Source: Nocardiopsis sp. CC223A (lineage in GTDB: Bacteria > Actinomycetota > Actinomycetes > Streptosporangiales > Streptosporangiaceae). Taken from it: 64,000 bases of DNA. The stretch lies in the NCBI RefSeq assembly GCF_030766825.1, contig NZ_JASFDV010000014.1:1-64000 (forward strand), given 5' to 3'. Below the pieces are notes generated by a model. It made no database searches and was not told where the DNA came from. It saw only the letters and a program-made list of their open reading frames with translations. Shown here piece after piece: positions 1 through 64,000 of the stretch. The position numbers and the translations under genes are program-made. How positions within the stretch are numbered: the first letter of the stretch is position 1; the number at the start of each line of letters is the position of its first letter.

Positions 1-1
1 A

Positions 2-229
2 AGTCCGGTCGAGGTGTCGCCGCTGGAGTACTCGGTGGCGCGGCGCACCGACACCGGGTCCGCGGAGGCGCTGCACGCGCTGTCGGGGGCCGAGGTGCTG
101 CGTCGCCGTAGCGATGGTGAGTTGTTGGTGTTGGTGCACAACAAGTGGCGGTTGCGGGTCATCGAGCGTGATCATCCGTCGTTGTTCATGGAACCGTTGC
201 TGGCCGGCGGCGTCATCGAGGACGAGTAG
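2..229 (+). CDS. 3' end of an unrecognised gene (5' partial)
   Basis: The reading frame is open from the first bases of the window to the TAG at 227-229, so this is the last ~75 codons of a gene that begins outside. A GTG at 14 could be read as a start, but no ribosome binding site can be judged there and the frame continues upstream of it. The visible peptide is soluble and mixed in charge (for example NKWRLRVIERDHPS) and ends in an acidic tail. I do not recognise a family. It is followed by a 700-base gap before citrate synthase, so it is probably not in that transcript. Confidence 0.55.
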   Translation, partial: SPVEVSPLEYSVARRTDTGSAEALHALSGAEVLRRRSDGELLVLVHNKWRLRVIERDHPSLFMEPLLAGGVIEDE

Positions 230-940
230 GACCCGGCCGCCGCCGATGCACCGCCCGGGGCGCGGAAAAGGCGCTCCCGACCTCTTGCGGTCGGTGCACT
301 TCGCGTGCCCCGGACACGCCCCCGAAACAGGGCTTCGGAAGACGGGTTCGCCGGGACGGGTGTGAACTCCCGTTCCGCGGGCACACTCTTTGCCCACCCG
401 GGACGCCTCCGTGTTCATTCCGGGGAACGGGGTGGGATGCGACGTCCGCGGCAGAGGCCAAGATCACCGCACCGGGGGCACCCCGCGTCAAGCCCCGTGA
501 TCAGGGCGAAGGTACTCTGATAGATGGCCACTAGGGCGCGTTCGGACAGTTGATCGCACTCCGTCGTGTTCGGGTATGTCCATATCTGTGAAGGACACCC
601 GGCAGACGAGGTTCGTGAGGTGATCGGGGTGCTCAGGGGACCGGCACAGGAGGTGTCGCGGTGTCGGGGGAGAACCCTCCGCGGTTCCGCGATGTCTCAG
701 GGCGATCACGGAGTAAACGACATCTGGCAAAGATTGCAAATCTTCACCGTGCGGTAATTCCACTCACGTCTGGGTATGTGTTGCATGTCACCTGTTCGTG
801 AATCGGTGAAACTTATATGATTTTGCTTAATCGTCGTTTAACAAAACAGAACAATAACGAGTGAACGAGAACGTGGCGGCGGACCGCCCCGCGTCTGACG
901 CACCTCACGTATCCCCCGCCTGGAAAGGTTGACCTCGGGC
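230..940 (+). promoter_or_regulatory. Intergenic region with AT-rich gltA promoter segment
   Basis: This 711-base gap has no convincing gene. A small hairpin (CCGACC at 277-282 with GGTCGG at 289-294) lies just after the preceding gene and may help end its transcript. Base composition drops sharply at about 760-865, where T- and A-runs occur, unlike anything nearby. That is the likely promoter and operator region of citrate synthase. I could not assign one -35/-10 pair with confidence. The good RBS for gltA (GGAAAGG at 922-928) ends the region. Confidence 0.5.
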
Positions 941-2230
<1,290 letters not shown>

Positions 2231-2251
2231 CCCCCGACCGGAGCGTACGCA

Positions 2252-2290
2252 ACGCCCGCCCCGCCTTTCGGCGGGGCGGGCGTCCTTTTT
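2252..2290 (+). terminator. Rho-independent terminator after gltA
   Basis: A perfect 14-bp stem (2252-2265 with 2270-2283) and a TTTC loop are followed by CCTTTTTG. This is a textbook intrinsic terminator and the clearest in the window. It begins 22 bases after the gltA stop. Confidence 0.95.
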
Positions 2291-2435
2291 GTCCGGATAT
2301 CTCAGCTATCCGTACCGGTACAGAACCGTCCCTTTCCGCGTATTTTGCGGACGCCCTGCCGTCGGCGTGCGACTTTGAGGGAAGTTGCAGGGTGCGCCCT
2401 CTCCGACGGGAGCGCACAAGGGAGGTGAGGCAACC

Positions 2436-3224
2436 ATGATGCGGAACATGCTGGCCGGGGAGGTCCTCGGGACCATGAGCAGGAACTGGTGGATGGTGGT
2501 CCTCCGCGGGGTCGCCGCGGTGCTCTTCGGTCTGATAGCGCTGATCTGGCCCGGGTTGACCACCGTCACCCTGGCGCTCGTGTTCGGTGCCTACGCCCTC
2601 ATCGACGCGATCGTGCTCGGATACGCGGCCTACCGGGCCGCCCCGGGGACGCGCACCCCGCTCGTGGTCCAGGCGGTGCTCAGCGCCATCGTGGGTCTGA
2701 TCGCGCTGATCTGGCCGGTCGCCGCGGTCATCGCGCTGGTGTTCGTGATCGGCGCGTGGGCCGTCATCACCGGAGTCTCCGAGATCGTCACCGCCGTCCG
2801 CCTGCGCGCCCACATCAGCTCCGAGTGGCTGCTGATCTTCGCCGGCGCGCTCTCGGTCGTGTTCGGCCTGCTGCTGTGGTTCTGGCCGCTGGCCGGGGCG
2901 CAGGCGATCGTGTTCGTGGTCGGTATCTACGCACTGATCTTCGGTGTCGTCATGGTCGTCGCCGGGTTCCGGCTGCGCGGTGCGACCGACGCCATCGCCG
3001 ACGCGGACGCCATGGCCTCCGCCGACATGTCGGAGATGCCGGAGGACCCGGTGAGCGCCTTCGACGAGGGGTACTCCGAGGGCTACCGCGAGGGGTACCG
3101 GGGCGACCCGAACGCGCCCGAGCCGCCGACCGGCGAGGACACCGGCGACACCGGGGCGGTGCGCCGCAGCGGCGGCCGCCACCGCGCCCCGGACGAGGGC
3201 GGCGACCCGGGCACGAAACCCTAG
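2436..3224 (+). CDS. HdeD/DUF308-family membrane protein
   Basis: A 262-residue membrane protein with six predicted hydrophobic helices in three pairs, each pair with the aromatic-rich segment typical of HdeD/DUF308 proteins (for example LFGLIALIWPG, repeated as GLIALIWPVAA and FGLLLWFWPLA). HdeD in E. coli is linked to acid resistance; the role in actinomycetes is not established. The last ~75 residues form an acidic, then basic, cytoplasmic tail (YSEGYREGYRG). ATG 2436 is preceded by GGAGGTGAGG; an in-frame start at 2385 lacks one. The stop overlaps the stop of the convergent gene by four bases. Confidence 0.85.
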   Translation: MMRNMLAGEVLGTMSRNWWMVVLRGVAAVLFGLIALIWPGLTTVTLALVFGAYALIDAIVLGYAAYRAAPGTRTPLVVQAVLSAIVGLIALIWPVAAVIALVFVIGAWAVITGVSEIVTAVRLRAHISSEWLLIFAGALSVVFGLLLWFWPLAGAQAIVFVVGIYALIFGVVMVVAGFRLRGATDAIADADAMASADMSEMPEDPVSAFDEGYSEGYREGYRGDPNAPEPPTGEDTGDTGAVRRSGGRHRAPDEGGDPGTKP

Positions 3225-3535
3225 GACTCGCTGACGAGGAGAGGGCCGCCGCGGTCGACCTGGCTTCCGGGGACGACCGAGGCGGCCTTCTCCTGCTGCC
3301 AGGCCGCGAAGTGCGGCGAGGCGCGGTGCGCCGCCAGGGCCGCCTCGTCGGCGAACACCTCGCACACCCAGAACAGGTCGGGGTCGGCCGAGTCGGCCGT
3401 CACGTCGAAGCGCAGGCACCCCGGCTCCTCGCGGACCGAGGCCGCGGCGTGTCGCGAGATCCCGGCGACGAACGCGTCACGGCGGTCGGGCCGGACCCGG
3501 ACCGAGATGACCAGGGACAACGGGCGGTCGGACAC
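3221..3535 (-). CDS. Antibiotic biosynthesis monooxygenase (ABM/YgiN-like) domain protein
   Basis: A 104-residue single-domain protein of the dimeric alpha+beta barrel fold, the size of YgiN-type quinol monooxygenases. Supporting features are the first beta strand (LVISVRVRPDRRD), the central EEPGCLRFDV strand and the FADEAALAAHRASPHF helix that often carries family histidines. Such proteins act on quinols or polyketide-like aromatics without metal or flavin, but a substrate cannot be read from sequence. It is convergent with the HdeD-like gene, and the two stops overlap by four bases. Confidence 0.85.
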   Translation of the reverse strand: MSDRPLSLVISVRVRPDRRDAFVAGISRHAAASVREEPGCLRFDVTADSADPDLFWVCEVFADEAALAAHRASPHFAAWQQEKAASVVPGSQVDRGGPLLVSES

Positions 3536-3615
3536 GGCGGCTCCTGTCGGGGCGGGGCGGGGCGGGTGCCCGAGCCTAGCGCCCCCGTCCGCGGTGCGCG
3601 GTGGCCGGGGTTCGC

Positions 3616-3654
3616 TACCATGGCGCCGTGCACTTCCTCCAGATCTACGGCTAG
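3616..3654 (+). promoter_or_regulatory. Possible leaderless promoter and 8-codon leader peptide
   Basis: A -10-like hexamer TACCAT (3616-3621) lies six bases before GTG at 3628, the spacing expected if transcription starts on the start codon. The GTG opens a short frame, MHFLQIYG, ending in TAG at 3652-3654, about 100 bases before the glycosyltransferase. The interval holds mutually exclusive pairings: GCGGCCCGG with CCGGGCGCCGC, and GGGCG with CGCCC. This resembles a translational or transcriptional attenuator. No good -35 is visible, so support is moderate. Confidence 0.4.
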
Positions 3655-3756
3655 CGGCCCGGCGTCACCGACGCCACGCCGCCCCCGCCCCGTGAGCGGG
3701 CCGGGCGCCGCTTCGCCCTACCCGTAGCAGCTTCTCGACATCTGGAGAGATCCGCG

Positions 3757-4920
3757 ATGACCCGTCGCGCCCATATCGCCATGGTCGGCGTCCCGGCGGT
3801 CAGCCACACCCTGCCCAGCCTGGAGATCCTCCGCGAACTGGTCCGCAGGGGCCACCGCGTAACGGTCGCCAACGACACGCTGATGGCCGACCTCATCACC
3901 CCGACCGGGGCCGAACTCGTCCCGTTCACCACCACTCTGCCCACCGGGGACGAGGAGTGGCCGGACGACCCCGTCGAGGGCATGGACGTGTTCCTCGACG
4001 ACGCCATCAACGGCCTGCCCGTCATCCGCGACTCCTACGAAGCGGACCGGCCCGACGTGTTCCTGTACGACATCGGCGGGTACGCCGCCCGGGTGCTGGG
4101 AATCCAGTGGGGGATCCCCAGCGTGCAGCTGTCCCCGACCTACGTCGCCTGGGCCGGCCACCAGGAGGCGGTGATGACCTGGCTGGCCGAGCAGCCCGCC
4201 GCCGCGCACTTCGCCAAGTTCGACGCCTGGCTCGCCGGGAACGGGATCACCGGGCTGGACCACGTCACCTTCCCCGGGAGCCCGGACCGGGCGCTGGCGC
4301 TCATCCCGCGGGAGATGCAGCCGTTCGCCGACACCGTCTCCGACACGGTCACCTTCGTCGGGCCCTGCCTGGGCGACCGTGCAGACCAGGGCGAGTGGAC
4401 ACGGCCCGCCGGTGCGGAGCAGGTCGTCCTGGTGTCCCTGGGGACGGCCTACACCCGCCGGCCCGAGTTCTACCGCACCTGTATCGAGGCGTTCGCCGGG
4501 CTGCCGGGCCGGCACGTGGTGCTCCAGGTCGGCGAGTACATCGACCCGGCCGACCTGGGCGAGGTGCCCGCGAACGTCGAGGTGCACCCGTGGGTGCCGC
4601 AGCTGTCCGTGCTGCGGCAGGCGGACGCGTTCGTCACCCACGCGGGGATGGGCGGTTCCAGCGAAGGACTGTACTGCGGCGTTCCGATGATCGCCGTGCC
4701 CCAGGCCGTCGACCAGTTCGACAACGCCGACCGCCTCCAGGAGTTGGGGGTGGCCCGGCGACTCGACGACAAGGCCGACGACCCGCTCGCCCTGCGGTCG
4801 GCACTGCTGGAGCTGACCTCCGACCCGGCGGTGGCCGCCCGCCTGGCGGAGATCTCCGCCAGGCTGCGGAACCAGGGCACCGCCCATGCGGCCGACCTCA
4901 TCGAGGCCCGGATCCGGTAG
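3757..4920 (+). CDS. MGT-family (macrolide-type) UDP-glycosyltransferase
   Basis: A 387-residue GT-B enzyme of glycosyltransferase family 1. The N-terminal acceptor domain begins HIAMVGVPAVSHTLPSLEI, the usual glycine/histidine segment of MGT enzymes with the catalytic-type His. The C-terminal donor domain has the UDP-sugar signature region HPWVPQLSVLRQADAFVTHAGMGG, split here around WVPQLSVL and THAGMGGSSEGL, then PQAVDQFDNADR. Relatives such as OleD and MgtA glucosylate and inactivate macrolides, but other phenolic acceptors are possible. ATG 3757 has GGAGAG eight bases upstream. No biosynthetic genes surround it, which favours detoxification over natural-product assembly. Confidence 0.88.
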   Translation: MTRRAHIAMVGVPAVSHTLPSLEILRELVRRGHRVTVANDTLMADLITPTGAELVPFTTTLPTGDEEWPDDPVEGMDVFLDDAINGLPVIRDSYEADRPDVFLYDIGGYAARVLGIQWGIPSVQLSPTYVAWAGHQEAVMTWLAEQPAAAHFAKFDAWLAGNGITGLDHVTFPGSPDRALALIPREMQPFADTVSDTVTFVGPCLGDRADQGEWTRPAGAEQVVLVSLGTAYTRRPEFYRTCIEAFAGLPGRHVVLQVGEYIDPADLGEVPANVEVHPWVPQLSVLRQADAFVTHAGMGGSSEGLYCGVPMIAVPQAVDQFDNADRLQELGVARRLDDKADDPLALRSALLELTSDPAVAARLAEISARLRNQGTAHAADLIEARIR

Positions 4921-5033
4921 GCCCCCTCCCGCAGCCCCTCCCGCAGGCCGTCCCGCCATCCCCGACCCGACCCCCGGGCGCGTCCCGGCCGTGCGCCGGG
5001 GCGCGCCCCCGCCCCCTCGCGGAAGGAACGCCC

Positions 5034-5597
5034 GTGGACCACCTCGTCGTCATCACCGGAGGGCCCGGCTCCGGCAAGACCACCCTCGTCGACCACCTGG
5101 CCGGGCTCGGGTACGCCCGCACCGAGGAGGCGGGCCGCGCGATCATCCGTGACCAGCGCGAGATCGACGGGCCCGGCCTGGCCTGGCGCGACGACGCCCT
5201 GTTCGCGGAGCTGATGCTGGCCTGGGAGATCCGTTCGCACCGGGAGGCGGCGGCCCGGCCCGGCCCGGTGTTCTGCGACCGCGGGGTGCCCGACCTGGTC
5301 GGCTACCTCCTGCTGCGCGGGCTGCCGGTGCCGGCGCACGTGGACGCCGCCGCGCGCCGCTTCCGGTACCGGCGCACCGTCTTCCTCGCCCCGCCCTGGC
5401 CGGAGATCTTCACCGGGGACGCCGAGCGCCACCAATCGTGGGAGGAGGCCCTGCGCACCGACCGCGCCATGCGGGAGGCCTACCCGCGGTACGGCTACGA
5501 ACCGGTGGAACTGCCCCGGGTGCCGGTGGCCGAGCGGGGCCGGTTCGTGCTGGCGGCGCTGGCGGGGGAGGACCGGAATTCAGGTCACCGAGAGTGA
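5034..5597 (+). CDS. AAA-type P-loop ATPase/kinase-like protein
   Basis: A 187-residue protein with an N-terminal Walker A motif (GGPGSGKTTLVDHL, residues ~9-22). The second conserved segment is FCDRGVPDLVGYL, which resembles the acidic strand of small predicted ATPases of the AAA_28 type. The central FRYRRTVFLAPPWPEIF and late WEEALRTDRAMREAYPRYGY segments are typical of that family. Its substrate is unknown; many relatives behave like nucleotide or small-molecule kinases. GTG 5034 is chosen because GGAAGGA precedes it. It follows the glycosyltransferase by 113 bases on the same strand and may be cotranscribed. Confidence 0.75.
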   Translation: MDHLVVITGGPGSGKTTLVDHLAGLGYARTEEAGRAIIRDQREIDGPGLAWRDDALFAELMLAWEIRSHREAAARPGPVFCDRGVPDLVGYLLLRGLPVPAHVDAAARRFRYRRTVFLAPPWPEIFTGDAERHQSWEEALRTDRAMREAYPRYGYEPVELPRVPVAERGRFVLAALAGEDRNSGHRE

Positions 5598-5827
5598 GTA
5601 TTCGGTGCATGCACTTTTGTGTCCGGAGCGCTGGAGAACCCCTGGGGGTGAGCAGGCGATCCCCGGTTCGCGAACGTGTCGTGAGTGGCCGTTCACGGCC
5701 GTAAATCCGGCTCTCCCTTGTGATCGGCAGAACCCGGCGCCAGACTCTTCTAGGTAAAGGGAGCATTGACCATGCGCGTCCACCCGATGGGCGCGGGGCG
5801 GACGGGACACGGGGAGTGGTACGGAAG

Positions 5828-7132
5828 GTGGCGAGCGCGTCGGAGGCGAATACGCCGCCCATGAGCTGGGAGGGCATCGAACACGCACTCAACCGGGTAC
5901 GCGGGGAGCTGAAGCAGATCACGCTCAACCTGGCCGATCTGGACGACCACGTCGGCCACCGCATGCTCAAGGGGGCCGACCTGCGCGGCCTCACCCGGGA
6001 GCGCTGGGAGCACGCCGACCGCCACATCCACCGCCTGTGGTCGACCTACGACGCCTTCCGCCGCGCGGTGGAGGAGGCCACCGAGCACCACGGGCTGGGC
6101 AGCAGGCGTGCCTCCGACCAGGTCCGGTTGACCTTCCTGCTCACCGGCCCCTGCCTGGACATGCCGTTGGAGAAGGCTCCGCTGCACGAGCGCGGACTGC
6201 TGGACACCGGCACCGAGCACATCACCCTGGCGGCGGCCGTCGCCCGGATGACCGCCGACTACGAGGAGATCACCGAGGTCGTCTCGGCCGCCGAGACCGC
6301 CTGGAACGCCCTGCATCCCCGTCTGGCCGACCTCGACTCCCTGTGGCGGGAGGTCTGCACCCTCGGCGACATGATCGAGGAGGCGGGCGACGAGAGGGAC
6401 GACGAGGCCCTGCGCTCGGAACTGGACAGGATCGGCGACACCGTCCGCCGCGATCCCCTCTCCCTGCTGGGCGCCGACCGCCGGGTCGACACCTCGGGCC
6501 TGGAGCGCCTGCGCAAGCGGCTGGAGGCGGCGCGCGGCGAGCTGCGCGACGCCCTGCGCATGCGCGACTCCTACCGTGAGAGCATCACCCACCTCGTCTC
6601 CGCCATCGACGACCTGGAGGCCACCGTGGCCTCCCTGCGCGAGCAGCGCGCCCACGTGGCCGGCCGTATCCGCGAACCGCAGGCGGTCGACGTCCCCGAC
6701 CCGGTGCCCGCGCTGCGCGCCCGGATCGACGCGATGGACGCCCTGCGCTCCCGCGGCCGCTGGCGCGAGCTGGGCGTGCTGCTCGGTGAGGTGCAGGCGG
6801 CCGTCCACGCCGCCGCCGACGACGCCCGCGAACGCGGGGAGAACCTGGCGGGCCTGCTGGACCGGCGGAACGAGCTGCGCGGCCGCCTGGAGGCCTACCG
6901 CGCCCGCTCGGTCCGGTTGGGCCTGGCCGAGGACCCGAAGGTCGGCGAACTCCATGCTCGCGCGCACCGGGAGCTGTGGATCGCGCCCGGTGATCTGCGG
7001 GCCGCCACGGTCGCACTGGCCGCCTACCGCAGGTCGCTGGAGGAGCCCGCGGTGACCGAAACCACCCAGAACAGAACCACACCGGGTGCGGGCGCGTCAG
7101 ACGGCGAGAGCGATGGTGGTGTGAGCATATGA
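5828..7132 (+). CDS. Alpha-helical coiled-coil protein, first gene of the PknG operon
   Basis: About 434 residues, strongly helical, with charged heptads in two blocks (around LDRIGDTVRRD and ERLRKRLEAARGELR, then SAIDDLEATVASLREQ and RRNELRGRLEAYRAR). No enzymatic motif or membrane segment is visible, and I do not recognise a named family. It probably acts as a scaffold or partner of the kinase: its stop overlaps the kinase ATG (ATGA), a sign of translational coupling. The start is uncertain. GTG 5828 has GGGGAG 11 bases upstream; ATG 5861 (MSWEGIEHAL), where the conserved-looking sequence begins, is the alternative and has GGAGG 14 bases upstream. Confidence 0.75.
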   Translation: MASASEANTPPMSWEGIEHALNRVRGELKQITLNLADLDDHVGHRMLKGADLRGLTRERWEHADRHIHRLWSTYDAFRRAVEEATEHHGLGSRRASDQVRLTFLLTGPCLDMPLEKAPLHERGLLDTGTEHITLAAAVARMTADYEEITEVVSAAETAWNALHPRLADLDSLWREVCTLGDMIEEAGDERDDEALRSELDRIGDTVRRDPLSLLGADRRVDTSGLERLRKRLEAARGELRDALRMRDSYRESITHLVSAIDDLEATVASLREQRAHVAGRIREPQAVDVPDPVPALRARIDAMDALRSRGRWRELGVLLGEVQAAVHAAADDARERGENLAGLLDRRNELRGRLEAYRARSVRLGLAEDPKVGELHARAHRELWIAPGDLRAATVALAAYRRSLEEPAVTETTQNRTTPGAGASDGESDGGVSI

Positions 7133-9723
7133 CCAAGTGCACGAAGCCCGGGTGCGGCGGTGCGATCGAGGACGGCTTCTGCGTCGTGTGCGGCCTGGAG
7201 CCCGTGCCCGGCACCGCGCCCCCGGTGCCCCCTGCCCCCGGCCCCCCGCAGAACCCCTCCTTCACGCCCCCCGGACCCCGGGGGACCGGGCCGCAGCCGG
7301 GTCGTGCGCAGCCGGCGGCCCCGCGACCTGCGCAGTATCCGCCCCCGGCGCAGTTCCACCCCTCGGGTCCGCAGGGGTCGTTCGGCGCGCCCGTGCCCTC
7401 CGGCCCGCCTCCCTCCGGCCCGCCGCCGTCCGGTCCACAGCACTCCTTCGCCGCCCCGGGCGCCCCGGGGACCCCGCCCGGAACACCGCCGGGCACCCCG
7501 CCCGGTAGGCCCGCATCCGGTGGCACCGGCCTCGACCAGTGGCTGGGCGCGTCCGACGGCGACGACATCGGTGACCCCATCCACTCCCACCCCATCTCCG
7601 GCAACATCCGGCTCTCCGGCCGCTCCGGCCCCGGCAGCATCACCGGTGCGGTCGGCAGCGGCGCGGGGACCGGCTCCGGGCGCACCCGGCGCTCCGTCCG
7701 GGGCATGCTCGGCGCGGGCATGGTCGTCGTCCCCCCGGTGCCCTACCGGGACCCGGCCGAGGCGATCATGGAGAACCCGGTGGTCTCGGAGAAGAACCGG
7801 TTCTGCGGCAACTGCGGGGAGAAGGTCGGCCGCACCCGCGGCGACCAGCAGGGACGCACCGAGGGGTTCTGCCGCAAGTGCGGCACCCAGTACTCCTTCA
7901 CGCCCAAGCTCGGCGCCGGTGACAGGGTCGGCGGCCAGTACGAGGTGCTGGGCTGCCTCGCCCACGGCGGTCTGGGCTGGATCTACCTGGCCCGCGACCG
8001 CAACGTCAACGACCGCTGGGTGGTGCTCAAGGGCCTGCTCAACGCCGGTGACGCCGAGGCGCACAAGGCCGCGGCCGCCGAACGCGCCTTCCTCTCCGAG
8101 GTCGAGCACCCCAACATCGTCAAGATCATCAACTTCTCCCAGCACCCCGACGCGCGCACGGGCATCCCCGCCGGGCACATCGTGATGGAGTACGTCGGCG
8201 GCAAGTCGCTGCGCGAACTCCTGATGGAGCGCCGCGAGCAGGACCCCGACGCGGTGCTGCCGGTGGACCAGGTCATCGCCTACGGCCTAGAGGTCCTGCG
8301 GGCGCTCGGCTACCTGCACTCCAAGGGCCTGCTGTACTGCGACTTCAAGCCCGACAACGTCATCCAGAGCGAGGAGCAGATCAAGCTCATCGACCTGGGC
8401 GGCGTGCGCCGCATGGACGACGCCGTCAGCCCCGTCTACACCACCCCCGGCTACCGGGTCCCCGAGGACGAGCTGCGCGGCCCCGGCCCGACCATCAGCG
8501 CCGACCTGTACTCGGTGGGGCGGGCGCTGGCCGTGCTGAGCTTCCGGTTCAGCTTCATGCGCGAGTTCCCGCACGAGCTGCCGCCGCGCCGGTCCGTCCC
8601 GCTGCTGGAGCGCTACGAGTCCTACGACCGGCTGCTGCGCAGGTCCACCCATCCGGAGATGGAACGCCGCTTCCACGACGCCTCCGACATGGCCGACCAG
8701 CTCACCGGAGTGCTGCGGGAGGTGCTCTCCGACATGGAGGGCACGCCCCACCCGGCTCCCTCGACCCTCTTCGGCGGCGAGAACTTCACCATCGGGTCCG
8801 ACGTGGGCCGTGCCGACCGCATGCTCGTCCCACCCCTGCCCACCGAGGCGGCGACGCTCCTGCCCGCGCCCCTGATCGACCCCACCGACCCGGCCTCCCA
8901 GCACCTGCGGGGCTTCCAGACCCTGCCGTCGGAGGACCTGGTCGCGGCGCTGCGGTCCATGCCCGAGCCCACCCCCGAGACGCTGCTGATGCTGGCCCGG
9001 ACGCTCATCACACTGGGCGAGCACGGGCAGGCCATGGACGTCCTGCACCAGTTCAGCGAGCGCGTACCGGGCGACTGGCGCACCATGTGGTACCTGGCGG
9101 TCGCCGAGTTGAGCACCGGGCACTTCCAGAGCGCCCGCGAGCACTTCGACGAGCTGTACGGCCACCTGCCCGGGGAGATCGCCCCCAAGCTGGGCCTCGC
9201 ACTGGCCTGCGAGCGCACCGGGGAGCACGCGATCGCCGCGCGGCACTACCAGAACGTGTGGAACACCGACCACTCCTTCGTCAGCGCCGCGTTCGGCCTG
9301 TCCCGCATCCGGCTGGCTCAGGGTGACCGGAACGGGGCCATCGCGGTCCTGGACACGGTCCCGAAGCTGTCCAGCCTGTACGTGCACGCCCAGACGGCGC
9401 TCATCTCCGTGCTGGTGGCCCGCCACCCCGGCCGGGAGGCCGGCGACCTGGTGCGTGCCGGACAGCGCTTGGAGAGGCTGGGGCTGGACGGCGAGTCCGC
9501 CGACCGGCTGGCCGCGCGGGCCCTGGAATCCGCACTGGACTGGTTGGAGGCCGGCGGCCGGGCCGACGGGACGGTGCTGTTGGGCGGCCCGCTCACCGAG
9601 GACGGCGTACGCGCCAACCTGGAGCAGCGCTACCGCGACCTGGCGCACCGGTCCACCTCGGTCACGGAACGGTACGAGCTGATCGACAAGGCCAACTCCC
9701 TACGACCCGTGACGCTGCTGTGA
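7129..9723 (+). CDS. pknG: PknG-type serine/threonine protein kinase with zinc ribbons and TPR
   Basis: An 864-residue soluble kinase with the PknG plan plus an extra N-terminal ribbon. C4/C9 with C18/C21 form a first zinc ribbon; residues ~25-130 are a Pro/Gly-rich linker. C226xxC229 and C248xxC251 make the rubredoxin-like ribbon that precedes the kinase in mycobacterial PknG. The kinase has a glycine loop (AHGGLGWIYLA, from ~278), Lys301, the catalytic DFKPDN at 405-410 and IDLGG at 421-425, replacing DFG as in PknG. The C-terminal half carries TPR-like helices. In mycobacteria PknG phosphorylates the FHA protein GarA and so controls 2-oxoglutarate use and glutamate metabolism. GlnX- and GlnH-like genes lie in the same operon here, which supports an equivalent role. 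Confidence 0.93.
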   Translation: MTKCTKPGCGGAIEDGFCVVCGLEPVPGTAPPVPPAPGPPQNPSFTPPGPRGTGPQPGRAQPAAPRPAQYPPPAQFHPSGPQGSFGAPVPSGPPPSGPPPSGPQHSFAAPGAPGTPPGTPPGTPPGRPASGGTGLDQWLGASDGDDIGDPIHSHPISGNIRLSGRSGPGSITGAVGSGAGTGSGRTRRSVRGMLGAGMVVVPPVPYRDPAEAIMENPVVSEKNRFCGNCGEKVGRTRGDQQGRTEGFCRKCGTQYSFTPKLGAGDRVGGQYEVLGCLAHGGLGWIYLARDRNVNDRWVVLKGLLNAGDAEAHKAAAAERAFLSEVEHPNIVKIINFSQHPDARTGIPAGHIVMEYVGGKSLRELLMERREQDPDAVLPVDQVIAYGLEVLRALGYLHSKGLLYCDFKPDNVIQSEEQIKLIDLGGVRRMDDAVSPVYTTPGYRVPEDELRGPGPTISADLYSVGRALAVLSFRFSFMREFPHELPPRRSVPLLERYESYDRLLRRSTHPEMERRFHDASDMADQLTGVLREVLSDMEGTPHPAPSTLFGGENFTIGSDVGRADRMLVPPLPTEAATLLPAPLIDPTDPASQHLRGFQTLPSEDLVAALRSMPEPTPETLLMLARTLITLGEHGQAMDVLHQFSERVPGDWRTMWYLAVAELSTGHFQSAREHFDELYGHLPGEIAPKLGLALACERTGEHAIAARHYQNVWNTDHSFVSAAFGLSRIRLAQGDRNGAIAVLDTVPKLSSLYVHAQTALISVLVARHPGREAGDLVRAGQRLERLGLDGESADRLAARALESALDWLEAGGRADGTVLLGGPLTEDGVRANLEQRYRDLAHRSTSVTERYELIDKANSLRPVTLL

Positions 9724-9740
9724 GGACCGAAGGAACGGCG

Positions 9741-11345
9741 ATGACGAAGGTGCGGACCTGCCCGGGGTGCGCCGACAAGGTGTCCGCCGGCGACGCCTTC
9801 TGCGAGCGTTGCGGCCACGCCCTGCCCGACGACGTGCGGCAGGCCCCGGCGGAGAACCCGGACACGGTACCGACCGGTCCGAACCCGGCCGTGCCCGGAC
9901 TGGTTCCGGCGGACGGCGGTCCCACGGCGCCCCAGGTGAGCCTGTACGGCGCCGAACGGTACGAGGGCCGGGGGGAGGCGCCCTCGGACGCGACGCCGTC
10001 CGGTTCGACCCCTTCGAGGGCCACGCCGTCAGGGGCGACCGCCCGCGAGGAGCCCCATCCGCAGGGGGTCTACCACACCGTCAACCCGGCCGACGTCACG
10101 GTCGCGGGGATCATCCCCTCGGACGCGACACCCTCCGGGGGCACCCGGCCCGCCGGCGCGACCCCTTCGGGCTCCACCGCGCCCCCGGGGCCCACGCCGG
10201 GGGCATCCGGCGACGCCCCCGCAGCGGCACCCGCGGGATCCCCGGCGCCGGGCACACCGCCCGCCGAGGCCCCCCGGGGAACCGGCCGTTCCCTCACCGA
10301 CAGCCTCGCCGTGGACGACGACTGGGACGCCATCGACTCACTGGCCACCCAGCCCGTCCGCCGCGACCCGCGGCCCCGCAGACCGGCACCCGTGCCGGCC
10401 GTCCCCGACCGGCCCCCGTTCACCTCCTCCGGGCCCGCCCGGCCCACCGACCCCGACCTGTGCGTGTGGTGCTCCGGCCGGGTGGCGGACGGCTACTGCG
10501 AACGCTGCGGCTTCCTACAGCCCACCGGCCGCGACCACGTCGAGGTGCGCGCCCGCGCCGCCGTCGGCGTCAGCGACCGCGGGCTCAGACACCGGCGCAA
10601 CGAGGACGCCATGGCCATCCGGGTCGTCCCCGACGACTCCCCGCACGCCGCCGGTGTGGTGTGCGCGGTGGTCTGCGACGGCGTCTCCAGCTCACCCCGC
10701 CCCGACGAGGCGTCCCGGGTCACCGCCGAGACCGGCGCGACCGTCCTGGTCGAGCAGATACGGCGCGGCGTCGACGCCCGCGAGGCCACCGGCGTGGCCA
10801 TGACCAGGGCGGCCGAGGCCGTCGCCGCCATCGCCGACTCCCCGAGTTCGGCACCGGCCTGCACCTTCGTCTCCGCCGTGGTGGACCCCGCCGCGGGCAC
10901 CGTCACCGTCGGCTGGGTCGGCGACAGCCGTGCCTACTGGCTCTCCGGCGGCCCCGCCGCCAGCGGGTCGGCCCTGCTCACCCGGGACGACTCCTGGAGC
11001 GAGGCGATGGTGCAGATGGGCGCGCTGTCCCGGGAGGAGGCGATGCGCTCGGCCAACGCACACGCCCTCATCGCGTGGATGGGCGCGGACTCCGGCGAGA
11101 TCGACGCGCACATCTCCACCGTCACGCCGACCGGACCCGGGACCGTCCTGCTGTGCAGTGACGGCCTGTGGAACTACTACCCCGAGGCGCAGGGCCTGAC
11201 CGAAGCGGTGCCCGGGGCGGGGGCGCGCCCCCTGGACGCGGCCCGCACCTACGTCCGGCTCGCCCTCGAAGGGGGCGGCAAGGACAACATCACCGTCGTC
11301 GTCATTCCCGTACCCACAGGGGGTTCCCGTGCCGGACAGGACTGA
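9741..11345 (+). CDS. PP2C-family serine/threonine phosphatase with two zinc ribbons
   Basis: A 534-residue protein. A zinc ribbon at the N-terminus (CPGC...CERC) is followed by ~230 residues of Pro/Ala/Thr-rich linker with repeated ATPSG-like units, then a second ribbon (CVWC...CERCG). The C-terminal PP2C domain shows GVSDRGLRHRRNEDAM, VVCDGVSSS, GWVGDSRAYWL, LLCSDGLWNYY and GGKDNITVVV, so metal-binding Asp residues are present. It likely reverses the phosphorylation made by the upstream kinase. ATG 9741 has GAAGGA six bases upstream; a GTG at 9720 overlaps the kinase stop but is poorly placed. The end overlaps the vWA gene by 17 bases. Confidence 0.92.
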   Translation: MTKVRTCPGCADKVSAGDAFCERCGHALPDDVRQAPAENPDTVPTGPNPAVPGLVPADGGPTAPQVSLYGAERYEGRGEAPSDATPSGSTPSRATPSGATAREEPHPQGVYHTVNPADVTVAGIIPSDATPSGGTRPAGATPSGSTAPPGPTPGASGDAPAAAPAGSPAPGTPPAEAPRGTGRSLTDSLAVDDDWDAIDSLATQPVRRDPRPRRPAPVPAVPDRPPFTSSGPARPTDPDLCVWCSGRVADGYCERCGFLQPTGRDHVEVRARAAVGVSDRGLRHRRNEDAMAIRVVPDDSPHAAGVVCAVVCDGVSSSPRPDEASRVTAETGATVLVEQIRRGVDAREATGVAMTRAAEAVAAIADSPSSAPACTFVSAVVDPAAGTVTVGWVGDSRAYWLSGGPAASGSALLTRDDSWSEAMVQMGALSREEAMRSANAHALIAWMGADSGEIDAHISTVTPTGPGTVLLCSDGLWNYYPEAQGLTEAVPGAGARPLDAARTYVRLALEGGGKDNITVVVIPVPTGGSRAGQD

Positions 11346-12675
11346 ACGCGTCGCCGAACCGGACTTCCGGGTGGAGATCGACCAGAACCGGTTCCTGCCC
11401 CTGGGCGGGCGGGAGGTGCACGCGGTCGTCAGCGTCACCTCCACCGGGCCGGCGCTCGTCGGTGCGGACGTCCGGGCGACGGAGCTGATCATCATCGACA
11501 CCTCCGGCTCCATGTACGGGGAGAAGATCAACGCCGCCAAGCAGGCCGCCCGCGCCGCCATCGAGGTGCTTCGCGACGGGGTGCGCTTCGCGGTGATCGC
11601 CGGACACCGGCAGGCCGAGATGATCTACCCCGCAGGGGACACCCTGGCCACGGTCGACACCTCCACCCGGGCCGAGGCCCTGGACGCCGTCGGTCGGCTG
11701 CGCGCCGACGGGGGCACCCGGATGGGCGCCTGGCTCACCCGGGCCGCCGAGCTGTTCGCCGCGGTCGACGGCGGGGTCAAGCACGCCATCCTGCTCACCG
11801 ACGGTCAGAACAACGAGGTCTCGGGCGACTTCGAGCGGACCCTGCGGAGGATCGCCGGGAGCTTCGTCTGCGACTGCCGCGGTGTGGGCACCGACTGGAA
11901 GGTCGAGGAGCTCCGCAGGATCGACGCCGCCCTGCTCGGCGGCGGTCCCGGCATCATCGCCGACCCCGCCGACATGGCCGCCGACTTCCGGGCGATGACG
12001 CGGGCCTCCATGGGCAAGGCCGTCGCCGACGTGGCGCTGCGCCTGTGGACGCCCCGGCACGCCGTGGTGCGCTACGTGAAGCAGGTCGCCCCCACCGTCC
12101 AGGACCTCGGCGACCGCGGTGTGGAGCGGGCGGCGCAGGCCAAGGACTACCCCACCGGTTCCTGGGGTACGGAGAACCGCGACTACCACATCTGCGTGGA
12201 GGTCCCCCCGGGCGATCCCGGGCGCCAGTTGCGCGCCGGGTGGGTGCGCATGGTCATCCCCGGTCTCCACGGCACCGAGGACAGGGTCCTGGCCTCGGGG
12301 AACATCCTCGCGGAGTGGACCGCGGACGAGCACAGGGCCACCGAGATCAACCCCCGGGTGGCCCACTACACGGGCCAGGTGGAGCTGGCCCGGGCGATTC
12401 AGGACGGGCTGGAGGCCCGTCGCTCGGGGGACGAGGACACCGCGACGACGCGGCTGGGCCGAGCCGTCGCGCTCGCGAACGAGACGGGCAACGAGGAGAC
12501 CGCCCGGCTCCTCGGAAAGGTGGTCGAGGTCCTGGACCCGGTCACCGGAACCGTTCGGCTCCGCCCCACCGTCGAAAAGATCGACGAGATGACACTGGAC
12601 ACCAACTCGACCCGAACCGTTCGGACCCGGCCCCGCCCCTCGGGACCGGACGACGGTGCCCCCGGACCCGGGTAG
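11329..12675 (+). CDS. von Willebrand factor A domain protein
   Basis: A 448-residue protein with an N-terminal beta-rich segment, then a vWA domain with the metal-ion-dependent adhesion site DTSGSMYGEK and the later ILLTDGQNNE strand. After the vWA fold comes a beta-sandwich-like stretch and a helical tail (ARAIQDGLEARRSGDEDTA). No signal peptide or membrane segment is seen, so it is expected in the cytoplasm, where vWA domains usually bridge protein partners. GTG 11329 lies five bases after GGGGG and overlaps the phosphatase gene by 17 bases, indicating coupled translation. Its role in the kinase module is inferred from position. Confidence 0.88.
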   Translation: MPDRTERVAEPDFRVEIDQNRFLPLGGREVHAVVSVTSTGPALVGADVRATELIIIDTSGSMYGEKINAAKQAARAAIEVLRDGVRFAVIAGHRQAEMIYPAGDTLATVDTSTRAEALDAVGRLRADGGTRMGAWLTRAAELFAAVDGGVKHAILLTDGQNNEVSGDFERTLRRIAGSFVCDCRGVGTDWKVEELRRIDAALLGGGPGIIADPADMAADFRAMTRASMGKAVADVALRLWTPRHAVVRYVKQVAPTVQDLGDRGVERAAQAKDYPTGSWGTENRDYHICVEVPPGDPGRQLRAGWVRMVIPGLHGTEDRVLASGNILAEWTADEHRATEINPRVAHYTGQVELARAIQDGLEARRSGDEDTATTRLGRAVALANETGNEETARLLGKVVEVLDPVTGTVRLRPTVEKIDEMTLDTNSTRTVRTRPRPSGPDDGAPGPG

Positions 12676-12684
12676 GAGGGACCC

Positions 12685-13404
12685 ATGCCGAGTTGCCCAT
12701 CCGGGCACCGCTCCACGGCGACCGACTTCTGCGACATCTGCGGGTTGCGCCTCCAGGCGTACGAGCCCGCGCCACCCGCCTGGTCGCAGGGGCCGTCGGC
12801 GCACACGCCGCCCACGGCCCACGTGCCCCGGCCGAACCGGACACCGCAGGCCCCACCGCCGAGGCGGTCCTCCGGTGCGCCCCGGGGCGGGCCCTGCCCG
12901 GAGTGCTCGACCCCCAGGACCGGGCGGTTCTGCGAGGAGTGCGGATACGACTTCGCCTCCCACCAGCGCCGCGACCCCGGCGGCCCCTCGGGGATCCGGG
13001 TGGGCTGGCGGGCCACCGTCACGGCCGACCCCGCCTACTACCAGTACATGGTGAACCAGGGCATGCTCGACCCCTCCCGCATCGCCTTCCCGTCGGCCGT
13101 CCAGCCGCGCCGGGTGGACCTGACCGGGGAGCGGGTGCACATCGGGCGGGCCAGCGCCACCCGCGGATTCACCCCGGAGATCGACCTGGGCGGCCCCGGC
13201 GGGGACCCCGCGATCTCCCACATCCACGCGATACTGGTCGCCCGCCCCGGCGGCACCTGGGCCCTGCTCGACCCGGGTTCCACCAACGGGACCACGATCA
13301 ACGGGACCGACAACCCCGTCATCCCCAACGTGGAGGTCCCCCTGAACGACAACGACCGGATCTATGTCGGCGCATGGACCGTCATCATCCTCCAGAAGGG
13401 GTGA
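12685..13404 (+). CDS. FHA-domain protein with paired zinc ribbons
   Basis: A 239-residue protein. The N-terminus has a ribbon CPSGHRSTATDFCDICG, a Pro-rich linker and a second ribbon (CPEC...FCEECGYDF). The C-terminal FHA domain carries the phosphothreonine-binding landmarks VHIGRAS, a HIHAIL segment in place of the usual SRxHA (serine-histidine is present as SHIHA) and GSTNGTTING. It is the natural phospho-reader for the kinase in this operon, as GarA/OdhI is for PknG elsewhere. Unlike GarA it has no recognisable N-terminal ETTS phosphorylation motif. ATG 12685 follows GGAGGGA. The gap to the vWA gene is nine bases. Confidence 0.9.
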   Translation: MPSCPSGHRSTATDFCDICGLRLQAYEPAPPAWSQGPSAHTPPTAHVPRPNRTPQAPPPRRSSGAPRGGPCPECSTPRTGRFCEECGYDFASHQRRDPGGPSGIRVGWRATVTADPAYYQYMVNQGMLDPSRIAFPSAVQPRRVDLTGERVHIGRASATRGFTPEIDLGGPGGDPAISHIHAILVARPGGTWALLDPGSTNGTTINGTDNPVIPNVEVPLNDNDRIYVGAWTVIILQKG

Positions 13405-13411
13405 GCCCCCG

Positions 13412-14962
13412 TTGATTCCCTCCCCCACCACCCCGTCGGAGCCGACCCGCTCCAACGCGCCGGCGGAGCCCGCTCCCCCCACGGCCGGGAGCGTCCGCAC
13501 CGGGGCGGCCCGCACCGGGACCTACGCCCGTGACGGGTGGTCCCGGTTCCGGCGGTGGCTGGCCACCACCCCCGCCCGGGTGTGGCTGCTGACCCTGGTG
13601 AGCGCCGCCGCGATCACCGGCCTGTTCGCGTCCGCCGCCTATACCCTCGACCAGGCCCGCACCGGCCTGGACGTGCTCGGCCGCGGTGCGGGGCCACAGG
13701 CGATGGCCACCACCGACCTGTACCTGTCGCTGGCCGACATGGACGCCCGCATCGCCGACGTGCTGCTCATGGGCACCGACCACGGTCTCGGCTCCGGGCG
13801 CGAGGACGCCCTCGAACAGTACGAGGGCAGCCGGGAGCAGGCCAACGAGTCGCTGCTCCAGGCCGCGTCGCTCACCGAGGGCGACACCGTGGAGGAGCGC
13901 AACGTCCAGGAGGTCCTGGACGGCCTGGGCACCTACGAACGGCTCGTCACGCAGGCACTGCTGCGCAACGACGAGGCCCGGGCCGCCCCCGGCGAGGTGG
14001 ACGCCGAGGCACTGGAGTCGTACCGGGAGGCCACCCGGCTGATGCACACCGAGCTGCTGCCCAAGGCGTTCAACCTCGGGCTGGACTCCTCGGCGATCGT
14101 GCGCGCCAACCACGAGGACGGGCAGGCCGCGGTCACCCTGGGCCTGCTGTGGGTCGGCGGTGTCGGCGTGGTCGTGCTGCTGTCCCTGCTCGGCCTCCAG
14201 GTGTACCTGCGGCTGAGGTTCCGTCGCCGGTTCAACCTGCCGCTGCTCGCCGCCTCCGTGCTCACCGTGGCCCTCACCGCAGGGGTGATCCAGGCCCTGG
14301 TCGGCAGCGGCGGGCACCAGAGGGACGCCAAGGAGGAGGGCCTGGACGCGGCGATGTCACTGGCCCGGGGCGGGGCGATCGCCACGGACATGCAGGCCGA
14401 CCAGAGCCGCTACCTGCTGGATCCGGAGCAGGCCGACAACTACCAGCAGGTGTACCTGGAGCGGTCCCAGCAGGTGCTGTTCCGGCCGGTGAGCAACCTG
14501 GCCGACTACTACGCGGCCGTCGACGAGGTGGCCGCCTCCTACCCCGAACTGCCCGGGGCGGACGGGTCCGACCCCGACGACCCCGGCACCCTGGGCTACC
14601 TGGGCCAACGCGCGCACGACGCCCTGCTGCCCGGGCAGCAGGACCGGCTGGCCGACGTACTGGGCGCCTACAACGAGATCCAGACGCAGGACCGGCTCAT
14701 GCGGGAGGCGGTGCGCAACGACGACCTCGGGGAGGCCGTCGGCATCCGGATGGCCGTCGCCGACTCGCAGAACGGCACCTTCGCGACCTACGAGGAGGCA
14801 CTGGACGGGCTCACCGAGGTGCACCGGGAGGAGTTCGCCCGGGGCATCCGGCAGGGCGACTCGGCGCTGTCCCCGTGGGTGTGGCTGCTCCCGGCCGGAT
14901 CCCTGGCGCTGCTCCTGCTCGTCGCCCTGGGCGTACGCCCCCGGCTGGCCGAGTACCGCTGA
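13412..14962 (+). CDS. glnX: GlnX-like membrane sensor protein
   Basis: About 516 residues with four predicted membrane helices: residues ~57-79, ~241-266, ~276-297 and ~489-510. These bracket two large, mainly helical extracytoplasmic loops. This is the layout of mycobacterial GlnX, which relays an amino-acid signal from lipoprotein GlnH to kinase PknG. The N-terminal ~50 residues are Pro/Ser/Thr-rich and cytoplasmic. TTG 13412 is chosen because the AAGGGG of the upstream gene's end lies ten bases before it; an in-frame ATG at 13364 would overlap the FHA gene by 41 bases. It precedes the GlnH-like lipoprotein gene. Identity rests on topology and context, since this family diverges fast. Confidence 0.8.
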   Translation: MIPSPTTPSEPTRSNAPAEPAPPTAGSVRTGAARTGTYARDGWSRFRRWLATTPARVWLLTLVSAAAITGLFASAAYTLDQARTGLDVLGRGAGPQAMATTDLYLSLADMDARIADVLLMGTDHGLGSGREDALEQYEGSREQANESLLQAASLTEGDTVEERNVQEVLDGLGTYERLVTQALLRNDEARAAPGEVDAEALESYREATRLMHTELLPKAFNLGLDSSAIVRANHEDGQAAVTLGLLWVGGVGVVVLLSLLGLQVYLRLRFRRRFNLPLLAASVLTVALTAGVIQALVGSGGHQRDAKEEGLDAAMSLARGGAIATDMQADQSRYLLDPEQADNYQQVYLERSQQVLFRPVSNLADYYAAVDEVAASYPELPGADGSDPDDPGTLGYLGQRAHDALLPGQQDRLADVLGAYNEIQTQDRLMREAVRNDDLGEAVGIRMAVADSQNGTFATYEEALDGLTEVHREEFARGIRQGDSALSPWVWLLPAGSLALLLLVALGVRPRLAEYR

Positions 14963-15005
14963 CCCCGAGAGACCCGACCCCCCGAAAGAGACGAGGACAA
15001 GGCCG

Positions 15006-15851
15006 ATGAGGTTTCGACACCGCCGCGTCGCCGCCGCGGCCGCACTGGCCGCCGCGGCGGTGCTCGGGCTGCCCGCCTGCTCCGCGGTGCTGGGCGGTGA
15101 GGAGTCGCTGGTCGACGCGGACTCGCTCGTCGTGGGCGTCAAGTACGACCAGCCCGGGTTGGGACTGGAGACCGCGGCGGGCAGCGGCGAGTTCGAGGGC
15201 TTCGACGTCGACGTGGCCCGGTACATCGCCGACCACATGGGGATCCCGCCGGAGAACGTCGAGTTCGTGGGGCTCAACTCCGCCGAACGCGAGGAGATGC
15301 TGATCAGCGGCGAGGTGGACATGGTCGTGGCGACCTACTCCATCACCCCGGCGCGCAGGACCCAGGTGACCTTCGGCGGCCCCTACTACGTGGCCAAGCA
15401 GGACGTGCTGGTGAGCGCCGACGCCACCGACATCCAGGGCGCGCGCGACCTGGAGGGCCTGTCCGTCTGCCAGAGCGCGGGCTCCAACTCGGTGGCCCGC
15501 ATCACCGAGGGCCTGGGCATCGCGGTGGAGGGGACGGAGCAGGAGACCTACAGCGACTGCATCGAGGAGCTGAGGTCGGGGAGCGTGGACGCGGTCTCCA
15601 CCGACAACCTGATCCTGGCCGGGTTCTTCGCCCAGACCCCCGACGCTTTCCGGTTCGTCAACAACCCGTTCACCGATGAGAAGTACGGTGTGGGGCTGCC
15701 GTACGGCGACACCGAGGCCTGTGAGGCCGTGAACAAGGCGATCAGCCGGATGTACCAGGAGGGCGACGCCGCCGAGATGTTGGACCACTGGTTCGGGGAG
15801 ACCGACCTGGAGATGGTGCACAGCGTTCCCCAGTTCGAGGGCTGCGACTGA
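15006..15851 (+). CDS. glnH: GlnH-like amino-acid-binding lipoprotein
   Basis: A 281-residue solute-binding protein with an Arg-rich signal peptide and lipobox LPAC (Cys at ~26), so it should be anchored to the outer face of the membrane. The periplasmic-binding fold of family 3 is clear: LVVGVKYDQPG, GFDVDVARYIADHMG, EMLISGEVDMVVATYSITP and later VDAVSTDNLIL. Relatives bind glutamate, aspartate or glutamine. No permease or ABC ATPase gene follows, which fits a sensing role with the GlnX-like protein rather than transport. A hairpin just downstream closes the operon. Confidence 0.9.
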   Translation: MRFRHRRVAAAAALAAAAVLGLPACSAVLGGEESLVDADSLVVGVKYDQPGLGLETAAGSGEFEGFDVDVARYIADHMGIPPENVEFVGLNSAEREEMLISGEVDMVVATYSITPARRTQVTFGGPYYVAKQDVLVSADATDIQGARDLEGLSVCQSAGSNSVARITEGLGIAVEGTEQETYSDCIEELRSGSVDAVSTDNLILAGFFAQTPDAFRFVNNPFTDEKYGVGLPYGDTEACEAVNKAISRMYQEGDAAEMLDHWFGETDLEMVHSVPQFEGCD

Positions 15852-15865
15852 TCCACGGGGGTTCG

Positions 15866-15891
15866 GGTGGGGCGGCGGTGCCGCTCCCACC
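15866..15891 (+). terminator. Hairpin terminator after the PknG operon
   Basis: GGTGGGGCGGC (15866-15876) pairs with GCCGCTCCCACC (15880-15891) across a GGT loop with one bulged base. It starts 15 bases after the glnH-like stop. There is no T-run, as is common for actinobacterial terminators. Confidence 0.65.
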
Positions 15892-16001
15892 GGTGTGTCC
15901 GGGCACGCCGCGGGCGGTTCGCATGCGGTGGCCCACTCGGGGGTTATGGCAGATACTGACCCTTATGTAAGGCATTGGGGGCTCAGGATAGGAGTTGTCC
16001 G

Positions 16002-16316
16002 TTGACCATCGTCGAGTTCCTGAACGCGCGCTTGGACGAGGACGAACGCGCGTCGAAGGCCGTACCCGTGGGAGCACGCGGCCGGGACCGGGCGTTGGCC
16101 GAAGTCGCCGCCAAGCGCAAGATCGTCCAGGGGTACACGCGCGCGCATCACGCCAGCATGCGCAGTCTCCAGCCGACCATGGCCGGAGCGCCCCCCGTCC
16201 CCCCACGGCAGGGCGAGGACCCCTGGTCCGAACTGCTGGCCTGGCGGCTGGCCGTGAAGTACCTGGCCGCCGTCTACCGGGCCCACCCGCAGTACGACAT
16301 CTCCTGGGAGGACTGA
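16002..16316 (+). CDS. DUF6221-family small protein
   Basis: A 104-residue soluble protein with the layout of actinobacterial DUF6221: an N-terminal TIVEFLNARLDEDE helix, a central LAEVAAKRKIVQGY helix and a C-terminal LAVKYLAAVYRAHPQY segment ending with Trp and acidic residues. Function is unknown; such genes are common near phage-like or mobile regions and elsewhere as singletons. TTG 16002 is chosen because AGGAG lies seven bases upstream; an in-frame start at 15975 lacks an RBS. It stands alone and is convergent with the HAD gene. Confidence 0.75.
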   Translation: MTIVEFLNARLDEDERASKAVPVGARGRDRALAEVAAKRKIVQGYTRAHHASMRSLQPTMAGAPPVPPRQGEDPWSELLAWRLAVKYLAAVYRAHPQYDISWED

Positions 16317-16342
16317 CCGGCGGCCGGAGCGGGGGAGGCGGT

Positions 16343-17038
16343 TCAGGGCACGGCCAGGCCCGGCAGCGCCCGCACCGTCTCCACCAGGTCGGCCCCGGTC
16401 GCGTCCGGGGCGCCGAAGACCGCCGGGAACCGCCCCTCCAGGTGCGCGGACCAGCCCGTGACCAGTCCCGCGCAGGCCGCCCCCGCCACGTCCCAGCCGT
16501 GCGCCGTCACCAGGGCCAGCCGTTCCGGCACCACGCCCAGGGAACGCGCCGCCGCCCGGTAGGCCTCCGGGGAGGGCTTCCAGGCCCGCCCCGGCCCGCC
16601 GCCCATGACCCCCTCCACCAGCCCCTCCAGACCGGCCCGCTCCACCAGCTCCAGAGTCGCGGCCGGGCCCGCGTTGCCGAAGAGCACCGCCCGCAGGTCC
16701 GCCTCGCGCACCGCGGTCAGGGCCGCGGCCGCCTCCCGGCGCGGCGCCAGCTCCGACAGCCCGTCCACGATCGTGTCCTCGGCGGCCGGGGCGATCTGGT
16801 GGCCGGTGACGTCGCGCAGCGCGGTGCGCACCACGTCCTCGAAGGACCGGCCGCCGCCCACCAGCGCCAGGGCGAACACGTCCCGCGCCAGGTGGTCGGC
16901 CCAGCGGGCCATCAGGACCCGGGGGATGCCCGCCTCCCGGAACCGCCACTCCAGCGGGGCCAGGGGGAACAGGGTGTCGAGGACGTCGAAGGCGACCACG
17001 GCCGGGCGCGCGGCCCGACGCGGGGGAACAGGGGACAT
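16343..17038 (-). CDS. HAD-superfamily hydrolase, haloacid dehalogenase type II-like
   Basis: A 231-residue HAD protein. Motif I is FDVLDTLF, with the nucleophile Asp followed by VLDT as in type II haloacid dehalogenases (FDVxxT); motif II is LFGNAG, motif III the lysine of WKPSPEAYR, and motif IV is AHGWDVAGA. The cap domain is helical. Likely substrates are 2-haloacids or related small acids, but annotation by family alone is weak. ATG 17038 is chosen: GGAG lies eight bases upstream, and the frame upstream of it is low-complexity, Pro/Arg-rich and unlike a protein. The gene is preceded by a repeat-rich 830-base gap. Confidence 0.82.
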   Translation of the reverse strand: MSPVPPRRAARPAVVAFDVLDTLFPLAPLEWRFREAGIPRVLMARWADHLARDVFALALVGGGRSFEDVVRTALRDVTGHQIAPAAEDTIVDGLSELAPRREAAAALTAVREADLRAVLFGNAGPAATLELVERAGLEGLVEGVMGGGPGRAWKPSPEAYRAAARSLGVVPERLALVTAHGWDVAGAACAGLVTGWSAHLEGRFPAVFGAPDATGADLVETVRALPGLAVP

Positions 17039-17868
17039 CGGTGCGACTCCAGGGGGGAGGAGGGACGTGCCGACCGGAGTCCTACCCCGATCCCGGAACC
17101 CTGTCGCGCCGCCCGGCCGGGAACGGTCGCCGTCCGGGCCGGGGGCGGTCCGGTGGAGTCGTGTGGTGGTCGTGGTGAAGGTGGTGGAGGTGGGCGGTGG
17201 GTGTGTCGGAGTCGCCCTGCGGTGTGGACGGTCCGCGCGGTGGGGGTGGGAAGGGTGGCCGCTCGGAGACCGCTTGGGCGGGGCCGGGGGCGGTCCGGTG
17301 GAGTCGTGCGGCGGCTGTGGTGAAGGTGGTGGAGGCGGGCGGTGGGTGTGTCGGAGTCGCCCTGCGGCGTGGACGGTCCGCGCGGTGGGGGTGGGAAGGG
17401 TGGCCGCTCGGAGACCGCTTGGGCGGGGCCGGGGGAACCGGGGACCGCTGGGCCGGGAGCGGGCGGTGTCCGCGGGCGGGCGGTCAGAGGGGTCGCGTTC
17501 CCTGGAGCGGTGTGACTTTCGCGCGGCTGCATCCTTGCAGCTCATCGTGATAATCGGCCGACGCCGGGCGGTCCCGAGTGGCGGCGCGCCGCTGGCCGGG
17601 GTGGACGAGCCGCCGAAGGCGGCGGGACACCGACCCGGCGGACGCCGGCGACGCGCATCTGTGAGGAGAGCGCGGAAAAGGGTTCTCGCACTGATCCTGC
17701 GGTGTGGTGACAGCACGTCACGGGCCGGGATTCGAGAGCCCGGGTGTGACGAGGGGCGAACGGAGTTCCTGCGCGTCCCAGGGCTACAGGCCTCGTAACC
17801 CTTCGCGACCGGTCCACAAGATCAGTGCCAGAACCCGGAAAAGCCACACCATGGGTGGGCCACCATCG
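17039..17868. other. 830-base non-coding gap with tandem repeats
   Basis: No gene is supported here. Open frames exist on both strands but read as low-complexity Pro/Arg or Gly/Val translations of a repeated block. The gap contains two 145-bp repeats (listed separately), a GCTGCA/TGCAGC hairpin at 17526-17541 and an inverted GTGAC/GTCAC pair near 17708-17722. It lies between the 5' end of the HAD gene and the 3' end of idi. Confidence 0.6.
17136..17435. repeat. 145-bp tandem direct repeat (2 copies plus a start of a third)
   Basis: The block beginning GGGCCGGGGGCGGTCCGGTG at 17136 recurs at 17281 with only a few substitutions, and the first ten bases recur at 17426; spacing is exactly 145 bp each time. 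The unit is not a multiple of three and lies outside any gene, so it is not a protein repeat. It looks like a recent duplication. Confidence 0.9.
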
Positions 17869-18405
17869 TCAGAGGCGGGCCAGACGGGGGATCTGCTCCA
17901 CCGCCCACGGGCTGAGCAGCCACGGGGTGCGCTCGGCCACCGCCACCAGGTCCTCCCAGCGCGTCCAGGAGAACTCGGCCACCTCGGCCGGGTCCGGCTC
18001 CGGGACGTCGTCGGTCAGCGCCCAGAACACCGGGCAGAACTCGTTCTCCACGATCCCCTCCGCCGACACCGCCCGGTAGCGGAAGTCCGGCAGCGCCGGA
18101 CGCACCTCGGACAGGGACAGTCCCAGCTCCTGGCCCACCCGGCGGCGCACCGCCGCCTCCAGGCCCTCACCCGGCGCCGGGTGGCCGCAGCAACTGTTCG
18201 TCCACACACCCGGCCAGGTGGTCTTGCCCAGGGCGCGGCGGGTCAGCAGGATCCGGCCCGAACCGTCCCGGACATAGCAGGAGAACGCCAGGTGCAGCGG
18301 GGTGTCGGCGGTGTGCACCGTCGCCTTGTCCGCTGTTCCCACCGGACGGTGGTCGTCATCGAGCAGCACCACGAGCTCGCGCTCGACGGTCATCGGTCGG
18401 ATCAC
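17869..18405 (-). CDS. idi: Isopentenyl-diphosphate delta-isomerase, type I
   Basis: A 178-residue Nudix-fold enzyme that interconverts IPP and DMAPP for isoprenoid synthesis. The active-site cysteine motif is NSCCGHP, with metal-binding HLAFSCYV and the Nudix-like AAVRRRVGQELGL helix; the second catalytic region is ENEFCPVFW. Length and order match bacterial Idi. GTG 18405 follows GGGGGAG closely; ATG 18393 (MTVEREL) is a possible alternative. It is transcribed alone, with no carotenoid or terpene genes beside it in this window. Confidence 0.95.
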   Translation of the reverse strand: MIRPMTVERELVVLLDDDHRPVGTADKATVHTADTPLHLAFSCYVRDGSGRILLTRRALGKTTWPGVWTNSCCGHPAPGEGLEAAVRRRVGQELGLSLSEVRPALPDFRYRAVSAEGIVENEFCPVFWALTDDVPEPDPAEVAEFSWTRWEDLVAVAERTPWLLSPWAVEQIPRLARL

Positions 18406-18541
18406 TGGACTCCCCCCACCCGCGGTGTACCCGCGTCACCTGTGTCCCTCCATGGTCACCCGTCCCGGACACCGTTTCGTGCGCATAAGGTTCCTCTGGG
18501 CGAAGAGTCGCGCCCGGCAGGACGTCCAGTGGAGTGAGCGG

Positions 18542-19999
18542 ATGACGGAGACGAACACGGTGGCCGCCGAGGAGGCCCGGTCCATCGACCCCGAGCAGAT
18601 GCGGGTGTGCCTGGACGTGATCGCCCGGGTCGGTGCGCTGCCCAGCGATCACCCCGACTCCCTCACCCTCCAGCGGGCCAGCGCCAAACTGTTCAAGACG
18701 GTCAAGGAGACCCGTCGCAGGGAGCGCCGCGACGCGCGCAAGGCCCACGACGACGCCGTGCTGGCCGCGACCGCCACCGCGGCCCCCGACCGCATCGACG
18801 ACGAGACCAACGGGCGGGCCCTCAGCGGCGGCGCCACCGGGGAACTCGCCGGGGTGCTGCGCAAGGCGCGCGGGTGCTACATCTGCAAGGAGAAGTACCG
18901 CGAGGTCGACGCGTTCTACCACCAGCTGTGCCCGGCCTGTGCCGCCTTCAACAGGGAGCGCCGCCACGCCCGCACCGACCTGACCGGGCGGCGGGCCCTG
19001 CTCACCGGCGGCCGCGCCAAGATCGGCATGTACATCGCGCTGCGACTGCTCCGCGACGGGGCGCACACCACCGTCACCACCCGGTTCCCCAACGACGCCG
19101 TCCGCCGGTTCGCCGCGATGCCCGACAGCGACCGGTGGCTGCACCGGCTGCACGTCGTCGGCATCGACCTGCGCGACCCCGCCCAGGTGCTGCGCCTGGC
19201 CGACGAGGTGACCGCCCGGGGCCCGCTCGACATCCTCATCAACAACGCCGCCCAGACGGTGCGCCGTTCTCCGGCGTCCTACGGGCCGCTCATCGAGGCC
19301 GAGGCCCACCCCCTGACCGGTGACCACCTGCCGCGTCCGCTCGTGCTGGGCGGGGTCGGGCGGCAGGCCCTGGAGTCCTCCGACGCCCTGGACGGCAACG
19401 CGCTCACCCCCGAGATGCTCACCTCGCTGGCGCTCACCACCGGGTCGGCGTCGCTGGAGCGGGTGCGCGCGGGCACCGCCGTCGACGCCGGAGGGCTGCT
19501 GCCCGACCTGGCCGCCGACAACAGCTGGACCGACCGGATCGGCGACATCGAGCCGATCGAGATGCTAGAGGTCCAGCTGTGCAACGTCACCGCGCCGTTC
19601 CTGCTGGTGGACCGGCTGCGCCCGGCGCTGGCCGCCTCGGCCGCACGGCGCACCTACATCGTCAACGTGTCCGCCATGGAGGGGGTGTTCGGCCGCGGCT
19701 ACAAGGGTCCGGGACACCCGCACACCAACATGGCCAAGGCCGCGCTCAACATGCTCACCCGTACCAGCGCCCAGGAGATGCTGGAGACCGACGGCATCCT
19801 GATGACCAGCGTCGACACCGGGTGGATCACCGACGAGCGGCCCCACCCCGACAAGGAGCGGATGGCCGAGGCGGGGTTCCACGCCCCCCTGGACCTGGAG
19901 GACGGGGCCGCGCGCGTGTACGACCCCATCGTCCGGGGCGAACGCGGCGAGGACGTGTACGGCTGCTTCCTCAAGGACTACGCCCCCGCCGCCTGGTGA
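18542..19999 (+). CDS. SDR-family oxidoreductase with N-terminal zinc-ribbon domain
   Basis: A 485-residue protein. The first ~110 residues are helical and charged, followed by a CYIC...CPAC zinc-ribbon (from ~112). The SDR Rossmann fold then starts with LLTGGRAKIGMYIALRLL (the dinucleotide loop), followed by INNAAQ and NVSAMEG with the catalytic-type serine. An insert of ~100 residues separates NNAA from the serine. At the active site, the usual YxxxK is replaced: HTNMAKAALNM keeps the lysine, but the position of the tyrosine is a threonine. The enzyme may be inactive or use another acid. ATG 18542 has GGAG seven bases upstream. Divergent from idi. Confidence 0.8.
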   Translation: MTETNTVAAEEARSIDPEQMRVCLDVIARVGALPSDHPDSLTLQRASAKLFKTVKETRRRERRDARKAHDDAVLAATATAAPDRIDDETNGRALSGGATGELAGVLRKARGCYICKEKYREVDAFYHQLCPACAAFNRERRHARTDLTGRRALLTGGRAKIGMYIALRLLRDGAHTTVTTRFPNDAVRRFAAMPDSDRWLHRLHVVGIDLRDPAQVLRLADEVTARGPLDILINNAAQTVRRSPASYGPLIEAEAHPLTGDHLPRPLVLGGVGRQALESSDALDGNALTPEMLTSLALTTGSASLERVRAGTAVDAGGLLPDLAADNSWTDRIGDIEPIEMLEVQLCNVTAPFLLVDRLRPALAASAARRTYIVNVSAMEGVFGRGYKGPGHPHTNMAKAALNMLTRTSAQEMLETDGILMTSVDTGWITDERPHPDKERMAEAGFHAPLDLEDGAARVYDPIVRGERGEDVYGCFLKDYAPAAW

Positions 20000-20065
20000 C
20001 CGTGGCCGGGCCGTCGGACCCGGGGACCGGTGCCGGGACCCGGGCGGGCGGCCGGTGGGTCCGGA

Positions 20066-21079
20066 TCATGGTTGCAGGATGAGGCGGACCGGGGAGCCGA
20101 TCCGCTTCTCCAGCCGTTCCACCGCCGCCGGGGCCTCCTCCAGCGGGAAGGTGCCGCTGATCGAGGTGGAGAAGTCCAGCCGGCCAGCCCGGACCAACTG
20201 GACGAGCTGGATCACGTGCTCCGGCTCTGAACCGTAGTGGCCCAGGATCTGCTGTTTGAGGTAGCTGAACCGGGTGCCGTCCGCGACCACCAGGGGCTTG
20301 TCGGTGAGGCCCACCAGGATCAGGCGGCCGTGCTCGCCGAGCACTTCGAGCGCCTGCTCGCGCACCACCGGTACCCCGGCGAAGTCGAACGCCACCGCCA
20401 GCCCGTGGCCGTCGGTGAGCTCACCGATCCGCGCCGGGAAGTCCGGGGCGGTGGAGTCCAGGGCCACGTCCGCGCCGAAGTCCAGCGCCCGCTCCCGGGC
20501 CCGCGGATCCGGGTCGGCGGCGATGATCGGCGCCGCACCCACCAGGCGCAGCAGCTTCACCGCGTGCGCGCCCAGACCGCCCACACCCCACACGGCCACC
20601 GCTTCGGCCGGGCCGACATCACCGGTGCCGGTGACCGCAGCCCACGGGGTGGACACCGCGTCCGGGATGATCGCCGCCTGTGCGAAGGGCAGGTCGTCCG
20701 GGAGGGGGACCAGGGTCTCCTCGTCGGCGAGAGCATACTCCGCCCAGCCGCCGTCGTAGTCCACGCCCCGGGTGAGCACCCGGCCGTGGTGATCGATCCG
20801 GCCCGCCTGGAGCGCCACCCGTTCGCCCACCTCGGTGTCGAGGACCTCCGGGCCGAGTTCCTCCACCACCCCCGCCACCTCGTGGCCCAGGGTGACCTCG
20901 TCACCCTCCAGGTAGAGCGGGCTGAGCGTGCCGTCGATGAGGTGCACGTCGGACAGGCACACCCCGGCGGCCTTCACCCGCACCAGGACCTGCCCGCGCC
21001 CGGGCACCGGTCGAGGGACCTCCTTGACCTCCAGGGTCTTGGTCCGCACGTTGAGTCGGGCAGCGCGCATCGTCGCCAT
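20066..21079 (-). CDS. Zinc-type medium-chain alcohol dehydrogenase
   Basis: A 337-residue MDR protein. The catalytic zinc site is seen as GVCLSDVH and TLGHEVAGVVEELG; the NAD(P)-binding loop is VWGVGGLGAHAVKLL. The four-cysteine structural zinc lobe of classical alcohol dehydrogenases is missing (the segment reads ALQAGRIDHHGRVL). Substrate cannot be assigned. ATG 21079 has GAGG seven bases upstream. It lies downstream of the two-component genes on the same strand after 139 bases, so partial co-expression is possible. Confidence 0.85.
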   Translation of the reverse strand: MATMRAARLNVRTKTLEVKEVPRPVPGRGQVLVRVKAAGVCLSDVHLIDGTLSPLYLEGDEVTLGHEVAGVVEELGPEVLDTEVGERVALQAGRIDHHGRVLTRGVDYDGGWAEYALADEETLVPLPDDLPFAQAAIIPDAVSTPWAAVTGTGDVGPAEAVAVWGVGGLGAHAVKLLRLVGAAPIIAADPDPRARERALDFGADVALDSTAPDFPARIGELTDGHGLAVAFDFAGVPVVREQALEVLGEHGRLILVGLTDKPLVVADGTRFSYLKQQILGHYGSEPEHVIQLVQLVRAGRLDFSTSISGTFPLEEAPAAVERLEKRIGSPVRLILQP

Positions 21080-21218
21080 CGCAGAGCCTCACAACAGTCG
21101 TGATCGTCCTTTCCCCCGGTTCCGGGGGCGTGCCACCACGATCCTGCGCGGTGGGTCGAGCGGGGTCCAGGGGCGGCCGCGTGGCAGGTCAGGGTTTCGT
21201 CAAAGGCCGGACCCGCGC

Positions 21219-21857
21219 TCACTCGGCGTGCCCGTTGCGGAAGGCCCAGGCGACCAGCTCGGTCCGGTTGCGGGTGCCCAGCTTGGTCTGGATGCTCGCC
21301 AGGTGGGTCTTGACGGTGCTCACCGTGACGTGCAGCAGCACGGCGATCTCGGTGTTGGTCCGGCCCAGCGCCACCGTCCGGGCGATCTCCAGCTCGCGCG
21401 GGGTGAGCCCGCCGTCGTCGCGGACCCGCACCGGTCGGCCCCCGGAGGAGAAGTGCCGGATCAGTCGGACGGTGATCTCCGGTGAGATCAGCGCGTCCCC
21501 CCGCACCGCCGCCCGCACCGCCTCCACCAGCAGTCCGGCGCCGGCGTCCTTGAGCAGGAAGCCGACGGCACCCGAGGACAGCGCCTCGTTGACGTACTCG
21601 TCCAGGTCGAACGTGGTCACCACGACCACCTTGACCGGGTCGTCCGTCAGCCGACGGGTGGCCTCCAGGCCGTCGATCCCCGGCATGCGGATGTCCATGA
21701 GGACCACGTCGGGACGCCTCTCCCGGGCGAGCCGGACCGCCTCCAGGCCGTCCCCGGTCTCGCCGACCACCTCGATGTCGTCCTCGGCCTCCAACATGTA
21801 GCGGAACCCCGTCCGCACCATCTGCTGGTCGTCCGCCAGCAGGACCCTGATCGCCAT
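21219..21857 (-). CDS. LuxR/NarL-family response regulator
   Basis: A 212-residue regulator. The receiver domain has the acidic pocket LLADDQQM and the phosphorylated Asp in DVVLMDIRMPG, with the later Thr and Lys of TTFDL and LLKDAG. The C-terminal HTH_LuxR domain reads LTPRELEIARTVALG with recognition helix VSTVKTHLASIQTKLG. ATG 21857 is chosen because GGGGGTG precedes it. It follows the cognate histidine kinase by 52 bases on the same strand, forming a two-component pair. Confidence 0.93.
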   Translation of the reverse strand: MAIRVLLADDQQMVRTGFRYMLEAEDDIEVVGETGDGLEAVRLARERRPDVVLMDIRMPGIDGLEATRRLTDDPVKVVVVTTFDLDEYVNEALSSGAVGFLLKDAGAGLLVEAVRAAVRGDALISPEITVRLIRHFSSGGRPVRVRDDGGLTPRELEIARTVALGRTNTEIAVLLHVTVSTVKTHLASIQTKLGTRNRTELVAWAFRNGHAE

Positions 21858-21909
21858 CCGGCACCCCCGTTCCACCTTCACTGTGCCCGGTCCGGGGCCG
21901 TCCCGGCGG

Positions 21910-23082
21910 CTATCCACAGGGCTTTTCCGGGAGGCGGACGTGCACCTCCCAGCCACCGCCGCCGGGGCCGGCGGTCAGCTCACCGCCCAGCAGCCGTGCC
22001 CGCTCCGCCATGCCGACCAGCCCGAAGCCGCCTCCGCCGCCCGACCCGCGGCCGTTGTCGCGCACCGCCATGCGCACGCCGTCCCCGGCCTCCACCTCGA
22101 CCGACACCCGGGAGGCGCCGCGCGCGTGGCGCCGGGCGTTGGTGACCGCCTCCTGGGCGATCCGCACCAGCGCGGTGCCCACCTCCGGCGCCAGCCCCGC
22201 CAGGGAGCCCTCCACCCGCACCGCCACCTCCAGGCCGCCCGTGGTCCCGGCGAGGCGGTCCAGGCCCTCCTTCGCGTCCGGTACCGGTGGCGCCTCGTCG
22301 GGTTCGCGCAGCCGTGACACCAGGGAGCGCATCGCCTCCAGGGCGCGCGCCCCGGCCGCCTCGATCTCCGGCAGCGCCCGCACCGCGGCCTCGGGCCTGG
22401 TGTCGGCGACCCGGCGCAGCGCCTGCGCCTGGACGACGATCCCGGTGACCTCGTGGGCCACCACGTCGTGCAGGTCGCGGGCGACCGCCAGCCGCTCCTG
22501 GGCCCGCGCCCGCTCCACGTGGTACTCCCGTTGGTACCGGCGCCACCGCAGGTACAGCCCCGGCGCCAGGCCCACCGCGACCAGCAGCAGGGCCGAGGTG
22601 AGGGAATCGCCCGCACCCTCCCGGAGCCGGTCGGAGGCGGCCGCCAGGAAGGCCGCGGCCGACACCGCGCCGACCCACCGCGCGTCGCACCGCAGCGCGG
22701 TGACGGCCAGCGCCAGCAGCAGGGCGATCGCCTCGGCGACCGCGACGGGGTACCCGAACACCCCCTTGGGCAGCGGCCACAGCGCCAGCGAGGCGGCCGC
22801 CACCACCAGCGGTGCGGCCAGTGCCGCCGCCCCGGTGGCCGCCGTCCCGGCCCGCGGCCGCAGGGCGAGCAGCACCAGCCCTCCGGCGACCGCGCCCGAG
22901 GCCGCGGGCAACCAGTCCCACGGCCCGTGCGGCGGCCCCGGCCACGCGGCCGCCGCCAGTCCGCTGCGCACGGTCAGCAGGTCCGCGACGACGGCCAGTG
23001 CGAGCACGACGCCCGCGCCGCCCCAGAGGATCCGCTCCCCCAGGGGGCCGCCGAGCACCTCGACGATCCTGTTCAGCCCCAT
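21910..23082 (-). CDS. DesK/NarX-type sensor histidine kinase
   Basis: A 390-residue membrane kinase. Four to six hydrophobic helices fill residues ~15-170. The HisKA_3 box ARDLHDVVAHEVTG carries the phosphorylated His; the ATPase N box is IAQEAVTNARRHA and the G box RDNGRGSGGGGGFGLVGMAE. ATG 23082 sits seven bases after TAGGGT, the arrangement of a leaderless transcript; a GTG at 23091 is within that promoter and less likely. The kinase drives the following response regulator. A degraded, inverted copy of its ATPase part lies at 24556-24779. Confidence 0.92.
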   Translation of the reverse strand: MGLNRIVEVLGGPLGERILWGGAGVVLALAVVADLLTVRSGLAAAAWPGPPHGPWDWLPAASGAVAGGLVLLALRPRAGTAATGAAALAAPLVVAAASLALWPLPKGVFGYPVAVAEAIALLLALAVTALRCDARWVGAVSAAAFLAAASDRLREGAGDSLTSALLLVAVGLAPGLYLRWRRYQREYHVERARAQERLAVARDLHDVVAHEVTGIVVQAQALRRVADTRPEAAVRALPEIEAAGARALEAMRSLVSRLREPDEAPPVPDAKEGLDRLAGTTGGLEVAVRVEGSLAGLAPEVGTALVRIAQEAVTNARRHARGASRVSVEVEAGDGVRMAVRDNGRGSGGGGGFGLVGMAERARLLGGELTAGPGGGGWEVHVRLPEKPCG

Positions 23083-23265
23083 GCCCTTCACCCTAGGCCG
23101 CGGCCCTCCCCCCGCCCTCGGCCGAAAGGACGAGGCCGGGGACCGCCCTTTCAGCCGATGTGGCCGTCGGGCCCGCCGACCACCCTTGGAAAGGTCGGCG
23201 CATCCTGCGCCGACGGTGCCCGGCGGCGGTCCGGCGGGTCGGGGGAGACGGGGAAGGGGAGCCCG

Positions 23266-24471
23266 ATGGCGGGAGAGCGGATGACGGAGACGGCCGGTAC
23301 CGGGGAGGTGCGGCCGCCCGCGGCGCAGGGGCCGCCCGCGGTGCGGCGGCGGGTGGAGTTCCTCGACGTCGCGCGGGCGCTGGCGATGATCGGCGTGGTC
23401 ATGATGAACGTGACCGTCGTCGTCTTCTCAGCCGAGAGCGCGGGGGAGCGGCCGCCGGGCACCGTCACCTCGGTCGTGGACACGGCGCTGTCGCTGCTGA
23501 TGTCGGGCAAGGCCCGGGCCATGCTCATGGTGCTGCTCGGCATCGGAGCGGTGCTCGCCTGGAGGGCGGCGGACGGGCGGGGGGAGCGGCCGTTCGCGCT
23601 GATGCTGCGCCGCTACGTCGCGCTCGGCCTGCTGTTCGGCCTGCCCCACCTGCTGGTGTTCTCCGGCGACATCCTCACCCACTACTCCATCACCGCCCTG
23701 GTGCTGGCGCCGCTGATGCCGGTGCTGCTGTCCGGGGGGCGGCACCGGCCGGTGATCGCCGCGGTGGTCTGTTTCGCGGCGGCGCCGTTCGTCGAGAACC
23801 TCGTACCGCTGCCGGGCGAATGGTCGGTGCTGTTCCTGATGGTCCCGCAGACCCTCGGGTTCTTCTGCGTCGGGGTCTGGCTGGCCCGGCGGCCCGAGCT
23901 GGCCGCCGCGCGTTCGGCGGAGCCGTCCCGGCTGCCCGTGGCCATGGTGTGGACCGGCCTGGCCGGGCAGATCCTGGGTGTGGCCCTGATGGCCGGTTCC
24001 GACCTGCTGTTCCCCATGGAGTTCGGCGCCGACGGGATACCGGTGCTCGGCCCGGACGGGATGCCGGTGGTGCACCCGGCCGCACCGTTGCTCACCTCGT
24101 TCTCCGGAACTCTGATGGGTCTGGGCGGCGCCCTGTTCTACCTGGGGCTGGTGTGGTGGCTGATGCGCAGGCGGCGCGGAGCGGCGCGCGCCCTGGGCCT
24201 GCTCGCCCCGCTGGGGCGCATGACGCTCACCGTCTACCTGGGCAGCACGGCGTTCTTCCTGATCGTGATGGGCCCCTGGGAGACACAGGTCCCCATGCTC
24301 GCCCAGCACGCGCTGGCCGCCGGGTACTTCGTGGTGATGCTGGTGTTCGCCCGGGTGTGGTCGGCCCGGTTCCGTTACGGGCCGTTGGAGTGGGTGTGGC
24401 GCATGCTCACCCACCTGCGCATCCTGCCGCTGCGCCGCCGACCACGTCCACGGACCGTCCAGGCCGGATAG
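23266..24471 (+). CDS. DUF418-family integral membrane protein
   Basis: A 401-residue membrane protein with about nine to ten helices. The N-terminus has the family hallmark FLDVARALAMIGVVMMN, followed by LLMSGKARAMLMVLLGIG, FGLPHLLVFSGDIL and, near the end, LAPLGRMTLTVYLGS. The last segment, with a Pro-Leu-Gly-Arg-Met-Thr sequence and YGPLEWVWR, is diagnostic of DUF418/YeiB proteins. Such proteins resemble acyltransferase-3 membrane enzymes and may move or modify small lipids or sugars; no substrate is known. ATG 23266 follows GGGGA by five bases. It is divergent from the histidine kinase. Confidence 0.88.
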   Translation: MAGERMTETAGTGEVRPPAAQGPPAVRRRVEFLDVARALAMIGVVMMNVTVVVFSAESAGERPPGTVTSVVDTALSLLMSGKARAMLMVLLGIGAVLAWRAADGRGERPFALMLRRYVALGLLFGLPHLLVFSGDILTHYSITALVLAPLMPVLLSGGRHRPVIAAVVCFAAAPFVENLVPLPGEWSVLFLMVPQTLGFFCVGVWLARRPELAAARSAEPSRLPVAMVWTGLAGQILGVALMAGSDLLFPMEFGADGIPVLGPDGMPVVHPAAPLLTSFSGTLMGLGGALFYLGLVWWLMRRRRGAARALGLLAPLGRMTLTVYLGSTAFFLIVMGPWETQVPMLAQHALAAGYFVVMLVFARVWSARFRYGPLEWVWRMLTHLRILPLRRRPRPRTVQAG

Positions 24472-24555
24472 CACCTCCGGGGCGGGCCGGGCCGTCCGGC
24501 GGGAGGCGTCCCGCCGCCGTGGTCCGGTGCCGGCGCGGGCGACCTCCCGGCGGTC

Positions 24556-24779
24556 ACCGGCCGGGTGGCCTGGAGGTGGCGGTGCGGGTGGAGGGCTCCC
24601 TGCCGGGCCGGCGCCCGAGGTGGGCACCGTGCTGGTGCGGATCGCGGATCGCCCGGGAGGCGGTCACCAACGCCCGGCGCCACGCGAACGCCCGGCGCCA
24701 CGCGCGCGGCGCCTCCCGGGTGTCGGTCGAGGTGGAGGCCGGGGACGGCGTGCGCATGGCGGTGCGCGACAACGGCCGA
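24556..24779 (+). pseudogene. Inverted, decayed fragment of the neighbouring histidine kinase gene
   Basis: This stretch matches the opposite strand of the histidine kinase gene at 22049-22239 almost base for base. It covers the part encoding GLEVAVRVEGSL through EAVTNARRHA to GVRMAVRDNGR. It differs by a small insertion before the N box that shifts the frame, and by an exact tandem duplication of 18 bases that gives ARRHANARRHARG. It has no start, no H box and no G box. It is a duplicated remnant in inverted orientation, or what is left of a second kinase gene. Confidence 0.85.
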
Positions 24780-24810
24780 GCGGGCGATCCCCCGGGAGGC
24801 GACGTGGGGG

Positions 24811-25095
24811 TCAGCCGCCGGCGACGGAGGGGAGGATGCGGACGTCGGTGCCCTCGGGCACCGGGGTGTCCAGGCCGTTGAGGGCCCGGCACTCCTCGGC
24901 GTCCACGAACACGTTGACGTACCGGCGCAGTCGTCCCTGCTCGTCGCGGATGCGCCGGTCCAGGCCGGGGTGCTCCGACACCAGGCCGTCCAGCACGTCG
25001 CGCAGTACCGCTGACGGGTCGGCGTCCACGGGCAGGTGGGCGGCGCCCCCGGCGTCCGCCCGCAGCAGCCCGGGGAGGTGGACCGTCACGCTCAT
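24811..25095 (-). CDS. MoaD/ThiS-family ubiquitin-like protein
   Basis: A 94-residue beta-grasp protein that starts SVTVHLPGLLR and ends in the C-terminal di-glycine VAGG, the site where MoaD/ThiS proteins are adenylated and loaded with sulfur. Typical segments are SAVLRDVLDGLV and RRYVNVFVDAEECRAL. It could feed a molybdopterin, thiamin or other sulfur-transfer pathway. ATG 25095 has GGAGGTGTGAG directly upstream. The stop of the preceding gene lies one base before it, so the two are coupled. The partner BNR protein is often found next to such MoaD-like genes in actinomycetes (recalled, not checked). Confidence 0.88.
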   Translation of the reverse strand: MSVTVHLPGLLRADAGGAAHLPVDADPSAVLRDVLDGLVSEHPGLDRRIRDEQGRLRRYVNVFVDAEECRALNGLDTPVPEGTDVRILPSVAGG

Positions 25096-25096
25096 C

Positions 25097-26197
25097 TCAC
25101 ACCTCCGTCGCGCGCACGCACAGGACATCGGGCAGATGCGCGGCCACCCGGTGCCAGGGCCCGCCGTCGTCGGCCGCGTACACGTCCCCGCTCCGGGTGC
25201 CGAAGTAGAAACCAGGCGAGTCGGCCCCGTCGGTGCAGGCGGCGTCGCGCAGCACGATGCCGAAGTACGGCTCCTCCGGGAGCCCTTCGGTGGCGGGGAG
25301 CCACCGCCCACCGCCGTCGTCGGTCCGGTACACGCCCAGCCGGTGCTCCGGCGGCAGGTGCACCTCTTGGCTGACCACCGGGAAGTTCAGCGCCGTGCCG
25401 GGCCGGTGGGGGTGCGCCACCATCGCGAACCCGAAGTTCGTGGGCAGCCCCTTTTCCACCGCCTGCCAGCCATCCCGGGCGGGGTGCTCGGAGCGGTAGA
25501 CCCCGTGGTGGTTCTGGGCGTACATCGACCCGTCGGGGGCCAGCGCCACCTTGTGCACGCACTGCCCGTACTCGGGTTCGTCCTCGGGCAGGAAGACCGC
25601 GGAGATGCCCCGGTTGGCGGGCGCCCAGCTCGCCCCGCCGTCCCCGGTCTGGTAGACGCCACCGGTGGACATGGCCACGGTCATCGCCTCGGGCGAGCGC
25701 TCACCGCAGCCCAGCACCCCGGGCAGGATCGTGTGCACCGCACCGCCGCCCGCGCCGGGGAACCAGTCGGCCCGGTGCGGGTGATCCCACAGGGCGCGGA
25801 CCAGCTCGAAGCTCTGTCCGCCGTCGGCGGACCGGAACAGGGCGTGCGGCTCCACCCCGGCATGGACCACACCGGGCACATCCCCGAACGCGAACTGCCA
25901 GACCCGGGTGAGCGAGGCGCCGGTGTCCTCGGGGAAGGCCAGCGGGGCGGTCCCGGGTTCCCGCCAGTGCTCCCCTGCGTCGTCGCTGTACCAGACGCTC
26001 GGGCCGAAGTGCGAGCTCTCCGCGCCGGCCAGGATGCGCCCGCTGTGCGGGTCGATCCCGACCGCGTACACGGCGCTCATGCTCGCATGGTCGGCGCTGT
26101 CGAGCCGGTGCGGTCCCCGCACCTCCCAGGTGCGCCGATCCTCGCCGGTGGCGGTGAAGAGGCCTTTGCGTGTGCCGATGACCAGCAAATACGTCAT
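25097..26197 (-). CDS. BNR/sialidase-like beta-propeller protein
   Basis: A 366-residue protein with repeated Asp-box-like units typical of BNR propellers, for example SDDAGEHWREPG, SADGGQSFELV, TGDGGASWAPAN and TDDGGGRWLPAT. No signal peptide is present (MTYLLVIGTRKGLF at the N-terminus), so it is probably cytoplasmic and not a secreted glycosidase; the sialidase catalytic residues are not evident. It shares a one-base gap with the MoaD-like gene downstream. ATG 26197 has GGAG seven bases upstream. Its biochemical role is unknown. Confidence 0.85.
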   Translation of the reverse strand: MTYLLVIGTRKGLFTATGEDRRTWEVRGPHRLDSADHASMSAVYAVGIDPHSGRILAGAESSHFGPSVWYSDDAGEHWREPGTAPLAFPEDTGASLTRVWQFAFGDVPGVVHAGVEPHALFRSADGGQSFELVRALWDHPHRADWFPGAGGGAVHTILPGVLGCGERSPEAMTVAMSTGGVYQTGDGGASWAPANRGISAVFLPEDEPEYGQCVHKVALAPDGSMYAQNHHGVYRSEHPARDGWQAVEKGLPTNFGFAMVAHPHRPGTALNFPVVSQEVHLPPEHRLGVYRTDDGGGRWLPATEGLPEEPYFGIVLRDAACTDGADSPGFYFGTRSGDVYAADDGGPWHRVAAHLPDVLCVRATEV

Positions 26198-26650
26198 GTT
26201 CGGCTCCGTGTCGTGAAGCGGATAACGCCACTCTCGCACGTCTCGGCGACAAACGGGGGGACCGGCCGGGCACTGATCGGGTTCCGGTCATCTATGAGCC
26301 TTCAACAGTTAGGAACCCGAACGATTTACCGTGGGTGGCTAATTGGTGTCGTCGGGAAATGCCGTCCCGCGGAGACCATAACCTCCACATGGTTGGAAAC
26401 CATATGGGCAAGGGGATTCGACTATCGGGGGTACTGCGGTTGTCAGACCAGGGGCGCTCTGCAATAAAATTCCGGCCCAACCGGCGTCACCGTACGGGAC
26501 AGGGCCTGAGCCCGTGCGGATGCGTTCCAAAACCCCGATCAGGCTCAGACGACTTCCCGCTCTCCCGGTACTCAGGGGGCGTTTCGGGACTACCGTCCCA
26601 ATGGTCCCACGCCCCAGGTAGAACCGGGTCCACTCGATAGGGTCCGCCTC
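26198..26650. promoter_or_regulatory. Divergent intergenic region with lower GC and inverted repeats
   Basis: This 453-base gap separates the BNR gene (minus) from the TetR gene (plus). The part from about 26280 to 26480 is clearly less GC-rich than its surroundings and holds an inverted repeat ATGGTT-GGA-AACCAT at 26389-26403. Closer to tetR, GGGAC-TACC-GTCCC (26586-26599) is a candidate TetR operator. A -10-like TAGGGT (26638-26643) lies seven bases before the tetR ATG, which suggests a leaderless transcript. No coding frame is convincing. Confidence 0.55.
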
Positions 26651-27253
26651 ATGCATCACCCCCCCGACACACTTCACGCCCGCAAACGCCGTAAGGCCAG
26701 GGCCATGATCGTGTCCGCCGCCTTCCAGCTCTTCGCCGAGCACGGGTTCGACAACGTCACGGTCGCCGCCATCGCCGAGCGCGCGGAGGTCGGCCGTACG
26801 ACCTTCTTCCGCTACTTCGGTGACAAACAACAGGTGCTGTTCGCCGACGAGGGCACGGAGGTCGAGCGTCTGTGCGCCCACGTGCGCGACAAGGCCCCCA
26901 GACCCCTGGGCGATGACCTGGGTGCCGCCGTCGAACTGCTGCGGGAGGCCGGCGTCGCGGCCCGGCCGCACGCCGCGCTCTCCCCGGCGCACTCGGTCGT
27001 CCTGGTGCGGCTGCTCCGGGAGAGCACCGATCTGCGCTCCCGTTATCTGCTCACCCGCCAGCAACGGGCGATCCGGCTCGCCGGGGCACTGATGGAGGTC
27101 GGAGCCCCGGAGAACGTCGCCGTCCTGGCCGCGCACATCTCCATGGCCTGTGAACTGACGGCCATGCGCCTGGCCCAGAGCCCGGATGTCTTCCCGGACC
27201 GCATGGACGAGGCCTACACCCTGCTGGGATCGCTGAGCGGCGGATCCGGCTGA
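26651..27253 (+). CDS. TetR-family transcriptional regulator
   Basis: A 200-residue repressor. The N-terminal helix-turn-helix reads MIVSAAFQLFAEHGF then VAAIAERAEVGRTTFFRYFG, the canonical TetR pattern. The C-terminal ligand domain is helical and not assignable to a ligand class. The convergent MFS exporter begins 12 bases after its stop; they are on opposite strands, so control of the pump is plausible but not shown. ATG 26651 is seven bases after TAGGGT, so the mRNA is probably leaderless. Confidence 0.92.
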   Translation: MHHPPDTLHARKRRKARAMIVSAAFQLFAEHGFDNVTVAAIAERAEVGRTTFFRYFGDKQQVLFADEGTEVERLCAHVRDKAPRPLGDDLGAAVELLREAGVAARPHAALSPAHSVVLVRLLRESTDLRSRYLLTRQQRAIRLAGALMEVGAPENVAVLAAHISMACELTAMRLAQSPDVFPDRMDEAYTLLGSLSGGSG

Positions 27254-27265
27254 GGGGAGGGGGAC

Positions 27266-28633
27266 TCAGACGTCGTACTCGCGCACCAGGCGTGTGAGCC
27301 TGCGGCCGAAGAACACGACGACGACCAGTCCGACCACACCGATGAGGGCATAGGGGGCGCGCAGAGCGCCCTCGTGTCCCGTCAACGGGTCGAGAGCGGA
27401 GACCATCACGCCGCCCGCCGCCATGCCCAGGGCGCTGACACCCCAGCTCACCGTGCGCATGGCGGCGTTGACCCTGCCCAACAGCCGGTCGGGTGTGATG
27501 CGCTGGCGAATGGAGGTCATCGCCACCGCGTAGCCGAGGATGAGCCCGCTCACCAGCAGGTACCCGACGGCGACCACGGGTGTGACCGGCAGCGCCGCGA
27601 TCACGCAGTAGACCACGCTGGTGGCGGTCAGAGAGACCACCGGCAGCGTGCCGTGCGGGAGCACCGACCGCAGCCGGGCCACCGACTGGCCGCCGATGAC
27701 CCCGCCCACCGCGGCGAACGCCATCATCAGGCCGAACCCGACCGGTCCCAGGCCGAGTACGTCCCGAATGAACAGCACCTGGGTGGACAGGGCGGTGGCG
27801 TAGCACCCGTTGACGGCCAGGGCGATGCCCGCGACCAGCCGCAGCAGCGGCTGGTGCCGGATCGCCCGCACCCCCTCCGCCAGGTCCGCGCCCACGCCGC
27901 GCAACCCGCGCCGCTCCGGTCCGGCGCCCGGGCCGGCGGGTCCGGTGTCCTCGGCATGCCCGGCTGCGGTCGTGTCGCCGTGCCCGGCGGTGTCCGGGGC
28001 GTGGGGGCCGACCGTGTCGGGGTGCCGGGCCGTGTCCACGCCTCGCACGCGGAGCAGGGCCAGTACCGACGCCACCAGTGCCGCGGCGTTGAGGATGAAC
28101 GGTGCGAACAGCCCGAGGGAAAGGAGCAGGCCGCCGATGGGTCGCCCGCCGAACTCCTGGACGACCAGCGCGCCGGTGCGCAGGTGCCCGTTGGCGCGCT
28201 CCAGCCGCTCCCGGGGCACCAGCGAGGCGACGACCGTCTCCGCGGCGGTGTCGTAGCAGACCTCCAGCGCGCCGAAGCAGAACGCGAACACCACCAGCAG
28301 CGGTACCGACGCCGCCCCGGAGAACACCACGGCGGCCAACGCCGCCCACAGGGCCAGCCGGACGGTCCCGGCCCCGGCCATCACGGGGATGCGGGGCAGC
28401 CGGTCGATCAGCACCCCGGCGGGCAGTGCCAACAGCAGCCAGGGCAGCCGCCCGGCGGTGGCCACCGCGGCGACCGATACGGGGTCGGAGGTGAGGGAGG
28501 AGGCCAGCCACGGCACCGCGATCATGGCGACGCCGTCGCTCAGATTCGCGGCCGACGCGGCCGCCCAGAACGCCCAGAAGCGCCCGCCGAGCGAGCCTTC
28601 GGCGGCGGTCGGCCGCGGAACGGGAGAGGGCAC
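27266..28633 (-). CDS. MFS transporter (EntS/MFS_3-type exporter)
   Basis: About 455 residues with twelve predicted helices. The first is preceded by FWAFWAAASAANLSDGV, a common opening for MFS_3/EntS-like exporters; LPAGVLIDRLPRI is the loop 2-3 motif. A ~50-residue polar loop rich in His/Asp/Gly (TAGHGDTTAAGHAEDTG) separates the two halves. The start is uncertain: GTG 28633 gives a normal length, while GTGs at 28702, 28708 and 28783 would add a low-complexity Pro/Gly tail. Substrate unknown; the TetR gene converges on it. Confidence 0.85.
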   Translation of the reverse strand: MPSPVPRPTAAEGSLGGRFWAFWAAASAANLSDGVAMIAVPWLASSLTSDPVSVAAVATAGRLPWLLLALPAGVLIDRLPRIPVMAGAGTVRLALWAALAAVVFSGAASVPLLVVFAFCFGALEVCYDTAAETVVASLVPRERLERANGHLRTGALVVQEFGGRPIGGLLLSLGLFAPFILNAAALVASVLALLRVRGVDTARHPDTVGPHAPDTAGHGDTTAAGHAEDTGPAGPGAGPERRGLRGVGADLAEGVRAIRHQPLLRLVAGIALAVNGCYATALSTQVLFIRDVLGLGPVGFGLMMAFAAVGGVIGGQSVARLRSVLPHGTLPVVSLTATSVVYCVIAALPVTPVVAVGYLLVSGLILGYAVAMTSIRQRITPDRLLGRVNAAMRTVSWGVSALGMAAGGVMVSALDPLTGHEGALRAPYALIGVVGLVVVVFFGRRLTRLVREYDV

Positions 28634-28797
28634 GGGCGGATCACCGGACCTTTCCGGCCCGGTTGCGGCGGGGGCGCCGCGGGGGGGCGGACCGGGCCTC
28701 ACGGCCACCCTAAGTCCCGGCCCGGAACCCCCCGTGACCGGTACCGGCCCGTCCGGTTCCGCCGAAAGTCTGGTGCCCGTCACCGATCTCGGCCGGG

Positions 28798-31035
28798 ATG
28801 GGCGCCGTGAGCGGCACGCACAACACCTCCCATGGCCCCATTCACGGCACCCTCGTCCAGATCGGCACCCTGCACGGGGCGGTGGACATCGACCAGTCCG
28901 AACGCCGGGCCGTGCGCATCCTCCCCAAGGGCCCCTCCCGTTTCCAGAACCGGGACGCGGAGCTGGCACGGCTCGACGCCTTCCTCGCCCAGTCGAGGCA
29001 GAAGGACGGCCGCCGCCTGTGCTGTGTGGTGGGCCCGCCGGGGGTGGGCAAGACCGCCACCGTCGTCACCTGGATCAACCAGAACCGCGAGCACTTCGGC
29101 CACGCCCAGATCGCCCTCCCCTGCGGGGGAGACCCGGGCGAGGGCGCGGGCCGAGGCATCGAGGAGGTCTGCGACCAGTACTTCCGGCAGATGGGTGTGG
29201 ACACCGACGCTCCGGGGTTCGACACCCTGGAGGGCAGGCTGCACCGCTTCCGGCAGCACACCGAGGGCCGCCCGGTGGTGGTGCTGCTGGACGACGTCCG
29301 CTCGGCCGCACAGGTGGAGCCGTTCCTGCCGGACCTGCCGGGCATGGTCGTCATCACCACCAGCCGCACCCCGATCAGGGGCCTGGGACTGCACGCGCCC
29401 CTCTCCCTGCCGATCGGGCCCCTGGCCGACGAGGCGGTGGCGGCGCTGCTGCGCGACATCGTGGAGGGCGAGGATCGCTTCGCCGACGAGGCGGCGTTCG
29501 CCCGCCTGGTCGCGCTCTGCGGCGGCATCCCGTTGATCGCGGGGCACGCCGCCTCCCTTCTCTACGACGACCGAGGGCTGACCGTCGCCGAGCTGGTGGC
29601 GCGGATGGAGGAGTCGGGGCGGCTCACCCTCCTGGAGGAGTCGGTGGCGAGCGTCCAGCGGCCCGCCGCCGTGTTCGACGTCTTCTATGACGAACTGCCG
29701 CAGGACGCCGCGTACCTGTACCGGGCGCTGGGCTCGCACCCCACCCGGGACTTCGACCGCTGGTCGGTGGGCGCCCTGTTCCCCGGCGCCCCGCAGGAGG
29801 CGGGCGCGGCCCTGGACCTGCTGGCCAGGCGCAGCCTGGTGAAGCAGGCCCCGGGCGGGCGCCGCATCATGGAGGACCTCACCTACGAACACGCGGGGCT
29901 GGTCGCCCGCGGTCGCGGCACCGCGCAGGAGCGGGCCCGGGTGCGGGACCTGATCTGCGACTACTACCTGTACGGCGCGGTCGCCGCCGACACCGCGGGC
30001 CGCTGGAAGCTGGGGCCGCTGTACGGTGAGCCCGCCCCGGTGCCGCTGCCCGATTTCGCCGCGGCGAACAAGGCCCACCGGGAATCGACCGCGACACCCG
30101 GGGACCTCGAACCCTGGTTGGAGCACCGCCGCCGGGTACGTGACCGTAGCGCTCTCCCGGTGCCCGGGGACACCTCGCACGAGTGGTTCGAGTCGAGCCT
30201 CGACGCGATCATCGCCTGCATGCGCCGGTCCGGCCGGCTCTGGGAGGGGGACCGCCCCCGGCCGGGCTACCGTTGGCAGCTGGCCGAGGCCACCAACGCC
30301 TTCTTCGCGGCCTACGGCCACCGGGACGCCCGGGCCACCGTCCTCGCCCTGGGCACGGAGGACGCCGAGGCCTGCGAGGACCAGGACGCGATGGCCCGCA
30401 TGCACGCCCAGTGGGGCGAGGCCCTGCTGGGACAGGGGCGCCTGGACGAGGCGGAGGAGCACCTGCGCCGCTCCCTGGCGGCCGCCTCCCACCGGGACGC
30501 GAAGGTCGTCTGGGGCAGGGGCGCGGCCCTGGAGTGGCTGGGCATCCTGGAGCGCCGCCGCGGGAGGCCGGACGCCGCCGACGTGTTCCTCGACGCGTCC
30601 CTGCCCTTCCTGGACCGTTCCCGGGCCCGGCCCGTCGCCCTGCACCACATGCACAAGGGTGATGTCGCGTTGCTGCGCGACGACGGGGCGGCGGCGCTGG
30701 AGGAGTACCGCAGGTCCGCCGAGTGGTTCCGCCGGCACGCGGACGAGAAGGGCCCGGACTTCGCCAACGAGGGCAAGGTCCTGGCGAACCAGGCCCGGCT
30801 CCTGGCGGCGGGGAGGCCGGATCAGGCGGTCGCCCTGCTGGAGTCGGCCCTGGACCGGTTCGTGAAGGCGGACCGTGCCCACCAGGCGGGCAAGGTCCTG
30901 GAACTGCTCGGCGACCTGGGCGCGGACACCCGGAAGCACTGGGGGTACGCGCTGGAGGTCTTCGGCCTCATCGGTGACACCGCCGCGGTCGACCGGGTCT
31001 CCGGCAAGCTCGCCGAACTCCCCCAGATGTACTGA
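28798..31035 (+). CDS. NLR-like NB-ARC/TPR protein with RHIM-like N-terminal motif
   Basis: A 745-residue STAND NTPase. Residues ~9-31 (NTSHGPIHGTLVQIGTLHG) contain VQIG at 20-23, the core tetrad of RHIM-type amyloid motifs. Bacterial NB-ARC proteins with such N-terminal peptides are proposed to signal by amyloid templating. The NB-ARC domain has Walker A VGPPGVGKTA (~77-86), Walker B VVVLLDDV, the sensor-like VITTSRT and GGIPLIAGHAASLL (GxP motif). The C-terminal third is TPR-like helices (MARMHAQWGEALLGQGRLDE and following). Roles in this class include stress signalling and antiphage cell death. ATG 28798 or GTG 28807 may be the start. No adjacent effector with the same motif was found. Confidence 0.85.
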   Translation: MGAVSGTHNTSHGPIHGTLVQIGTLHGAVDIDQSERRAVRILPKGPSRFQNRDAELARLDAFLAQSRQKDGRRLCCVVGPPGVGKTATVVTWINQNREHFGHAQIALPCGGDPGEGAGRGIEEVCDQYFRQMGVDTDAPGFDTLEGRLHRFRQHTEGRPVVVLLDDVRSAAQVEPFLPDLPGMVVITTSRTPIRGLGLHAPLSLPIGPLADEAVAALLRDIVEGEDRFADEAAFARLVALCGGIPLIAGHAASLLYDDRGLTVAELVARMEESGRLTLLEESVASVQRPAAVFDVFYDELPQDAAYLYRALGSHPTRDFDRWSVGALFPGAPQEAGAALDLLARRSLVKQAPGGRRIMEDLTYEHAGLVARGRGTAQERARVRDLICDYYLYGAVAADTAGRWKLGPLYGEPAPVPLPDFAAANKAHRESTATPGDLEPWLEHRRRVRDRSALPVPGDTSHEWFESSLDAIIACMRRSGRLWEGDRPRPGYRWQLAEATNAFFAAYGHRDARATVLALGTEDAEACEDQDAMARMHAQWGEALLGQGRLDEAEEHLRRSLAAASHRDAKVVWGRGAALEWLGILERRRGRPDAADVFLDASLPFLDRSRARPVALHHMHKGDVALLRDDGAAALEEYRRSAEWFRRHADEKGPDFANEGKVLANQARLLAAGRPDQAVALLESALDRFVKADRAHQAGKVLELLGDLGADTRKHWGYALEVFGLIGDTAAVDRVSGKLAELPQMY

Positions 31036-31056
31036 CCTGGGAGGTTGGGAACACGG

Positions 31057-31133
31057 GAGGCGGGAGGGCCTCCCGGCTTGCTTCAGGTGTTGATCTGGAC
31101 GATCCACACCTATGCCGGAGGCCCTCTCCTGCC
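31057..31133. terminator. Nested inverted repeat between convergent genes
   Basis: An imperfect outer arm (31057-31077 with 31114-31133, both built on GGAGGGCCTCC-like sequence) encloses a perfect inner pair AGGTGT (31085-31090) and ACACCT (31106-31111). It lies between the NB-ARC gene and the convergent glycosyltransferase gene. It may be a two-way terminator or the remnant of a small mobile element; no transposase is present. Confidence 0.5.
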
Positions 31134-31178
31134 GTCGAATCGCTGCCGGGCTGTTCCCGGCCTCCACGGTCAGTGCAC

Positions 31179-32974
31179 CTAGAGCCCCCGGTCGGGGGCG
31201 GGACGCAGGCCGACCGTGACCGTGCGGTCGGCGGACACGCGCAGCCGCAGCGGTCCCGGGGCGGCGACCGACTCCCGGGTGGGCGGGGCGTCGGCGCAGA
31301 CCAGCCGCTCGGCCAGGACGCTCGCCGCGAGGTGGTGGTCGTGCGGCAGCGGCGGGTCGAAGCGCAGCGCGAACACGTCGCCGCCGCGGGCGCGCAGCTC
31401 CACCCCGTCGGGCGCGTGGACGGCGGTGACCCGGGTACCGGGCCGGTGTGCGAACACGGTGGCGGACCAGCGACCGGCCTCGGCGGGCAGGGCGTCGCGG
31501 GCGGCGGTGATCACGTCCGCCGCCGAGGCCAGCCGGTGGTCCGGCTCGTCGTCGGAGCAGACGAGGATCGCGTCCCCGGGCCCCTGGGGCAGGACGGCCG
31601 CTGGGGTGCGGCGGACCCGGAGGGTGCCGGGCTCCCCGGGGAGGGGTGCGACGGCGGTCCACAGCGAGGCCGGTCCCGCGTGCCGGATCTCCGGTTCCGG
31701 AACGGCGAGCTGCGGCGGGCGCCCGGGCGGCGGTGCGGCGCCCATCATCCGGTACGCCCGGGCGCGGATGAGGTCGAGGGAGGAACCGGGGGCGGAGCTG
31801 ACCCAGGCCTCGGCGACGGCGCGGGTGGCCTCGCGCAGCTCGGCGGCCTTGGCGAGCTGGGAGCGCAGCGGGGCGTACCGGTCGAGGGGGGACGCGGTCC
31901 CGTAGAGGCGGCCCAGGCCGCTGCGCGGGTCCACGGACTCGCGGCCCTCGGGGGCGAGCAGGACGGGTTTGCCCAGGGCGGCGGCGTAGACGCCGACGGA
32001 GCCGTGGTCGGAGATGACGTGGTCGGCGGCGACGACGGCGGCCCGCCAGCCCTCCTCGGGCGGGATCAGGAGCAGGCCGGAGCGCAGGGCCTCGGCGAGC
32101 CAGGATTCGATCTGGCGCCGCCCGTGTGCGGCCCACACGTTGGGGTGGAGGATGAGCGCCACCTGGAATTCGTCGTGCGGGAGTTCGGCGATGATCTCCG
32201 GAACGTAGGAGGGGTCGATTCCGAAAAGGGAGTCGTGTTTCCAGGTGGAATTGACCGTGACGAGTGTGCGTTCGGGGTGCGCCAGGAGGGCGCGCCGGTA
32301 GTGGAGGGCGCGCGGCAGACTGGCGAGGAGGCGGTCGTGGCAGGGGTCGCCGGCGAGGAAGGCGAGGGGGAGGGCGTCGGGGCAGCCCTCGCGCAGCCGG
32401 TCGAACTGCTCGTGGTGGGAGAGGGCGATGGCGTCGGGGACGAGCCGCCCCTGGTGTTTGAGGGTGCCCTCGGACAGCCCGAAGACCTCCCGGCTCCCGG
32501 CTCCCGGCTCTCGGCTCTCGGCTCCCGGCTCCCGGCTCCCGGCTCCCGGCTCCCGGCTCCCGGCTCCCGGCTCCCGGTGCTATTCCAGTGTTTATTGTAT
32601 CCGTTTCCGTGGGGCAGCCGCAGGATTCTCGAATGGATCTCGTGGAGGTCGTCGCCGAGGCTCGCGGTGATCACGAGGTCGAATTCCATTTCCCGGGCGG
32701 TTTCCCAGGGCAGCGGGGTGAGTCCGTGGGCGCGCAGGTGTTCGTCGACCCCGGCGGCGAACACGCCGCCGGTGGTGCGTGCGCAGTGGAGCTGGACCCG
32801 GGGGTCGTCGAACGCGGGCAGCACGTCGACGATGCGGGTGGCGCAGGTGAGGCTGTGGACGACGAGCAGTACGTCGAGGTCGGTGTCCACGGTGCGCCAG
32901 CCGGGGGTCAGCGCGAGGGGGCGGACCGCCTCGCGGCGTCCCGGTGCGGGATCCCGTTCCACGTTGTCGCTCAC
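31179..32974 (-). pseudogene. Putative surface-polymer (CDP-glycerol-type) glycosyltransferase, frame broken at a 7-bp repeat
   Basis: Two half-frames together read as one GT-B-fold protein of ~600 residues. From ATG 32974 the first part runs through LDVLLVVHSLTCATRIVDVL, DLVITASLGDDLHEIHSR and LPHGNGYNKHWNST, then enters a run of SREPGAG units and goes out of frame, ending at 32066. The other frame leaves the repeat as SREVFGLSEGTLKHQG, continues ALSHHEQFDRLREG, LVTVNSTWKHDSLFGIDPSY, LILHPNVWAAHGRRQIESW and VISDHGSVGVYAAALGKPV, and stops at 31179. The last segments resemble CDP-glycerol glycerophosphotransferase/teichoic acid enzymes. With 12 repeat copies the frame is off; 10 or 13 copies would restore it. 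It may be phase-variable, a mutation, or a sequencing error. Confidence 0.75.
32491..32574. repeat. Heptanucleotide tandem repeat, 12 copies of CGGCTCC
   Basis: Twelve consecutive 7-bp units (CGGCTCC, two of them CGGCTCT) fill 84 bases inside the glycosyltransferase gene. Because 7 is not a multiple of 3, loss or gain of one unit shifts the frame. Three units encode SREPGAG on the minus strand. Such tracts change length by slipped-strand mispairing. Confidence 0.97.
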
Positions 32975-33109
32975 AAGCCGCTGAGCCTATCGATACCGGC
33001 GTCGCCGGGACAAAGCCCCTGTTCGCGGCGCACCGCCGGGCGGGAGGCGCGAATTCGCGCGGCGCACCCCCTGGATTTACTTGGACGTCCAACTATATGG
33101 TGGGGCGCA

Positions 33110-33250
33110 CAGGCCCGCGGTGTCAGGGAAGCCGGTGAGAATCCGGCACGGTCCCGCCACTGTGACCGGGGAGCGTCCCCTACGAAGCCACTGGTGAGAG
33201 CCGGGAAGGCGGGGGGAGTCGCGCAGAACCGGGAGTCAGGATACCGGCCG
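33110..33250 (+). ncRNA. Cobalamin (AdoCbl) riboswitch
   Basis: The conserved core is present in order: GGGAAGCCGGTGAGAATCCG, then GGCACGGTCCCGCCACTGTGA (split by one base here), the intervening variable arm, and the closing GGAGTCAGGATACCGGCC. These are the B12-box and flanking elements of class I cobalamin riboswitches. It sits 45 bases before a short ORF and ~220 bases before mmsA. B12 binding normally lowers expression of the gene downstream. Boundaries are approximate. Confidence 0.95.
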
Positions 33251-33294
33251 CGGGTTTCGAGTACGTGCGGTCCACGAGGATGGAGCGAACACGC

Positions 33295-33354
33295 ATGACG
33301 ACGCAGCACGCCCACGGCACCCGTCCACGGCGAGCGATCCCGCGGCATCACTGA
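33295..33354 (+). CDS. Short histidine-rich ORF directly behind the riboswitch
   Basis: ATG 33295 has GGAG nine bases upstream and opens a 19-residue peptide, MTTQHAHGTRPRRAIPRHH, with five histidines and several arginines. It is the first ORF after the cobalamin riboswitch. It could be a leader peptide, a truncated remnant of a small cobalt-related protein such as CbtB (whose C-terminus is His-rich), or chance. No homology can be claimed from sequence alone. Confidence 0.4.
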   Translation: MTTQHAHGTRPRRAIPRHH

Positions 33355-33472
33355 ACCCACCGCCCCACCACCCCGGGGCGGCGGTCGGCCGTGCCACCGC
33401 ACACGGCCCCCGTTCCGCATGCCGCTTCTCATGCCTCGCCTCCGTGACCTCCACAAGAGAGACGGATGACCC

Positions 33473-34968
<1,496 letters not shown>

Positions 34969-34972
<4 letters not shown>

Positions 34973-36117
34973 CCGCCGTGGCGACCCTCACCGAGGACCA
35001 GGCGGCCCTGGCCGGGGTGGCCGGGGACTTCGCCCGCGAACACCTGGCCCCGCACGCGATCGAGTGGGACCAGGGCAAGCACTTCCCCGTGGACGTGCTC
35101 CGCAAGGCCGCCGACCTGGGCATGGGCGGCATCTACGTCCGCGAGGACGCGGGCGGCTCCGGCCTGTCCCGGCTCGACGGCGTCCTCGTCTTCGAGGCGC
35201 TGGCCACCGGCTGCCCGTCGGTGGCCGGGTACCTGTCCATCCACAACATGGTCGCCTGGATGGTCGACCGCTACGGCGACCCCGCCCAGCGCGACCGGTG
35301 GCTTCCGGGCCTGTGCTCCATGGACGTGCTGGGCAGCTACTGCCTGACCGAGCCGAACGCGGGCTCGGACGCGGCAGCCCTGGGCACCCGGGCCGTGCGC
35401 GAGGGCGACCACTACGTGCTCACCGGCACCAAGCAGTTCATCTCCGGGGCGGGCGCCTCGGGACTCTACATCGTCATGGCCCGCACCGGCGGACCCGGGC
35501 CCGCGGGGGTGTCGGCGTTCATCGTGGACCGCGACGACCCGGGGCTGTCCTTCGGAGCCAACGAGGTCAAGATGGGCTGGAACGCCCAGCCCACCCGCCA
35601 GGTGGTCCTGGACGGGGTGCGGCTGCCCGCCGACCGGTTGCTGGGCGCGGAGGGCGACGGGTTCCGGATCGCCATGAACGGCCTCAACGGGGGCCGTCTG
35701 GGCATCGCCGCCTGCTCGCTGGGCGGGGCCCGCGCCGCGCTGGACGCCGCCACCGCCTTCCTGGGCGACCGGCAGGCGTTCGGCGGACCGCTGATCAATG
35801 CCCAGGCGCTCCGCTTCCGGCTGGCGGAGATGGCCACCGACCTGGAGGCCGCCCGCTCCCTGGTGTGGCGGGCCGCCGCGGCCCTGGACGCCGGCGACGC
35901 GGACGCCGCGCACCTGTGCGCGATGGCCAAGCGGTTCGCCACCGAGGCCGGGTTCACCGTCGCCGACCGGGCGTTGCAGCTGCACGGGGGCTACGGGTAC
36001 CTCACCGAATACGGCATTGAGAAGATCGTGCGCGATCTGAGGGTGCACCGAATCCTGGAAGGGACCAACGAGATCATGAGCCTGATCATCGCGCGCGGAC
36101 TGACGGGAGCCGCCTGA
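34969..36117 (+). CDS. Acyl-CoA dehydrogenase (probable isobutyryl-CoA dehydrogenase)
   Basis: A 382-residue FAD enzyme that should oxidise isobutyryl-CoA to methacrylyl-CoA in the valine pathway. Markers: CLTEPNAGSDAAAL and KQFISGAG (FAD/substrate segments), FGGPLINAQALRFRLAEM and the C-terminal LHGGYGYLTEYGIEKIVRDLRVHRILEGTNEIM. In this family the catalytic Glu of short-chain enzymes lies in the last of these (EGTNE). GTG 34969 overlaps the mmsA stop by four bases; GTG 34978 is an alternative. Substrate is inferred from neighbours. Confidence 0.92.
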
Positions 36118-37196
36118 TGTCCACCACTGAAGAGAAGGTCCTGGTCCGTGTGGAGGGCCGCCTGGGGCGGCTCACCCTGAACCGGCCGCGCGCCATCAAC
36201 GCCCTGGACCATGACATGGTCACCGCCCTGCGGGAGGCCCTGACCGCCTGGGAGCACGACGACGCGGTCACCGCGGTGCTCATCGACGGGGCGGGCGAAC
36301 GCGGTTTGTGCGCGGGCGGCGACATCCGCGCCATATCCGCCAGCGCCCGGGAGCGCGACGGTGCGGCCGCCGCCTTCTGGCGGGACGAGTACCTGCTCAA
36401 CGAGCACATCTCCCGCTACCCCAAGCCCTATGTCGCGTTCATGGACGGCGTGGTCATGGGCGGCGGCGTCGGTGTGTCCGCGCACGGGTCGGTCCGCATC
36501 GTCACCGAACGCTCGACCGTGGGCATGCCCGAGACCACCATCGGGTTCGTGCCCGATGTGGGCGGCACCTTCCTGCTGTCCCGGGCGCCCGGGGAGACCG
36601 GAGTCCACCTGGCGCTCACCGCCGGGTCGGTGGGCGCGGGCGATGCGATCGCCCTGGGCCTGGCCGACCACTACGTGCCCGCCGAGCGGCTGGCCGACCT
36701 GGCCGCGGTGCTGACCGGGGTCACCGGTGCCGAGGACGTGTCCGAGGCGGTGGGCCGGTTCGCCGAGACCCCGCCCGCCCCGACCCTGACCGGCGGACAC
36801 TGGGTCGACGCCTGCTACCGCGCCGACACCGCCGAGGAGATCGTGGAGCGGCTGCGCGGCCACGGCGACCCGGCGGCGGCCGCGGCCGCCGACACCGTCC
36901 TGGCCAAGTCGCCCACCGCGGTGAAGGTCGCCCTGGCGGCGCTGCGCCGGGCCCGTGAGCTGCCCGGCCTGGCGGCGGTCCTGGAGCAGGAGTACCGGGT
37001 CTCCTGCGCGGTGCTGGACTCGCCCGACTTCGTCGAGGGGGTCCGCGCACAGATCATCGACAAGGACCGGAACCCCAAGTGGGTGCCCGACACCCTGGAC
37101 GGGGTCTCCGACGAGGAGGTGGCCCGGCACTTCCGCCCGGCCCCCGACGGCCCGCTGGGCCTGGTCGGCCCCGGCGTCGCGGGAGGTGCGCCGTGA
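36117..37196 (+). CDS. Enoyl-CoA hydratase/isomerase family, probable 3-hydroxyisobutyryl-CoA hydrolase
   Basis: A 359-residue crotonase-fold protein, longer than ordinary hydratases (~260) and of the size of 3-hydroxyisobutyryl-CoA hydrolase. The oxyanion hole segments are LCAGGDIRAI and YVAFMDGVVMGGGVGVS; the family-specific PETTIGFVPDVGGTFLLSR with its Glu and Asp is present. The C-terminal half carries DTVLAKSPTAVKVALAALRR, seen in HIBCH enzymes. The reaction frees 3-hydroxyisobutyrate for mmsB. ATG 36117 shares its first base with the preceding stop (TGATG); the stop overlaps mmsB by four. Confidence 0.9.
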   Translation: MSTTEEKVLVRVEGRLGRLTLNRPRAINALDHDMVTALREALTAWEHDDAVTAVLIDGAGERGLCAGGDIRAISASARERDGAAAAFWRDEYLLNEHISRYPKPYVAFMDGVVMGGGVGVSAHGSVRIVTERSTVGMPETTIGFVPDVGGTFLLSRAPGETGVHLALTAGSVGAGDAIALGLADHYVPAERLADLAAVLTGVTGAEDVSEAVGRFAETPPAPTLTGGHWVDACYRADTAEEIVERLRGHGDPAAAAAADTVLAKSPTAVKVALAALRRARELPGLAAVLEQEYRVSCAVLDSPDFVEGVRAQIIDKDRNPKWVPDTLDGVSDEEVARHFRPAPDGPLGLVGPGVAGGAP

Positions 37197-38125
37197 CCGT
37201 GATCGGATTCCTCGGGCTCGGCCACATGGGCGGGCCGATGGCGGCCAACCTGGTCCGGGCCGGGCACACGGTGACCGGCTTCGACCCGGTCCCGGAGGCG
37301 CTCGCCGCGGCGGCGTCGAACGGGGTGCGCCCGGCCGCCTCGGCGGCCGAGGCGGCCGCGGACGCCGACGTGGTGATCACGATGCTGCCCAGCGGGCGGC
37401 ACCTGCTGGCCGCCTACCGCGGCACCGGGGACGGGGACGGCACCCTCGGCCTGATCGCCGCGGCCCGCCCGGGCACGCTGTTCGTCGACTGCTCCACCGT
37501 GGACGTCGCCGACGCCCGTACGGCGGCCGCAGAGGCGGAGGCGGCCGGACACCGGGCGGTCGACGCCCCGGTGTCGGGCGGCGTGGCCGGTGCGGCCGCC
37601 GGAACGCTCACCTTCATGGTGGGCGCCCGGGAGGAGGTGTTCGCCCAGGTCGAGCCGTTGCTGTCGGCCATGGGCGGGCGCATCGTGCACTGCGGGGGCG
37701 CGGGCGGCGGCCAGGCCGCCAAGATCTGCAACAACATGGTGCTGGCGTCGTCGATGATCGCGGTGAGCGAGGCGTTCGTGCTCGGCGAGCGGCTGGGCCT
37801 GGACCACGAGGCGCTGTTCGACGTGATGTCCGCGTCCTCGGCGCAGTGCTGGTCGCTCACCACCTACTGCCCGGTGCCCGGGCCGGTGCCGACCAGCCCG
37901 GCCAACAACGACTACCGGCCCGGGTTCGCCGCGGCGCTGATGGCCAAGGACCTGGGCCTGGCGCTCAACGCGCTGCACGCCACCGGCACGGTGGCCGAGA
38001 TCGGTGCGCGGGCCGCCGAGGTCTACGCCGGGTTCGCCGAGAACGGCGGTGCGGGCCGGGACTTCTCCGCGGTCGTGGAGGAGGTCCGCGCCCGCGGCGG
38101 GGACTCCCGCGACGGGAACGTCTGA
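37193..38125 (+). CDS. mmsB: 3-hydroxyisobutyrate dehydrogenase
   Basis: A 310-residue beta-hydroxyacid dehydrogenase that makes methylmalonate semialdehyde, the substrate of mmsA. It shows the Rossmann start VIGFLGLGHMGGPMAANLV, DAPVSGGVAGAAAGTLTFM (substrate loop), GGGQAAKICNNMVLASSM with the catalytic Lys (GQAAKICNN) and LMAKDLGLAL. GTG 37193 is five bases after GGGAGG and overlaps the hydrolase stop (GTGA). It ends the operon; a 17-bp stem terminator follows at once. Together with the preceding genes it covers isobutyryl-CoA to propionyl-CoA. Confidence 0.94.
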   Translation: MTVIGFLGLGHMGGPMAANLVRAGHTVTGFDPVPEALAAAASNGVRPAASAAEAAADADVVITMLPSGRHLLAAYRGTGDGDGTLGLIAAARPGTLFVDCSTVDVADARTAAAEAEAAGHRAVDAPVSGGVAGAAAGTLTFMVGAREEVFAQVEPLLSAMGGRIVHCGGAGGGQAAKICNNMVLASSMIAVSEAFVLGERLGLDHEALFDVMSASSAQCWSLTTYCPVPGPVPTSPANNDYRPGFAAALMAKDLGLALNALHATGTVAEIGARAAEVYAGFAENGGAGRDFSAVVEEVRARGGDSRDGNV

Positions 38126-38128
38126 GGC

Positions 38129-38170
38129 GGTGGGTGCCCGCCGCGAACGGTATCGCGGCGGGCACCCACC
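38129..38170 (+). terminator. Strong hairpin terminator of the mms operon
   Basis: A perfect 17-bp stem (38129-38145 with 38154-38170, GGTGGGTGCCC...) with an eight-base loop, starting three bases after the mmsB stop. It lacks a T-run, as is usual for high-GC actinomycetes. Confidence 0.88.
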
Positions 38171-38640
38171 CGGCCCGGGGCCGCCGACCGGCTTCGGCGT
38201 CCCCGGGTTCCGGTGCCGGGGCCGGGACCCGGGACGGCCGGTCCCTTGAGAAGGCCGTGAGGGTGGCCTCCGGCCGCTGGGCGCCGTGGTCCTGGAGGGG
38301 GGCGAAGTCCGCCGCGTTGTCGAACGCGACCCCGTGGTCCTTGCCGTCCACGGTGTTCCGGTGGAAGACCGCCGCGTACCGGTTGGCGGCCTGGTCCGGA
38401 TGGAACCCGTCCGGGCCGTCGGCGTCCGCCCGGCTGCGCCGGTCGGTAGTTCGGGCAGCGGATCGGTCGGCCCCGGGGTGGCCGAGGGTGTTCGCCCGGG
38501 GCCCGCGCCGTCCGCGGCAAGGGGGGCGCACGCGATCCGGAGCACTTTTCCGATCGCGGCCGGTGACACCCGCCACTGGTCCGCGCGGGCTCCGAGTCCT
38601 AGGGTGTAGGCGATCCGGAGGCCGGGACCGAGGAGAAGCC
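38171..38640. other. Intergenic region holding a decayed gene fragment
   Basis: No intact gene lies between the mms terminator and the dienelactone hydrolase. The minus strand at 38250-38417 encodes a recognisable GH64 fragment (separate entry). Immediately before the hydrolase, CCTAGGGTGTAGG around 38600 resembles a -10 region, and GAGGAGAAG supplies its RBS. Confidence 0.55.
38250..38417 (-). pseudogene. Remnant of a GH64 beta-1,3-glucanase C-terminus
   Basis: The minus strand reads DQAANRYAAVFHRNTVDGKD, followed by HGVAFDNAADFAPLQDHG and EATLTAF. From memory this resembles the C-terminal part of family GH64 (laminaripentaose-producing) glucanases, where a NHYA...DGKAYGFAFDDV...DG pattern occurs. 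There is no start, no signal peptide and no catalytic core in any frame nearby; the flanking translation is low-complexity. It is read as the last ~55 codons of a lost secreted enzyme. Confidence 0.55.
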
Positions 38641-39375
38641 GTGGCGAAGATCGACCTCAGTGAGTACACCCGGGGCGGGGAGGGCTCTCCCCATCTGCGC
38701 GCCTACCTCGCCGTCCCCGAGGGCGAGGGGCCCTGGCCCGGCGTCGTCATCACCCACGAGGCCTGGGGCGTCGACGAGCAGATGCGCGCCCACGCCGACC
38801 GGCTGGCCCGGCTCGGCTACCTCACCATCGTCCCGGACCTGTACAGCGAGGGCGGCATGGCCCGCTGTGTGGTCAAGGTGATCATGTCCATGCGCTCCGG
38901 GCGCGGGCGCGCCATCGTCGACATCGCCGCCGCCAAGCGGTGGCTGCTGGACCGGGACGACTGCACCGGCCGGATCGGTGTGGTCGGGTTCTGCATGGGC
39001 GGCGGGTTCGCCCTGGCCACCGTCGCGGACTTCGACGCATCCGCCGTCAACTACGGGTTCACGCCCAAGAAGCTGGAACGCAGCCTGGACCGGGCCTGTC
39101 CGGTGGTGGGCAGTTTCGGCGACCGCGACGCGGGTCTGCGCAGGGCCGCCGACGAACTGCGCGCCACCCTGGACGCCGCGGGCGTCGTCAACGACATCAA
39201 GGAGTACCCCGGGGCCGGGCACTCCTTCCTCAACGAGGCGCCCAACGGGCCGAGGATCCTGCGCGCCGTGTTCCGGGCCATGCACACCGGGCCGCACCCG
39301 GAGTCGGCGGTCGACGCCTGGCAGCGGATCGACGCCTTCCTCACCGAGCACCTGGCCGCCCCCTCCGAGCCCTGA
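38641..39375 (+). CDS. Dienelactone hydrolase family protein
   Basis: A 244-residue alpha/beta hydrolase. The nucleophile elbow is GFCMGGGFAL with Cys in place of Ser, as in classic dienelactone hydrolase; the Asp (GSFGDRDAGL) and His (GAGHSFLNE) complete the triad. The N-terminal PGVVITHEAWGVDEQMRAHADRL is family-typical, with a conserved Glu. It hydrolyses small lactones or esters; no aromatic-degradation genes are adjacent, so its substrate is open. GTG 38641 follows GAGGAG. A hairpin terminator follows the stop. Confidence 0.92.
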   Translation: MAKIDLSEYTRGGEGSPHLRAYLAVPEGEGPWPGVVITHEAWGVDEQMRAHADRLARLGYLTIVPDLYSEGGMARCVVKVIMSMRSGRGRAIVDIAAAKRWLLDRDDCTGRIGVVGFCMGGGFALATVADFDASAVNYGFTPKKLERSLDRACPVVGSFGDRDAGLRRAADELRATLDAAGVVNDIKEYPGAGHSFLNEAPNGPRILRAVFRAMHTGPHPESAVDAWQRIDAFLTEHLAAPSEP

Positions 39376-39380
39376 GACGG

Positions 39381-39408
39381 GCGGGGCCGGTGCACGCACC
39401 GGCCCCGC
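39381..39408. terminator. Palindromic terminator between convergent genes
   Basis: GCGGGGCCGGTGC (39381-39393) is followed by AC and by its exact complement (39396-39408). It starts five bases after the dienelactone hydrolase stop; because it is symmetrical it could also serve the convergent prp operon. Confidence 0.8.
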
Positions 39409-39419
39409 GGGAGAGGGCC

Positions 39420-39540
39420 GCGGCCGCGGATCGTCCGTAAACGGGGGATCCGCGGCCGAGGGCCGTCCGTAAGCGGGAGGTTCGCTGCCGCGGGCCGTCC
39501 GTAAGCGGGAGGTTCGCGGCCGAGGACCGTCCGTTGAGGG
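39420..39540. repeat. 32-bp tandem repeat, about 3.8 copies
   Basis: Units begin at 39420, 39452, 39484 and 39516 (the last is 25 bases). Shared core: CCGTCCGTAAGCGGGAGG in copies 2 and 3, with small changes in 1 and 4. The block lies between the convergent dienelactone hydrolase and prpC genes and is non-coding. The unit carries the short inverted motif GCGGCCGC in copy 1. Confidence 0.88.
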
Positions 39541-39581
39541 CGGTGGCGGGTGACGGGCGGGTCGTGGCCGCCGGGCGGGCC

Positions 39582-40718
39582 TCAGCCCGTCGGCCGCCGG
39601 GCGGGCGGCGGGACCGGGCGGCGCTCCCGGCCCGTGTAGTCGCTCAGCGGCCGGATGAGGGCGTTGGCCGCCTGCTGCTCCAGGATGTGCGCCGTCCATC
39701 CGGTGATCCGCGCCATCACGAACAGCGGCGTGAACGTCGGGATGTCGAAGCCCATCAGGTGGTAGGCGGGCCCCGCCGGGTAGTCCAGGTTCGGGTGGAT
39801 GCCCTTGCGGTCCAGCATCGCCCGCGCCAGCTCCCGGTACAGCTCCATCAGCCCGTCCGCGCCCTTGAGCCCCGCCATGGTCTCCAGCGCCGCGTGCATG
39901 GTCGGGACCCGCGAGTCCCCGTTCTTGTACACCCGGTGCCCGAAGCCCATGATCCTGCGCTTCTCGGCCAGGGCCGCGTCCAGCCAGGCGCCGGCGCGGT
40001 CCGCGCTCCCGATCTCCTGGAACATGTGCATGACCGCCTCGTTGGCGCCGCCGTGCAGCGGGCCCTTGAGCGCCCCGACCGCGGCCGTCACCGAGCTGTA
40101 GATGTCCGACAGCGTGGAGGTCACCACCCGCGCCGTGAACGTCGACGCGTTGAAGCTGTGCTCGGCGTACAGCACCATCGACGTCTCGAAGCAGCGCACG
40201 ACCTCGGCCGCGGGCACCTCCCCGAAGCACATGTGGAAGAAGTTCTCCACCAGGTCCAGGCCGGGGTCCGGCGGGATCGGGTCCAGTCCGCGGCGGCGCC
40301 GGTGGTCGGCGGCCACCACCACCGGCAGCCGGGCCAGCATCCGCTCGGCCTTGACCCGGTTGGCCCCGGGGGAGCCGTCCCCCTCCAGCGGGTCGTCCGC
40401 GCCCAGGTAGCTCACGGCGGTGCGCAGCACGTCCATGGGGTGGGCGGTCTCCGGCAGCCGCCGCAGCAGCTCCAGGGTGTGCCGGTCCAGGGCCCGGTGC
40501 GCCCGCTCGCGCGAGGTGAAGGCGCGCAGCTGGGCGGCGTCGGGCAGCTCCCCGTCCCACAGCAGGTACGCGACCTCCTCGAACGTGCAGGAGGCGGCCA
40601 GGTCCTGCACCGGGTAGCCGCGGTAGGTGAGGGAGTTGGTGGTCTGGTCCACCATGGAGATCTCGGTGGTGTCCACCACCACCCCGGCCAGGCCCTTGCG
40701 GATCGCCGTGTCGCTCAT
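39582..40718 (-). CDS. prpC: 2-methylcitrate synthase/citrate synthase
   Basis: A 378-residue citrate-synthase-fold enzyme, ~50 residues shorter than gltA and lacking its N-terminal domain. It shows RGYPVQDLA, GPLHGGANEAVM, IMGFGHRVYKNGDSR and NLDYPAGPAYHLMGF. It condenses propionyl-CoA with oxaloacetate to 2-methylcitrate, and such enzymes usually accept acetyl-CoA too. The placement after prpB (16-base gap) and prpD identifies the methylcitrate cycle. ATG 40718. The C-terminus ends in a short Arg/Pro-rich tail. Confidence 0.94.
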   Translation of the reverse strand: MSDTAIRKGLAGVVVDTTEISMVDQTTNSLTYRGYPVQDLAASCTFEEVAYLLWDGELPDAAQLRAFTSRERAHRALDRHTLELLRRLPETAHPMDVLRTAVSYLGADDPLEGDGSPGANRVKAERMLARLPVVVAADHRRRRGLDPIPPDPGLDLVENFFHMCFGEVPAAEVVRCFETSMVLYAEHSFNASTFTARVVTSTLSDIYSSVTAAVGALKGPLHGGANEAVMHMFQEIGSADRAGAWLDAALAEKRRIMGFGHRVYKNGDSRVPTMHAALETMAGLKGADGLMELYRELARAMLDRKGIHPNLDYPAGPAYHLMGFDIPTFTPLFVMARITGWTAHILEQQAANALIRPLSDYTGRERRPVPPPARRPTG

Positions 40719-40734
40719 CGTGTCACCACATCCG

Positions 40735-41628
40735 TTAGAGAGTGAAGTCGTACACGTCGCCGTCGAAGGCGTTGTACGCGCGGTAGTCGAGGAGCTCGTA
40801 GAGGCGGGCCCGGGTCTGCATCCGGTCCACGAGGCCGGCCTGGGTGCCCTCGTCGCGCAGCGCCCGCAGCCCCTCCTCCACGGCGCCCATGGCCAGGCGC
40901 AGGGTGGTGACCGGGTAGATCACCAGGTTGAGCCCGAGGGACTCCAGCCGTTCGGCGGTGAGCAGCTCGCTCTTGCCGAACTCGGTCATGTTGGCCAGCA
41001 GCGGCACGTCGACCGCCTTGCGGAACGCCTCGAAGTCGGCGGGGCCGCGCATCGCCTCGGGGAAGACCATGTCGGCCCCGGCGTCGACGTAGGCCCTGGA
41101 CCGCTCGATGGCGGCGTCCAGGCCCTCCACCCCGGCGGCGTCGGTGCGCGCGCAGATGACGAACCCGTCGTCGCGGCGGGCGGACACCGCGGCACGGATG
41201 CGGCGCACCATCTCGTCGGTGCCGACCACGGACTTGCCGTCCAGGTGACCGCAGCGCTTGGGGGCGACCTGGTCCTCCAGGTGGCAGCCGGCCAGCCCGG
41301 CGTCCTCCAGCGCCTGTACGGTGCGGGCGGCGTTCATGGGCTCGCCGAACCCGGTGTCGGCGTCGATGACCACGGGCAGGTCGGTGACCCGGGCGATCTG
41401 GGCGCCCCGCCCGGCCACCTCGGGCAGGGTGGTCAGGCCGATGTCGGGCAGCGCCAGGTCGGCGGCGATGACCGCGCCGGACACGTACGCCCCGTCGAAG
41501 CCCAGCTCCTGGATCAGGACGGCGGTCAGCGGGTTCATCGCCCCGGGGACCCGCAGCAGGCGGCCCGAGGCCAGGTCCTCGCGCAGGCGGCGGCGCTTCT
41601 CGCGGGGTGCGACGGTGGAGTGCAGCAT
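40735..41628 (-). CDS. prpB: Methylisocitrate lyase
   Basis: A 297-residue isocitrate-lyase-superfamily enzyme that splits 2-methylisocitrate into pyruvate and succinate. The fold markers are VPGAMNPLTAVLIQELGFDG, DADTGFGEPMNAARTV (metal-binding Asp pair), HLEDQVAPKRCGHLDGK with the KRCGH active-site loop, and ICARTDA. The KRCGH cysteine motif is diagnostic of this family. Its ATG (41628) shares a base with the prpD stop (TGATG), so translation is coupled. Confidence 0.96.
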   Translation of the reverse strand: MLHSTVAPREKRRRLREDLASGRLLRVPGAMNPLTAVLIQELGFDGAYVSGAVIAADLALPDIGLTTLPEVAGRGAQIARVTDLPVVIDADTGFGEPMNAARTVQALEDAGLAGCHLEDQVAPKRCGHLDGKSVVGTDEMVRRIRAAVSARRDDGFVICARTDAAGVEGLDAAIERSRAYVDAGADMVFPEAMRGPADFEAFRKAVDVPLLANMTEFGKSELLTAERLESLGLNLVIYPVTTLRLAMGAVEEGLRALRDEGTQAGLVDRMQTRARLYELLDYRAYNAFDGDVYDFTL

Positions 41629-43127
41629 CAGAAGATCCCCTTGCTCCCGGAGGCGCCGAGCGGCTCGGCGGCGGTGAGGGTCAGCGCCCGCACCTCGTCC
41701 GCGGTCAGGTCGGGCAGGCGCTCCACCAGGTCCAGGAAGCGGTCCTGCTCGTCGGTGGTGACCACGCCGTCGGCGAGGGTGCGCAGCTTGGCGACGTAGT
41801 CGGGGCGGGTGAACGGGCGGGCGCCCAGCGGGTGGGCGTCGGCCATGGCGATCTCGTCCTCGATGACCGAGCCGTCGACCAGCTCCACCACGACGCGGCC
41901 GCCGAAGGCCTTCACCGCCGGGTCGGCGGAGTGGTACCGGCGGGTCCACTCCGGGTCCTCCACCGTGGAGACCTTGTGCCACAGCTCGACGGTGTCGGGG
42001 CGGGCCGCCCGCTCGGGGGCGTAGGACCGCTCGTGGTGCCAGGTGCCGTCCTGGAGGGCCACCGCGAAGATGTAGGCGATGGAGTGGTCCAGGGTCTCCC
42101 GGCTGGCCGTCGGGTCCATCTTCTGCGGGTCGCCCGAGCCGGTGCCGATCACGTGATGCGTGTGGTGGCTGGTGTGGATGGTGACCGAGCGGACCTTCGC
42201 GGTGTCGCCGATCCCGGGCCCCAGCCGCCGGGCCAGGTCGATGAGGGCCTGGCTCTGGTACTCGGCGGAGTGCTCCTTGGTGTAGGTCTCCAGGATGCCG
42301 CGCTTGGGCTCGCCCGGGCCGGGCAGCTCCACGGTGTACTCGGCGCCGGGGCCGCCCAGCAGGTACGCGATGAACCCGTCCTCGCCCTCGTAGGCGGGGG
42401 AGGGCGCACCCTCGCCGCGCATCGCGCGGTCCGCGGCCTCCACGGCGACCTTCCCGGCGAACGCCGGGGCGTAGGCCTTCCAGCTGGAGATCTCGCCCTT
42501 GCGGGACTGGCGCGTGGTGGTGGTCAGGTGCAGCGCCTGCTGGACCGCCTGGTAGGTGGTCTCGGTGTCCAGCCCGAGCAGGGTGCCGATCCCGGCGGCG
42601 GCCGAGGGTCCCAGGTGCGCGATGTGGTCGATCTTGTGCTCGTGCAGGCAGATGCCGCGCACCAGCGCCACCTGGATCTCGTACCCGGTGGCGATGCCCC
42701 GCAGCAGGTCGCGTCCGGTGCGGCCGGTGTGCTGGGCGACGGCCAGGACCGGGGGGATGTTGTCGCCGGGGTGCGAGTAGTCGGCGGCCAGGTAGGTGTC
42801 GTGGAAGTCCAGCTCGCGCACGGCCACCCCGTTGGCCCAGGCGGCCCACTCGGGGGACAGCCGCACGTTCGCGGGCAGGCCCGCCACGGCGGCGCCGGGC
42901 GCCGCCGGGTGGCGCAGTGCCTGGTCGCGGGCGCTCACCACGGGGCGGCGGTGCAGGGAGGCGGCGGAGACCGCGGCGTTGTCGATGATCCGGTTGCCGA
43001 TCATCTCGACCACGTCGGCGTCGAGCTCCACCGGGTCGGTCGCCACCGCGGCGATCCGGTGGGCGAGCTGTTCCTCCCCGGGCGGACCCTCGGAACTGCG
43101 GTGGACACGGACGGTGTAACGGACCAT
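41628..43127 (-). CDS. prpD: 2-methylcitrate dehydratase (MmgE/PrpD family)
   Basis: A 499-residue PrpD protein that dehydrates 2-methylcitrate. Visible segments: [39 protein letters not shown] with SHPGDNIPP, the [16 protein letters not shown] helix, [19 protein letters not shown] and the C-terminal [13 protein letters not shown]. These are conserved in MmgE/PrpD. ATG 43127 is chosen because GAAGGG lies six bases upstream; the ATG at 43133 falls on that RBS. It is the first gene of prpDBC and is divergent from the regulator prpR; the 170-base gap carries candidate operators. Confidence 0.94.
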
Positions 43128-43204
43128 GGTCATCCCTTCGCGGCGGTCGCTGTGCAACGAGAGTCGCATGCCGTCATCGCAGGTGAAAGGCCCTGAAAAT
43201 GCTG

Positions 43205-43275
43205 GATTCCGCTAATCTTCGACGGCGTTTTCGCTAATCTTGCCAAGCCTCTGGAAGACACTTTCGGGTTAGCCT
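43205..43275. promoter_or_regulatory. Candidate PrpR operators in the prpD-prpR intergenic region
   Basis: The 9-mer GCTAATCTT occurs at 43211-43219 and again at 43233-43241, 22 bases (about two helical turns) apart. It is followed by CTTGCCAAG, a short palindrome, at 43239-43247. This spacing and location between divergent prpD and prpR fit a regulator that binds both promoters. The site is inferred, not matched to a known consensus. Confidence 0.55.
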
Positions 43276-43297
43276 GGTGCGGACGAGAGGGGACGCC

Positions 43298-44707
43298 GTG
43301 CGCAAGGTCTTCGCGGGGGCGCGGCTGCGGCGGCTGCGCCAGGAGCGTTCGCTCAACCAGGCCGAACTCGCCCGGGAGCTGGGCATCTCGGCCGCCTACC
43401 TCAACCAGATGGAGCACAACCACCGACCGCTGAGCGTGCCGGTGCTGCTGCGCATCACCGAGGCGTTCGGGGTGGACCCGGCGTTCTTCGCCGCCGAGGA
43501 CACCACCCGGACCGTCGCGGAACTGCGCGAGGCCCTGGTGGACGTCCCCACCGGCGACCAGGTCACCCCCGGGGAGCTGGCCGAGCTGGCCGGGTCCATG
43601 CCCGGGGTCGCGCGTGCCCTCCTCGACCTGCACCGCCGCTACCGCGACGCCTCCGCGCAGGCGGCCGCGCTGGCCGAGGGGCGCGGCGCCGCGGCGGCGG
43701 CCGCGCCGATGGCGTACGAACAGGTCCGGGACTTCTTCTATGAGCGCCACAACTACATCGGCGAGCTGGACGAGTGCGCCGAGGGGCTGGCCCGGGAGGA
43801 GGGGGCCGTCCCCGGCAGACCCCGCGAGGCGCTGGCGCGGCTGCTGTCCGAGCGGCACGGGGTGCGGGTGGAGACCCGCGACGGCGGCGACCGGCGGCGG
43901 TCCTACGACTCCGAGCGTCGGGTGCTCACCCTCGCCTCCCGGCTGCGCCCGGGGCAACAGGCCTTCCAGATGGCCACCCAGTTCGCTTTCCTGGAGTACG
44001 GCGACCTGCTGACGGAGCTGGCGCGCGGGGAGGAGCTGCTCACCGGGCAGGCCGAGCGGCTGGCGCGGATCGGGCTGGCCGACTACTTCGCCGGGGCGTT
44101 CGTGCTGCCCTACCGCGAGTTCCACGCGGCGGCCGAGGCCGAGCGCTACGACATCGAACTGCTCGCCGACCGGTTCGGGGTGGGGTTCGAGACGGTGTGC
44201 CACCGGCTGTCCACGCTCCAGCGGCCCCGGCTGACCGGGGTGCCGTTCTCGTTCGTGCGGGTGGACCGGGCCGGGAACATGTCCAAGCGGCAGTCGGCCA
44301 CCGGGTTCCACTTCTCCCGCTCCGGCGGCACCTGCCCGCTGTGGAACGTGTACGCGGCGTTCTCCGCCCCGGGGGCGGTCCAGACGCAGATCGCGGAGAT
44401 GCCCGACGGGCGCTCGTACTTCTGGGTCGCCCGCACGGTGGGGCGCCGGTACGGCGGGCACCGGGGCCCGGGCAGGGCGTTCGCGGTCGGGCTGGGCTGC
44501 GAGCTGCGGCACGCACACCGGCTGGTCTACTCGGCGGGGCTCGCGCTGGACGACCCGCGCGCGGCCACCCCGATCGGTATGGGCTGCAAGGTGTGCGACC
44601 GCCCGGCCTGCCCGCAGCGCGCCTTCCCCCCGGCGGGGCGGCCGCTGCTGATCAACGAGAACGTCGGCTCCGTCGCCCCCTACCCGGTGGCGGACCCCCG
44701 GCCCTGA
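43298..44707 (+). CDS. prpR: PrpR-type XRE/ScfR transcriptional regulator
   Basis: A 469-residue regulator of the short-chain fatty acid type, close to the size of mycobacterial PrpR (Rv1129c). The N-terminal XRE helix-turn-helix reads RLRRLRQERSLNQAELAREL then GISAAYLNQMEHNHRPLS. The middle has an ImmA/IrrE-like region (QMATQFAFLEYGDLL and ADYFAGAFVLPYREF) without the HExxH protease motif. The C-terminal DUF2083-type domain carries Cys residues (GCKVCDRPACPQRAFPP) that in PrpR relatives bind an Fe-S cluster. It probably activates prpDBC in response to propionyl-CoA. GTG 43298 has AGAGGGGA six bases upstream. Confidence 0.93.
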   Translation: MRKVFAGARLRRLRQERSLNQAELARELGISAAYLNQMEHNHRPLSVPVLLRITEAFGVDPAFFAAEDTTRTVAELREALVDVPTGDQVTPGELAELAGSMPGVARALLDLHRRYRDASAQAAALAEGRGAAAAAAPMAYEQVRDFFYERHNYIGELDECAEGLAREEGAVPGRPREALARLLSERHGVRVETRDGGDRRRSYDSERRVLTLASRLRPGQQAFQMATQFAFLEYGDLLTELARGEELLTGQAERLARIGLADYFAGAFVLPYREFHAAAEAERYDIELLADRFGVGFETVCHRLSTLQRPRLTGVPFSFVRVDRAGNMSKRQSATGFHFSRSGGTCPLWNVYAAFSAPGAVQTQIAEMPDGRSYFWVARTVGRRYGGHRGPGRAFAVGLGCELRHAHRLVYSAGLALDDPRAATPIGMGCKVCDRPACPQRAFPPAGRPLLINENVGSVAPYPVADPRP

Positions 44708-47700
44708 TCACGTGATCGGCTCGCCCGGTCGGACGGCCTCCTCCACCCGGGAGGGGAGCGGGGCGGCCCGGCCCCGCGCGAACGCGGCCGTGTACTCCTC
44801 CACGCCCAGAATCCCGGCCGCGCGCCGGGCGATCCGGTCCACGTCACCCCGCTCGGCCTCCGGCAGGGGCGCGTCCAGCGCCTCCCGGGCGGCCGCCGCG
44901 GTGCCCAGCAGGGAGGCGGCCCGTTCCGCGTCCCCGACCGCCCCGCCGAGGGCCAGGGCCCCGGCCGTTCCCTCCAGGGCGAGGGCCACCGCCCGCGGGT
45001 CGCCGCCGCGCAGCGCGGTGGCCAGACCCCGCCGGTGCAGGTCCAGGGCCTGCGCGGCGTCCCCGCGTTGCTCGGCGCAGAACCCCAGCTCGGCCAGGAT
45101 CAACGCCGCTCCGGGATCCGCGCCGAGCCGCAGGTTCCACACCAGCCAGGGCCGCAGGTGCCTCTCGGCCGCGGCCGGGTCCCCGCTGCGCCGGGCGGCC
45201 ATGCCCAGGCCGATGGCGGCGAACTCCTGACCCGCCTGGTCACCGTGCTCCACGGCGATCCGCAGGGCGCGCCCGTGGAAGCCGTCCGCCCGTTCGAAGT
45301 CCCGCTCCAGCAGGGCGACGCGGCCCAGCCCGGCCAGGTGGCGCGAGAGTTCGCTCCACAGCATCAGCCCCTCCGCGACGCCGACCGCCTCCCGGCGCAT
45401 CGCCGCGGTCCGCCCCAGGTCGCCCCTGATCTCGGCGTGGACGGCGAGCGCGTCCAGTGCCTGGAGCCGCCCCCATCCGTCACCGAGCCCGTCGAACAGG
45501 GACAGGCTCCGTTCGCCGTCAGCGAGCAGCCCGGGCAGGTCGCCGCGGAAGTGCGCGATGTTCGCCCGGGTCGCGAGCGCGGCCGCCTCCACCCACGTGT
45601 CGCCGAGGGCGCGGGCGTCGCGCAGCGCGTCCCCCACCAGTGCCTCGGCGGTGTCCAGATCACCGAACCCCATGTGGGCGGAGCCCAGGAACCAGACGGC
45701 CCGGGCCAGGGCCACCCGTCCGGGCAGGTCGTCGGGCACGGCCCCGGCCGCAAGAGCGGTGCCGTACCCCGTCCCGGGAGCGGCGGCCCCGTGCACGTAC
45801 AGCTCCAGTGCGGCCCGGGAACAGGCCGCCCTGACCTCCAGTGCCGACGGCGGCCCGGTCCACGGACCCGAGGTCCGCCGCCCGACCGCGACGAACCTCT
45901 GTAGCGCCTCCCCGAACCGGCCGCGCAGGAACAGGTGCCAGGTGCCCGCCAGCGTCACCCGCAGGGCCGTCTCCGTGTCCCCGAGTTCCAGGGCGTGGTG
46001 CAGTGCGGTGCGCAGGTTGGCGTTCTCCGCGTCCAACAGGAGCAGCCGGCGGCGCTGCTCCCGCCCGATCAGGTGCGGGTCCGCCCGCTCCGCCAGGGCG
46101 GTGTAGTAGGCGGCGTGCGCGCGCCGGGCCGCGTCCCGTTCACCCGCCTCCGCCAGGCGTTCTGCGGCGTAGTCGGCCACCGACTCCAGCAGCCGGAAGC
46201 GCGGGCGGTCCGGGTCGGGGACGGCCACCACCAACGACCGCTCCACCAGGCGTTCCAACAGGTCGAAGACGTCTTCGGCGGCCACTCCGGGGCCGGGGCA
46301 CACCGCCTCCGCCGCCTCCAGGGTGCACCCCTCGGCGTGCACCGACAGGCGGCGCAGCACGGCACGCTCGGCCTCCGAGGCCAGCTCCCAGCTCCAGTCG
46401 ATCACCGCCCGCAGGGTGCGCTGCCGGGCGGGGGCGTCCCGCCGCCGCCCGGCCAGCAGCCGGAACCGGTCGTCGATCCGCTCCAACAACCCGTGCGCGC
46501 CCAGGGCCCGGATGCGCGCCGCCGCCAACTCCAGGGCCAGGGGGATGCCGTCCAGCCTGCGGCAGACCGTCACCACGGCGGTCACGTTGTCGCCCGTCAG
46601 CCGGAAACCGGGGGAGGCCGCGGCGGCGCGTTCCGCGAACAGCCGGACCGCGTCCGACGCCAACGCCGCGTCGGGGTCGTCGTCGGTGCCGGGCAGGGCC
46701 AGGGGGCCCACCGACTCCAGCACCTCTCCGTCCACCGCGAGGGGCTCCCGCGTGGTGGCGAGCACCCGCACCCCGGGGGCCGCCCGCAGCAGGGCGGTGA
46801 CCGTGCGGGCGGCGGACTCCACCACGTGCTCGCAGTTGTCCAGCACCAGCAGGGTCCGCCGGGCGGAGAGGGCGTCGCACAGCCGCGCCACCGGGTCGGC
46901 CTCCGAGGTGCCGCGGCCGCGCAGCCCCAGCGCGGCGCCCACCTCCTCGGCCACCGCGTCCGGTCCGGCGCCGGACTCCCGTTCCGGGCGCAGCCCGGCC
47001 AGCTCCACCAGCCACACCCCGTCGGGGTGGTCCGCGGAGCGCGCCTCGGCCACCGCCAGAGCGAGCCGGGTCTTGCCGACCCCGCCCGGGCCGGTGAGGG
47101 TGACCAGGCGATGGCGGCCCACCAGCCCGGTGACGCGGTCGAGCTCCGACGCCCGGCCCACCAGAGCGGTCGGCGGCAACGGCAGGTCGCCGCCCCCGCC
47201 CGCGGGGTGTGCGGCGGCGGGCGCGGCCAGGCCCGGGTCCTGCTCCAGGATCCGCTGGTACAGCGCGGCCGTCTCCGGCCCCGGGTCCGTCCCGAGTTCC
47301 TCGGCCAGCCGCTCCCGCAGATCGGCGTAGGAGGCCAGGGCGTCGGCCGCGCGGCCGGCCCGGTAGAGGGCGAGCATGTGGACGGCCCGCAGCGACTCCC
47401 GGAGCGGGTGCTCGCGGACCCGCTCCCCGAGCCCGTCCGCCACCAGTGCGTGCTCGCCCGCCTCCAACCTGGCCCGGGCCAGGTCCTCCACGGCGGTGAG
47501 CCGCCGCTCCTCCCAACGCGCGGCGACCGCCTCGGCGAGGTGGGCGCCGGCGGGGTCCGTGTCGAGGAGGTCCGCGAACGCCGGCCCCCGCCACAGGTCC
47601 AAAGCCTCCGAGAGCAGGGCGGCGCGTGCCCGGGGGTCCGCCGCGGCACGGGCCAGCTCGGTGAGCGCCGAGAACCGTCCGGCGTCCACACCGTCGGCCG

Positions 47701-47989
47701 ACACCTCCAGCGCGTACCCGGGAGGACGGTGCGCCACCAGCTCCCGGCTGCCGGACTCGGCCCGCTCCAGGGTCCGGCGCAACTGCGACACCTTGGTCTG
47801 GAGGGTGTTCGCGGGGTTGGCGGGAAGCCCGTCGCCCCACAGGTGGTGGGCGAGCCGGTCGGTGGAGACCACCCGTCCGGGCTCCATCAGAAGTGCGCTC
47901 AGCAGAGCCCGCACCTTCACCTCGGGGACCCGGACGAGGGTCCCCTCGTCGGTCCACACGGCCAGTGGTCCCAGCACCCCGAAACGCAT
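44708..47989 (-). CDS. SARP/AfsR-family transcriptional regulator with NB-ARC and TPR-like domains
   Basis: A 1093-residue regulator of the large SARP type. The N-terminal winged-helix DNA-binding domain begins FGVLGPLAVWTDEG and is followed by a bacterial transcriptional activation domain (RAVHMLALYRAGRAADALA). The central ATPase has Walker A VTLTGPGGVGKTRLALAVA, Walker B LLVLDNCEHVV and the GIPLALELAAARIR segment. The C-terminal ~350 residues are TPR-like helices. Such proteins activate antibiotic clusters or respond to stress; no biosynthetic cluster is in view. ATG 47989; the stop is adjacent to that of prpR (convergent, no gap). It is divergent from the reductase-efflux pair. Confidence 0.92.
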   Translation of the reverse strand: MRFGVLGPLAVWTDEGTLVRVPEVKVRALLSALLMEPGRVVSTDRLAHHLWGDGLPANPANTLQTKVSQLRRTLERAESGSRELVAHRPPGYALEVSADGVDAGRFSALTELARAAADPRARAALLSEALDLWRGPAFADLLDTDPAGAHLAEAVAARWEERRLTAVEDLARARLEAGEHALVADGLGERVREHPLRESLRAVHMLALYRAGRAADALASYADLRERLAEELGTDPGPETAALYQRILEQDPGLAAPAAAHPAGGGGDLPLPPTALVGRASELDRVTGLVGRHRLVTLTGPGGVGKTRLALAVAEARSADHPDGVWLVELAGLRPERESGAGPDAVAEEVGAALGLRGRGTSEADPVARLCDALSARRTLLVLDNCEHVVESAARTVTALLRAAPGVRVLATTREPLAVDGEVLESVGPLALPGTDDDPDAALASDAVRLFAERAAAASPGFRLTGDNVTAVVTVCRRLDGIPLALELAAARIRALGAHGLLERIDDRFRLLAGRRRDAPARQRTLRAVIDWSWELASEAERAVLRRLSVHAEGCTLEAAEAVCPGPGVAAEDVFDLLERLVERSLVVAVPDPDRPRFRLLESVADYAAERLAEAGERDAARRAHAAYYTALAERADPHLIGREQRRRLLLLDAENANLRTALHHALELGDTETALRVTLAGTWHLFLRGRFGEALQRFVAVGRRTSGPWTGPPSALEVRAACSRAALELYVHGAAAPGTGYGTALAAGAVPDDLPGRVALARAVWFLGSAHMGFGDLDTAEALVGDALRDARALGDTWVEAAALATRANIAHFRGDLPGLLADGERSLSLFDGLGDGWGRLQALDALAVHAEIRGDLGRTAAMRREAVGVAEGLMLWSELSRHLAGLGRVALLERDFERADGFHGRALRIAVEHGDQAGQEFAAIGLGMAARRSGDPAAAERHLRPWLVWNLRLGADPGAALILAELGFCAEQRGDAAQALDLHRRGLATALRGGDPRAVALALEGTAGALALGGAVGDAERAASLLGTAAAAREALDAPLPEAERGDVDRIARRAAGILGVEEYTAAFARGRAAPLPSRVEEAVRPGEPIT

Positions 47990-48131
47990 GGATCCAACCT
48001 AGCCGCGCGGCCGCGCACGGCCCGCCCCCGGGCCGCCGTCGGCGAACCGTCGGCGAACCGTGCGCGCCGACCGGTGGAGTGGTCCCACAGCGGGCGGACG
48101 AGGCGCCCGCCGGACCGGGAGGGGACCTCCG

Positions 48132-48647
48132 ATGGACGACGGACCACCACGCGTCGCACTCGTCTTCGACGGCACCGACGGGAGGGGCCGAGCGGTCGCC
48201 GAGGAGGTCGCCGACCGGGCCGCCCGCCGGGGCGGCCCGGGGACCGACCTCCTCGATCTGGCCGAGGCCGGACTGCCCGAGGCGGTGCGCGGACACCCCG
48301 GACCCGTGCCCTGCGCCGTCGCTGACCTCGGCCCCTGGCTGGCCGACGCCGACGCCTTCGTGGTCGTCGCCGTCGGTGACGGACCGCCCGCCGGACTCCG
48401 CGACGCGGTGGGCTGGTGTGCGGACACCTGGCGGGACAAGCCGATCGCGCTGGTCGTGCTCGGGACCCCCGCCGACGCCCTCCGTGTCGGCTCCCTGCTC
48501 CGGTCCCTGCCGACCGGACCCGTGGTGGCGACCGCCTCCCTCCGAACGGACCCGGGCACCGACCGGTCGCGCCAGGACGCCGCCGACCGGCTGCTCGATC
48601 ACCTCCTCCGGTGGACACACCCGCTCCGCCGGACCCGGACCCAGTGA
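48132..48647 (+). CDS. Flavodoxin-like/NADPH-dependent FMN reductase-like protein
   Basis: A 171-residue alpha/beta protein. It starts RVALVFDGTDGRGRAVAEEV and carries ADAFVVVAVGDGPPAGLRDAV and WRDKPIALVVLG, which match the spacing of NADPH-dependent FMN reductases (strand, loop, helix that usually reads PxYNxxxPxxLKNAxD). The family's YN motif is replaced here, so flavin binding is uncertain. ATG 48132 follows GAGGGG. It is the first gene of a pair with the efflux pump (gap 11 bases) and is divergent from the SARP regulator. Confidence 0.6.
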   Translation: MDDGPPRVALVFDGTDGRGRAVAEEVADRAARRGGPGTDLLDLAEAGLPEAVRGHPGPVPCAVADLGPWLADADAFVVVAVGDGPPAGLRDAVGWCADTWRDKPIALVVLGTPADALRVGSLLRSLPTGPVVATASLRTDPGTDRSRQDAADRLLDHLLRWTHPLRRTRTQ

Positions 48648-48658
48648 AAGGCAAGAAC

Positions 48659-50236
48659 ATGTCAGCGAACACGACCGCCCCCGCGGCCCGGGCGGGATGG
48701 CGGGCCTGGGCCGGGCTGGCCGTCCTCACCCTGCCCACCACCCTCCAGGCCCTCGACGTCACCGTCCTGTACCTGGCGCTGCCCCACCTGACCGCGGACC
48801 TGGGGGCCACCGCCTCCCAACGGCTGTGGATCATCGACGTCTACGGCTTCATGGTCGCCGGCCTGCTGGTCCTCATGGGCACCCTCGGCGACCGGATCGG
48901 CCGCAGGCGGCTGCTCGTCCTGGGCGCCACCGCGTTCGGGGCCGCCTCCGTGCTGGCCGCCTACTCCACGACCCCGGAGATGCTCATCGCGGCCCGGGTG
49001 CTCCTCGGCATCGCCGGAGCCACCCTGATGCCCTCCACGCTCGCACTGATCAGCACGATGTTCGCCGATCCGCGACAACGGGGACTGGCGTTCGGCGTGT
49101 GGGCCACGAGCTTCTCGGCGGGTATCGCCCTCGGCCCGATCCTGGGCGGCCTCATGCTGGAGTTCTTCTGGTGGGGTTCGGTGTTCCTGCTCGCCGTCCC
49201 CGTGATGGCGCTGCTGCTCGCCACCGCCCCGTTCCTGCTCCCGGAGTACCGGGACCCCGAGCCCGGCCGCCTCGACCTGCCCAGCGTCCTGCTCTCGATG
49301 GCCGCCGTCCTGCCCGTCGTCTTCGGTCTCAAGCAGCTCGCCAAGTACGGACCGGAGCCGGTGGCCCTGGCCGCGATCGTCGCCGGTGCCGTGTTCGGCC
49401 TGCTGTTCGTCCGCGGACAGCGCCGGCTGGCCGACCCCCTCCTGGACCTGCGCCTGTTCTCCGGGGCCGCCTTCTCCAGCGCCCTGATCGTGATGCTCCT
49501 GGGCCTGCTGCTCATCGGCGGCATCTACCTGTTCGTCACGCAGTACCTCCAGTCCGTCGCCGGCCTGTCGCCGCTGGTGGCCGGGCTGTGGCTGCTGCCG
49601 GCCGCGATCGGGCTGGTCATCGCCTCCACCCTGGCCCCCGTCATCGCCCGGCGGGTGCGCCCCGCCTACGTCCTGGCCGGTGCGCTGGCCCTGTCCACCC
49701 TCGGGTTCCTGCTGCTCACCCGGGTGGGCCCCGAGGACGGGCTCGTCACCGTGGTGGTCGGGTTCACCCTGGTCTACTTCGGTATCAGCCCCATCATGGC
49801 GCTGGGCACGGACCTCATCGTGGGTTCGGCCCCGCCGGAGAAGGCCGGTGCCTCCGCCGCCATCAGCGAGACCGCGATGGAGGTGGGCGTGGCCCTGGGC
49901 ATCGCGGCCTTCGGCAGCGTGGGCACGGCGGTCTACCGCCTGTCGATGACCGGGGCGATGCCCGCGGGCGTCTCCGCGGACGCCGCGGCCGACGCGTCCG
50001 ACGGGCTGGAGGGCGCCGGGCGGGCCGCCGCGGACCTGCCCGCCCCGGTGGCGCAGGACCTGCTGGACACCGCGGCCACCGCCTTCACGTCCTCCCTCAC
50101 CACCGTGGCCTGGATCAGTGCCGCGCTGGCCGTCGGGATCGCGGTCCTGGCGGCGGTGGCCCTGCGCCGGGTCCCGCCCACCGGGGCCGCCGCGGAGGAG
50201 GAGAGCCCGGAGGTCGGGGAGCCCGTGGCCGGCTGA
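48659..50236 (+). CDS. DHA2-family MFS drug efflux transporter
   Basis: A 525-residue, 14-helix transporter of the QacA/EmrB type. The first helix segment reads LPTTLQALDVTVLYLALPHL (motif D1 region) and loop 2-3 is GTLGDRIGRRRLLV (motif A). Motif C is seen as ATSFSAGIALGPILGG. A polar loop of ~40 residues (DAAADASDGLEG...) separates the last two helices, as in DHA2 proteins. It exports drugs or cationic compounds by proton antiport. ATG 48659 follows AAAGG. The stop region and following sequence are duplicated downstream. Confidence 0.93.
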   Translation: MSANTTAPAARAGWRAWAGLAVLTLPTTLQALDVTVLYLALPHLTADLGATASQRLWIIDVYGFMVAGLLVLMGTLGDRIGRRRLLVLGATAFGAASVLAAYSTTPEMLIAARVLLGIAGATLMPSTLALISTMFADPRQRGLAFGVWATSFSAGIALGPILGGLMLEFFWWGSVFLLAVPVMALLLATAPFLLPEYRDPEPGRLDLPSVLLSMAAVLPVVFGLKQLAKYGPEPVALAAIVAGAVFGLLFVRGQRRLADPLLDLRLFSGAAFSSALIVMLLGLLLIGGIYLFVTQYLQSVAGLSPLVAGLWLLPAAIGLVIASTLAPVIARRVRPAYVLAGALALSTLGFLLLTRVGPEDGLVTVVVGFTLVYFGISPIMALGTDLIVGSAPPEKAGASAAISETAMEVGVALGIAAFGSVGTAVYRLSMTGAMPAGVSADAAADASDGLEGAGRAAADLPAPVAQDLLDTAATAFTSSLTTVAWISAALAVGIAVLAAVALRRVPPTGAAAEEESPEVGEPVAG

Positions 50237-50470
50237 TCTGCGCGCCGTCCGAGCCGGTGCCGCCCGCGGGCGGCACCGGCCCTCCGGTTTCCGGGGCGCC
50301 CGTGACAGCCGTCACGGCCGGTTCCTGACGGACGGGCCCCACCCGGCGGCCGCCGCGAAGGAGGAGAGTCCGTGGCCGGCTGATCTGCGCGCCGGCTCTC
50401 CGGTTTCCGGGGCGCCCGTGACAGCCGTCACGGTCGGGTCCTGACGGACGGGCCCCACCCGCCGACCGCG
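50203..50470. repeat. Partial direct duplication of the efflux gene's 3' end
   Basis: The end of the efflux gene and its downstream sequence are repeated. GTGGCCGGCTGATCTGCGCG occurs at 50225-50244, with stop codon, and again from 50371. CTCCGGTTTCCGGGGCGCCC and the following GTGACAGCCGTCAC palindrome also occur in both copies, as does GACGGACGGGCCCCACCCG. The first copy alone holds a perfect 28-base palindrome (50253-50280) that probably terminates the gene. Confidence 0.85.
50253..50280 (+). terminator. Palindromic terminator after the efflux gene
   Basis: A perfect palindrome, GCCGGTGCCGCCC followed by GC and its complement, starts 17 bases after the stop. There is no T-run. Confidence 0.75.
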
Positions 50471-50572
50471 CCGTCCACCGCCGGGGCGCCCGAACCGCTC
50501 CTTCGCGCCGGGGCCGGGCAGCGCCCGGCCCCGGCGGCCGGCGGTGTCGGACGCGGTGCATAGCATCACGGC
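50281..50572. other. Intergenic region with duplicated block and DUF6882 promoter
   Basis: No gene is present. The first part is the duplicated segment described separately. At its end, TAGCAT (50561-50566) is six bases before the ATG at 50573, the spacing of a leaderless promoter for the DUF6882 gene. Confidence 0.5.
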
Positions 50573-51295
50573 ATGAGCAAGCACACTCTCCCCGACATGC
50601 TCGACGACGCGGCCCTGATGTCGTTCGAGCACCAGCTGTACCTCCAGGAGTTCCTCGGTGAGCACAACTGGAACGTCGACCTCCAGGAGGGCCGATTCGA
50701 GTTCTCCGGCGAGCGCCCCCTGGTCTGCGAACGCTTCCACCTGCTGGGCAGCGCGGCGCCCGGCCCGAACTCCTGGATGTGGGGCTGGGCCAACCCCTCC
50801 GGCTTCCGCCCGGACCTGACCGCCATGAGCGCCGCGGTCCGCGACTTCGGCCGGGAGCACGACGTCCCCGAGCTGGCCTCCGCCGAGGTGGCCTTCGGTG
50901 ACCTGCCCGGCGCCCCGCAGGAGGTGCCCGTGGTGGTCGGCCAGCTCACCGACGCGGCCAAGCTCCTCACCGGCCGCTGGTTCTCCTACAACGGCGAGGT
51001 CGGCGGCGGCACCCGGGTGGCCTTCATCATCGAACACCCCGATCTGCGGCTGCCCGCGCCCGAACCCACCAGGGTCATGAGGGTCCTCCAGCAGGGACTG
51101 ATGGAGCTGCGGCTGACCGACCACAAGCGGGCCCTGTACACCTACGGCCGGCTGCGGGGCCTGGCCCCGCGGTTCACCGACGAGGAACGGGGCACGCTGC
51201 TCCTGTCCGTGCCCGGCCTGGAGGCTCGCGTCTCCTTCGACCACCTCGGCCGGGTCGGCGGGATCAACGCCTCGGTGTCGAACCCCGACGCCTGA
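50573..51295 (+). CDS. DUF6882-family protein
   Basis: A 240-residue soluble protein. It has the pattern of DUF6882: an N-terminal FEHQLYLQEFLGEHNWNVDL, then the hallmark WMWGWANPSG, and a long helical ligand-like core without catalytic motifs. Function is unknown. The gene appears to be leaderless (TAGCAT six bases before ATG). It is convergent with the quinone oxidoreductase gene. Confidence 0.8.
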   Translation: MSKHTLPDMLDDAALMSFEHQLYLQEFLGEHNWNVDLQEGRFEFSGERPLVCERFHLLGSAAPGPNSWMWGWANPSGFRPDLTAMSAAVRDFGREHDVPELASAEVAFGDLPGAPQEVPVVVGQLTDAAKLLTGRWFSYNGEVGGGTRVAFIIEHPDLRLPAPEPTRVMRVLQQGLMELRLTDHKRALYTYGRLRGLAPRFTDEERGTLLLSVPGLEARVSFDHLGRVGGINASVSNPDA

Positions 51296-51338
51296 GCCCC
51301 GTCAGAGCCGACCCTGCTCCCCGGCGGCCCGCCCCCGG

Positions 51339-52394
51339 TCAGTCCCGCCCCGCGGGCACGACCACGACCTTGCCGACGACGGTGCCGGACTCGGCCAGCG
51401 CGAGTGCCCCGTCGATCTCCTCCAACGGCACCCGGGCGGCGACCGGCGGGTCGATCGCCCCTTCGGCCAGCAGGGCGAACACCGCGCCCAGGTCCTCGGC
51501 CAGCCTGCGGCGGTAGCGGTCGAGGGAGCGGTGCCCCTGCCACAGGTTGAAGAAGTGCGCGCTGCGCCGGTTGGGCAGCGCGTTCCACAGCAGCAGTCGG
51601 CCGAACAGGGCCAGTACGGGCATCCGCGCGTTGCCCTGCTCGTCCCGGGTGGCGGCGGTGCCGTAGGACACCAGGGTCCCGCCGGGGGCCAGCAGCCGGA
51701 AGGAGTCGACGATGGCGGGCCCGCCCACGTGGTCGAACACGGCGGCCGCCCCCTCGGGGGCGAGTTCCCGGATACGTGCGTACATGTCCGGGGCGCGGCG
51801 GTCGACGGGCAGTGCGCCCAGGGCGCGGACCGCTTCCAGGTGCCGGGTCGAGGCGGTACCGATGACCGTGGCGCCGGCGCGGCGGGCCATCTGGACGAGC
51901 AGTGAGCCGACCCCGCCGTTGGCGCCCAGTACGACCACGGTGTCGCCCCGCCTCACCCGGGCGAGCCGGTGCAGCATGCGGTGTGCGGTGACCCCGTTGA
52001 CCACGGCGGCCTCGGCGTCGGCCGGGTCCACTCCGTCGGGGACGGGGACCAGGTCGGCGGCGGGCAGGACGACCCGGTCGGCCCAGCCGCCGGTCTTGGT
52101 GAGGGCGGCCACCCGGCGCCCGACCAGGGCCGGGTCGGTGTCCGGGCCGACCTCCTCCACCCGGCCGACCAGGTCGTAGCCGGGCACGAACGGGAAGGGC
52201 GGCTGGTCGTAGTACTTGCCACGGCGCATCTGCTGTTCGGCGAAGGAGACGCCGGTGGCCTCCACCCGGACCAGGGCGCCGCCGGGGGCGAGGGGGGCCA
52301 GGGTGCGGCGGCGCAGGGTGATCTCCTCGGCCGCTCCGGGACCGTGCAGGACGGCTTCGAGGGCGGTGCGGGCGGTGTGCTCGGTGGCGGTCAT
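51339..52394 (-). CDS. Quinone oxidoreductase-like MDR protein
   Basis: A 351-residue zinc-free medium-chain reductase. No zinc-binding residues are seen; the substrate domain reads VEATGVSFAEQQMRRGKYY and FPFVPGYDLVGRVEEVG, and the NADPH loop is VVLGANGGVGSLLVQMARRAG. The helical C-terminus holds ALFGRLLLWNALPNRRSAHF. Likely reduces quinones or enones. ATG 52394 has AAGGAG upstream. The upstream region carries GTGAGTCATCAC and a longer palindrome that may be regulatory. Confidence 0.9.
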   Translation of the reverse strand: MTATEHTARTALEAVLHGPGAAEEITLRRRTLAPLAPGGALVRVEATGVSFAEQQMRRGKYYDQPPFPFVPGYDLVGRVEEVGPDTDPALVGRRVAALTKTGGWADRVVLPAADLVPVPDGVDPADAEAAVVNGVTAHRMLHRLARVRRGDTVVVLGANGGVGSLLVQMARRAGATVIGTASTRHLEAVRALGALPVDRRAPDMYARIRELAPEGAAAVFDHVGGPAIVDSFRLLAPGGTLVSYGTAATRDEQGNARMPVLALFGRLLLWNALPNRRSAHFFNLWQGHRSLDRYRRRLAEDLGAVFALLAEGAIDPPVAARVPLEEIDGALALAESGTVVGKVVVVPAGRD

Positions 52395-52642
52395 CGGGGG
52401 CTCCTTCTTTCCGGGATCTTGTTTGTGAGTCATCACTTACTTGCGGGGGCCGAGAAGAGCCCCACCGGGTTCGGGTCATCGGCGCCGGTCGGGCGGTTCG
52501 GCCGCGCGTGCGGAGAGGCCGGCGGCCCTTCGGGGCGTTTCGGTTCCGCTTATGTATGTGAGTACACACTCACAACTGGAGTATGTCAAGAAGCAGGGCG
52601 GAAAAGGGCCGGGACGGCCGGGCCGGCCGCCCCGGAACGCGG
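52395..52642. promoter_or_regulatory. Upstream region of the quinone oxidoreductase with palindromic operator candidates
   Basis: GTGAGTCATCACTTAC (from about 52424) sits just upstream of the MDR start and contains the inverted pair GTGA/TCAC. About 120 bases further away, GTGAGT-ACAC-ACTCAC is an exact inverted repeat in an AT-richer patch near 52558-52573. Both look like operator sites for a TetR- or PadR-type repressor. No intact repressor gene is adjacent. Confidence 0.5.
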
Positions 52643-53119
52643 TCAGCGCGCCGAACGGTAGGGTGCGGCGTTCACCAGCGTCACCCCGATCACCGCCCCG
52701 CTCGGGGAGGTGAAGGTGCGCCGCTCACCGCGCGCCGCCCCCAGCGGCGACCGCGGCGAGTACACCGTCACTGCGTCCGCCACCGGGGCGTCCCGGACCC
52801 CGAGCAGGAACTCCTCGGTGTCCTCCTCGCCGTCGTAACGGATCGTCAGCACCTTGCCGGGCGCGGCCACCCCGTCGTCGGGCGCCGCCTCCTCGACCAC
52901 GGCCTCGCGCAGCAGCCGCTCGATCGTCTGCACCCGGGCCAGGCGCACGGCCGGGTCGTGAATGTAGCGGGGCGCGGGGACGGTGTCCCCCGCGCCCCCG
53001 GCGTCCGACCCGGAATCCGCTCCGATGCCGTCCTCGGGGGGTGTGCTCAGCACCCGCAGCTCCTCCTTGAGCCGTTCGTACGCCTCCCGGGTCATCCAGG
53101 TGTCGGTGGTCTTGTACAT
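52643..53119 (-). CDS. GreA/GreB-family transcription elongation factor
   Basis: A 158-residue protein. The N-terminal coiled coil begins TWMTREAYERLKEELRVL; the C-terminal domain reads VLTIRYDGEEDTEEFLLG, AVTVYSPRSPLGAA and TFTSPSGAVIGVTLVNA, which match the GreA C-terminal FKBP-like fold. Between them lies a ~35-residue Gly/Ala/Asp-rich insert. Gre factors rescue backtracked RNA polymerase, but lineage-specific paralogs can have other roles, for example as inhibitors. ATG 53119 has AAGGAA upstream. It is divergent from the PucR regulator. Confidence 0.85.
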   Translation of the reverse strand: MYKTTDTWMTREAYERLKEELRVLSTPPEDGIGADSGSDAGGAGDTVPAPRYIHDPAVRLARVQTIERLLREAVVEEAAPDDGVAAPGKVLTIRYDGEEDTEEFLLGVRDAPVADAVTVYSPRSPLGAARGERRTFTSPSGAVIGVTLVNAAPYRSAR

Positions 53120-53274
53120 GGGGCGTTCCTTGTCTTCACGAACAAGCGCCACGGACGCTGTCCGTGGCGCGGATGGGAGTACGCGAGGGCCGGGGGGCGC
53201 TGTCCCCCGAATCGAGTGTGTCCACCGGCGGCGGGCGCCCCGTTATCGTGAAAGGACAATCACGGCACGGGTTC

Positions 53275-53291
53275 TTGTCGAATTTCGACAA
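53275..53291. promoter_or_regulatory. Perfect palindrome before the PucR-type regulator gene
   Basis: TTGTCGAA-T-TTCGACAA has eight-base arms and one central base, and ends two bases before the GGAGGAGG RBS region of the regulator. Position suggests autoregulation. Confidence 0.5.
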
Positions 53292-53307
53292 CGGAGGAGG
53301 CGGTGCG

Positions 53308-54837
53308 GTGATCAACCTCGACCGGCTCGTCAACGTTCTGGGCGGCTACGGCGCCCACCTGGTCGGTGACGGCCACCTGCGCCGCCGCGAGCTGCGCAGC
53401 GTCGCCATGCACGACCCCACCGACGACGCGCCGCCGCCGGGCGACGCCTTCCTCGCGGTGGGGATCGACGCCTCCGCCACCGCCCTGCGGCTGGCCGAAC
53501 AGGCCCGCGCCGTCGTCGTCATCGTCCGCTCCGCCACCGGGCCCGCGGCCGGTATCCGCGCCGAGCTGCGCGAACGCGGCATCGCCATGGTCGTGGTCGA
53601 GCCCGCCGTGTCCTGGAGCCAGATCTCCGGCATCGTCTACGGGCTCGTGCTGGAGGGCCGCGAGACGGAGTCCGGGCGCGGGCCCAGCGACCTCTTCGCC
53701 CTGGCCGACACCGTCGCCGCCGAGGTCGGGTCGCCCGTCGTCATCGAGGACCGGGCCTGGCGGGTGATCGCCTACTCCGCCGGGCAGGCCGACACCGACC
53801 GGGCCCGCCGGGACACCGTCATCGCCCGGCGCGCCCCCGCCGGGATCCGCGACCGCCTGGAGTCCGACGGGACCGCGGCCCGGCTGGCCGCCGCCGACGC
53901 GCCGCTGTACGTGCCCGCCCTGCCGGAGTTCGGGATGGGCGGGCGCACCGCCGTGCCGATCCGGGTGGGCCGCGAACTCCTCGGCTCGCTGTGGGCGGTC
54001 GGGGACACGCCCCTGGACGCCGAGAGGGCCCGGGCGCTGAGCGAGGGCGCCCGCACGGTGGGCCTGCACATGCTGCGCGCCCGGGTGAGCAGCGACCTGG
54101 AGCGCCAGGTGGAGTCGGAGTCGGTCATCGACCTGCTGGAGGGGTCGGAGGACCCGGAGCGGGCCGCCGACCGGATCGGGCTGCCCGCCGACGGGCTGCG
54201 GGTCATCGCTCTGCACGCCCGGGCCGCGCCGCCCGACGCCGCCGTCCTGCATCTGTTCGAGCAGGTCACCACCGGATTCGGCTGGTCGCGTCCGGGGCGC
54301 AGCACCCTGCTGGGGACCACCGTCTACACGGTGCTGCCCTGCGCCGGGGAGGTCGCCCCGGCCCTGGAGTGGGTCCGTGCCACGGTGCGCGGCCTGCCCG
54401 CCCACCCCGGCGTGGCCGCCGGGGTGGGCGGCGCGGCGGGCGCGGGAGACCTGCCCGCCGGCCGTCAGGAGGCCGACGAGTGCCTGATCCTGGCGGGGGA
54501 CCGCGCCGCCCCCGTGGTCTACGACGACGCCTGGGACGAGGTGCTGCTGCGCCGCCTGCGGCTGTCCGCCGAGGCCGGGCGGCTGCCCGGCCGCAACCCG
54601 GTGGCGGTGCTGGCCCGCCATGACGCCGACCAGGGGACCGAGTACACCGGCACGCTGCGGGCCTGGCTGTACGCGCACGGCGACCCGGCCGTCGCCGCCG
54701 AGCTGCTGGGCGTGCACCCCAACACGGTCCGCTACCGGCTGCGCCGCCTGCGCGGCGTCGCCGACCTGCGCTTGCACGAACCCCGGGCGCGCGTCGCGCT
54801 CACCGTCGCCCTCGCCGCCCTGCCCGAGGACCCCTGA
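53308..54837 (+). CDS. PucR/CdaR-family transcriptional regulator
   Basis: A 509-residue regulator. The N-terminal PucR-like domain runs to ~150 residues (FLAVGIDASATALRLAEQAR and IAMVVVEPAVSWSQISGIVY), followed by a GAF-like middle (VAAEVGSPVVIEDRAWRVIAY, RTAVPIRVGRELLGSLWAVG) and a GGDEF-like/CdaR block. The C-terminal HTH_30 domain reads AELLGVHPNTVRYRLRRLRG, the diagnostic feature. Relatives control purine, aldehyde, proline or amino-acid catabolism. GTG 53308 has GGAGGAGG seven bases upstream. It is convergent with the small membrane gene. Confidence 0.9.
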   Translation: MINLDRLVNVLGGYGAHLVGDGHLRRRELRSVAMHDPTDDAPPPGDAFLAVGIDASATALRLAEQARAVVVIVRSATGPAAGIRAELRERGIAMVVVEPAVSWSQISGIVYGLVLEGRETESGRGPSDLFALADTVAAEVGSPVVIEDRAWRVIAYSAGQADTDRARRDTVIARRAPAGIRDRLESDGTAARLAAADAPLYVPALPEFGMGGRTAVPIRVGRELLGSLWAVGDTPLDAERARALSEGARTVGLHMLRARVSSDLERQVESESVIDLLEGSEDPERAADRIGLPADGLRVIALHARAAPPDAAVLHLFEQVTTGFGWSRPGRSTLLGTTVYTVLPCAGEVAPALEWVRATVRGLPAHPGVAAGVGGAAGAGDLPAGRQEADECLILAGDRAAPVVYDDAWDEVLLRRLRLSAEAGRLPGRNPVAVLARHDADQGTEYTGTLRAWLYAHGDPAVAAELLGVHPNTVRYRLRRLRGVADLRLHEPRARVALTVALAALPEDP

Positions 54838-54844
54838 CCCCCGG

Positions 54845-55459
54845 TCAGCCCCGGTAGGGGTATCCGCCGCGTTCGGCGATCAGGCGCTTCCTGTGCTTGC
54901 CGCGGCGCACGGCGGTGGTGATGATGAGGATCAGCCCGAGGGCCAGTCCGGCCAGCGGGATGAGGAAGAACGCGGCCAGGGCGCCCGCGATGTCCCCGGC
55001 CATACCGAAGTCCGCCGGGACCGCGGCCACGGCGTAGGAGGCGTCCCGGGCGCCCTCGCACACCAGCGTGTACTCGCCCGACTCCTGCGGAGAGGCCGCA
55101 CCGACCAGGGTCCACTCCGCGGTCTCGTGGGTGAACCCCGGGTCCGAGAACCCGACCGGTTCCCCGGCGGGGGCGACCAGGCCGCAGTCGTCGGGGGAGC
55201 CCAGGGCGGAGGTGGAGTACAGCGCGACGATCGCGGTCTCGGTGCCCGGGGTGTGCGAGAAGGCGCCCTCACCGCTGCCCGGCACCTCCACGGCGAGGTC
55301 CGGCAGTGCCACCGCCCGGGCGATGAAGAAGACGAAGAGCACGATCCCGGCGATGCCGCCGAGCACGATGGCGAGGCCGCCCGCCCAGTAGCCCGCCCGG
55401 CCGGGGCGCAGCTCGGCGGGGTCGACCCGGGGCGGTGTCGGCGGCTGCTGTGCGTACAT
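54845..55459 (-). CDS. Predicted membrane protein of unknown function
   Basis: A 204-residue protein with two helices, one near residues 22-47 (WAGGLAIVLGGIAGIVLF) and one near 162-188 (AALAAFFLIPLAGLALGLIL). The ~115 residues between them are extracellular, with two cysteines (DDCGLV and LVCEGA), the likely disulfide pair, and beta-rich sequence resembling an Ig-like fold. A Pro-rich stretch opens the protein and a basic tail (RRGKHRKR) ends it. ATG 55459 follows GGAGAA. I do not recognise a family. Confidence 0.75.
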   Translation of the reverse strand: MYAQQPPTPPRVDPAELRPGRAGYWAGGLAIVLGGIAGIVLFVFFIARAVALPDLAVEVPGSGEGAFSHTPGTETAIVALYSTSALGSPDDCGLVAPAGEPVGFSDPGFTHETAEWTLVGAASPQESGEYTLVCEGARDASYAVAAVPADFGMAGDIAGALAAFFLIPLAGLALGLILIITTAVRRGKHRKRLIAERGGYPYRG

Positions 55460-55761
55460 GGTCGTTCTCCCGATTCTCCTGCGCCCGCCCCGACCCGCGG
55501 TGCGGGGCGAATCCTCGGCCGGCGCGCTCACCACGGTGAGACGGAGGCCGGAGCGCGCGGGTTGCGGTCCGTGGCCGACCGCACATGCGGACGTTCATGA
55601 CATGTGGTGACGAACGGGTGCGATCCATCGCCGGTTGCGCGGAACCCCTTGTCATCAGCCCCGTACCCGGTTTGAATCGTGGGATCCCCACCTCGACGGG
55701 GGTGAGCCGGGCCGGGCCGCGCCGCGGCCCGACGCCGCCTCACGCACAGGGGGAGGCCGTG
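55460..55761. promoter_or_regulatory. Divergent intergenic region between membrane protein and GAF regulator
   Basis: No gene is present in this 302-base gap. It contains the exact inverted pairs CTCACC-AC-GGTGAG (55527-55540) and CACATG...CATGTG (55582-55606), possible regulator sites. The RBS of the following gene (GGGGGAGG) ends the gap. Confidence 0.45.
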
Positions 55762-57048
55762 ATGCCCTGGACATGGAACGCCTGGCCGTGGGACGCCGAT
55801 CCCGACGCCGTGCGCAAGGACGTCGCGCTCGCCCACGAGGACTTCACCGGCTCCGGCCGGGTGCGCGGCACCGTCCGCCCGGTCGTCGGCGAATCCTGGC
55901 GGCGCAGCGCCCGCCTGGGCATCGACCCGGACGGCGTCTCCCCGCGCATCGAACTGTCCGGCTCCGACCTCGCCGACTACCGCGATGCCCACCCGCTGGC
56001 CGCCACCCTGCCGCTGCTGCGCAGGCTGCTGCTGGACACCGCGCCGGGGCCGCAGATCGTCGCCGTCGGCGACGCCGCTGGCCGACTGCTGTGGGTGGAG
56101 GGCGACCACCGGCTGCGCAGCAAAGCCGAGGACATGCGCTTCGTCGAAGGCGCCAACTGGCACGAACGGTCGGCGGGCACCAACGCCCCCGGCATCGCAC
56201 TCGCCCTGGACCACGAGGTGCAGGTGTTCGCCAGCGAGCACTTCGCCCGCAGCGTCCAGCCGTGGAGCTGCTCGGCCGCGCCCCTGCACGACCCCGACAC
56301 CGGGGCGCTGCTGGGCGTCCTCGACATCACCGGCGAGGACCTGGTGGCCTCTCCCCAGGCGCTGGCCCTGGTGCGGGCCGCGGCCACCGCGGCCGAGATG
56401 GAGCTGAGGGCCCGCCGCATCGCCGGGGTGCTGCCCGGTCCGCGCCCGTCCCCGGACGACCCCGCGCGGGTGCCCGACCACCTCATGCTCGAAGTCCTGG
56501 GCCGCGACGGTGCCCGGCTCACCGTGGACGGGCGCGCCACGGAGCTGAGCGCCCGCCACTCCGAGATCCTCCTGCTGCTGTCGTCCGCCCCGCGCGGGCT
56601 GAGCGGCGCCGCCCTGGGCGCCCGGCTGCACGAGCGCGACAGCGCCCCGGTGACGGTCCGCGCCGAGATGTCCCGGCTGCGCCGCCTGATCGGCCACGAC
56701 CTGCTGGCCTCGCGTCCCTACCGGCTGCTGTGCCCGCTGCCCACCGACGCCGACACGGTGCGCGAGCGGCTGTCCGGCGGTGACCGGACCGGCGCCCTGC
56801 GCGCCTACCGGGGGCCGGTGCTGCCCGGCTCGGAGGCCCCGGGGGTGATCGAGATCCGCGAGGGCCTGGACGCCGAGCTGATCGGCGCGCTCGACGGGGA
56901 GAAGGACCCCCGCGCCCTGCTGGCCTGGGCCGAGCACCCCGAGTGGCGCGACGACCCCCGGGTGCTGAGCGCCGTGCTGCGCTCCCTGGACCCCGACTCG
57001 CCGAGCCACGCCGCCCTGCGCGGACGGCTGCGCTGGCTGGGGGAGTGA
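55762..57048 (+). CDS. GAF-domain transcriptional regulator (AcoR-like, without sigma-54 domain)
   Basis: A 428-residue regulator. The N-terminal GAF part is like that of AcoR/AdhR proteins: VGESWRRSARLGIDPDGV, the middle HPLAATLPLLRRLLLD, and the ligand pocket FVEGANWHERSAGTNAPGIA (a hallmark), then FARSVQPWSCSAAPLHDP. The AAA+ sigma-54 module of AcoR is missing; the C-terminal third instead has a winged-helix-like segment (LSARHSEILLLLSSAPRGLS). In actinomycetes such genes sit next to aldehyde dehydrogenase, as here. ATG 55762 follows GGGAGG by six bases. Confidence 0.88.
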   Translation: MPWTWNAWPWDADPDAVRKDVALAHEDFTGSGRVRGTVRPVVGESWRRSARLGIDPDGVSPRIELSGSDLADYRDAHPLAATLPLLRRLLLDTAPGPQIVAVGDAAGRLLWVEGDHRLRSKAEDMRFVEGANWHERSAGTNAPGIALALDHEVQVFASEHFARSVQPWSCSAAPLHDPDTGALLGVLDITGEDLVASPQALALVRAAATAAEMELRARRIAGVLPGPRPSPDDPARVPDHLMLEVLGRDGARLTVDGRATELSARHSEILLLLSSAPRGLSGAALGARLHERDSAPVTVRAEMSRLRRLIGHDLLASRPYRLLCPLPTDADTVRERLSGGDRTGALRAYRGPVLPGSEAPGVIEIREGLDAELIGALDGEKDPRALLAWAEHPEWRDDPRVLSAVLRSLDPDSPSHAALRGRLRWLGE

Positions 57049-57060
57049 CCACCCCCCGCG

Positions 57061-57107
57061 GCAACGCGGCTGCAACGTGCTCGCAACGTAGGCGTGACTA
57101 GCGTCAC
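57061..57107 (+). promoter_or_regulatory. Triple GCAACG operator and inverted repeat before aldehyde dehydrogenase
   Basis: GCAACG occurs at 57061, 57072 and 57083, exactly 11 bases apart, so all three face the same side of the helix. GTGAC-TAGC-GTCAC follows at 57094-57107. Together they sit 60-105 bases before the aldehyde dehydrogenase start, where an activator such as the adjacent GAF regulator would bind. Confidence 0.65.
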
Positions 57108-57166
57108 GGTCGTCGACCCCCGTTGATGACCGCCGGGTTCCCGCCCGGCGCATAAGGAGGCTCACC

Positions 57167-58689
<1,523 letters not shown>

Positions 58690-58690
<1 letters not shown>

Positions 58691-59073
58691 TGGACGCCGG
58701 GGCCGACGTGGAGCGGGTGGCCGTCACCGACGCGGCCGCCGCCCTGCTCCGCGACCTGCGGGCCGAGCACGGGCCGCTGATGTTCCACCAGTCCGGCGGG
58801 TGCTGCGACGGCAGTTCGCCCATGTGCTATCCGGCCGGGGAGTTCCGCACCGGGGCCTCGGACGTGCACCTGGGCGACCTGGACCCGGGGACGCCCGAGC
58901 CGGTGCCGGTGTGGATGTCCCGCTCCCAGTTCGAGCTGTGGAGCCACACCCACCTGACCATCGACGTCGTCCCCGGGCGCGGGGCCGGTTTCTCGTTGGA
59001 GGCGCCGACCGGCAACCGGTTCCTCATCCGCTCCCGACTGATGACCGACGCGGAGGCCGAACGCCTCCCGTGA
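58690..59073 (+). CDS. DUF779-domain protein
   Basis: A 127-residue protein of the DUF779 family. The cysteine-rich signature GPLMFHQSGGCCDGSSPMCY is complete, followed by PVWMSRSQFELWSHTHLTID. Genes of this family nearly always follow an aldehyde dehydrogenase of this type, but their role is unknown; the Cys/His content suggests a metal or redox function. ATG 58690 shares one base with the aldehyde dehydrogenase stop. Confidence 0.93.
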
Positions 59074-59134
59074 CCGACCACGGTGCCGCCCGGGCTACCC
59101 GCCCGGGACGGCCCATCCCAGGAGGGGAAGGAGA

Positions 59135-59167
59135 GGGCGGGCCCGGGGATGCTCCCCGGGCCCGCCC
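59135..59167. terminator. Bidirectional hairpin terminator
   Basis: A perfect 15-bp stem (59135-59149 with 59153-59167) and TGC loop lie between the DUF779 gene and the convergent mrp operon. It can end transcription from both sides. Confidence 0.88.
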
Positions 59168-59184
59168 GATCACCCCGTACCCCT

Positions 59185-59583
59185 TCACTCGGCCCGCCGG
59201 GCGGAGTCCTCCTCGCGCTTGCGCGCCAGCCGCTCGGCGAGGTCGTCGCGGACCAGCAGGTCCTCGCGGATGCGCCCGGTGCGGTAGCCCACCCGGGCGG
59301 CGATGTGCCCGGCCACCGGGATCGTGACGACCTGGAACAGGCCCACCAGCAGCAGGGTGCCGACGTTGAACACGTTGGTCTCCTCCACCGGCGCCAGGCG
59401 CAGCCCGATCCCCACCAGCACCAGCAGCATCCCCAGCACCTGCGGCTTGGCCGCGGTGTGCATCCGGGACAGCAGGTCGGGGAAGCGGATCAGGCCCACC
59501 GCCGCCACCACCGACAGCAGGGCCCCGGCCAGCAGGCACAGGATCGCGATCCAGTCGAGGACCGTGACGAGCTGATCGCTCAC
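59185..59583 (-). CDS. mrpG: Mrp Na+/H+ antiporter subunit G
   Basis: A 132-residue membrane subunit with three helices. It has the MnhG signature GLIRFPDLLSRMHTAAKPQV with its conserved His, followed by LLVLVGIGLRL and the third helix. A ~30-residue basic/acidic C-terminal tail (RDDLAERLARKREED) is added. MrpG is required for assembly of the antiporter. GTG 59583 overlaps the mrpF stop (GTGA). It is the last gene of the operon. Confidence 0.94.
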   Translation of the reverse strand: MSDQLVTVLDWIAILCLLAGALLSVVAAVGLIRFPDLLSRMHTAAKPQVLGMLLVLVGIGLRLAPVEETNVFNVGTLLLVGLFQVVTIPVAGHIAARVGYRTGRIREDLLVRDDLAERLARKREEDSARRAE

Positions 59584-59918
59584 GGCCGCCCCCCTTCCTC
59601 GTCGGCCGACGGGGCACCCGGGACCGGGTGGACGACATCGGTCGGGGTGGCCACGTGCTCCTCCGGGCGGCGGGCGACGAACTTCGCGATGCTGATCGTC
59701 GCCACGAAACCCACCAGCGACAGCACCATCAGGGTCGGCAGGACCGTGGGGTCGCGGTGGAGGGCGGCGTAGGCGCCGAGGCCGACCAGCGCCGAGGCGA
59801 GCAGCACGTCCACCGACAGCGCCCGGTCCAGGATGCTCGGGCCCAGCAGCAGGCGCACCATGCTCAGCAGGGACGCGACGGCGAGCAGGGCGGCGATGAC
59901 GGTCCACAGGGTGTTCAC
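59580..59918 (-). CDS. mrpF: Mrp Na+/H+ antiporter subunit F
   Basis: A 112-residue, three-helix subunit. The segment LLLGPSILDRALSVDVLL is typical of MrpF (the conserved Asp-Arg), followed by LPTLMVLSLVGFVATISIAKF. The C-terminus is a soluble Pro/Glu-rich tail. GTG 59918 overlaps the mrpE stop; the stop overlaps mrpG. Confidence 0.94.
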   Translation of the reverse strand: MNTLWTVIAALLAVASLLSMVRLLLGPSILDRALSVDVLLASALVGLGAYAALHRDPTVLPTLMVLSLVGFVATISIAKFVARRPEEHVATPTDVVHPVPGAPSADEEGGRP

Positions 59919-60532
59919 GCGCTCTCCTTCCCGGAGGGGGACGCCGCCTCCAGGGTCTCGATGTCCTCACGGGTGCCGAGGGCCCGCACGAGGAGACGCT
60001 CCAGGACCATGACGTCCCGGACCCCCTCCTCGATGCCCGCGTCGTCGGCGGCGCCCAGCACGTGGACGTACAGGATCCACTCGTCGCGCGAGACCTCGAC
60101 GATGACCGTGCCCGGGATGATCGAACTGGCGATGGCCGTGCACACCAGCATCAGGTCCGACTGCGTGCGCATCGGCACGGCCACCACCGAGCTGCGCACC
60201 TCGCCGGGGGAGAACACCTGGGCGGTCACCCGGAAGCTCGCCGTGAACATCTTCCCGATGATGTGCAGCACCAGGTGCGCCAGCGGGAGCGGGTGGAGGC
60301 GAAAGCCCGGGGTGATCGGCGGCAGCGGGAACACCAGCATGATCGCCACCGACACCAGGAAGCCCAGCACGAACAGGCCCAGGGACTCCCAGCGCCACTG
60401 GAACCCGTTGAACAGCAGCAGCCAGACCAGGGTCATGCCCAGCGCCACGGGGATCTGGACCTTGCCCAGCCGCCTCCGCAGCGCGGTCGCCCCGGCCCTC
60501 TTCCCGGCCTTCCCGACGTTCTGCGCGGTCAT
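59915..60532 (-). CDS. mrpE: Mrp Na+/H+ antiporter subunit E
   Basis: A 205-residue subunit with two or three N-terminal helices (PVALGMTLVWLLLFNGFQW and LGLFVLGFLVSVAIMLVFPL) and a soluble domain with the MnhE pattern TAIASSIIPGTVIVEV followed by LYVHVLGAAD. It modulates ion exchange in the complex. ATG 60532 overlaps the mrpD stop (ATGA). Confidence 0.94.
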   Translation of the reverse strand: MTAQNVGKAGKRAGATALRRRLGKVQIPVALGMTLVWLLLFNGFQWRWESLGLFVLGFLVSVAIMLVFPLPPITPGFRLHPLPLAHLVLHIIGKMFTASFRVTAQVFSPGEVRSSVVAVPMRTQSDLMLVCTAIASSIIPGTVIVEVSRDEWILYVHVLGAADDAGIEEGVRDVMVLERLLVRALGTREDIETLEAASPSGKESA

Positions 60533-62187
60533 CGGTCACCTCCCAGGACGGCCTCGATGTAGGGGGTACGGGCCAGCAGTTCGGTGGCCGCCTCCGAGGA
60601 GTAGGCGATCAGCGGGCCCGCGAACACCGTCAGGGCCAGGCCGAACCCCACCAGTGCGATCGTGGCGCCGACCATGGTCCTGGGCAGGGCCACCGAGGTC
60701 ACCAGCGGGGTGGACACCGTGGCCGTGCCGCCGATGCGGGAGGAGGGGCCCACGGCCTCGCCCGGACCCAGGGCCGCGGTCGAGGAGTCGTCGGCCTCGG
60801 TGTCCTCCAGCACGGTCCCGGGGTCGGCGACCTTGCCCTCGGAGGGCGCCCGCCAGAACGCGTAGTTCCACACGCGGGCGATCACGTACAGGGTCAGCAG
60901 ACTGGTCAGCACCGACGCGCCCACCAGCAGGTAGGCCAACGGGGTGCCCTCCTGCACACCGGCCTGGAGCAGGCCGACCTTGCCCAGGAAGCCCGACAGC
61001 GGCGGGATGCCGCCCAGGTTCATCGCCGGGATGAAGAACAGCACGGCCAGCAGCGGCGCGATCCGGATCAGTCCGCCCAGGTCGTCCAGGTTCGTGGACC
61101 CGCCGCGGCGCTCGATCAGACCCGTGGTCAGGAACAGCGTGGTCTGCACCGTGATGTGGTGGGCGATGTAGAACACCGCGCCCGCCAGGCCCATCTGGCT
61201 GCCCAGCGCCACCCCGAACACCATGTACCCGATATGGCTGATCAGTGTGAACGACAGCAGACGTTTGATGTCCGTCTGAGCCACGGCGCCCAGGATGCCC
61301 ATGATCATGGTCGCCAGCGCCACCCACATGAGCAGGTTGTTCAGGTCCTCGCCCGGGAAGAAGAGCGTGTGCGCGCGGATGATCGCGTACACGCCGACCT
61401 TGGTGAGCAGGCCCGCGAACACCGCGGTGACCGGTGCCGGGGCCGTCGGGTAGGAGTCGGGGAGCCAGGCGGCCAGCGGGAACACCGCGGCCTTGATGCC
61501 GAACGCGAAGAGCAGCATCACCTGGAGCACGATCTTGAGGTGGCCGTCCAGCTCCGGCAGCCGTTCGGCGAGCTGGGCCATGTTGACGGTGCCGGTCGCG
61601 CCGAAGGTGAGCGCGATCGCGATGAGGAACAGCACCGACGACACCAGGGACACCACCACGTAGATGGCGCCCGCCCGGATCCGCGACTGGGTCCCGCCCA
61701 GGGTCAGCAGCACGTAGCTGGCGGTCAGCAGGATCTCGAAGCCGACGTACAGGTTGAACAGGTCGCCGGCCAGGAAGGCGTTGGAGACACCGGCGACCAG
61801 GATCAGGTACGTGGGCTGGTACACCGACAGCGGCGCCACCTCGGCCCGGCTGGCCATGCCCTGACCGATGGAGTACACCAGCACGGCCAGGGTGATCGCC
61901 GCCGACACCGTCACCATGAGGGCGGACAGCCGGTCCGCCACCAGGGTGATGCCGATCGGCGCCTCCCAGCCGCCCACCTGCACGACCTGCGGACCCAGGG
62001 CGTCCGCGCCGAGCATCAGGACGAACCCGACGAACAGCACGAAGGTCAGCGCGATGATGCTCAGCCACTGCTGCACCTTGGGCCAGCGGCTGCCCATGGC
62101 CAGCTTGACCCCGGCCGCGAACAGCGGCACCACCACCGGGAGCGGGATGAGGTAGTGGAGGAGACCCGCGAAGTAGTCCCAACTCAT
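60529..62187 (-). CDS. mrpD: Mrp Na+/H+ antiporter subunit D
   Basis: A 552-residue, 14-helix subunit homologous to NuoM/N. Conserved features include FEILLTASYVLLTLGG (with the membrane Glu in GFEIL), IKAAVFPLAAWLPDSYPTAP with its key Lys, TDIKRLLSFTLISHIGYM and the later GIPPLSGFLGKVGLL with another Lys. It carries the proton channel of the antiporter. ATG 62187 lies two bases after the mrpC stop. A ~35-residue acidic loop (SEGKVADPGTVLEDTEADD) lies before the last helix. Confidence 0.96.
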   Translation of the reverse strand: MSWDYFAGLLHYLIPLPVVVPLFAAGVKLAMGSRWPKVQQWLSIIALTFVLFVGFVLMLGADALGPQVVQVGGWEAPIGITLVADRLSALMVTVSAAITLAVLVYSIGQGMASRAEVAPLSVYQPTYLILVAGVSNAFLAGDLFNLYVGFEILLTASYVLLTLGGTQSRIRAGAIYVVVSLVSSVLFLIAIALTFGATGTVNMAQLAERLPELDGHLKIVLQVMLLFAFGIKAAVFPLAAWLPDSYPTAPAPVTAVFAGLLTKVGVYAIIRAHTLFFPGEDLNNLLMWVALATMIMGILGAVAQTDIKRLLSFTLISHIGYMVFGVALGSQMGLAGAVFYIAHHITVQTTLFLTTGLIERRGGSTNLDDLGGLIRIAPLLAVLFFIPAMNLGGIPPLSGFLGKVGLLQAGVQEGTPLAYLLVGASVLTSLLTLYVIARVWNYAFWRAPSEGKVADPGTVLEDTEADDSSTAALGPGEAVGPSSRIGGTATVSTPLVTSVALPRTMVGATIALVGFGLALTVFAGPLIAYSSEAATELLARTPYIEAVLGGDR

Positions 62188-62189
62188 GC

Positions 62190-63020
62190 TCAGTCACTCC
62201 CTTGCAGGTCGCTGTCCTCGGCGCGGGCCAGACGCTCGCGCTCGGCCCGCATGGTCTGGGCGGCCTGGCGGCGCTGGGCCCGCACCCGGCGGCGCAGCTC
62301 GCGCCACAGCTCGCGTTCGGCGGCCCGGTCGGCCCGGCGGTGCTCGCGCAGCCGCCTGCGGCCCAGGCGGATGCGTCCGCGCAGCTCCTGCACCTGGGCG
62401 GTCATGGTCTCCGCCCGGTCGCTGAGGCGGCGCATGGTCTCCTGGGACTGCTCGTCGATCCCGCTCTCCTCGACCTCGACCTCGTAGCGGGCCAGCTCGG
62501 CCTGGGCGCGGGCGATCTCGGCCTTGATGCGGGCCTGCTCGGCCAGCTCCTGGGCGTCGGCCGCGGCGATGGTCGCCTGGAGCTCCGCCCGCTGGCGCCG
62601 GATGTCGGCCTTGAGCCGGCGGCGCTCGCGCACGAAGCGGCGGCGCAGCGCGCGCCGCCCCTCGCCCTGGACGATCCGGAGGTCCTCGGCGTCGTCCTGG
62701 ACCTCGTCGTTGCCCTCCAGCTGCCAGCTCCGGTAGGCCATGGCGAGCAGGAACGCCGTCACACCCAGGGTGATGACGATGGCCGTCAGGATCATCGCCT
62801 GCGGCAGCGGGTCGGTCATCTCCTGCGGTTCGCTGAACCACAGCAGCGGAGGCCCGCCCATGGTCCCGGCCATGGCCAGGATCATCAGGTTGACGCCGTT
62901 GCTGAGCACGATGAAGCCGAGCAGCACCCGGCTGAGGCTGCGCTCCAGCAGGAGCACCACCCCGACCGCGACGAGCACCCCGATCAGCAGGACGAGGGTG
63001 AGACTGGGCGAATCGTTCAC
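62190..63020 (-). CDS. mrpC: Mrp Na+/H+ antiporter subunit C with a long coiled-coil tail
   Basis: A 276-residue protein, twice the usual ~115-130 residues. The first ~115 residues are a standard MrpC/NuoK-like subunit: three helices with LLGFIVLSNGVNLMILA and DPLPQAMILTAIVITLGVTA. After helix 3 the protein continues for ~150 residues of strongly charged, Arg- and Glu-rich sequence (for example RRLKADIRRQRAELQATI and AEIARAQAELARYEVEVEE) that should form a cytoplasmic coiled coil. GTG 63020 overlaps the mrpA/B stop (GTGA). The tail is not a frameshift product: coding is continuous. Confidence 0.93.
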   Translation of the reverse strand: MNDSPSLTLVLLIGVLVAVGVVLLLERSLSRVLLGFIVLSNGVNLMILAMAGTMGGPPLLWFSEPQEMTDPLPQAMILTAIVITLGVTAFLLAMAYRSWQLEGNDEVQDDAEDLRIVQGEGRRALRRRFVRERRRLKADIRRQRAELQATIAAADAQELAEQARIKAEIARAQAELARYEVEVEESGIDEQSQETMRRLSDRAETMTAQVQELRGRIRLGRRRLREHRRADRAAERELWRELRRRVRAQRRQAAQTMRAERERLARAEDSDLQGSD

Positions 63021-64000
63021 GAGGTGACCTCCTCGACGGGCTCGGGGGCGCCGGGCCCGGCGGTCGCCCGGACCCGGGCCGCGTCCCGCTCGATCTGCTC
63101 GTCGATGCGGGCGCCGAGACTGCGCAGGATGTCCAGGATCAGACCGATGACCAGCAGGTACACCCCGATGTCGAAGAAGAGGGACACCGTGATGTGCGGT
63201 TCTCCCAGGATCCACAGGTCCACGTGGAAGTCCCCGCCCGCGAGGACCTCGTCGCCGAAGATCGCGCCGCCGATCGCGATGCCCGTGGAGATGGCCAGGC
63301 CCAGGCCGATCAGCGCGCCGGGCTGCACCCAGGCGGTGTTGTACAGCTCGAACCGGCCGCCCGCCAGGTACCGGACGATGAACGCCAGACCGGCGACGAT
63401 GCCGCCGGCGAAGCCGCCGCCGACCGCGCCGTGCCCGGTCAGCAGCAGGTACACGGAGATCACCATGATCACCGGGAACAGGAAGCGCGAGACCACCTCG
63501 AAGATCACCGAGCGGCGCTCGGTGGGCAGCGCGTCCGCGCCCGGGAGCCAGGTGTGGTTCCACTGGGGCTTGACGTGCAGGTTCTCCGGGGCCACCCGCA
63601 GCCCGCCCAGGTCGATCCGGGCCTGGCCGTCGGCGGCCTGCCGCCCCGCGGAGGTGACCGACACGGCCATCACCCCGCCGGGTGCCTTGCGCGGCTGGGT
63701 GCGGCGGACGAACATCAGGCTGGCCACCCCGGCGGCCGCGGCGACCAGGACGGAGATCTCGCCCATGGTGTCCCAGGCGCGGACGTCCACCAGCAGCACG
63801 GAGATGATGTTGTAGCCGCCCGCCTCCTCGGCGGCCGCCGGGTAGAGCCGGGAGATCGACGGCTCCTGGCGGCCGGCCAGGGCGAACCAGGTCATGGCGG
63901 CGACCAGGGTGCCGGTGGAGGCGCCGATGGCCAGGTTCCATATCCGGCGGCCCTTGAGCGCGGGCGCCGAGAAGTGGCTGGGGAAGCGGCGCAGCACCAG
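63017..64000 (-). CDS. mrpA: Mrp Na+/H+ antiporter subunit A/B fusion, C-terminal part (5' partial)
   Basis: The frame runs off the window end, so at least 327 C-terminal residues are seen. The first part is the C-terminal region of MrpA (GYNIISVLLVDVRAWDTMGE, then a membrane helix). After a ~70-residue linker comes a full MrpB domain: FPVIMVISVYLLLTGHGAVG followed by GGFAGGIVAGLAFIVRYLAGG. This A-B fusion is common in actinobacteria. A GTG at 63997 is probably internal. The stop overlaps mrpC. The complex exports Na+ and imports H+ for salt and pH homeostasis. Confidence 0.94.
   Translation of the reverse strand: MVLRRFPSHFSAPALKGRRIWNLAIGASTGTLVAAMTWFALAGRQEPSISRLYPAAAEEAGGYNIISVLLVDVRAWDTMGEISVLVAAAAGVASLMFVRRTQPRKAPGGVMAVSVTSAGRQAADGQARIDLGGLRVAPENLHVKPQWNHTWLPGADALPTERRSVIFEVVSRFLFPVIMVISVYLLLTGHGAVGGGFAGGIVAGLAFIVRYLAGGRFELYNTAWVQPGALIGLGLAISTGIAIGGAIFGDEVLAGGDFHVDLWILGEPHITVSLFFDIGVYLLVIGLILDILRSLGARIDEQIERDAARVRATAGPGAPEPVEEVTS

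What the first reader, a model, noticed from the sequence alone, without database searches (positions are those of the whole stretch)
31179..32974. Possible phase-variable glycosyltransferase controlled by a 7-bp repeat
Twelve CGGCTCC-type units at 32491-32574 lie inside a gene whose two halves are intact but in different frames. Removing two units or adding one would join them into one ~600-residue protein. The downstream frame meets a stop right after the repeat (CTA at 32580-32582 on the plus strand), so the present copy number is OFF. Heptanucleotide contingency repeats in surface-polymer genes are known in Gram-negative pathogens; a clear case in a free-living actinomycete would be new to me.
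Basis: partly seen in the sequence, partly recalled or inferred. Interest (0 to 1): 0.85.

Follow-up and report, generated by a model that had tools for sequence, protein, structure and literature searches.

The report
Repeat-switched transferase beside an NLR-like protein
In soil actinomycetes, a gene for a wall-polymer-type transferase carries a stuttering 7- or 8-letter DNA repeat that can put it in or out of frame by gaining or losing copies, and it usually sits tail to tail with a gene for an immune-receptor-like ATPase; two near-identical Streptomyces strains have been caught with it in opposite states.

Summary
The minus-strand gene (32974-31179) is split by 13 units of CCGGGAG (32487-32577); its two intact halves are in different frames. 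Relatives turn one odd gene into a family. Of 198 distinct copies compared (best matches, actinomycetes), 94 carry an array of 7-bp (84) or 8-bp (10) units at the same codon place, with 43 unit sequences; 51 are in frame, 43 out. Out-of-frame copies are not decaying: 42 of 43 keep a long open C-half, and pairs with such a member show C-half dN/dS 0.11-0.25 (0.47 for the divergent window pair). Direct evidence: in two Streptomyces anthocyanicus plasmids the coding sequences are identical except that the array differs by exactly eight units; one reads 589 aa, the other stops at 239. In 1.24 Mb around named copies, every 7/8-bp array of TRF score 50 or more belongs to this family. The protein has a TagF/GT-B fold; the array encodes a disordered linker after its HGxGYNK motif. 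Its main recurrent neighbour is a convergent STAND-TPR ATPase (window 28798-31035). Phase variation is strongly supported and widened. For the window's own species there is one snapshot (OFF). The role, conflict/defence or surface polymer, is inferred.

The parts
32585..32974 (-). N-half of the transferase (130 codons, GTG start to ...PHGNGYNKHW): first Rossmann domain and the HGxGYNK motif
   Evidence: 64-72% identical to the same half in six other Nocardiopsis genomes
32487..32577 (-). 7-bp tandem array, 13 units of CCGGGAG in coding direction; reads as a GAGSREP-type linker in every frame
32508..32521 (-). two adjacent variant units CCGAGAG, as left when a mutated unit is duplicated
   Evidence: the duplication is inferred
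32580..32582 (-). TAG in the frame of the C-half, directly upstream of the array
31179..32489 (-). C-half of the transferase (436 codons plus TAG): second Rossmann domain and C-terminal domain, intact but out of frame with the N-half
   Evidence: (65% identical to the copies in G021 and G010)
32066..32974 (-). open frame actually read from the N-half start in the present OFF state (302 aa)
28798..31035 (+). convergent partner: STAND NTPase (Walker A GPPGVGKT, motif recalled) with C-terminal TPRs, 745 aa, 143 bp from the transferase stop

Best explanation
The gene is a contingency (phase-variable) locus, here caught in the OFF state. Gain or loss of 7-bp units, most likely by slipped-strand mispairing in replication, changes the reading frame between the two Rossmann domains of a TagF-fold (GT-B) transferase. 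In frame, a full protein of about 600 residues is made with a flexible repeat-coded linker; out of frame, translation ends early and the second domain is lost. A family of such genes in filamentous actinomycetes keeps the switch at one codon place, just after the HGxGYNK motif, although the unit sequence differs from lineage to lineage; some paralogues carry the array at their 5' end instead. The gene usually lies tail to tail with a STAND-TPR ATPase, and I propose that the two form one module in which the switch hedges the cost of a conflict/defence activity. Shown by sequence: the arrays, the frames, intact OFF copies, opposite states in near-identical strains, linkage to the ATPase, the predicted fold. 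Inferred: slippage as the mutation, reversibility within one clone, enzymatic activity, and the defence role (about 0.4; a surface-polymer or phage-receptor role about 0.35). The confidence given is for the phase-variation claim, not for the role.
For: (1) 94 of 198 distinct copies have a linker array of period 7 (84) or 8 (10); 51 in frame, 43 out (24 at 1 mod 3, 19 at 2 mod 3). Of the 102 copies below the array threshold, 96 are in frame, and four of the six exceptions hold 2.6-2.9 units of a 7- or 8-mer. (2) TRF (score 50 or more, 3 or more copies) on 80 named loci, 1.24 Mb: 61 of 63 arrays at the site have period 7/8, against 5 of 75 elsewhere (Fisher 1.6e-30), and those five belong to the family too. 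(3) Two S. anthocyanicus plasmids: coding sequences identical outside the array, one mismatch 19 nt upstream of the start, arrays 56 bp (8 units) apart, 589 aa versus 239 aa. (4) Sister pairs differ by whole units: +1 (Lentzea, ON/OFF), +3, -3, -4. (5) 42 of 43 OFF copies keep a C-half of at least 380 codons; the OFF-OFF pairs L011/L012 and L101/L184 have C-half dN/dS 0.17 and 0.20. (6) 0 of 94 units holds a stop in any register; 79 of 94 lack T. (7) The model of a natural ON copy has pLDDT 90.9, with its one long internal dip at 126-143, the array linker. (8) The STAND partner is convergent within 600 nt in 62 of 88 copies, and in Nocardiopsis its orthologue (E <= 1e-100) sits in the same 7 of 40 genomes as the transferase orthologue at the same cut-off. 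(9) NucS mismatch repair of Actinobacteria does not correct indels (PMC8228993, passages).
Against: No reads, no colonies, no second strain of the window's species: ON and OFF are single assembly snapshots. Only one near-identical pair in opposite states was found, and one subspecies pair at 96%. Not all close pairs differ by whole units alone: L061/L067, L009/L010, L149/L151, L150/L151 and others also differ at the array edge or in unit sequence. 51 of 94 in frame exceeds one third (p = 4e-5), so not every array need be switching; arrays of 11 or more units are 9 of 26 in frame. Two OFF copies carry a second frame break: L029, and L014 late in its C-half. N-half dN/dS is less even, 0.06-0.28 in most pairs but 0.51 for L013/L014. 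Two out-of-frame copies (L180, L208) have no array. The survey started from an array-bearing query and took best matches, so the share of copies with arrays is not an unbiased rate. Of 88 named copies, 6 have no STAND partner in the stretch held and 13 have it further than 600 nt away. The next Nocardiopsis transferase relative (G015, E 2.6e-97) falls just outside the cut-off used for the 7-of-40 match.
Confidence: 0.88

Rival explanations
1. Pseudogene: the window copy is simply broken and the repeat is debris.
For: The window copy is out of frame; L029 and L014 have a second frame break; the window pair L008/L009 has the highest C-half dN/dS of the pairs tested, 0.47.
Against: 42 of 43 OFF copies keep a C-half of at least 380 codons; C-half dN/dS is 0.17 and 0.20 between two OFF copies; OFF copies occur in many lineages at the same place; the closest ON and OFF copies have identical coding sequence outside the array.
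Confidence: 0.05
2. Recoding or split gene: programmed ribosomal or transcriptional slippage on the repeat, or re-initiation, makes the full or a second protein whatever the unit number.
For: Repeats can be slippery, and 43 of 94 arrays are out of frame with little decay.
Against: 43 different units and all three frame classes, so no shared slip site or direction; the stop of the N-frame lies anywhere from -176 to +517 nt of the C-half start, so no conserved stop-start coupling.
Confidence: 0.05
3. Linker-length tuning: the array varies in length for protein function, and frame changes are incidental.
For: Two sister pairs differ by three units (21 bp) and keep the phase (L092/L096, L101/L184); ON copies exceed one third. 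For NeuO, repeat number is said to raise activity (PMC13001214, passage).
Against: A tuning repeat should be 3n: elsewhere 56 of 75 arrays are, at this site 2 of 63. ON/OFF pairs exist. Both effects may hold together.
Confidence: 0.1
4. Assembly artefact in the repeat.
For: The window genome is a 194-contig draft; some contigs begin or end in arrays (L041, L069, L074, L084).
Against: Array and frame change recur in many assemblies, including plasmids deposited as complete sequences; the window array (91 bp) is shorter than usual reads (read type not known).
Confidence: 0.03
5. Role: the transferase modifies a wall teichoic-acid-like polymer and phase variation alters a phage receptor or surface antigen; the STAND ATPase is only a regulator or a chance neighbour.
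For: Best structural matches are TagF, a wall teichoic acid polymerase, tied with UDP-GlcNAc 2-epimerases; phase-variable genes in the listings often modify surface glycans (PMC8437040, PMC6479036; abstracts or titles in listings).
Against: No polymer cluster was seen to recur nearby; the STAND family is in 73 of 76 loci, the next neighbour family in 15, and the pair is inherited together in Nocardiopsis.
Confidence: 0.35

Closest known systems
NeuO (O-acetyltransferase of the E. coli K1 capsule), heptanucleotide AAGACTC contingency gene
   Same: 7-bp coding repeat; frame depends on unit number; transferase; ON and OFF in different strains (PMC13001214, passages)
   Different: An O-acetyltransferase, not a GT-B protein (fold of NeuO recalled, not compared here); repeat in the 5' region; one unit, AAGACTC; cargo of a phage. 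Here the array splits two Rossmann domains, has 43 unit sequences and spans many genera.
[quoted passage not shown]
   Same: Phase variation by a simple repeat in a filamentous actinomycete, tied to phage defence (PMC4365076, passages)
   Different: G tract in pglX of a four-gene system; PADLOC scans of the two proteins here found no Pgl model; wider neighbourhood not scanned
TagF/TarL, CDP-glycerol or -ribitol polymer transferases (PF04464)
   Same: GT-B fold over model residues 4-396, VIA Z 21.9; invariant His in the HGxGY and HPN motifs
   Different: About 13% identity; best Pfam E 0.084, in 4 of 15 members; extra C-terminal domain; no wall-polymer cluster seen; a repeat linker
STAND NTPase conflict systems with glycosyltransferase (GT4) effectors in multicellular bacteria (PMC8195603, section 15 read)
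   Same: A STAND ATPase associated with a GT-B-type enzyme in a predicted counter-invader setting
   Different: There GT4 domains, fused or in operons; here a TagF-like enzyme, convergent and separate, under repeat control. The term 'phase variation' occurs in neither that paper nor its 2020 forerunner PMC7159879 (term searches of the main text).
STAND protein with TPRs, PDB 6mfv, and Apaf-1
   Same: Fold of the partner: Foldseek E 1.2e-10 and 8.3e-8
   Different: No effector domain recognised in the partner itself

Membership tests
SSR contingency locus (phase variation by tandem repeat) | Repeat unit not a multiple of 3, inside the gene | tested here: met
SSR contingency locus (phase variation by tandem repeat) | Both in-frame and out-of-frame states, otherwise intact | tested here: met
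   51 and 43 of 94; C-half of at least 380 codons in 42 of 43 OFF copies
SSR contingency locus (phase variation by tandem repeat) | Unit number differs between near-identical strains | tested here: met
   S. anthocyanicus NBC_01372 versus NBC_01668, 8 units; not testable in the window's species
SSR contingency locus (phase variation by tandem repeat) | Reversible switching measured within a clone | not testable with these tools
   needs colonies or reads
CDP-glycerol glycerophosphotransferase, PF04464 (TagF) | Match at the Pfam gathering score | tested here: not met
   4 of 15 members at E <= 1, best E 0.084; none at 0.001 for the window halves
CDP-glycerol glycerophosphotransferase, PF04464 (TagF) | TagF-like GT-B fold | tested here: met
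   Foldseek rank 1, E 2.3e-10; VIA Z 21.9, tied with UDP-GlcNAc 2-epimerase at 21.8
CDP-glycerol glycerophosphotransferase, PF04464 (TagF) | Transfer of a polyol phosphate | not testable with these tools
   needs an assay
STAND NTPase with TPR (partner) | STAND ATPase core followed by TPR superhelix | tested here: met
   TPR_12 35.1 bits over cut-off 30.1; AAA_16 30.8, just under 32.6; Foldseek best match 6mfv STAND-TPR, model pLDDT 75.8
Pgl/BREX or another known defence system | Match to PADLOC models | tested here: not met
   Transferase (3 sequences): none; STAND: only MkoA over 32 residues, E 0.0065. Wider neighbourhood not scanned.

The most novel reading that the evidence does not exclude
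A phase-variable NLR-like immune module of multicellular actinomycetes: a STAND-TPR sensor ATPase and a TagF-fold transferase effector or guard, in which hypermutable 7/8-bp arrays keep the transferase ON in only part of a mycelium or spore population, so that phage or rivals meet a mixed colony; the period is held at 7 or 8 while the unit sequence is repeatedly replaced.
Probability: 0.35. Interest if true: 0.93.

Novelty: new variant of a known kind. Interest (0 to 1): 0.88.

Why it matters
Tandem-repeat contingency genes are textbook biology of host-adapted Gram-negative germs; in filamentous actinomycetes the repeat-tract case seen in print here is the G tract of Pgl. In this survey one gene family shows in-frame and out-of-frame arrays across 14 named genera of actinomycetes, and in S. 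anthocyanicus the record of the OFF copy lists only a shortened hypothetical protein. It gives a testable system in laboratory Streptomyces: one array, one gene, one ATPase partner. It bears on two open questions: how colonial bacteria diversify against phage without host immunity as the driver, and what the many STAND ATPases of Streptomyces-like bacteria sense or restrain. It also offers a natural experiment on repeat evolution, with the period conserved and the unit sequence not, in bacteria whose mismatch repair is reported not to correct indels.

Tried and rejected
Pseudogene, recoding, translational coupling, pure linker-length tuning and assembly error were each tested against the data and kept at low weight (see rivals). 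The search for other CCGGGAG arrays in the own genome found none. NCBIfam and the PDB sequence search gave no family. One IMG/VR contig encodes a 37% relative; the phage record collection was not searched. The window STAND against plasmids (187 records) showed only that such proteins are common in Streptomyces plasmids. A 400-kb sample of a complete Nocardiopsis genome (G010) had 14 arrays of at least 3 copies, one of period 7 with 4.3 copies; one family member without an array lay in the sample. At a laxer TRF score (30) more 7- and 8-bp arrays appear elsewhere, short or imperfect (that count also held family arrays of duplicate loci, corrected). The structural match does not cover model residues beyond about 400, so the C-terminal domain is unassigned. 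One p12 array (L202) and one p6 array (L082) at the site were left out of the 94.

Literature: ten searches of the open PMC library; no listed title or abstract dealt with heptanucleotide phase variation in actinomycetes or with a phase-variable STAND-linked transferase. Lists were capped (25 of 142, 20 of 292, 8 of 25, 8 of 11, 15 of 48), and subscription papers are mostly not held. Phase-variable colony types of Gardnerella, also Actinobacteria, are in print (PMC11287997, abstract in listing; mechanism not read). GeneTack (PMC3711429, 12 of 22 passages) classed phase-variation clusters; the passages shown name none of this kind.

Rows dropped before counts: 15 copies lacking an N-half hit, C-hits under 80 bits or starting beyond query residue 60 (not counted), and identical duplicates. 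Of the listed family and class matches I fetched 76 stretches besides the loci the searches gave; the printed lists were capped. L014 was left out of the C query set. Neighbour genes came from a simple ORF caller of my own and loose single-linkage clusters.

Full report
What is there. On the minus strand of the window a gene runs from GTG at 32974 to TAG at 31181-31179. Its first 130 codons end in PHGNGYNKHW, its last 436 begin with EVFGLSEG, and between them lie 13 units of CCGGGAG (32487-32577). The gap of 95 nt puts the halves in different frames; the frame from the start codon ends at 32066 after 302 aa. Two adjacent units read CCGAGAG, which looks like a mutated unit that was then copied (inference). 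In the 6.89-Mb draft genome the 21-mer of three units occurs only in this array.

Relatives: the same place, another repeat. Of 40 genomes of the genus, 24 hold a relative of the C-half; named records show that the genus is Nocardiopsis. In the closest relatives the same place, between HGxGYNK and VFGLS, is filled by AACCAGG, AGTCAGG, AAACCGG, AAACGGG or 8-bp GCCGGAAA arrays, some in frame and some not. The survey then took in named genomes (80 best of 286 loci), the family (153 of 341 genomes, E <= 1e-20), the class (38 of 394, E <= 1e-60) and plasmids (7 records, E <= 1e-20); the phylum gave 4 of 296 (E <= 1e-60), not added to the counts. These are best matches to an array-bearing query, so the share with arrays is not an unbiased rate. 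Of these, 96 had an array at the place: period 7 in 84, 8 in 10, 6 in 1, 12 in 1. Of the 94 with period 7 or 8, 51 are in frame and 43 out (24 and 19 in the two wrong frames); of the 102 below the threshold, 96 are in frame, and of the 6 that are not, 4 hold 2.6-2.9 units and 2 (L180, L208) no repeat. In the 80 named loci alone (88 copies with both halves, duplicates of unnamed loci included), 30 ON and 28 OFF linker arrays fall in 14 named genera, among them Nocardiopsis, Streptomyces, Lentzea, Frankia and Actinomadura.

Is it more than chance? Tandem Repeats Finder (score 50 or more, three or more copies) on the 80 named loci (1.24 Mb) gives 63 arrays at the family place, 61 of them with period 7 or 8, and 75 elsewhere, 5 of them with period 7 or 8 and 56 of them multiples of three. 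The five exceptions also belong to the family: one is the linker site at a contig end, and four lie at the 5' end or just upstream of paralogues that lack a linker array. In all, 11 of 198 copies have such 5' arrays and none of these has a linker array. In L058 the array follows the ATG by two codons, in frame; in L045, L056 and L249 8-bp arrays lie between a TAGAAT- or GATAAT-like element and the gene, where they would act on transcription or translation start rather than frame (inference). A 400-kb sample of a complete Nocardiopsis genome held one short 7-bp array, 4.3 copies. At a laxer score more weak 7- and 8-bp arrays appear elsewhere.

Direct evidence of switching. Streptomyces anthocyanicus NBC_01372 and NBC_01668, from Denmark and the Netherlands, carry the gene on linear plasmids deposited as complete. 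From the annotated start of the ON copy to the stop the two coding sequences are identical except for 56 bp, eight units, of array; one mismatch lies 19 nt upstream. One reads through to 589 aa, the other stops after 239 aa. The record of the OFF strain lists only the C-part, as a hypothetical protein. Further pairs differ by whole units at lower identity: Lentzea albidocapillata and its subsp. violacea by one (ON/OFF, 95.8%), Actinomadura L101/L184 by three (OFF/OFF), Nocardiopsis L092/L096 by three (ON/ON), L013/L014 by four (ON/OFF). Other close pairs (L061/L067, L009/L010, L149/L151, L059/L075) also differ at the edge of the array, so the length change is not a whole number of units. In S. 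coelicoflavus L150 versus Streptomyces L151 the units differ throughout (GCCGGAA versus GCCGGGA), so arrays turn over as a whole.

OFF copies are kept in working order. 42 of 43 OFF copies have an open C-half of at least 380 codons. For the first 260 codons of the C-half, dN/dS is 0.17 and 0.20 in two OFF-OFF pairs (L011/L012, L101/L184), 0.11-0.25 over ten pairs with an OFF member, 0.21 for the one ON/ON pair, and 0.47 for the more divergent window pair L008/L009; N-half values are 0.06-0.28, with 0.51 for L013/L014 and 0.33 for the window pair. Against a simple picture: ON copies exceed one third (51 of 94, p = 4e-5), so ON is favoured or some arrays are quiet; L029 and L014 have a second frame break.

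Design of the repeat. 43 different units (rotations merged) were found among 94 arrays; 88 of 94 are perfect; 79 of 94 lack T, and 0 of 94 contains a stop triplet in any register. As 7 and 8 are not multiples of 3, every frame reads the same peptide, so the linker is open in all phases and OFF proteins stop outside it. The position of that stop varies from -176 to +517 nt around the C-half start, which speaks against coupling or a programmed frameshift. Actinobacteria mostly lack MutS/MutL and their NucS repair does not correct indels (PMC5290159 abstract in the listing; PMC8228993 passages), which fits slippage-prone repeats.

The protein. AlphaFold2 of a natural ON copy (Nocardiopsis G010, L010) with 48 other ON copies gives mean pLDDT 90.9 and pTM 0.90; besides residues 1-7 the one stretch below 50 is residues 126-143, the array-coded linker. 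Foldseek ranks TagF first (E 2.3e-10); VIA-align gives Z 21.9 for TagF and 21.8 for a UDP-GlcNAc 2-epimerase, a tie, over residues up to 396. Invariant residues include the HG.GY and HPN motifs. Pfam PF04464 matches only weakly (E 0.084, 4 of 15). So a GT-B/TagF-like fold is predicted with confidence; substrate and activity are not known.

The partner. Among neighbours predicted in 76 named loci with a simple ORF caller, one family besides the gene itself stands out: a ~720-aa ATPase family, loosely clustered, in 73 of 76 loci; the next, a dehydrogenase-like family, is in 15. The ATPase is convergent within 600 nt in 62 of 88 copies, divergent upstream within 600 nt in 7, further away in 13, absent from the stretch held in 6. 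In the window it is 28798-31035. Its orthologue at E <= 1e-100 is in the same 7 of 40 Nocardiopsis genomes as the transferase orthologue at that cut-off; the next transferase relative, G015 at 2.6e-97 and 48% identity, lacks it. Pfam gives TPR_12 and near-threshold AAA_16, and the predicted fold (pLDDT 75.8) matches a STAND-TPR protein, Apaf-1 and plant NLRs. PADLOC has no convincing model for either protein.

How it most likely works. Replication slippage adds or removes units; each change moves the second domain into or out of frame; cells with an in-frame number make a full TagF-fold transferase, the others a short N-terminal product. The role is open. The lasting pair with a STAND ATPase and the lack of a recurrent polymer cluster favour a conflict or defence module, for which STAND-associated GT4 enzymes are a published parallel (PMC8195603 section 15) and Pgl a published case of phase-variable defence in Streptomyces (PMC4365076 passages). 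The fold favours a surface polymer. Neither is shown.

Verdict. Known kind: SSR phase variation (NeuO is the nearest heptanucleotide case seen, PMC13001214 passages). New here, as far as the searches show: the gene family, the lineage for this type of repeat, the place of the array between two domains, the changing unit, and the STAND partner.

Noticed in passing
window 33081-33266 +: Cobalamin riboswitch (Rfam RF00174, 95.9 bits) between the transferase start and an aldehyde dehydrogenase gene at 33473.
   Followed up: no
window 39413-39534: Array of 3.8 copies of a 32-bp unit (TRF score 160).
   Followed up: no
window 17136-17435: Two near-identical 145-bp copies in tandem (96% matches).
   Followed up: no
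L045 6143-6270, L056 3083-3189, L249 902-1008 of its minus strand: 8-bp arrays in the 5' region of paralogues, shortly after a TAGAAT- or GATAAT-like element: possible transcriptional or leader switching rather than frame switching.
   Followed up: partly
L019 (Nocardiopsis G022): Linker array of 76 copies of AAACCGG (532 bp), far longer than the others.
   Followed up: no
L041, L069, L074, L084: Contigs begin or end inside an array of this family, so draft assemblies can break here and undercount the family.
   Followed up: partly
L149 (S. coelicoflavus NBC_00099 plasmid): Array of GCCGGGA units interrupted three times by a 6-bp GCCGGG unit, which shifts frame by a different step.
   Followed up: no
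L150 versus L151 linker arrays: Related plasmids at 95% identity have different units throughout (GCCGGAA versus GCCGGGA): concerted turnover of the array.
   Followed up: partly
94 linker arrays, coding strand: Units are rich in A (0.36 versus 0.12 in the C-halves) and poor in T (0.02 versus 0.15); 87 of 94 are more than half purine.
   Followed up: partly
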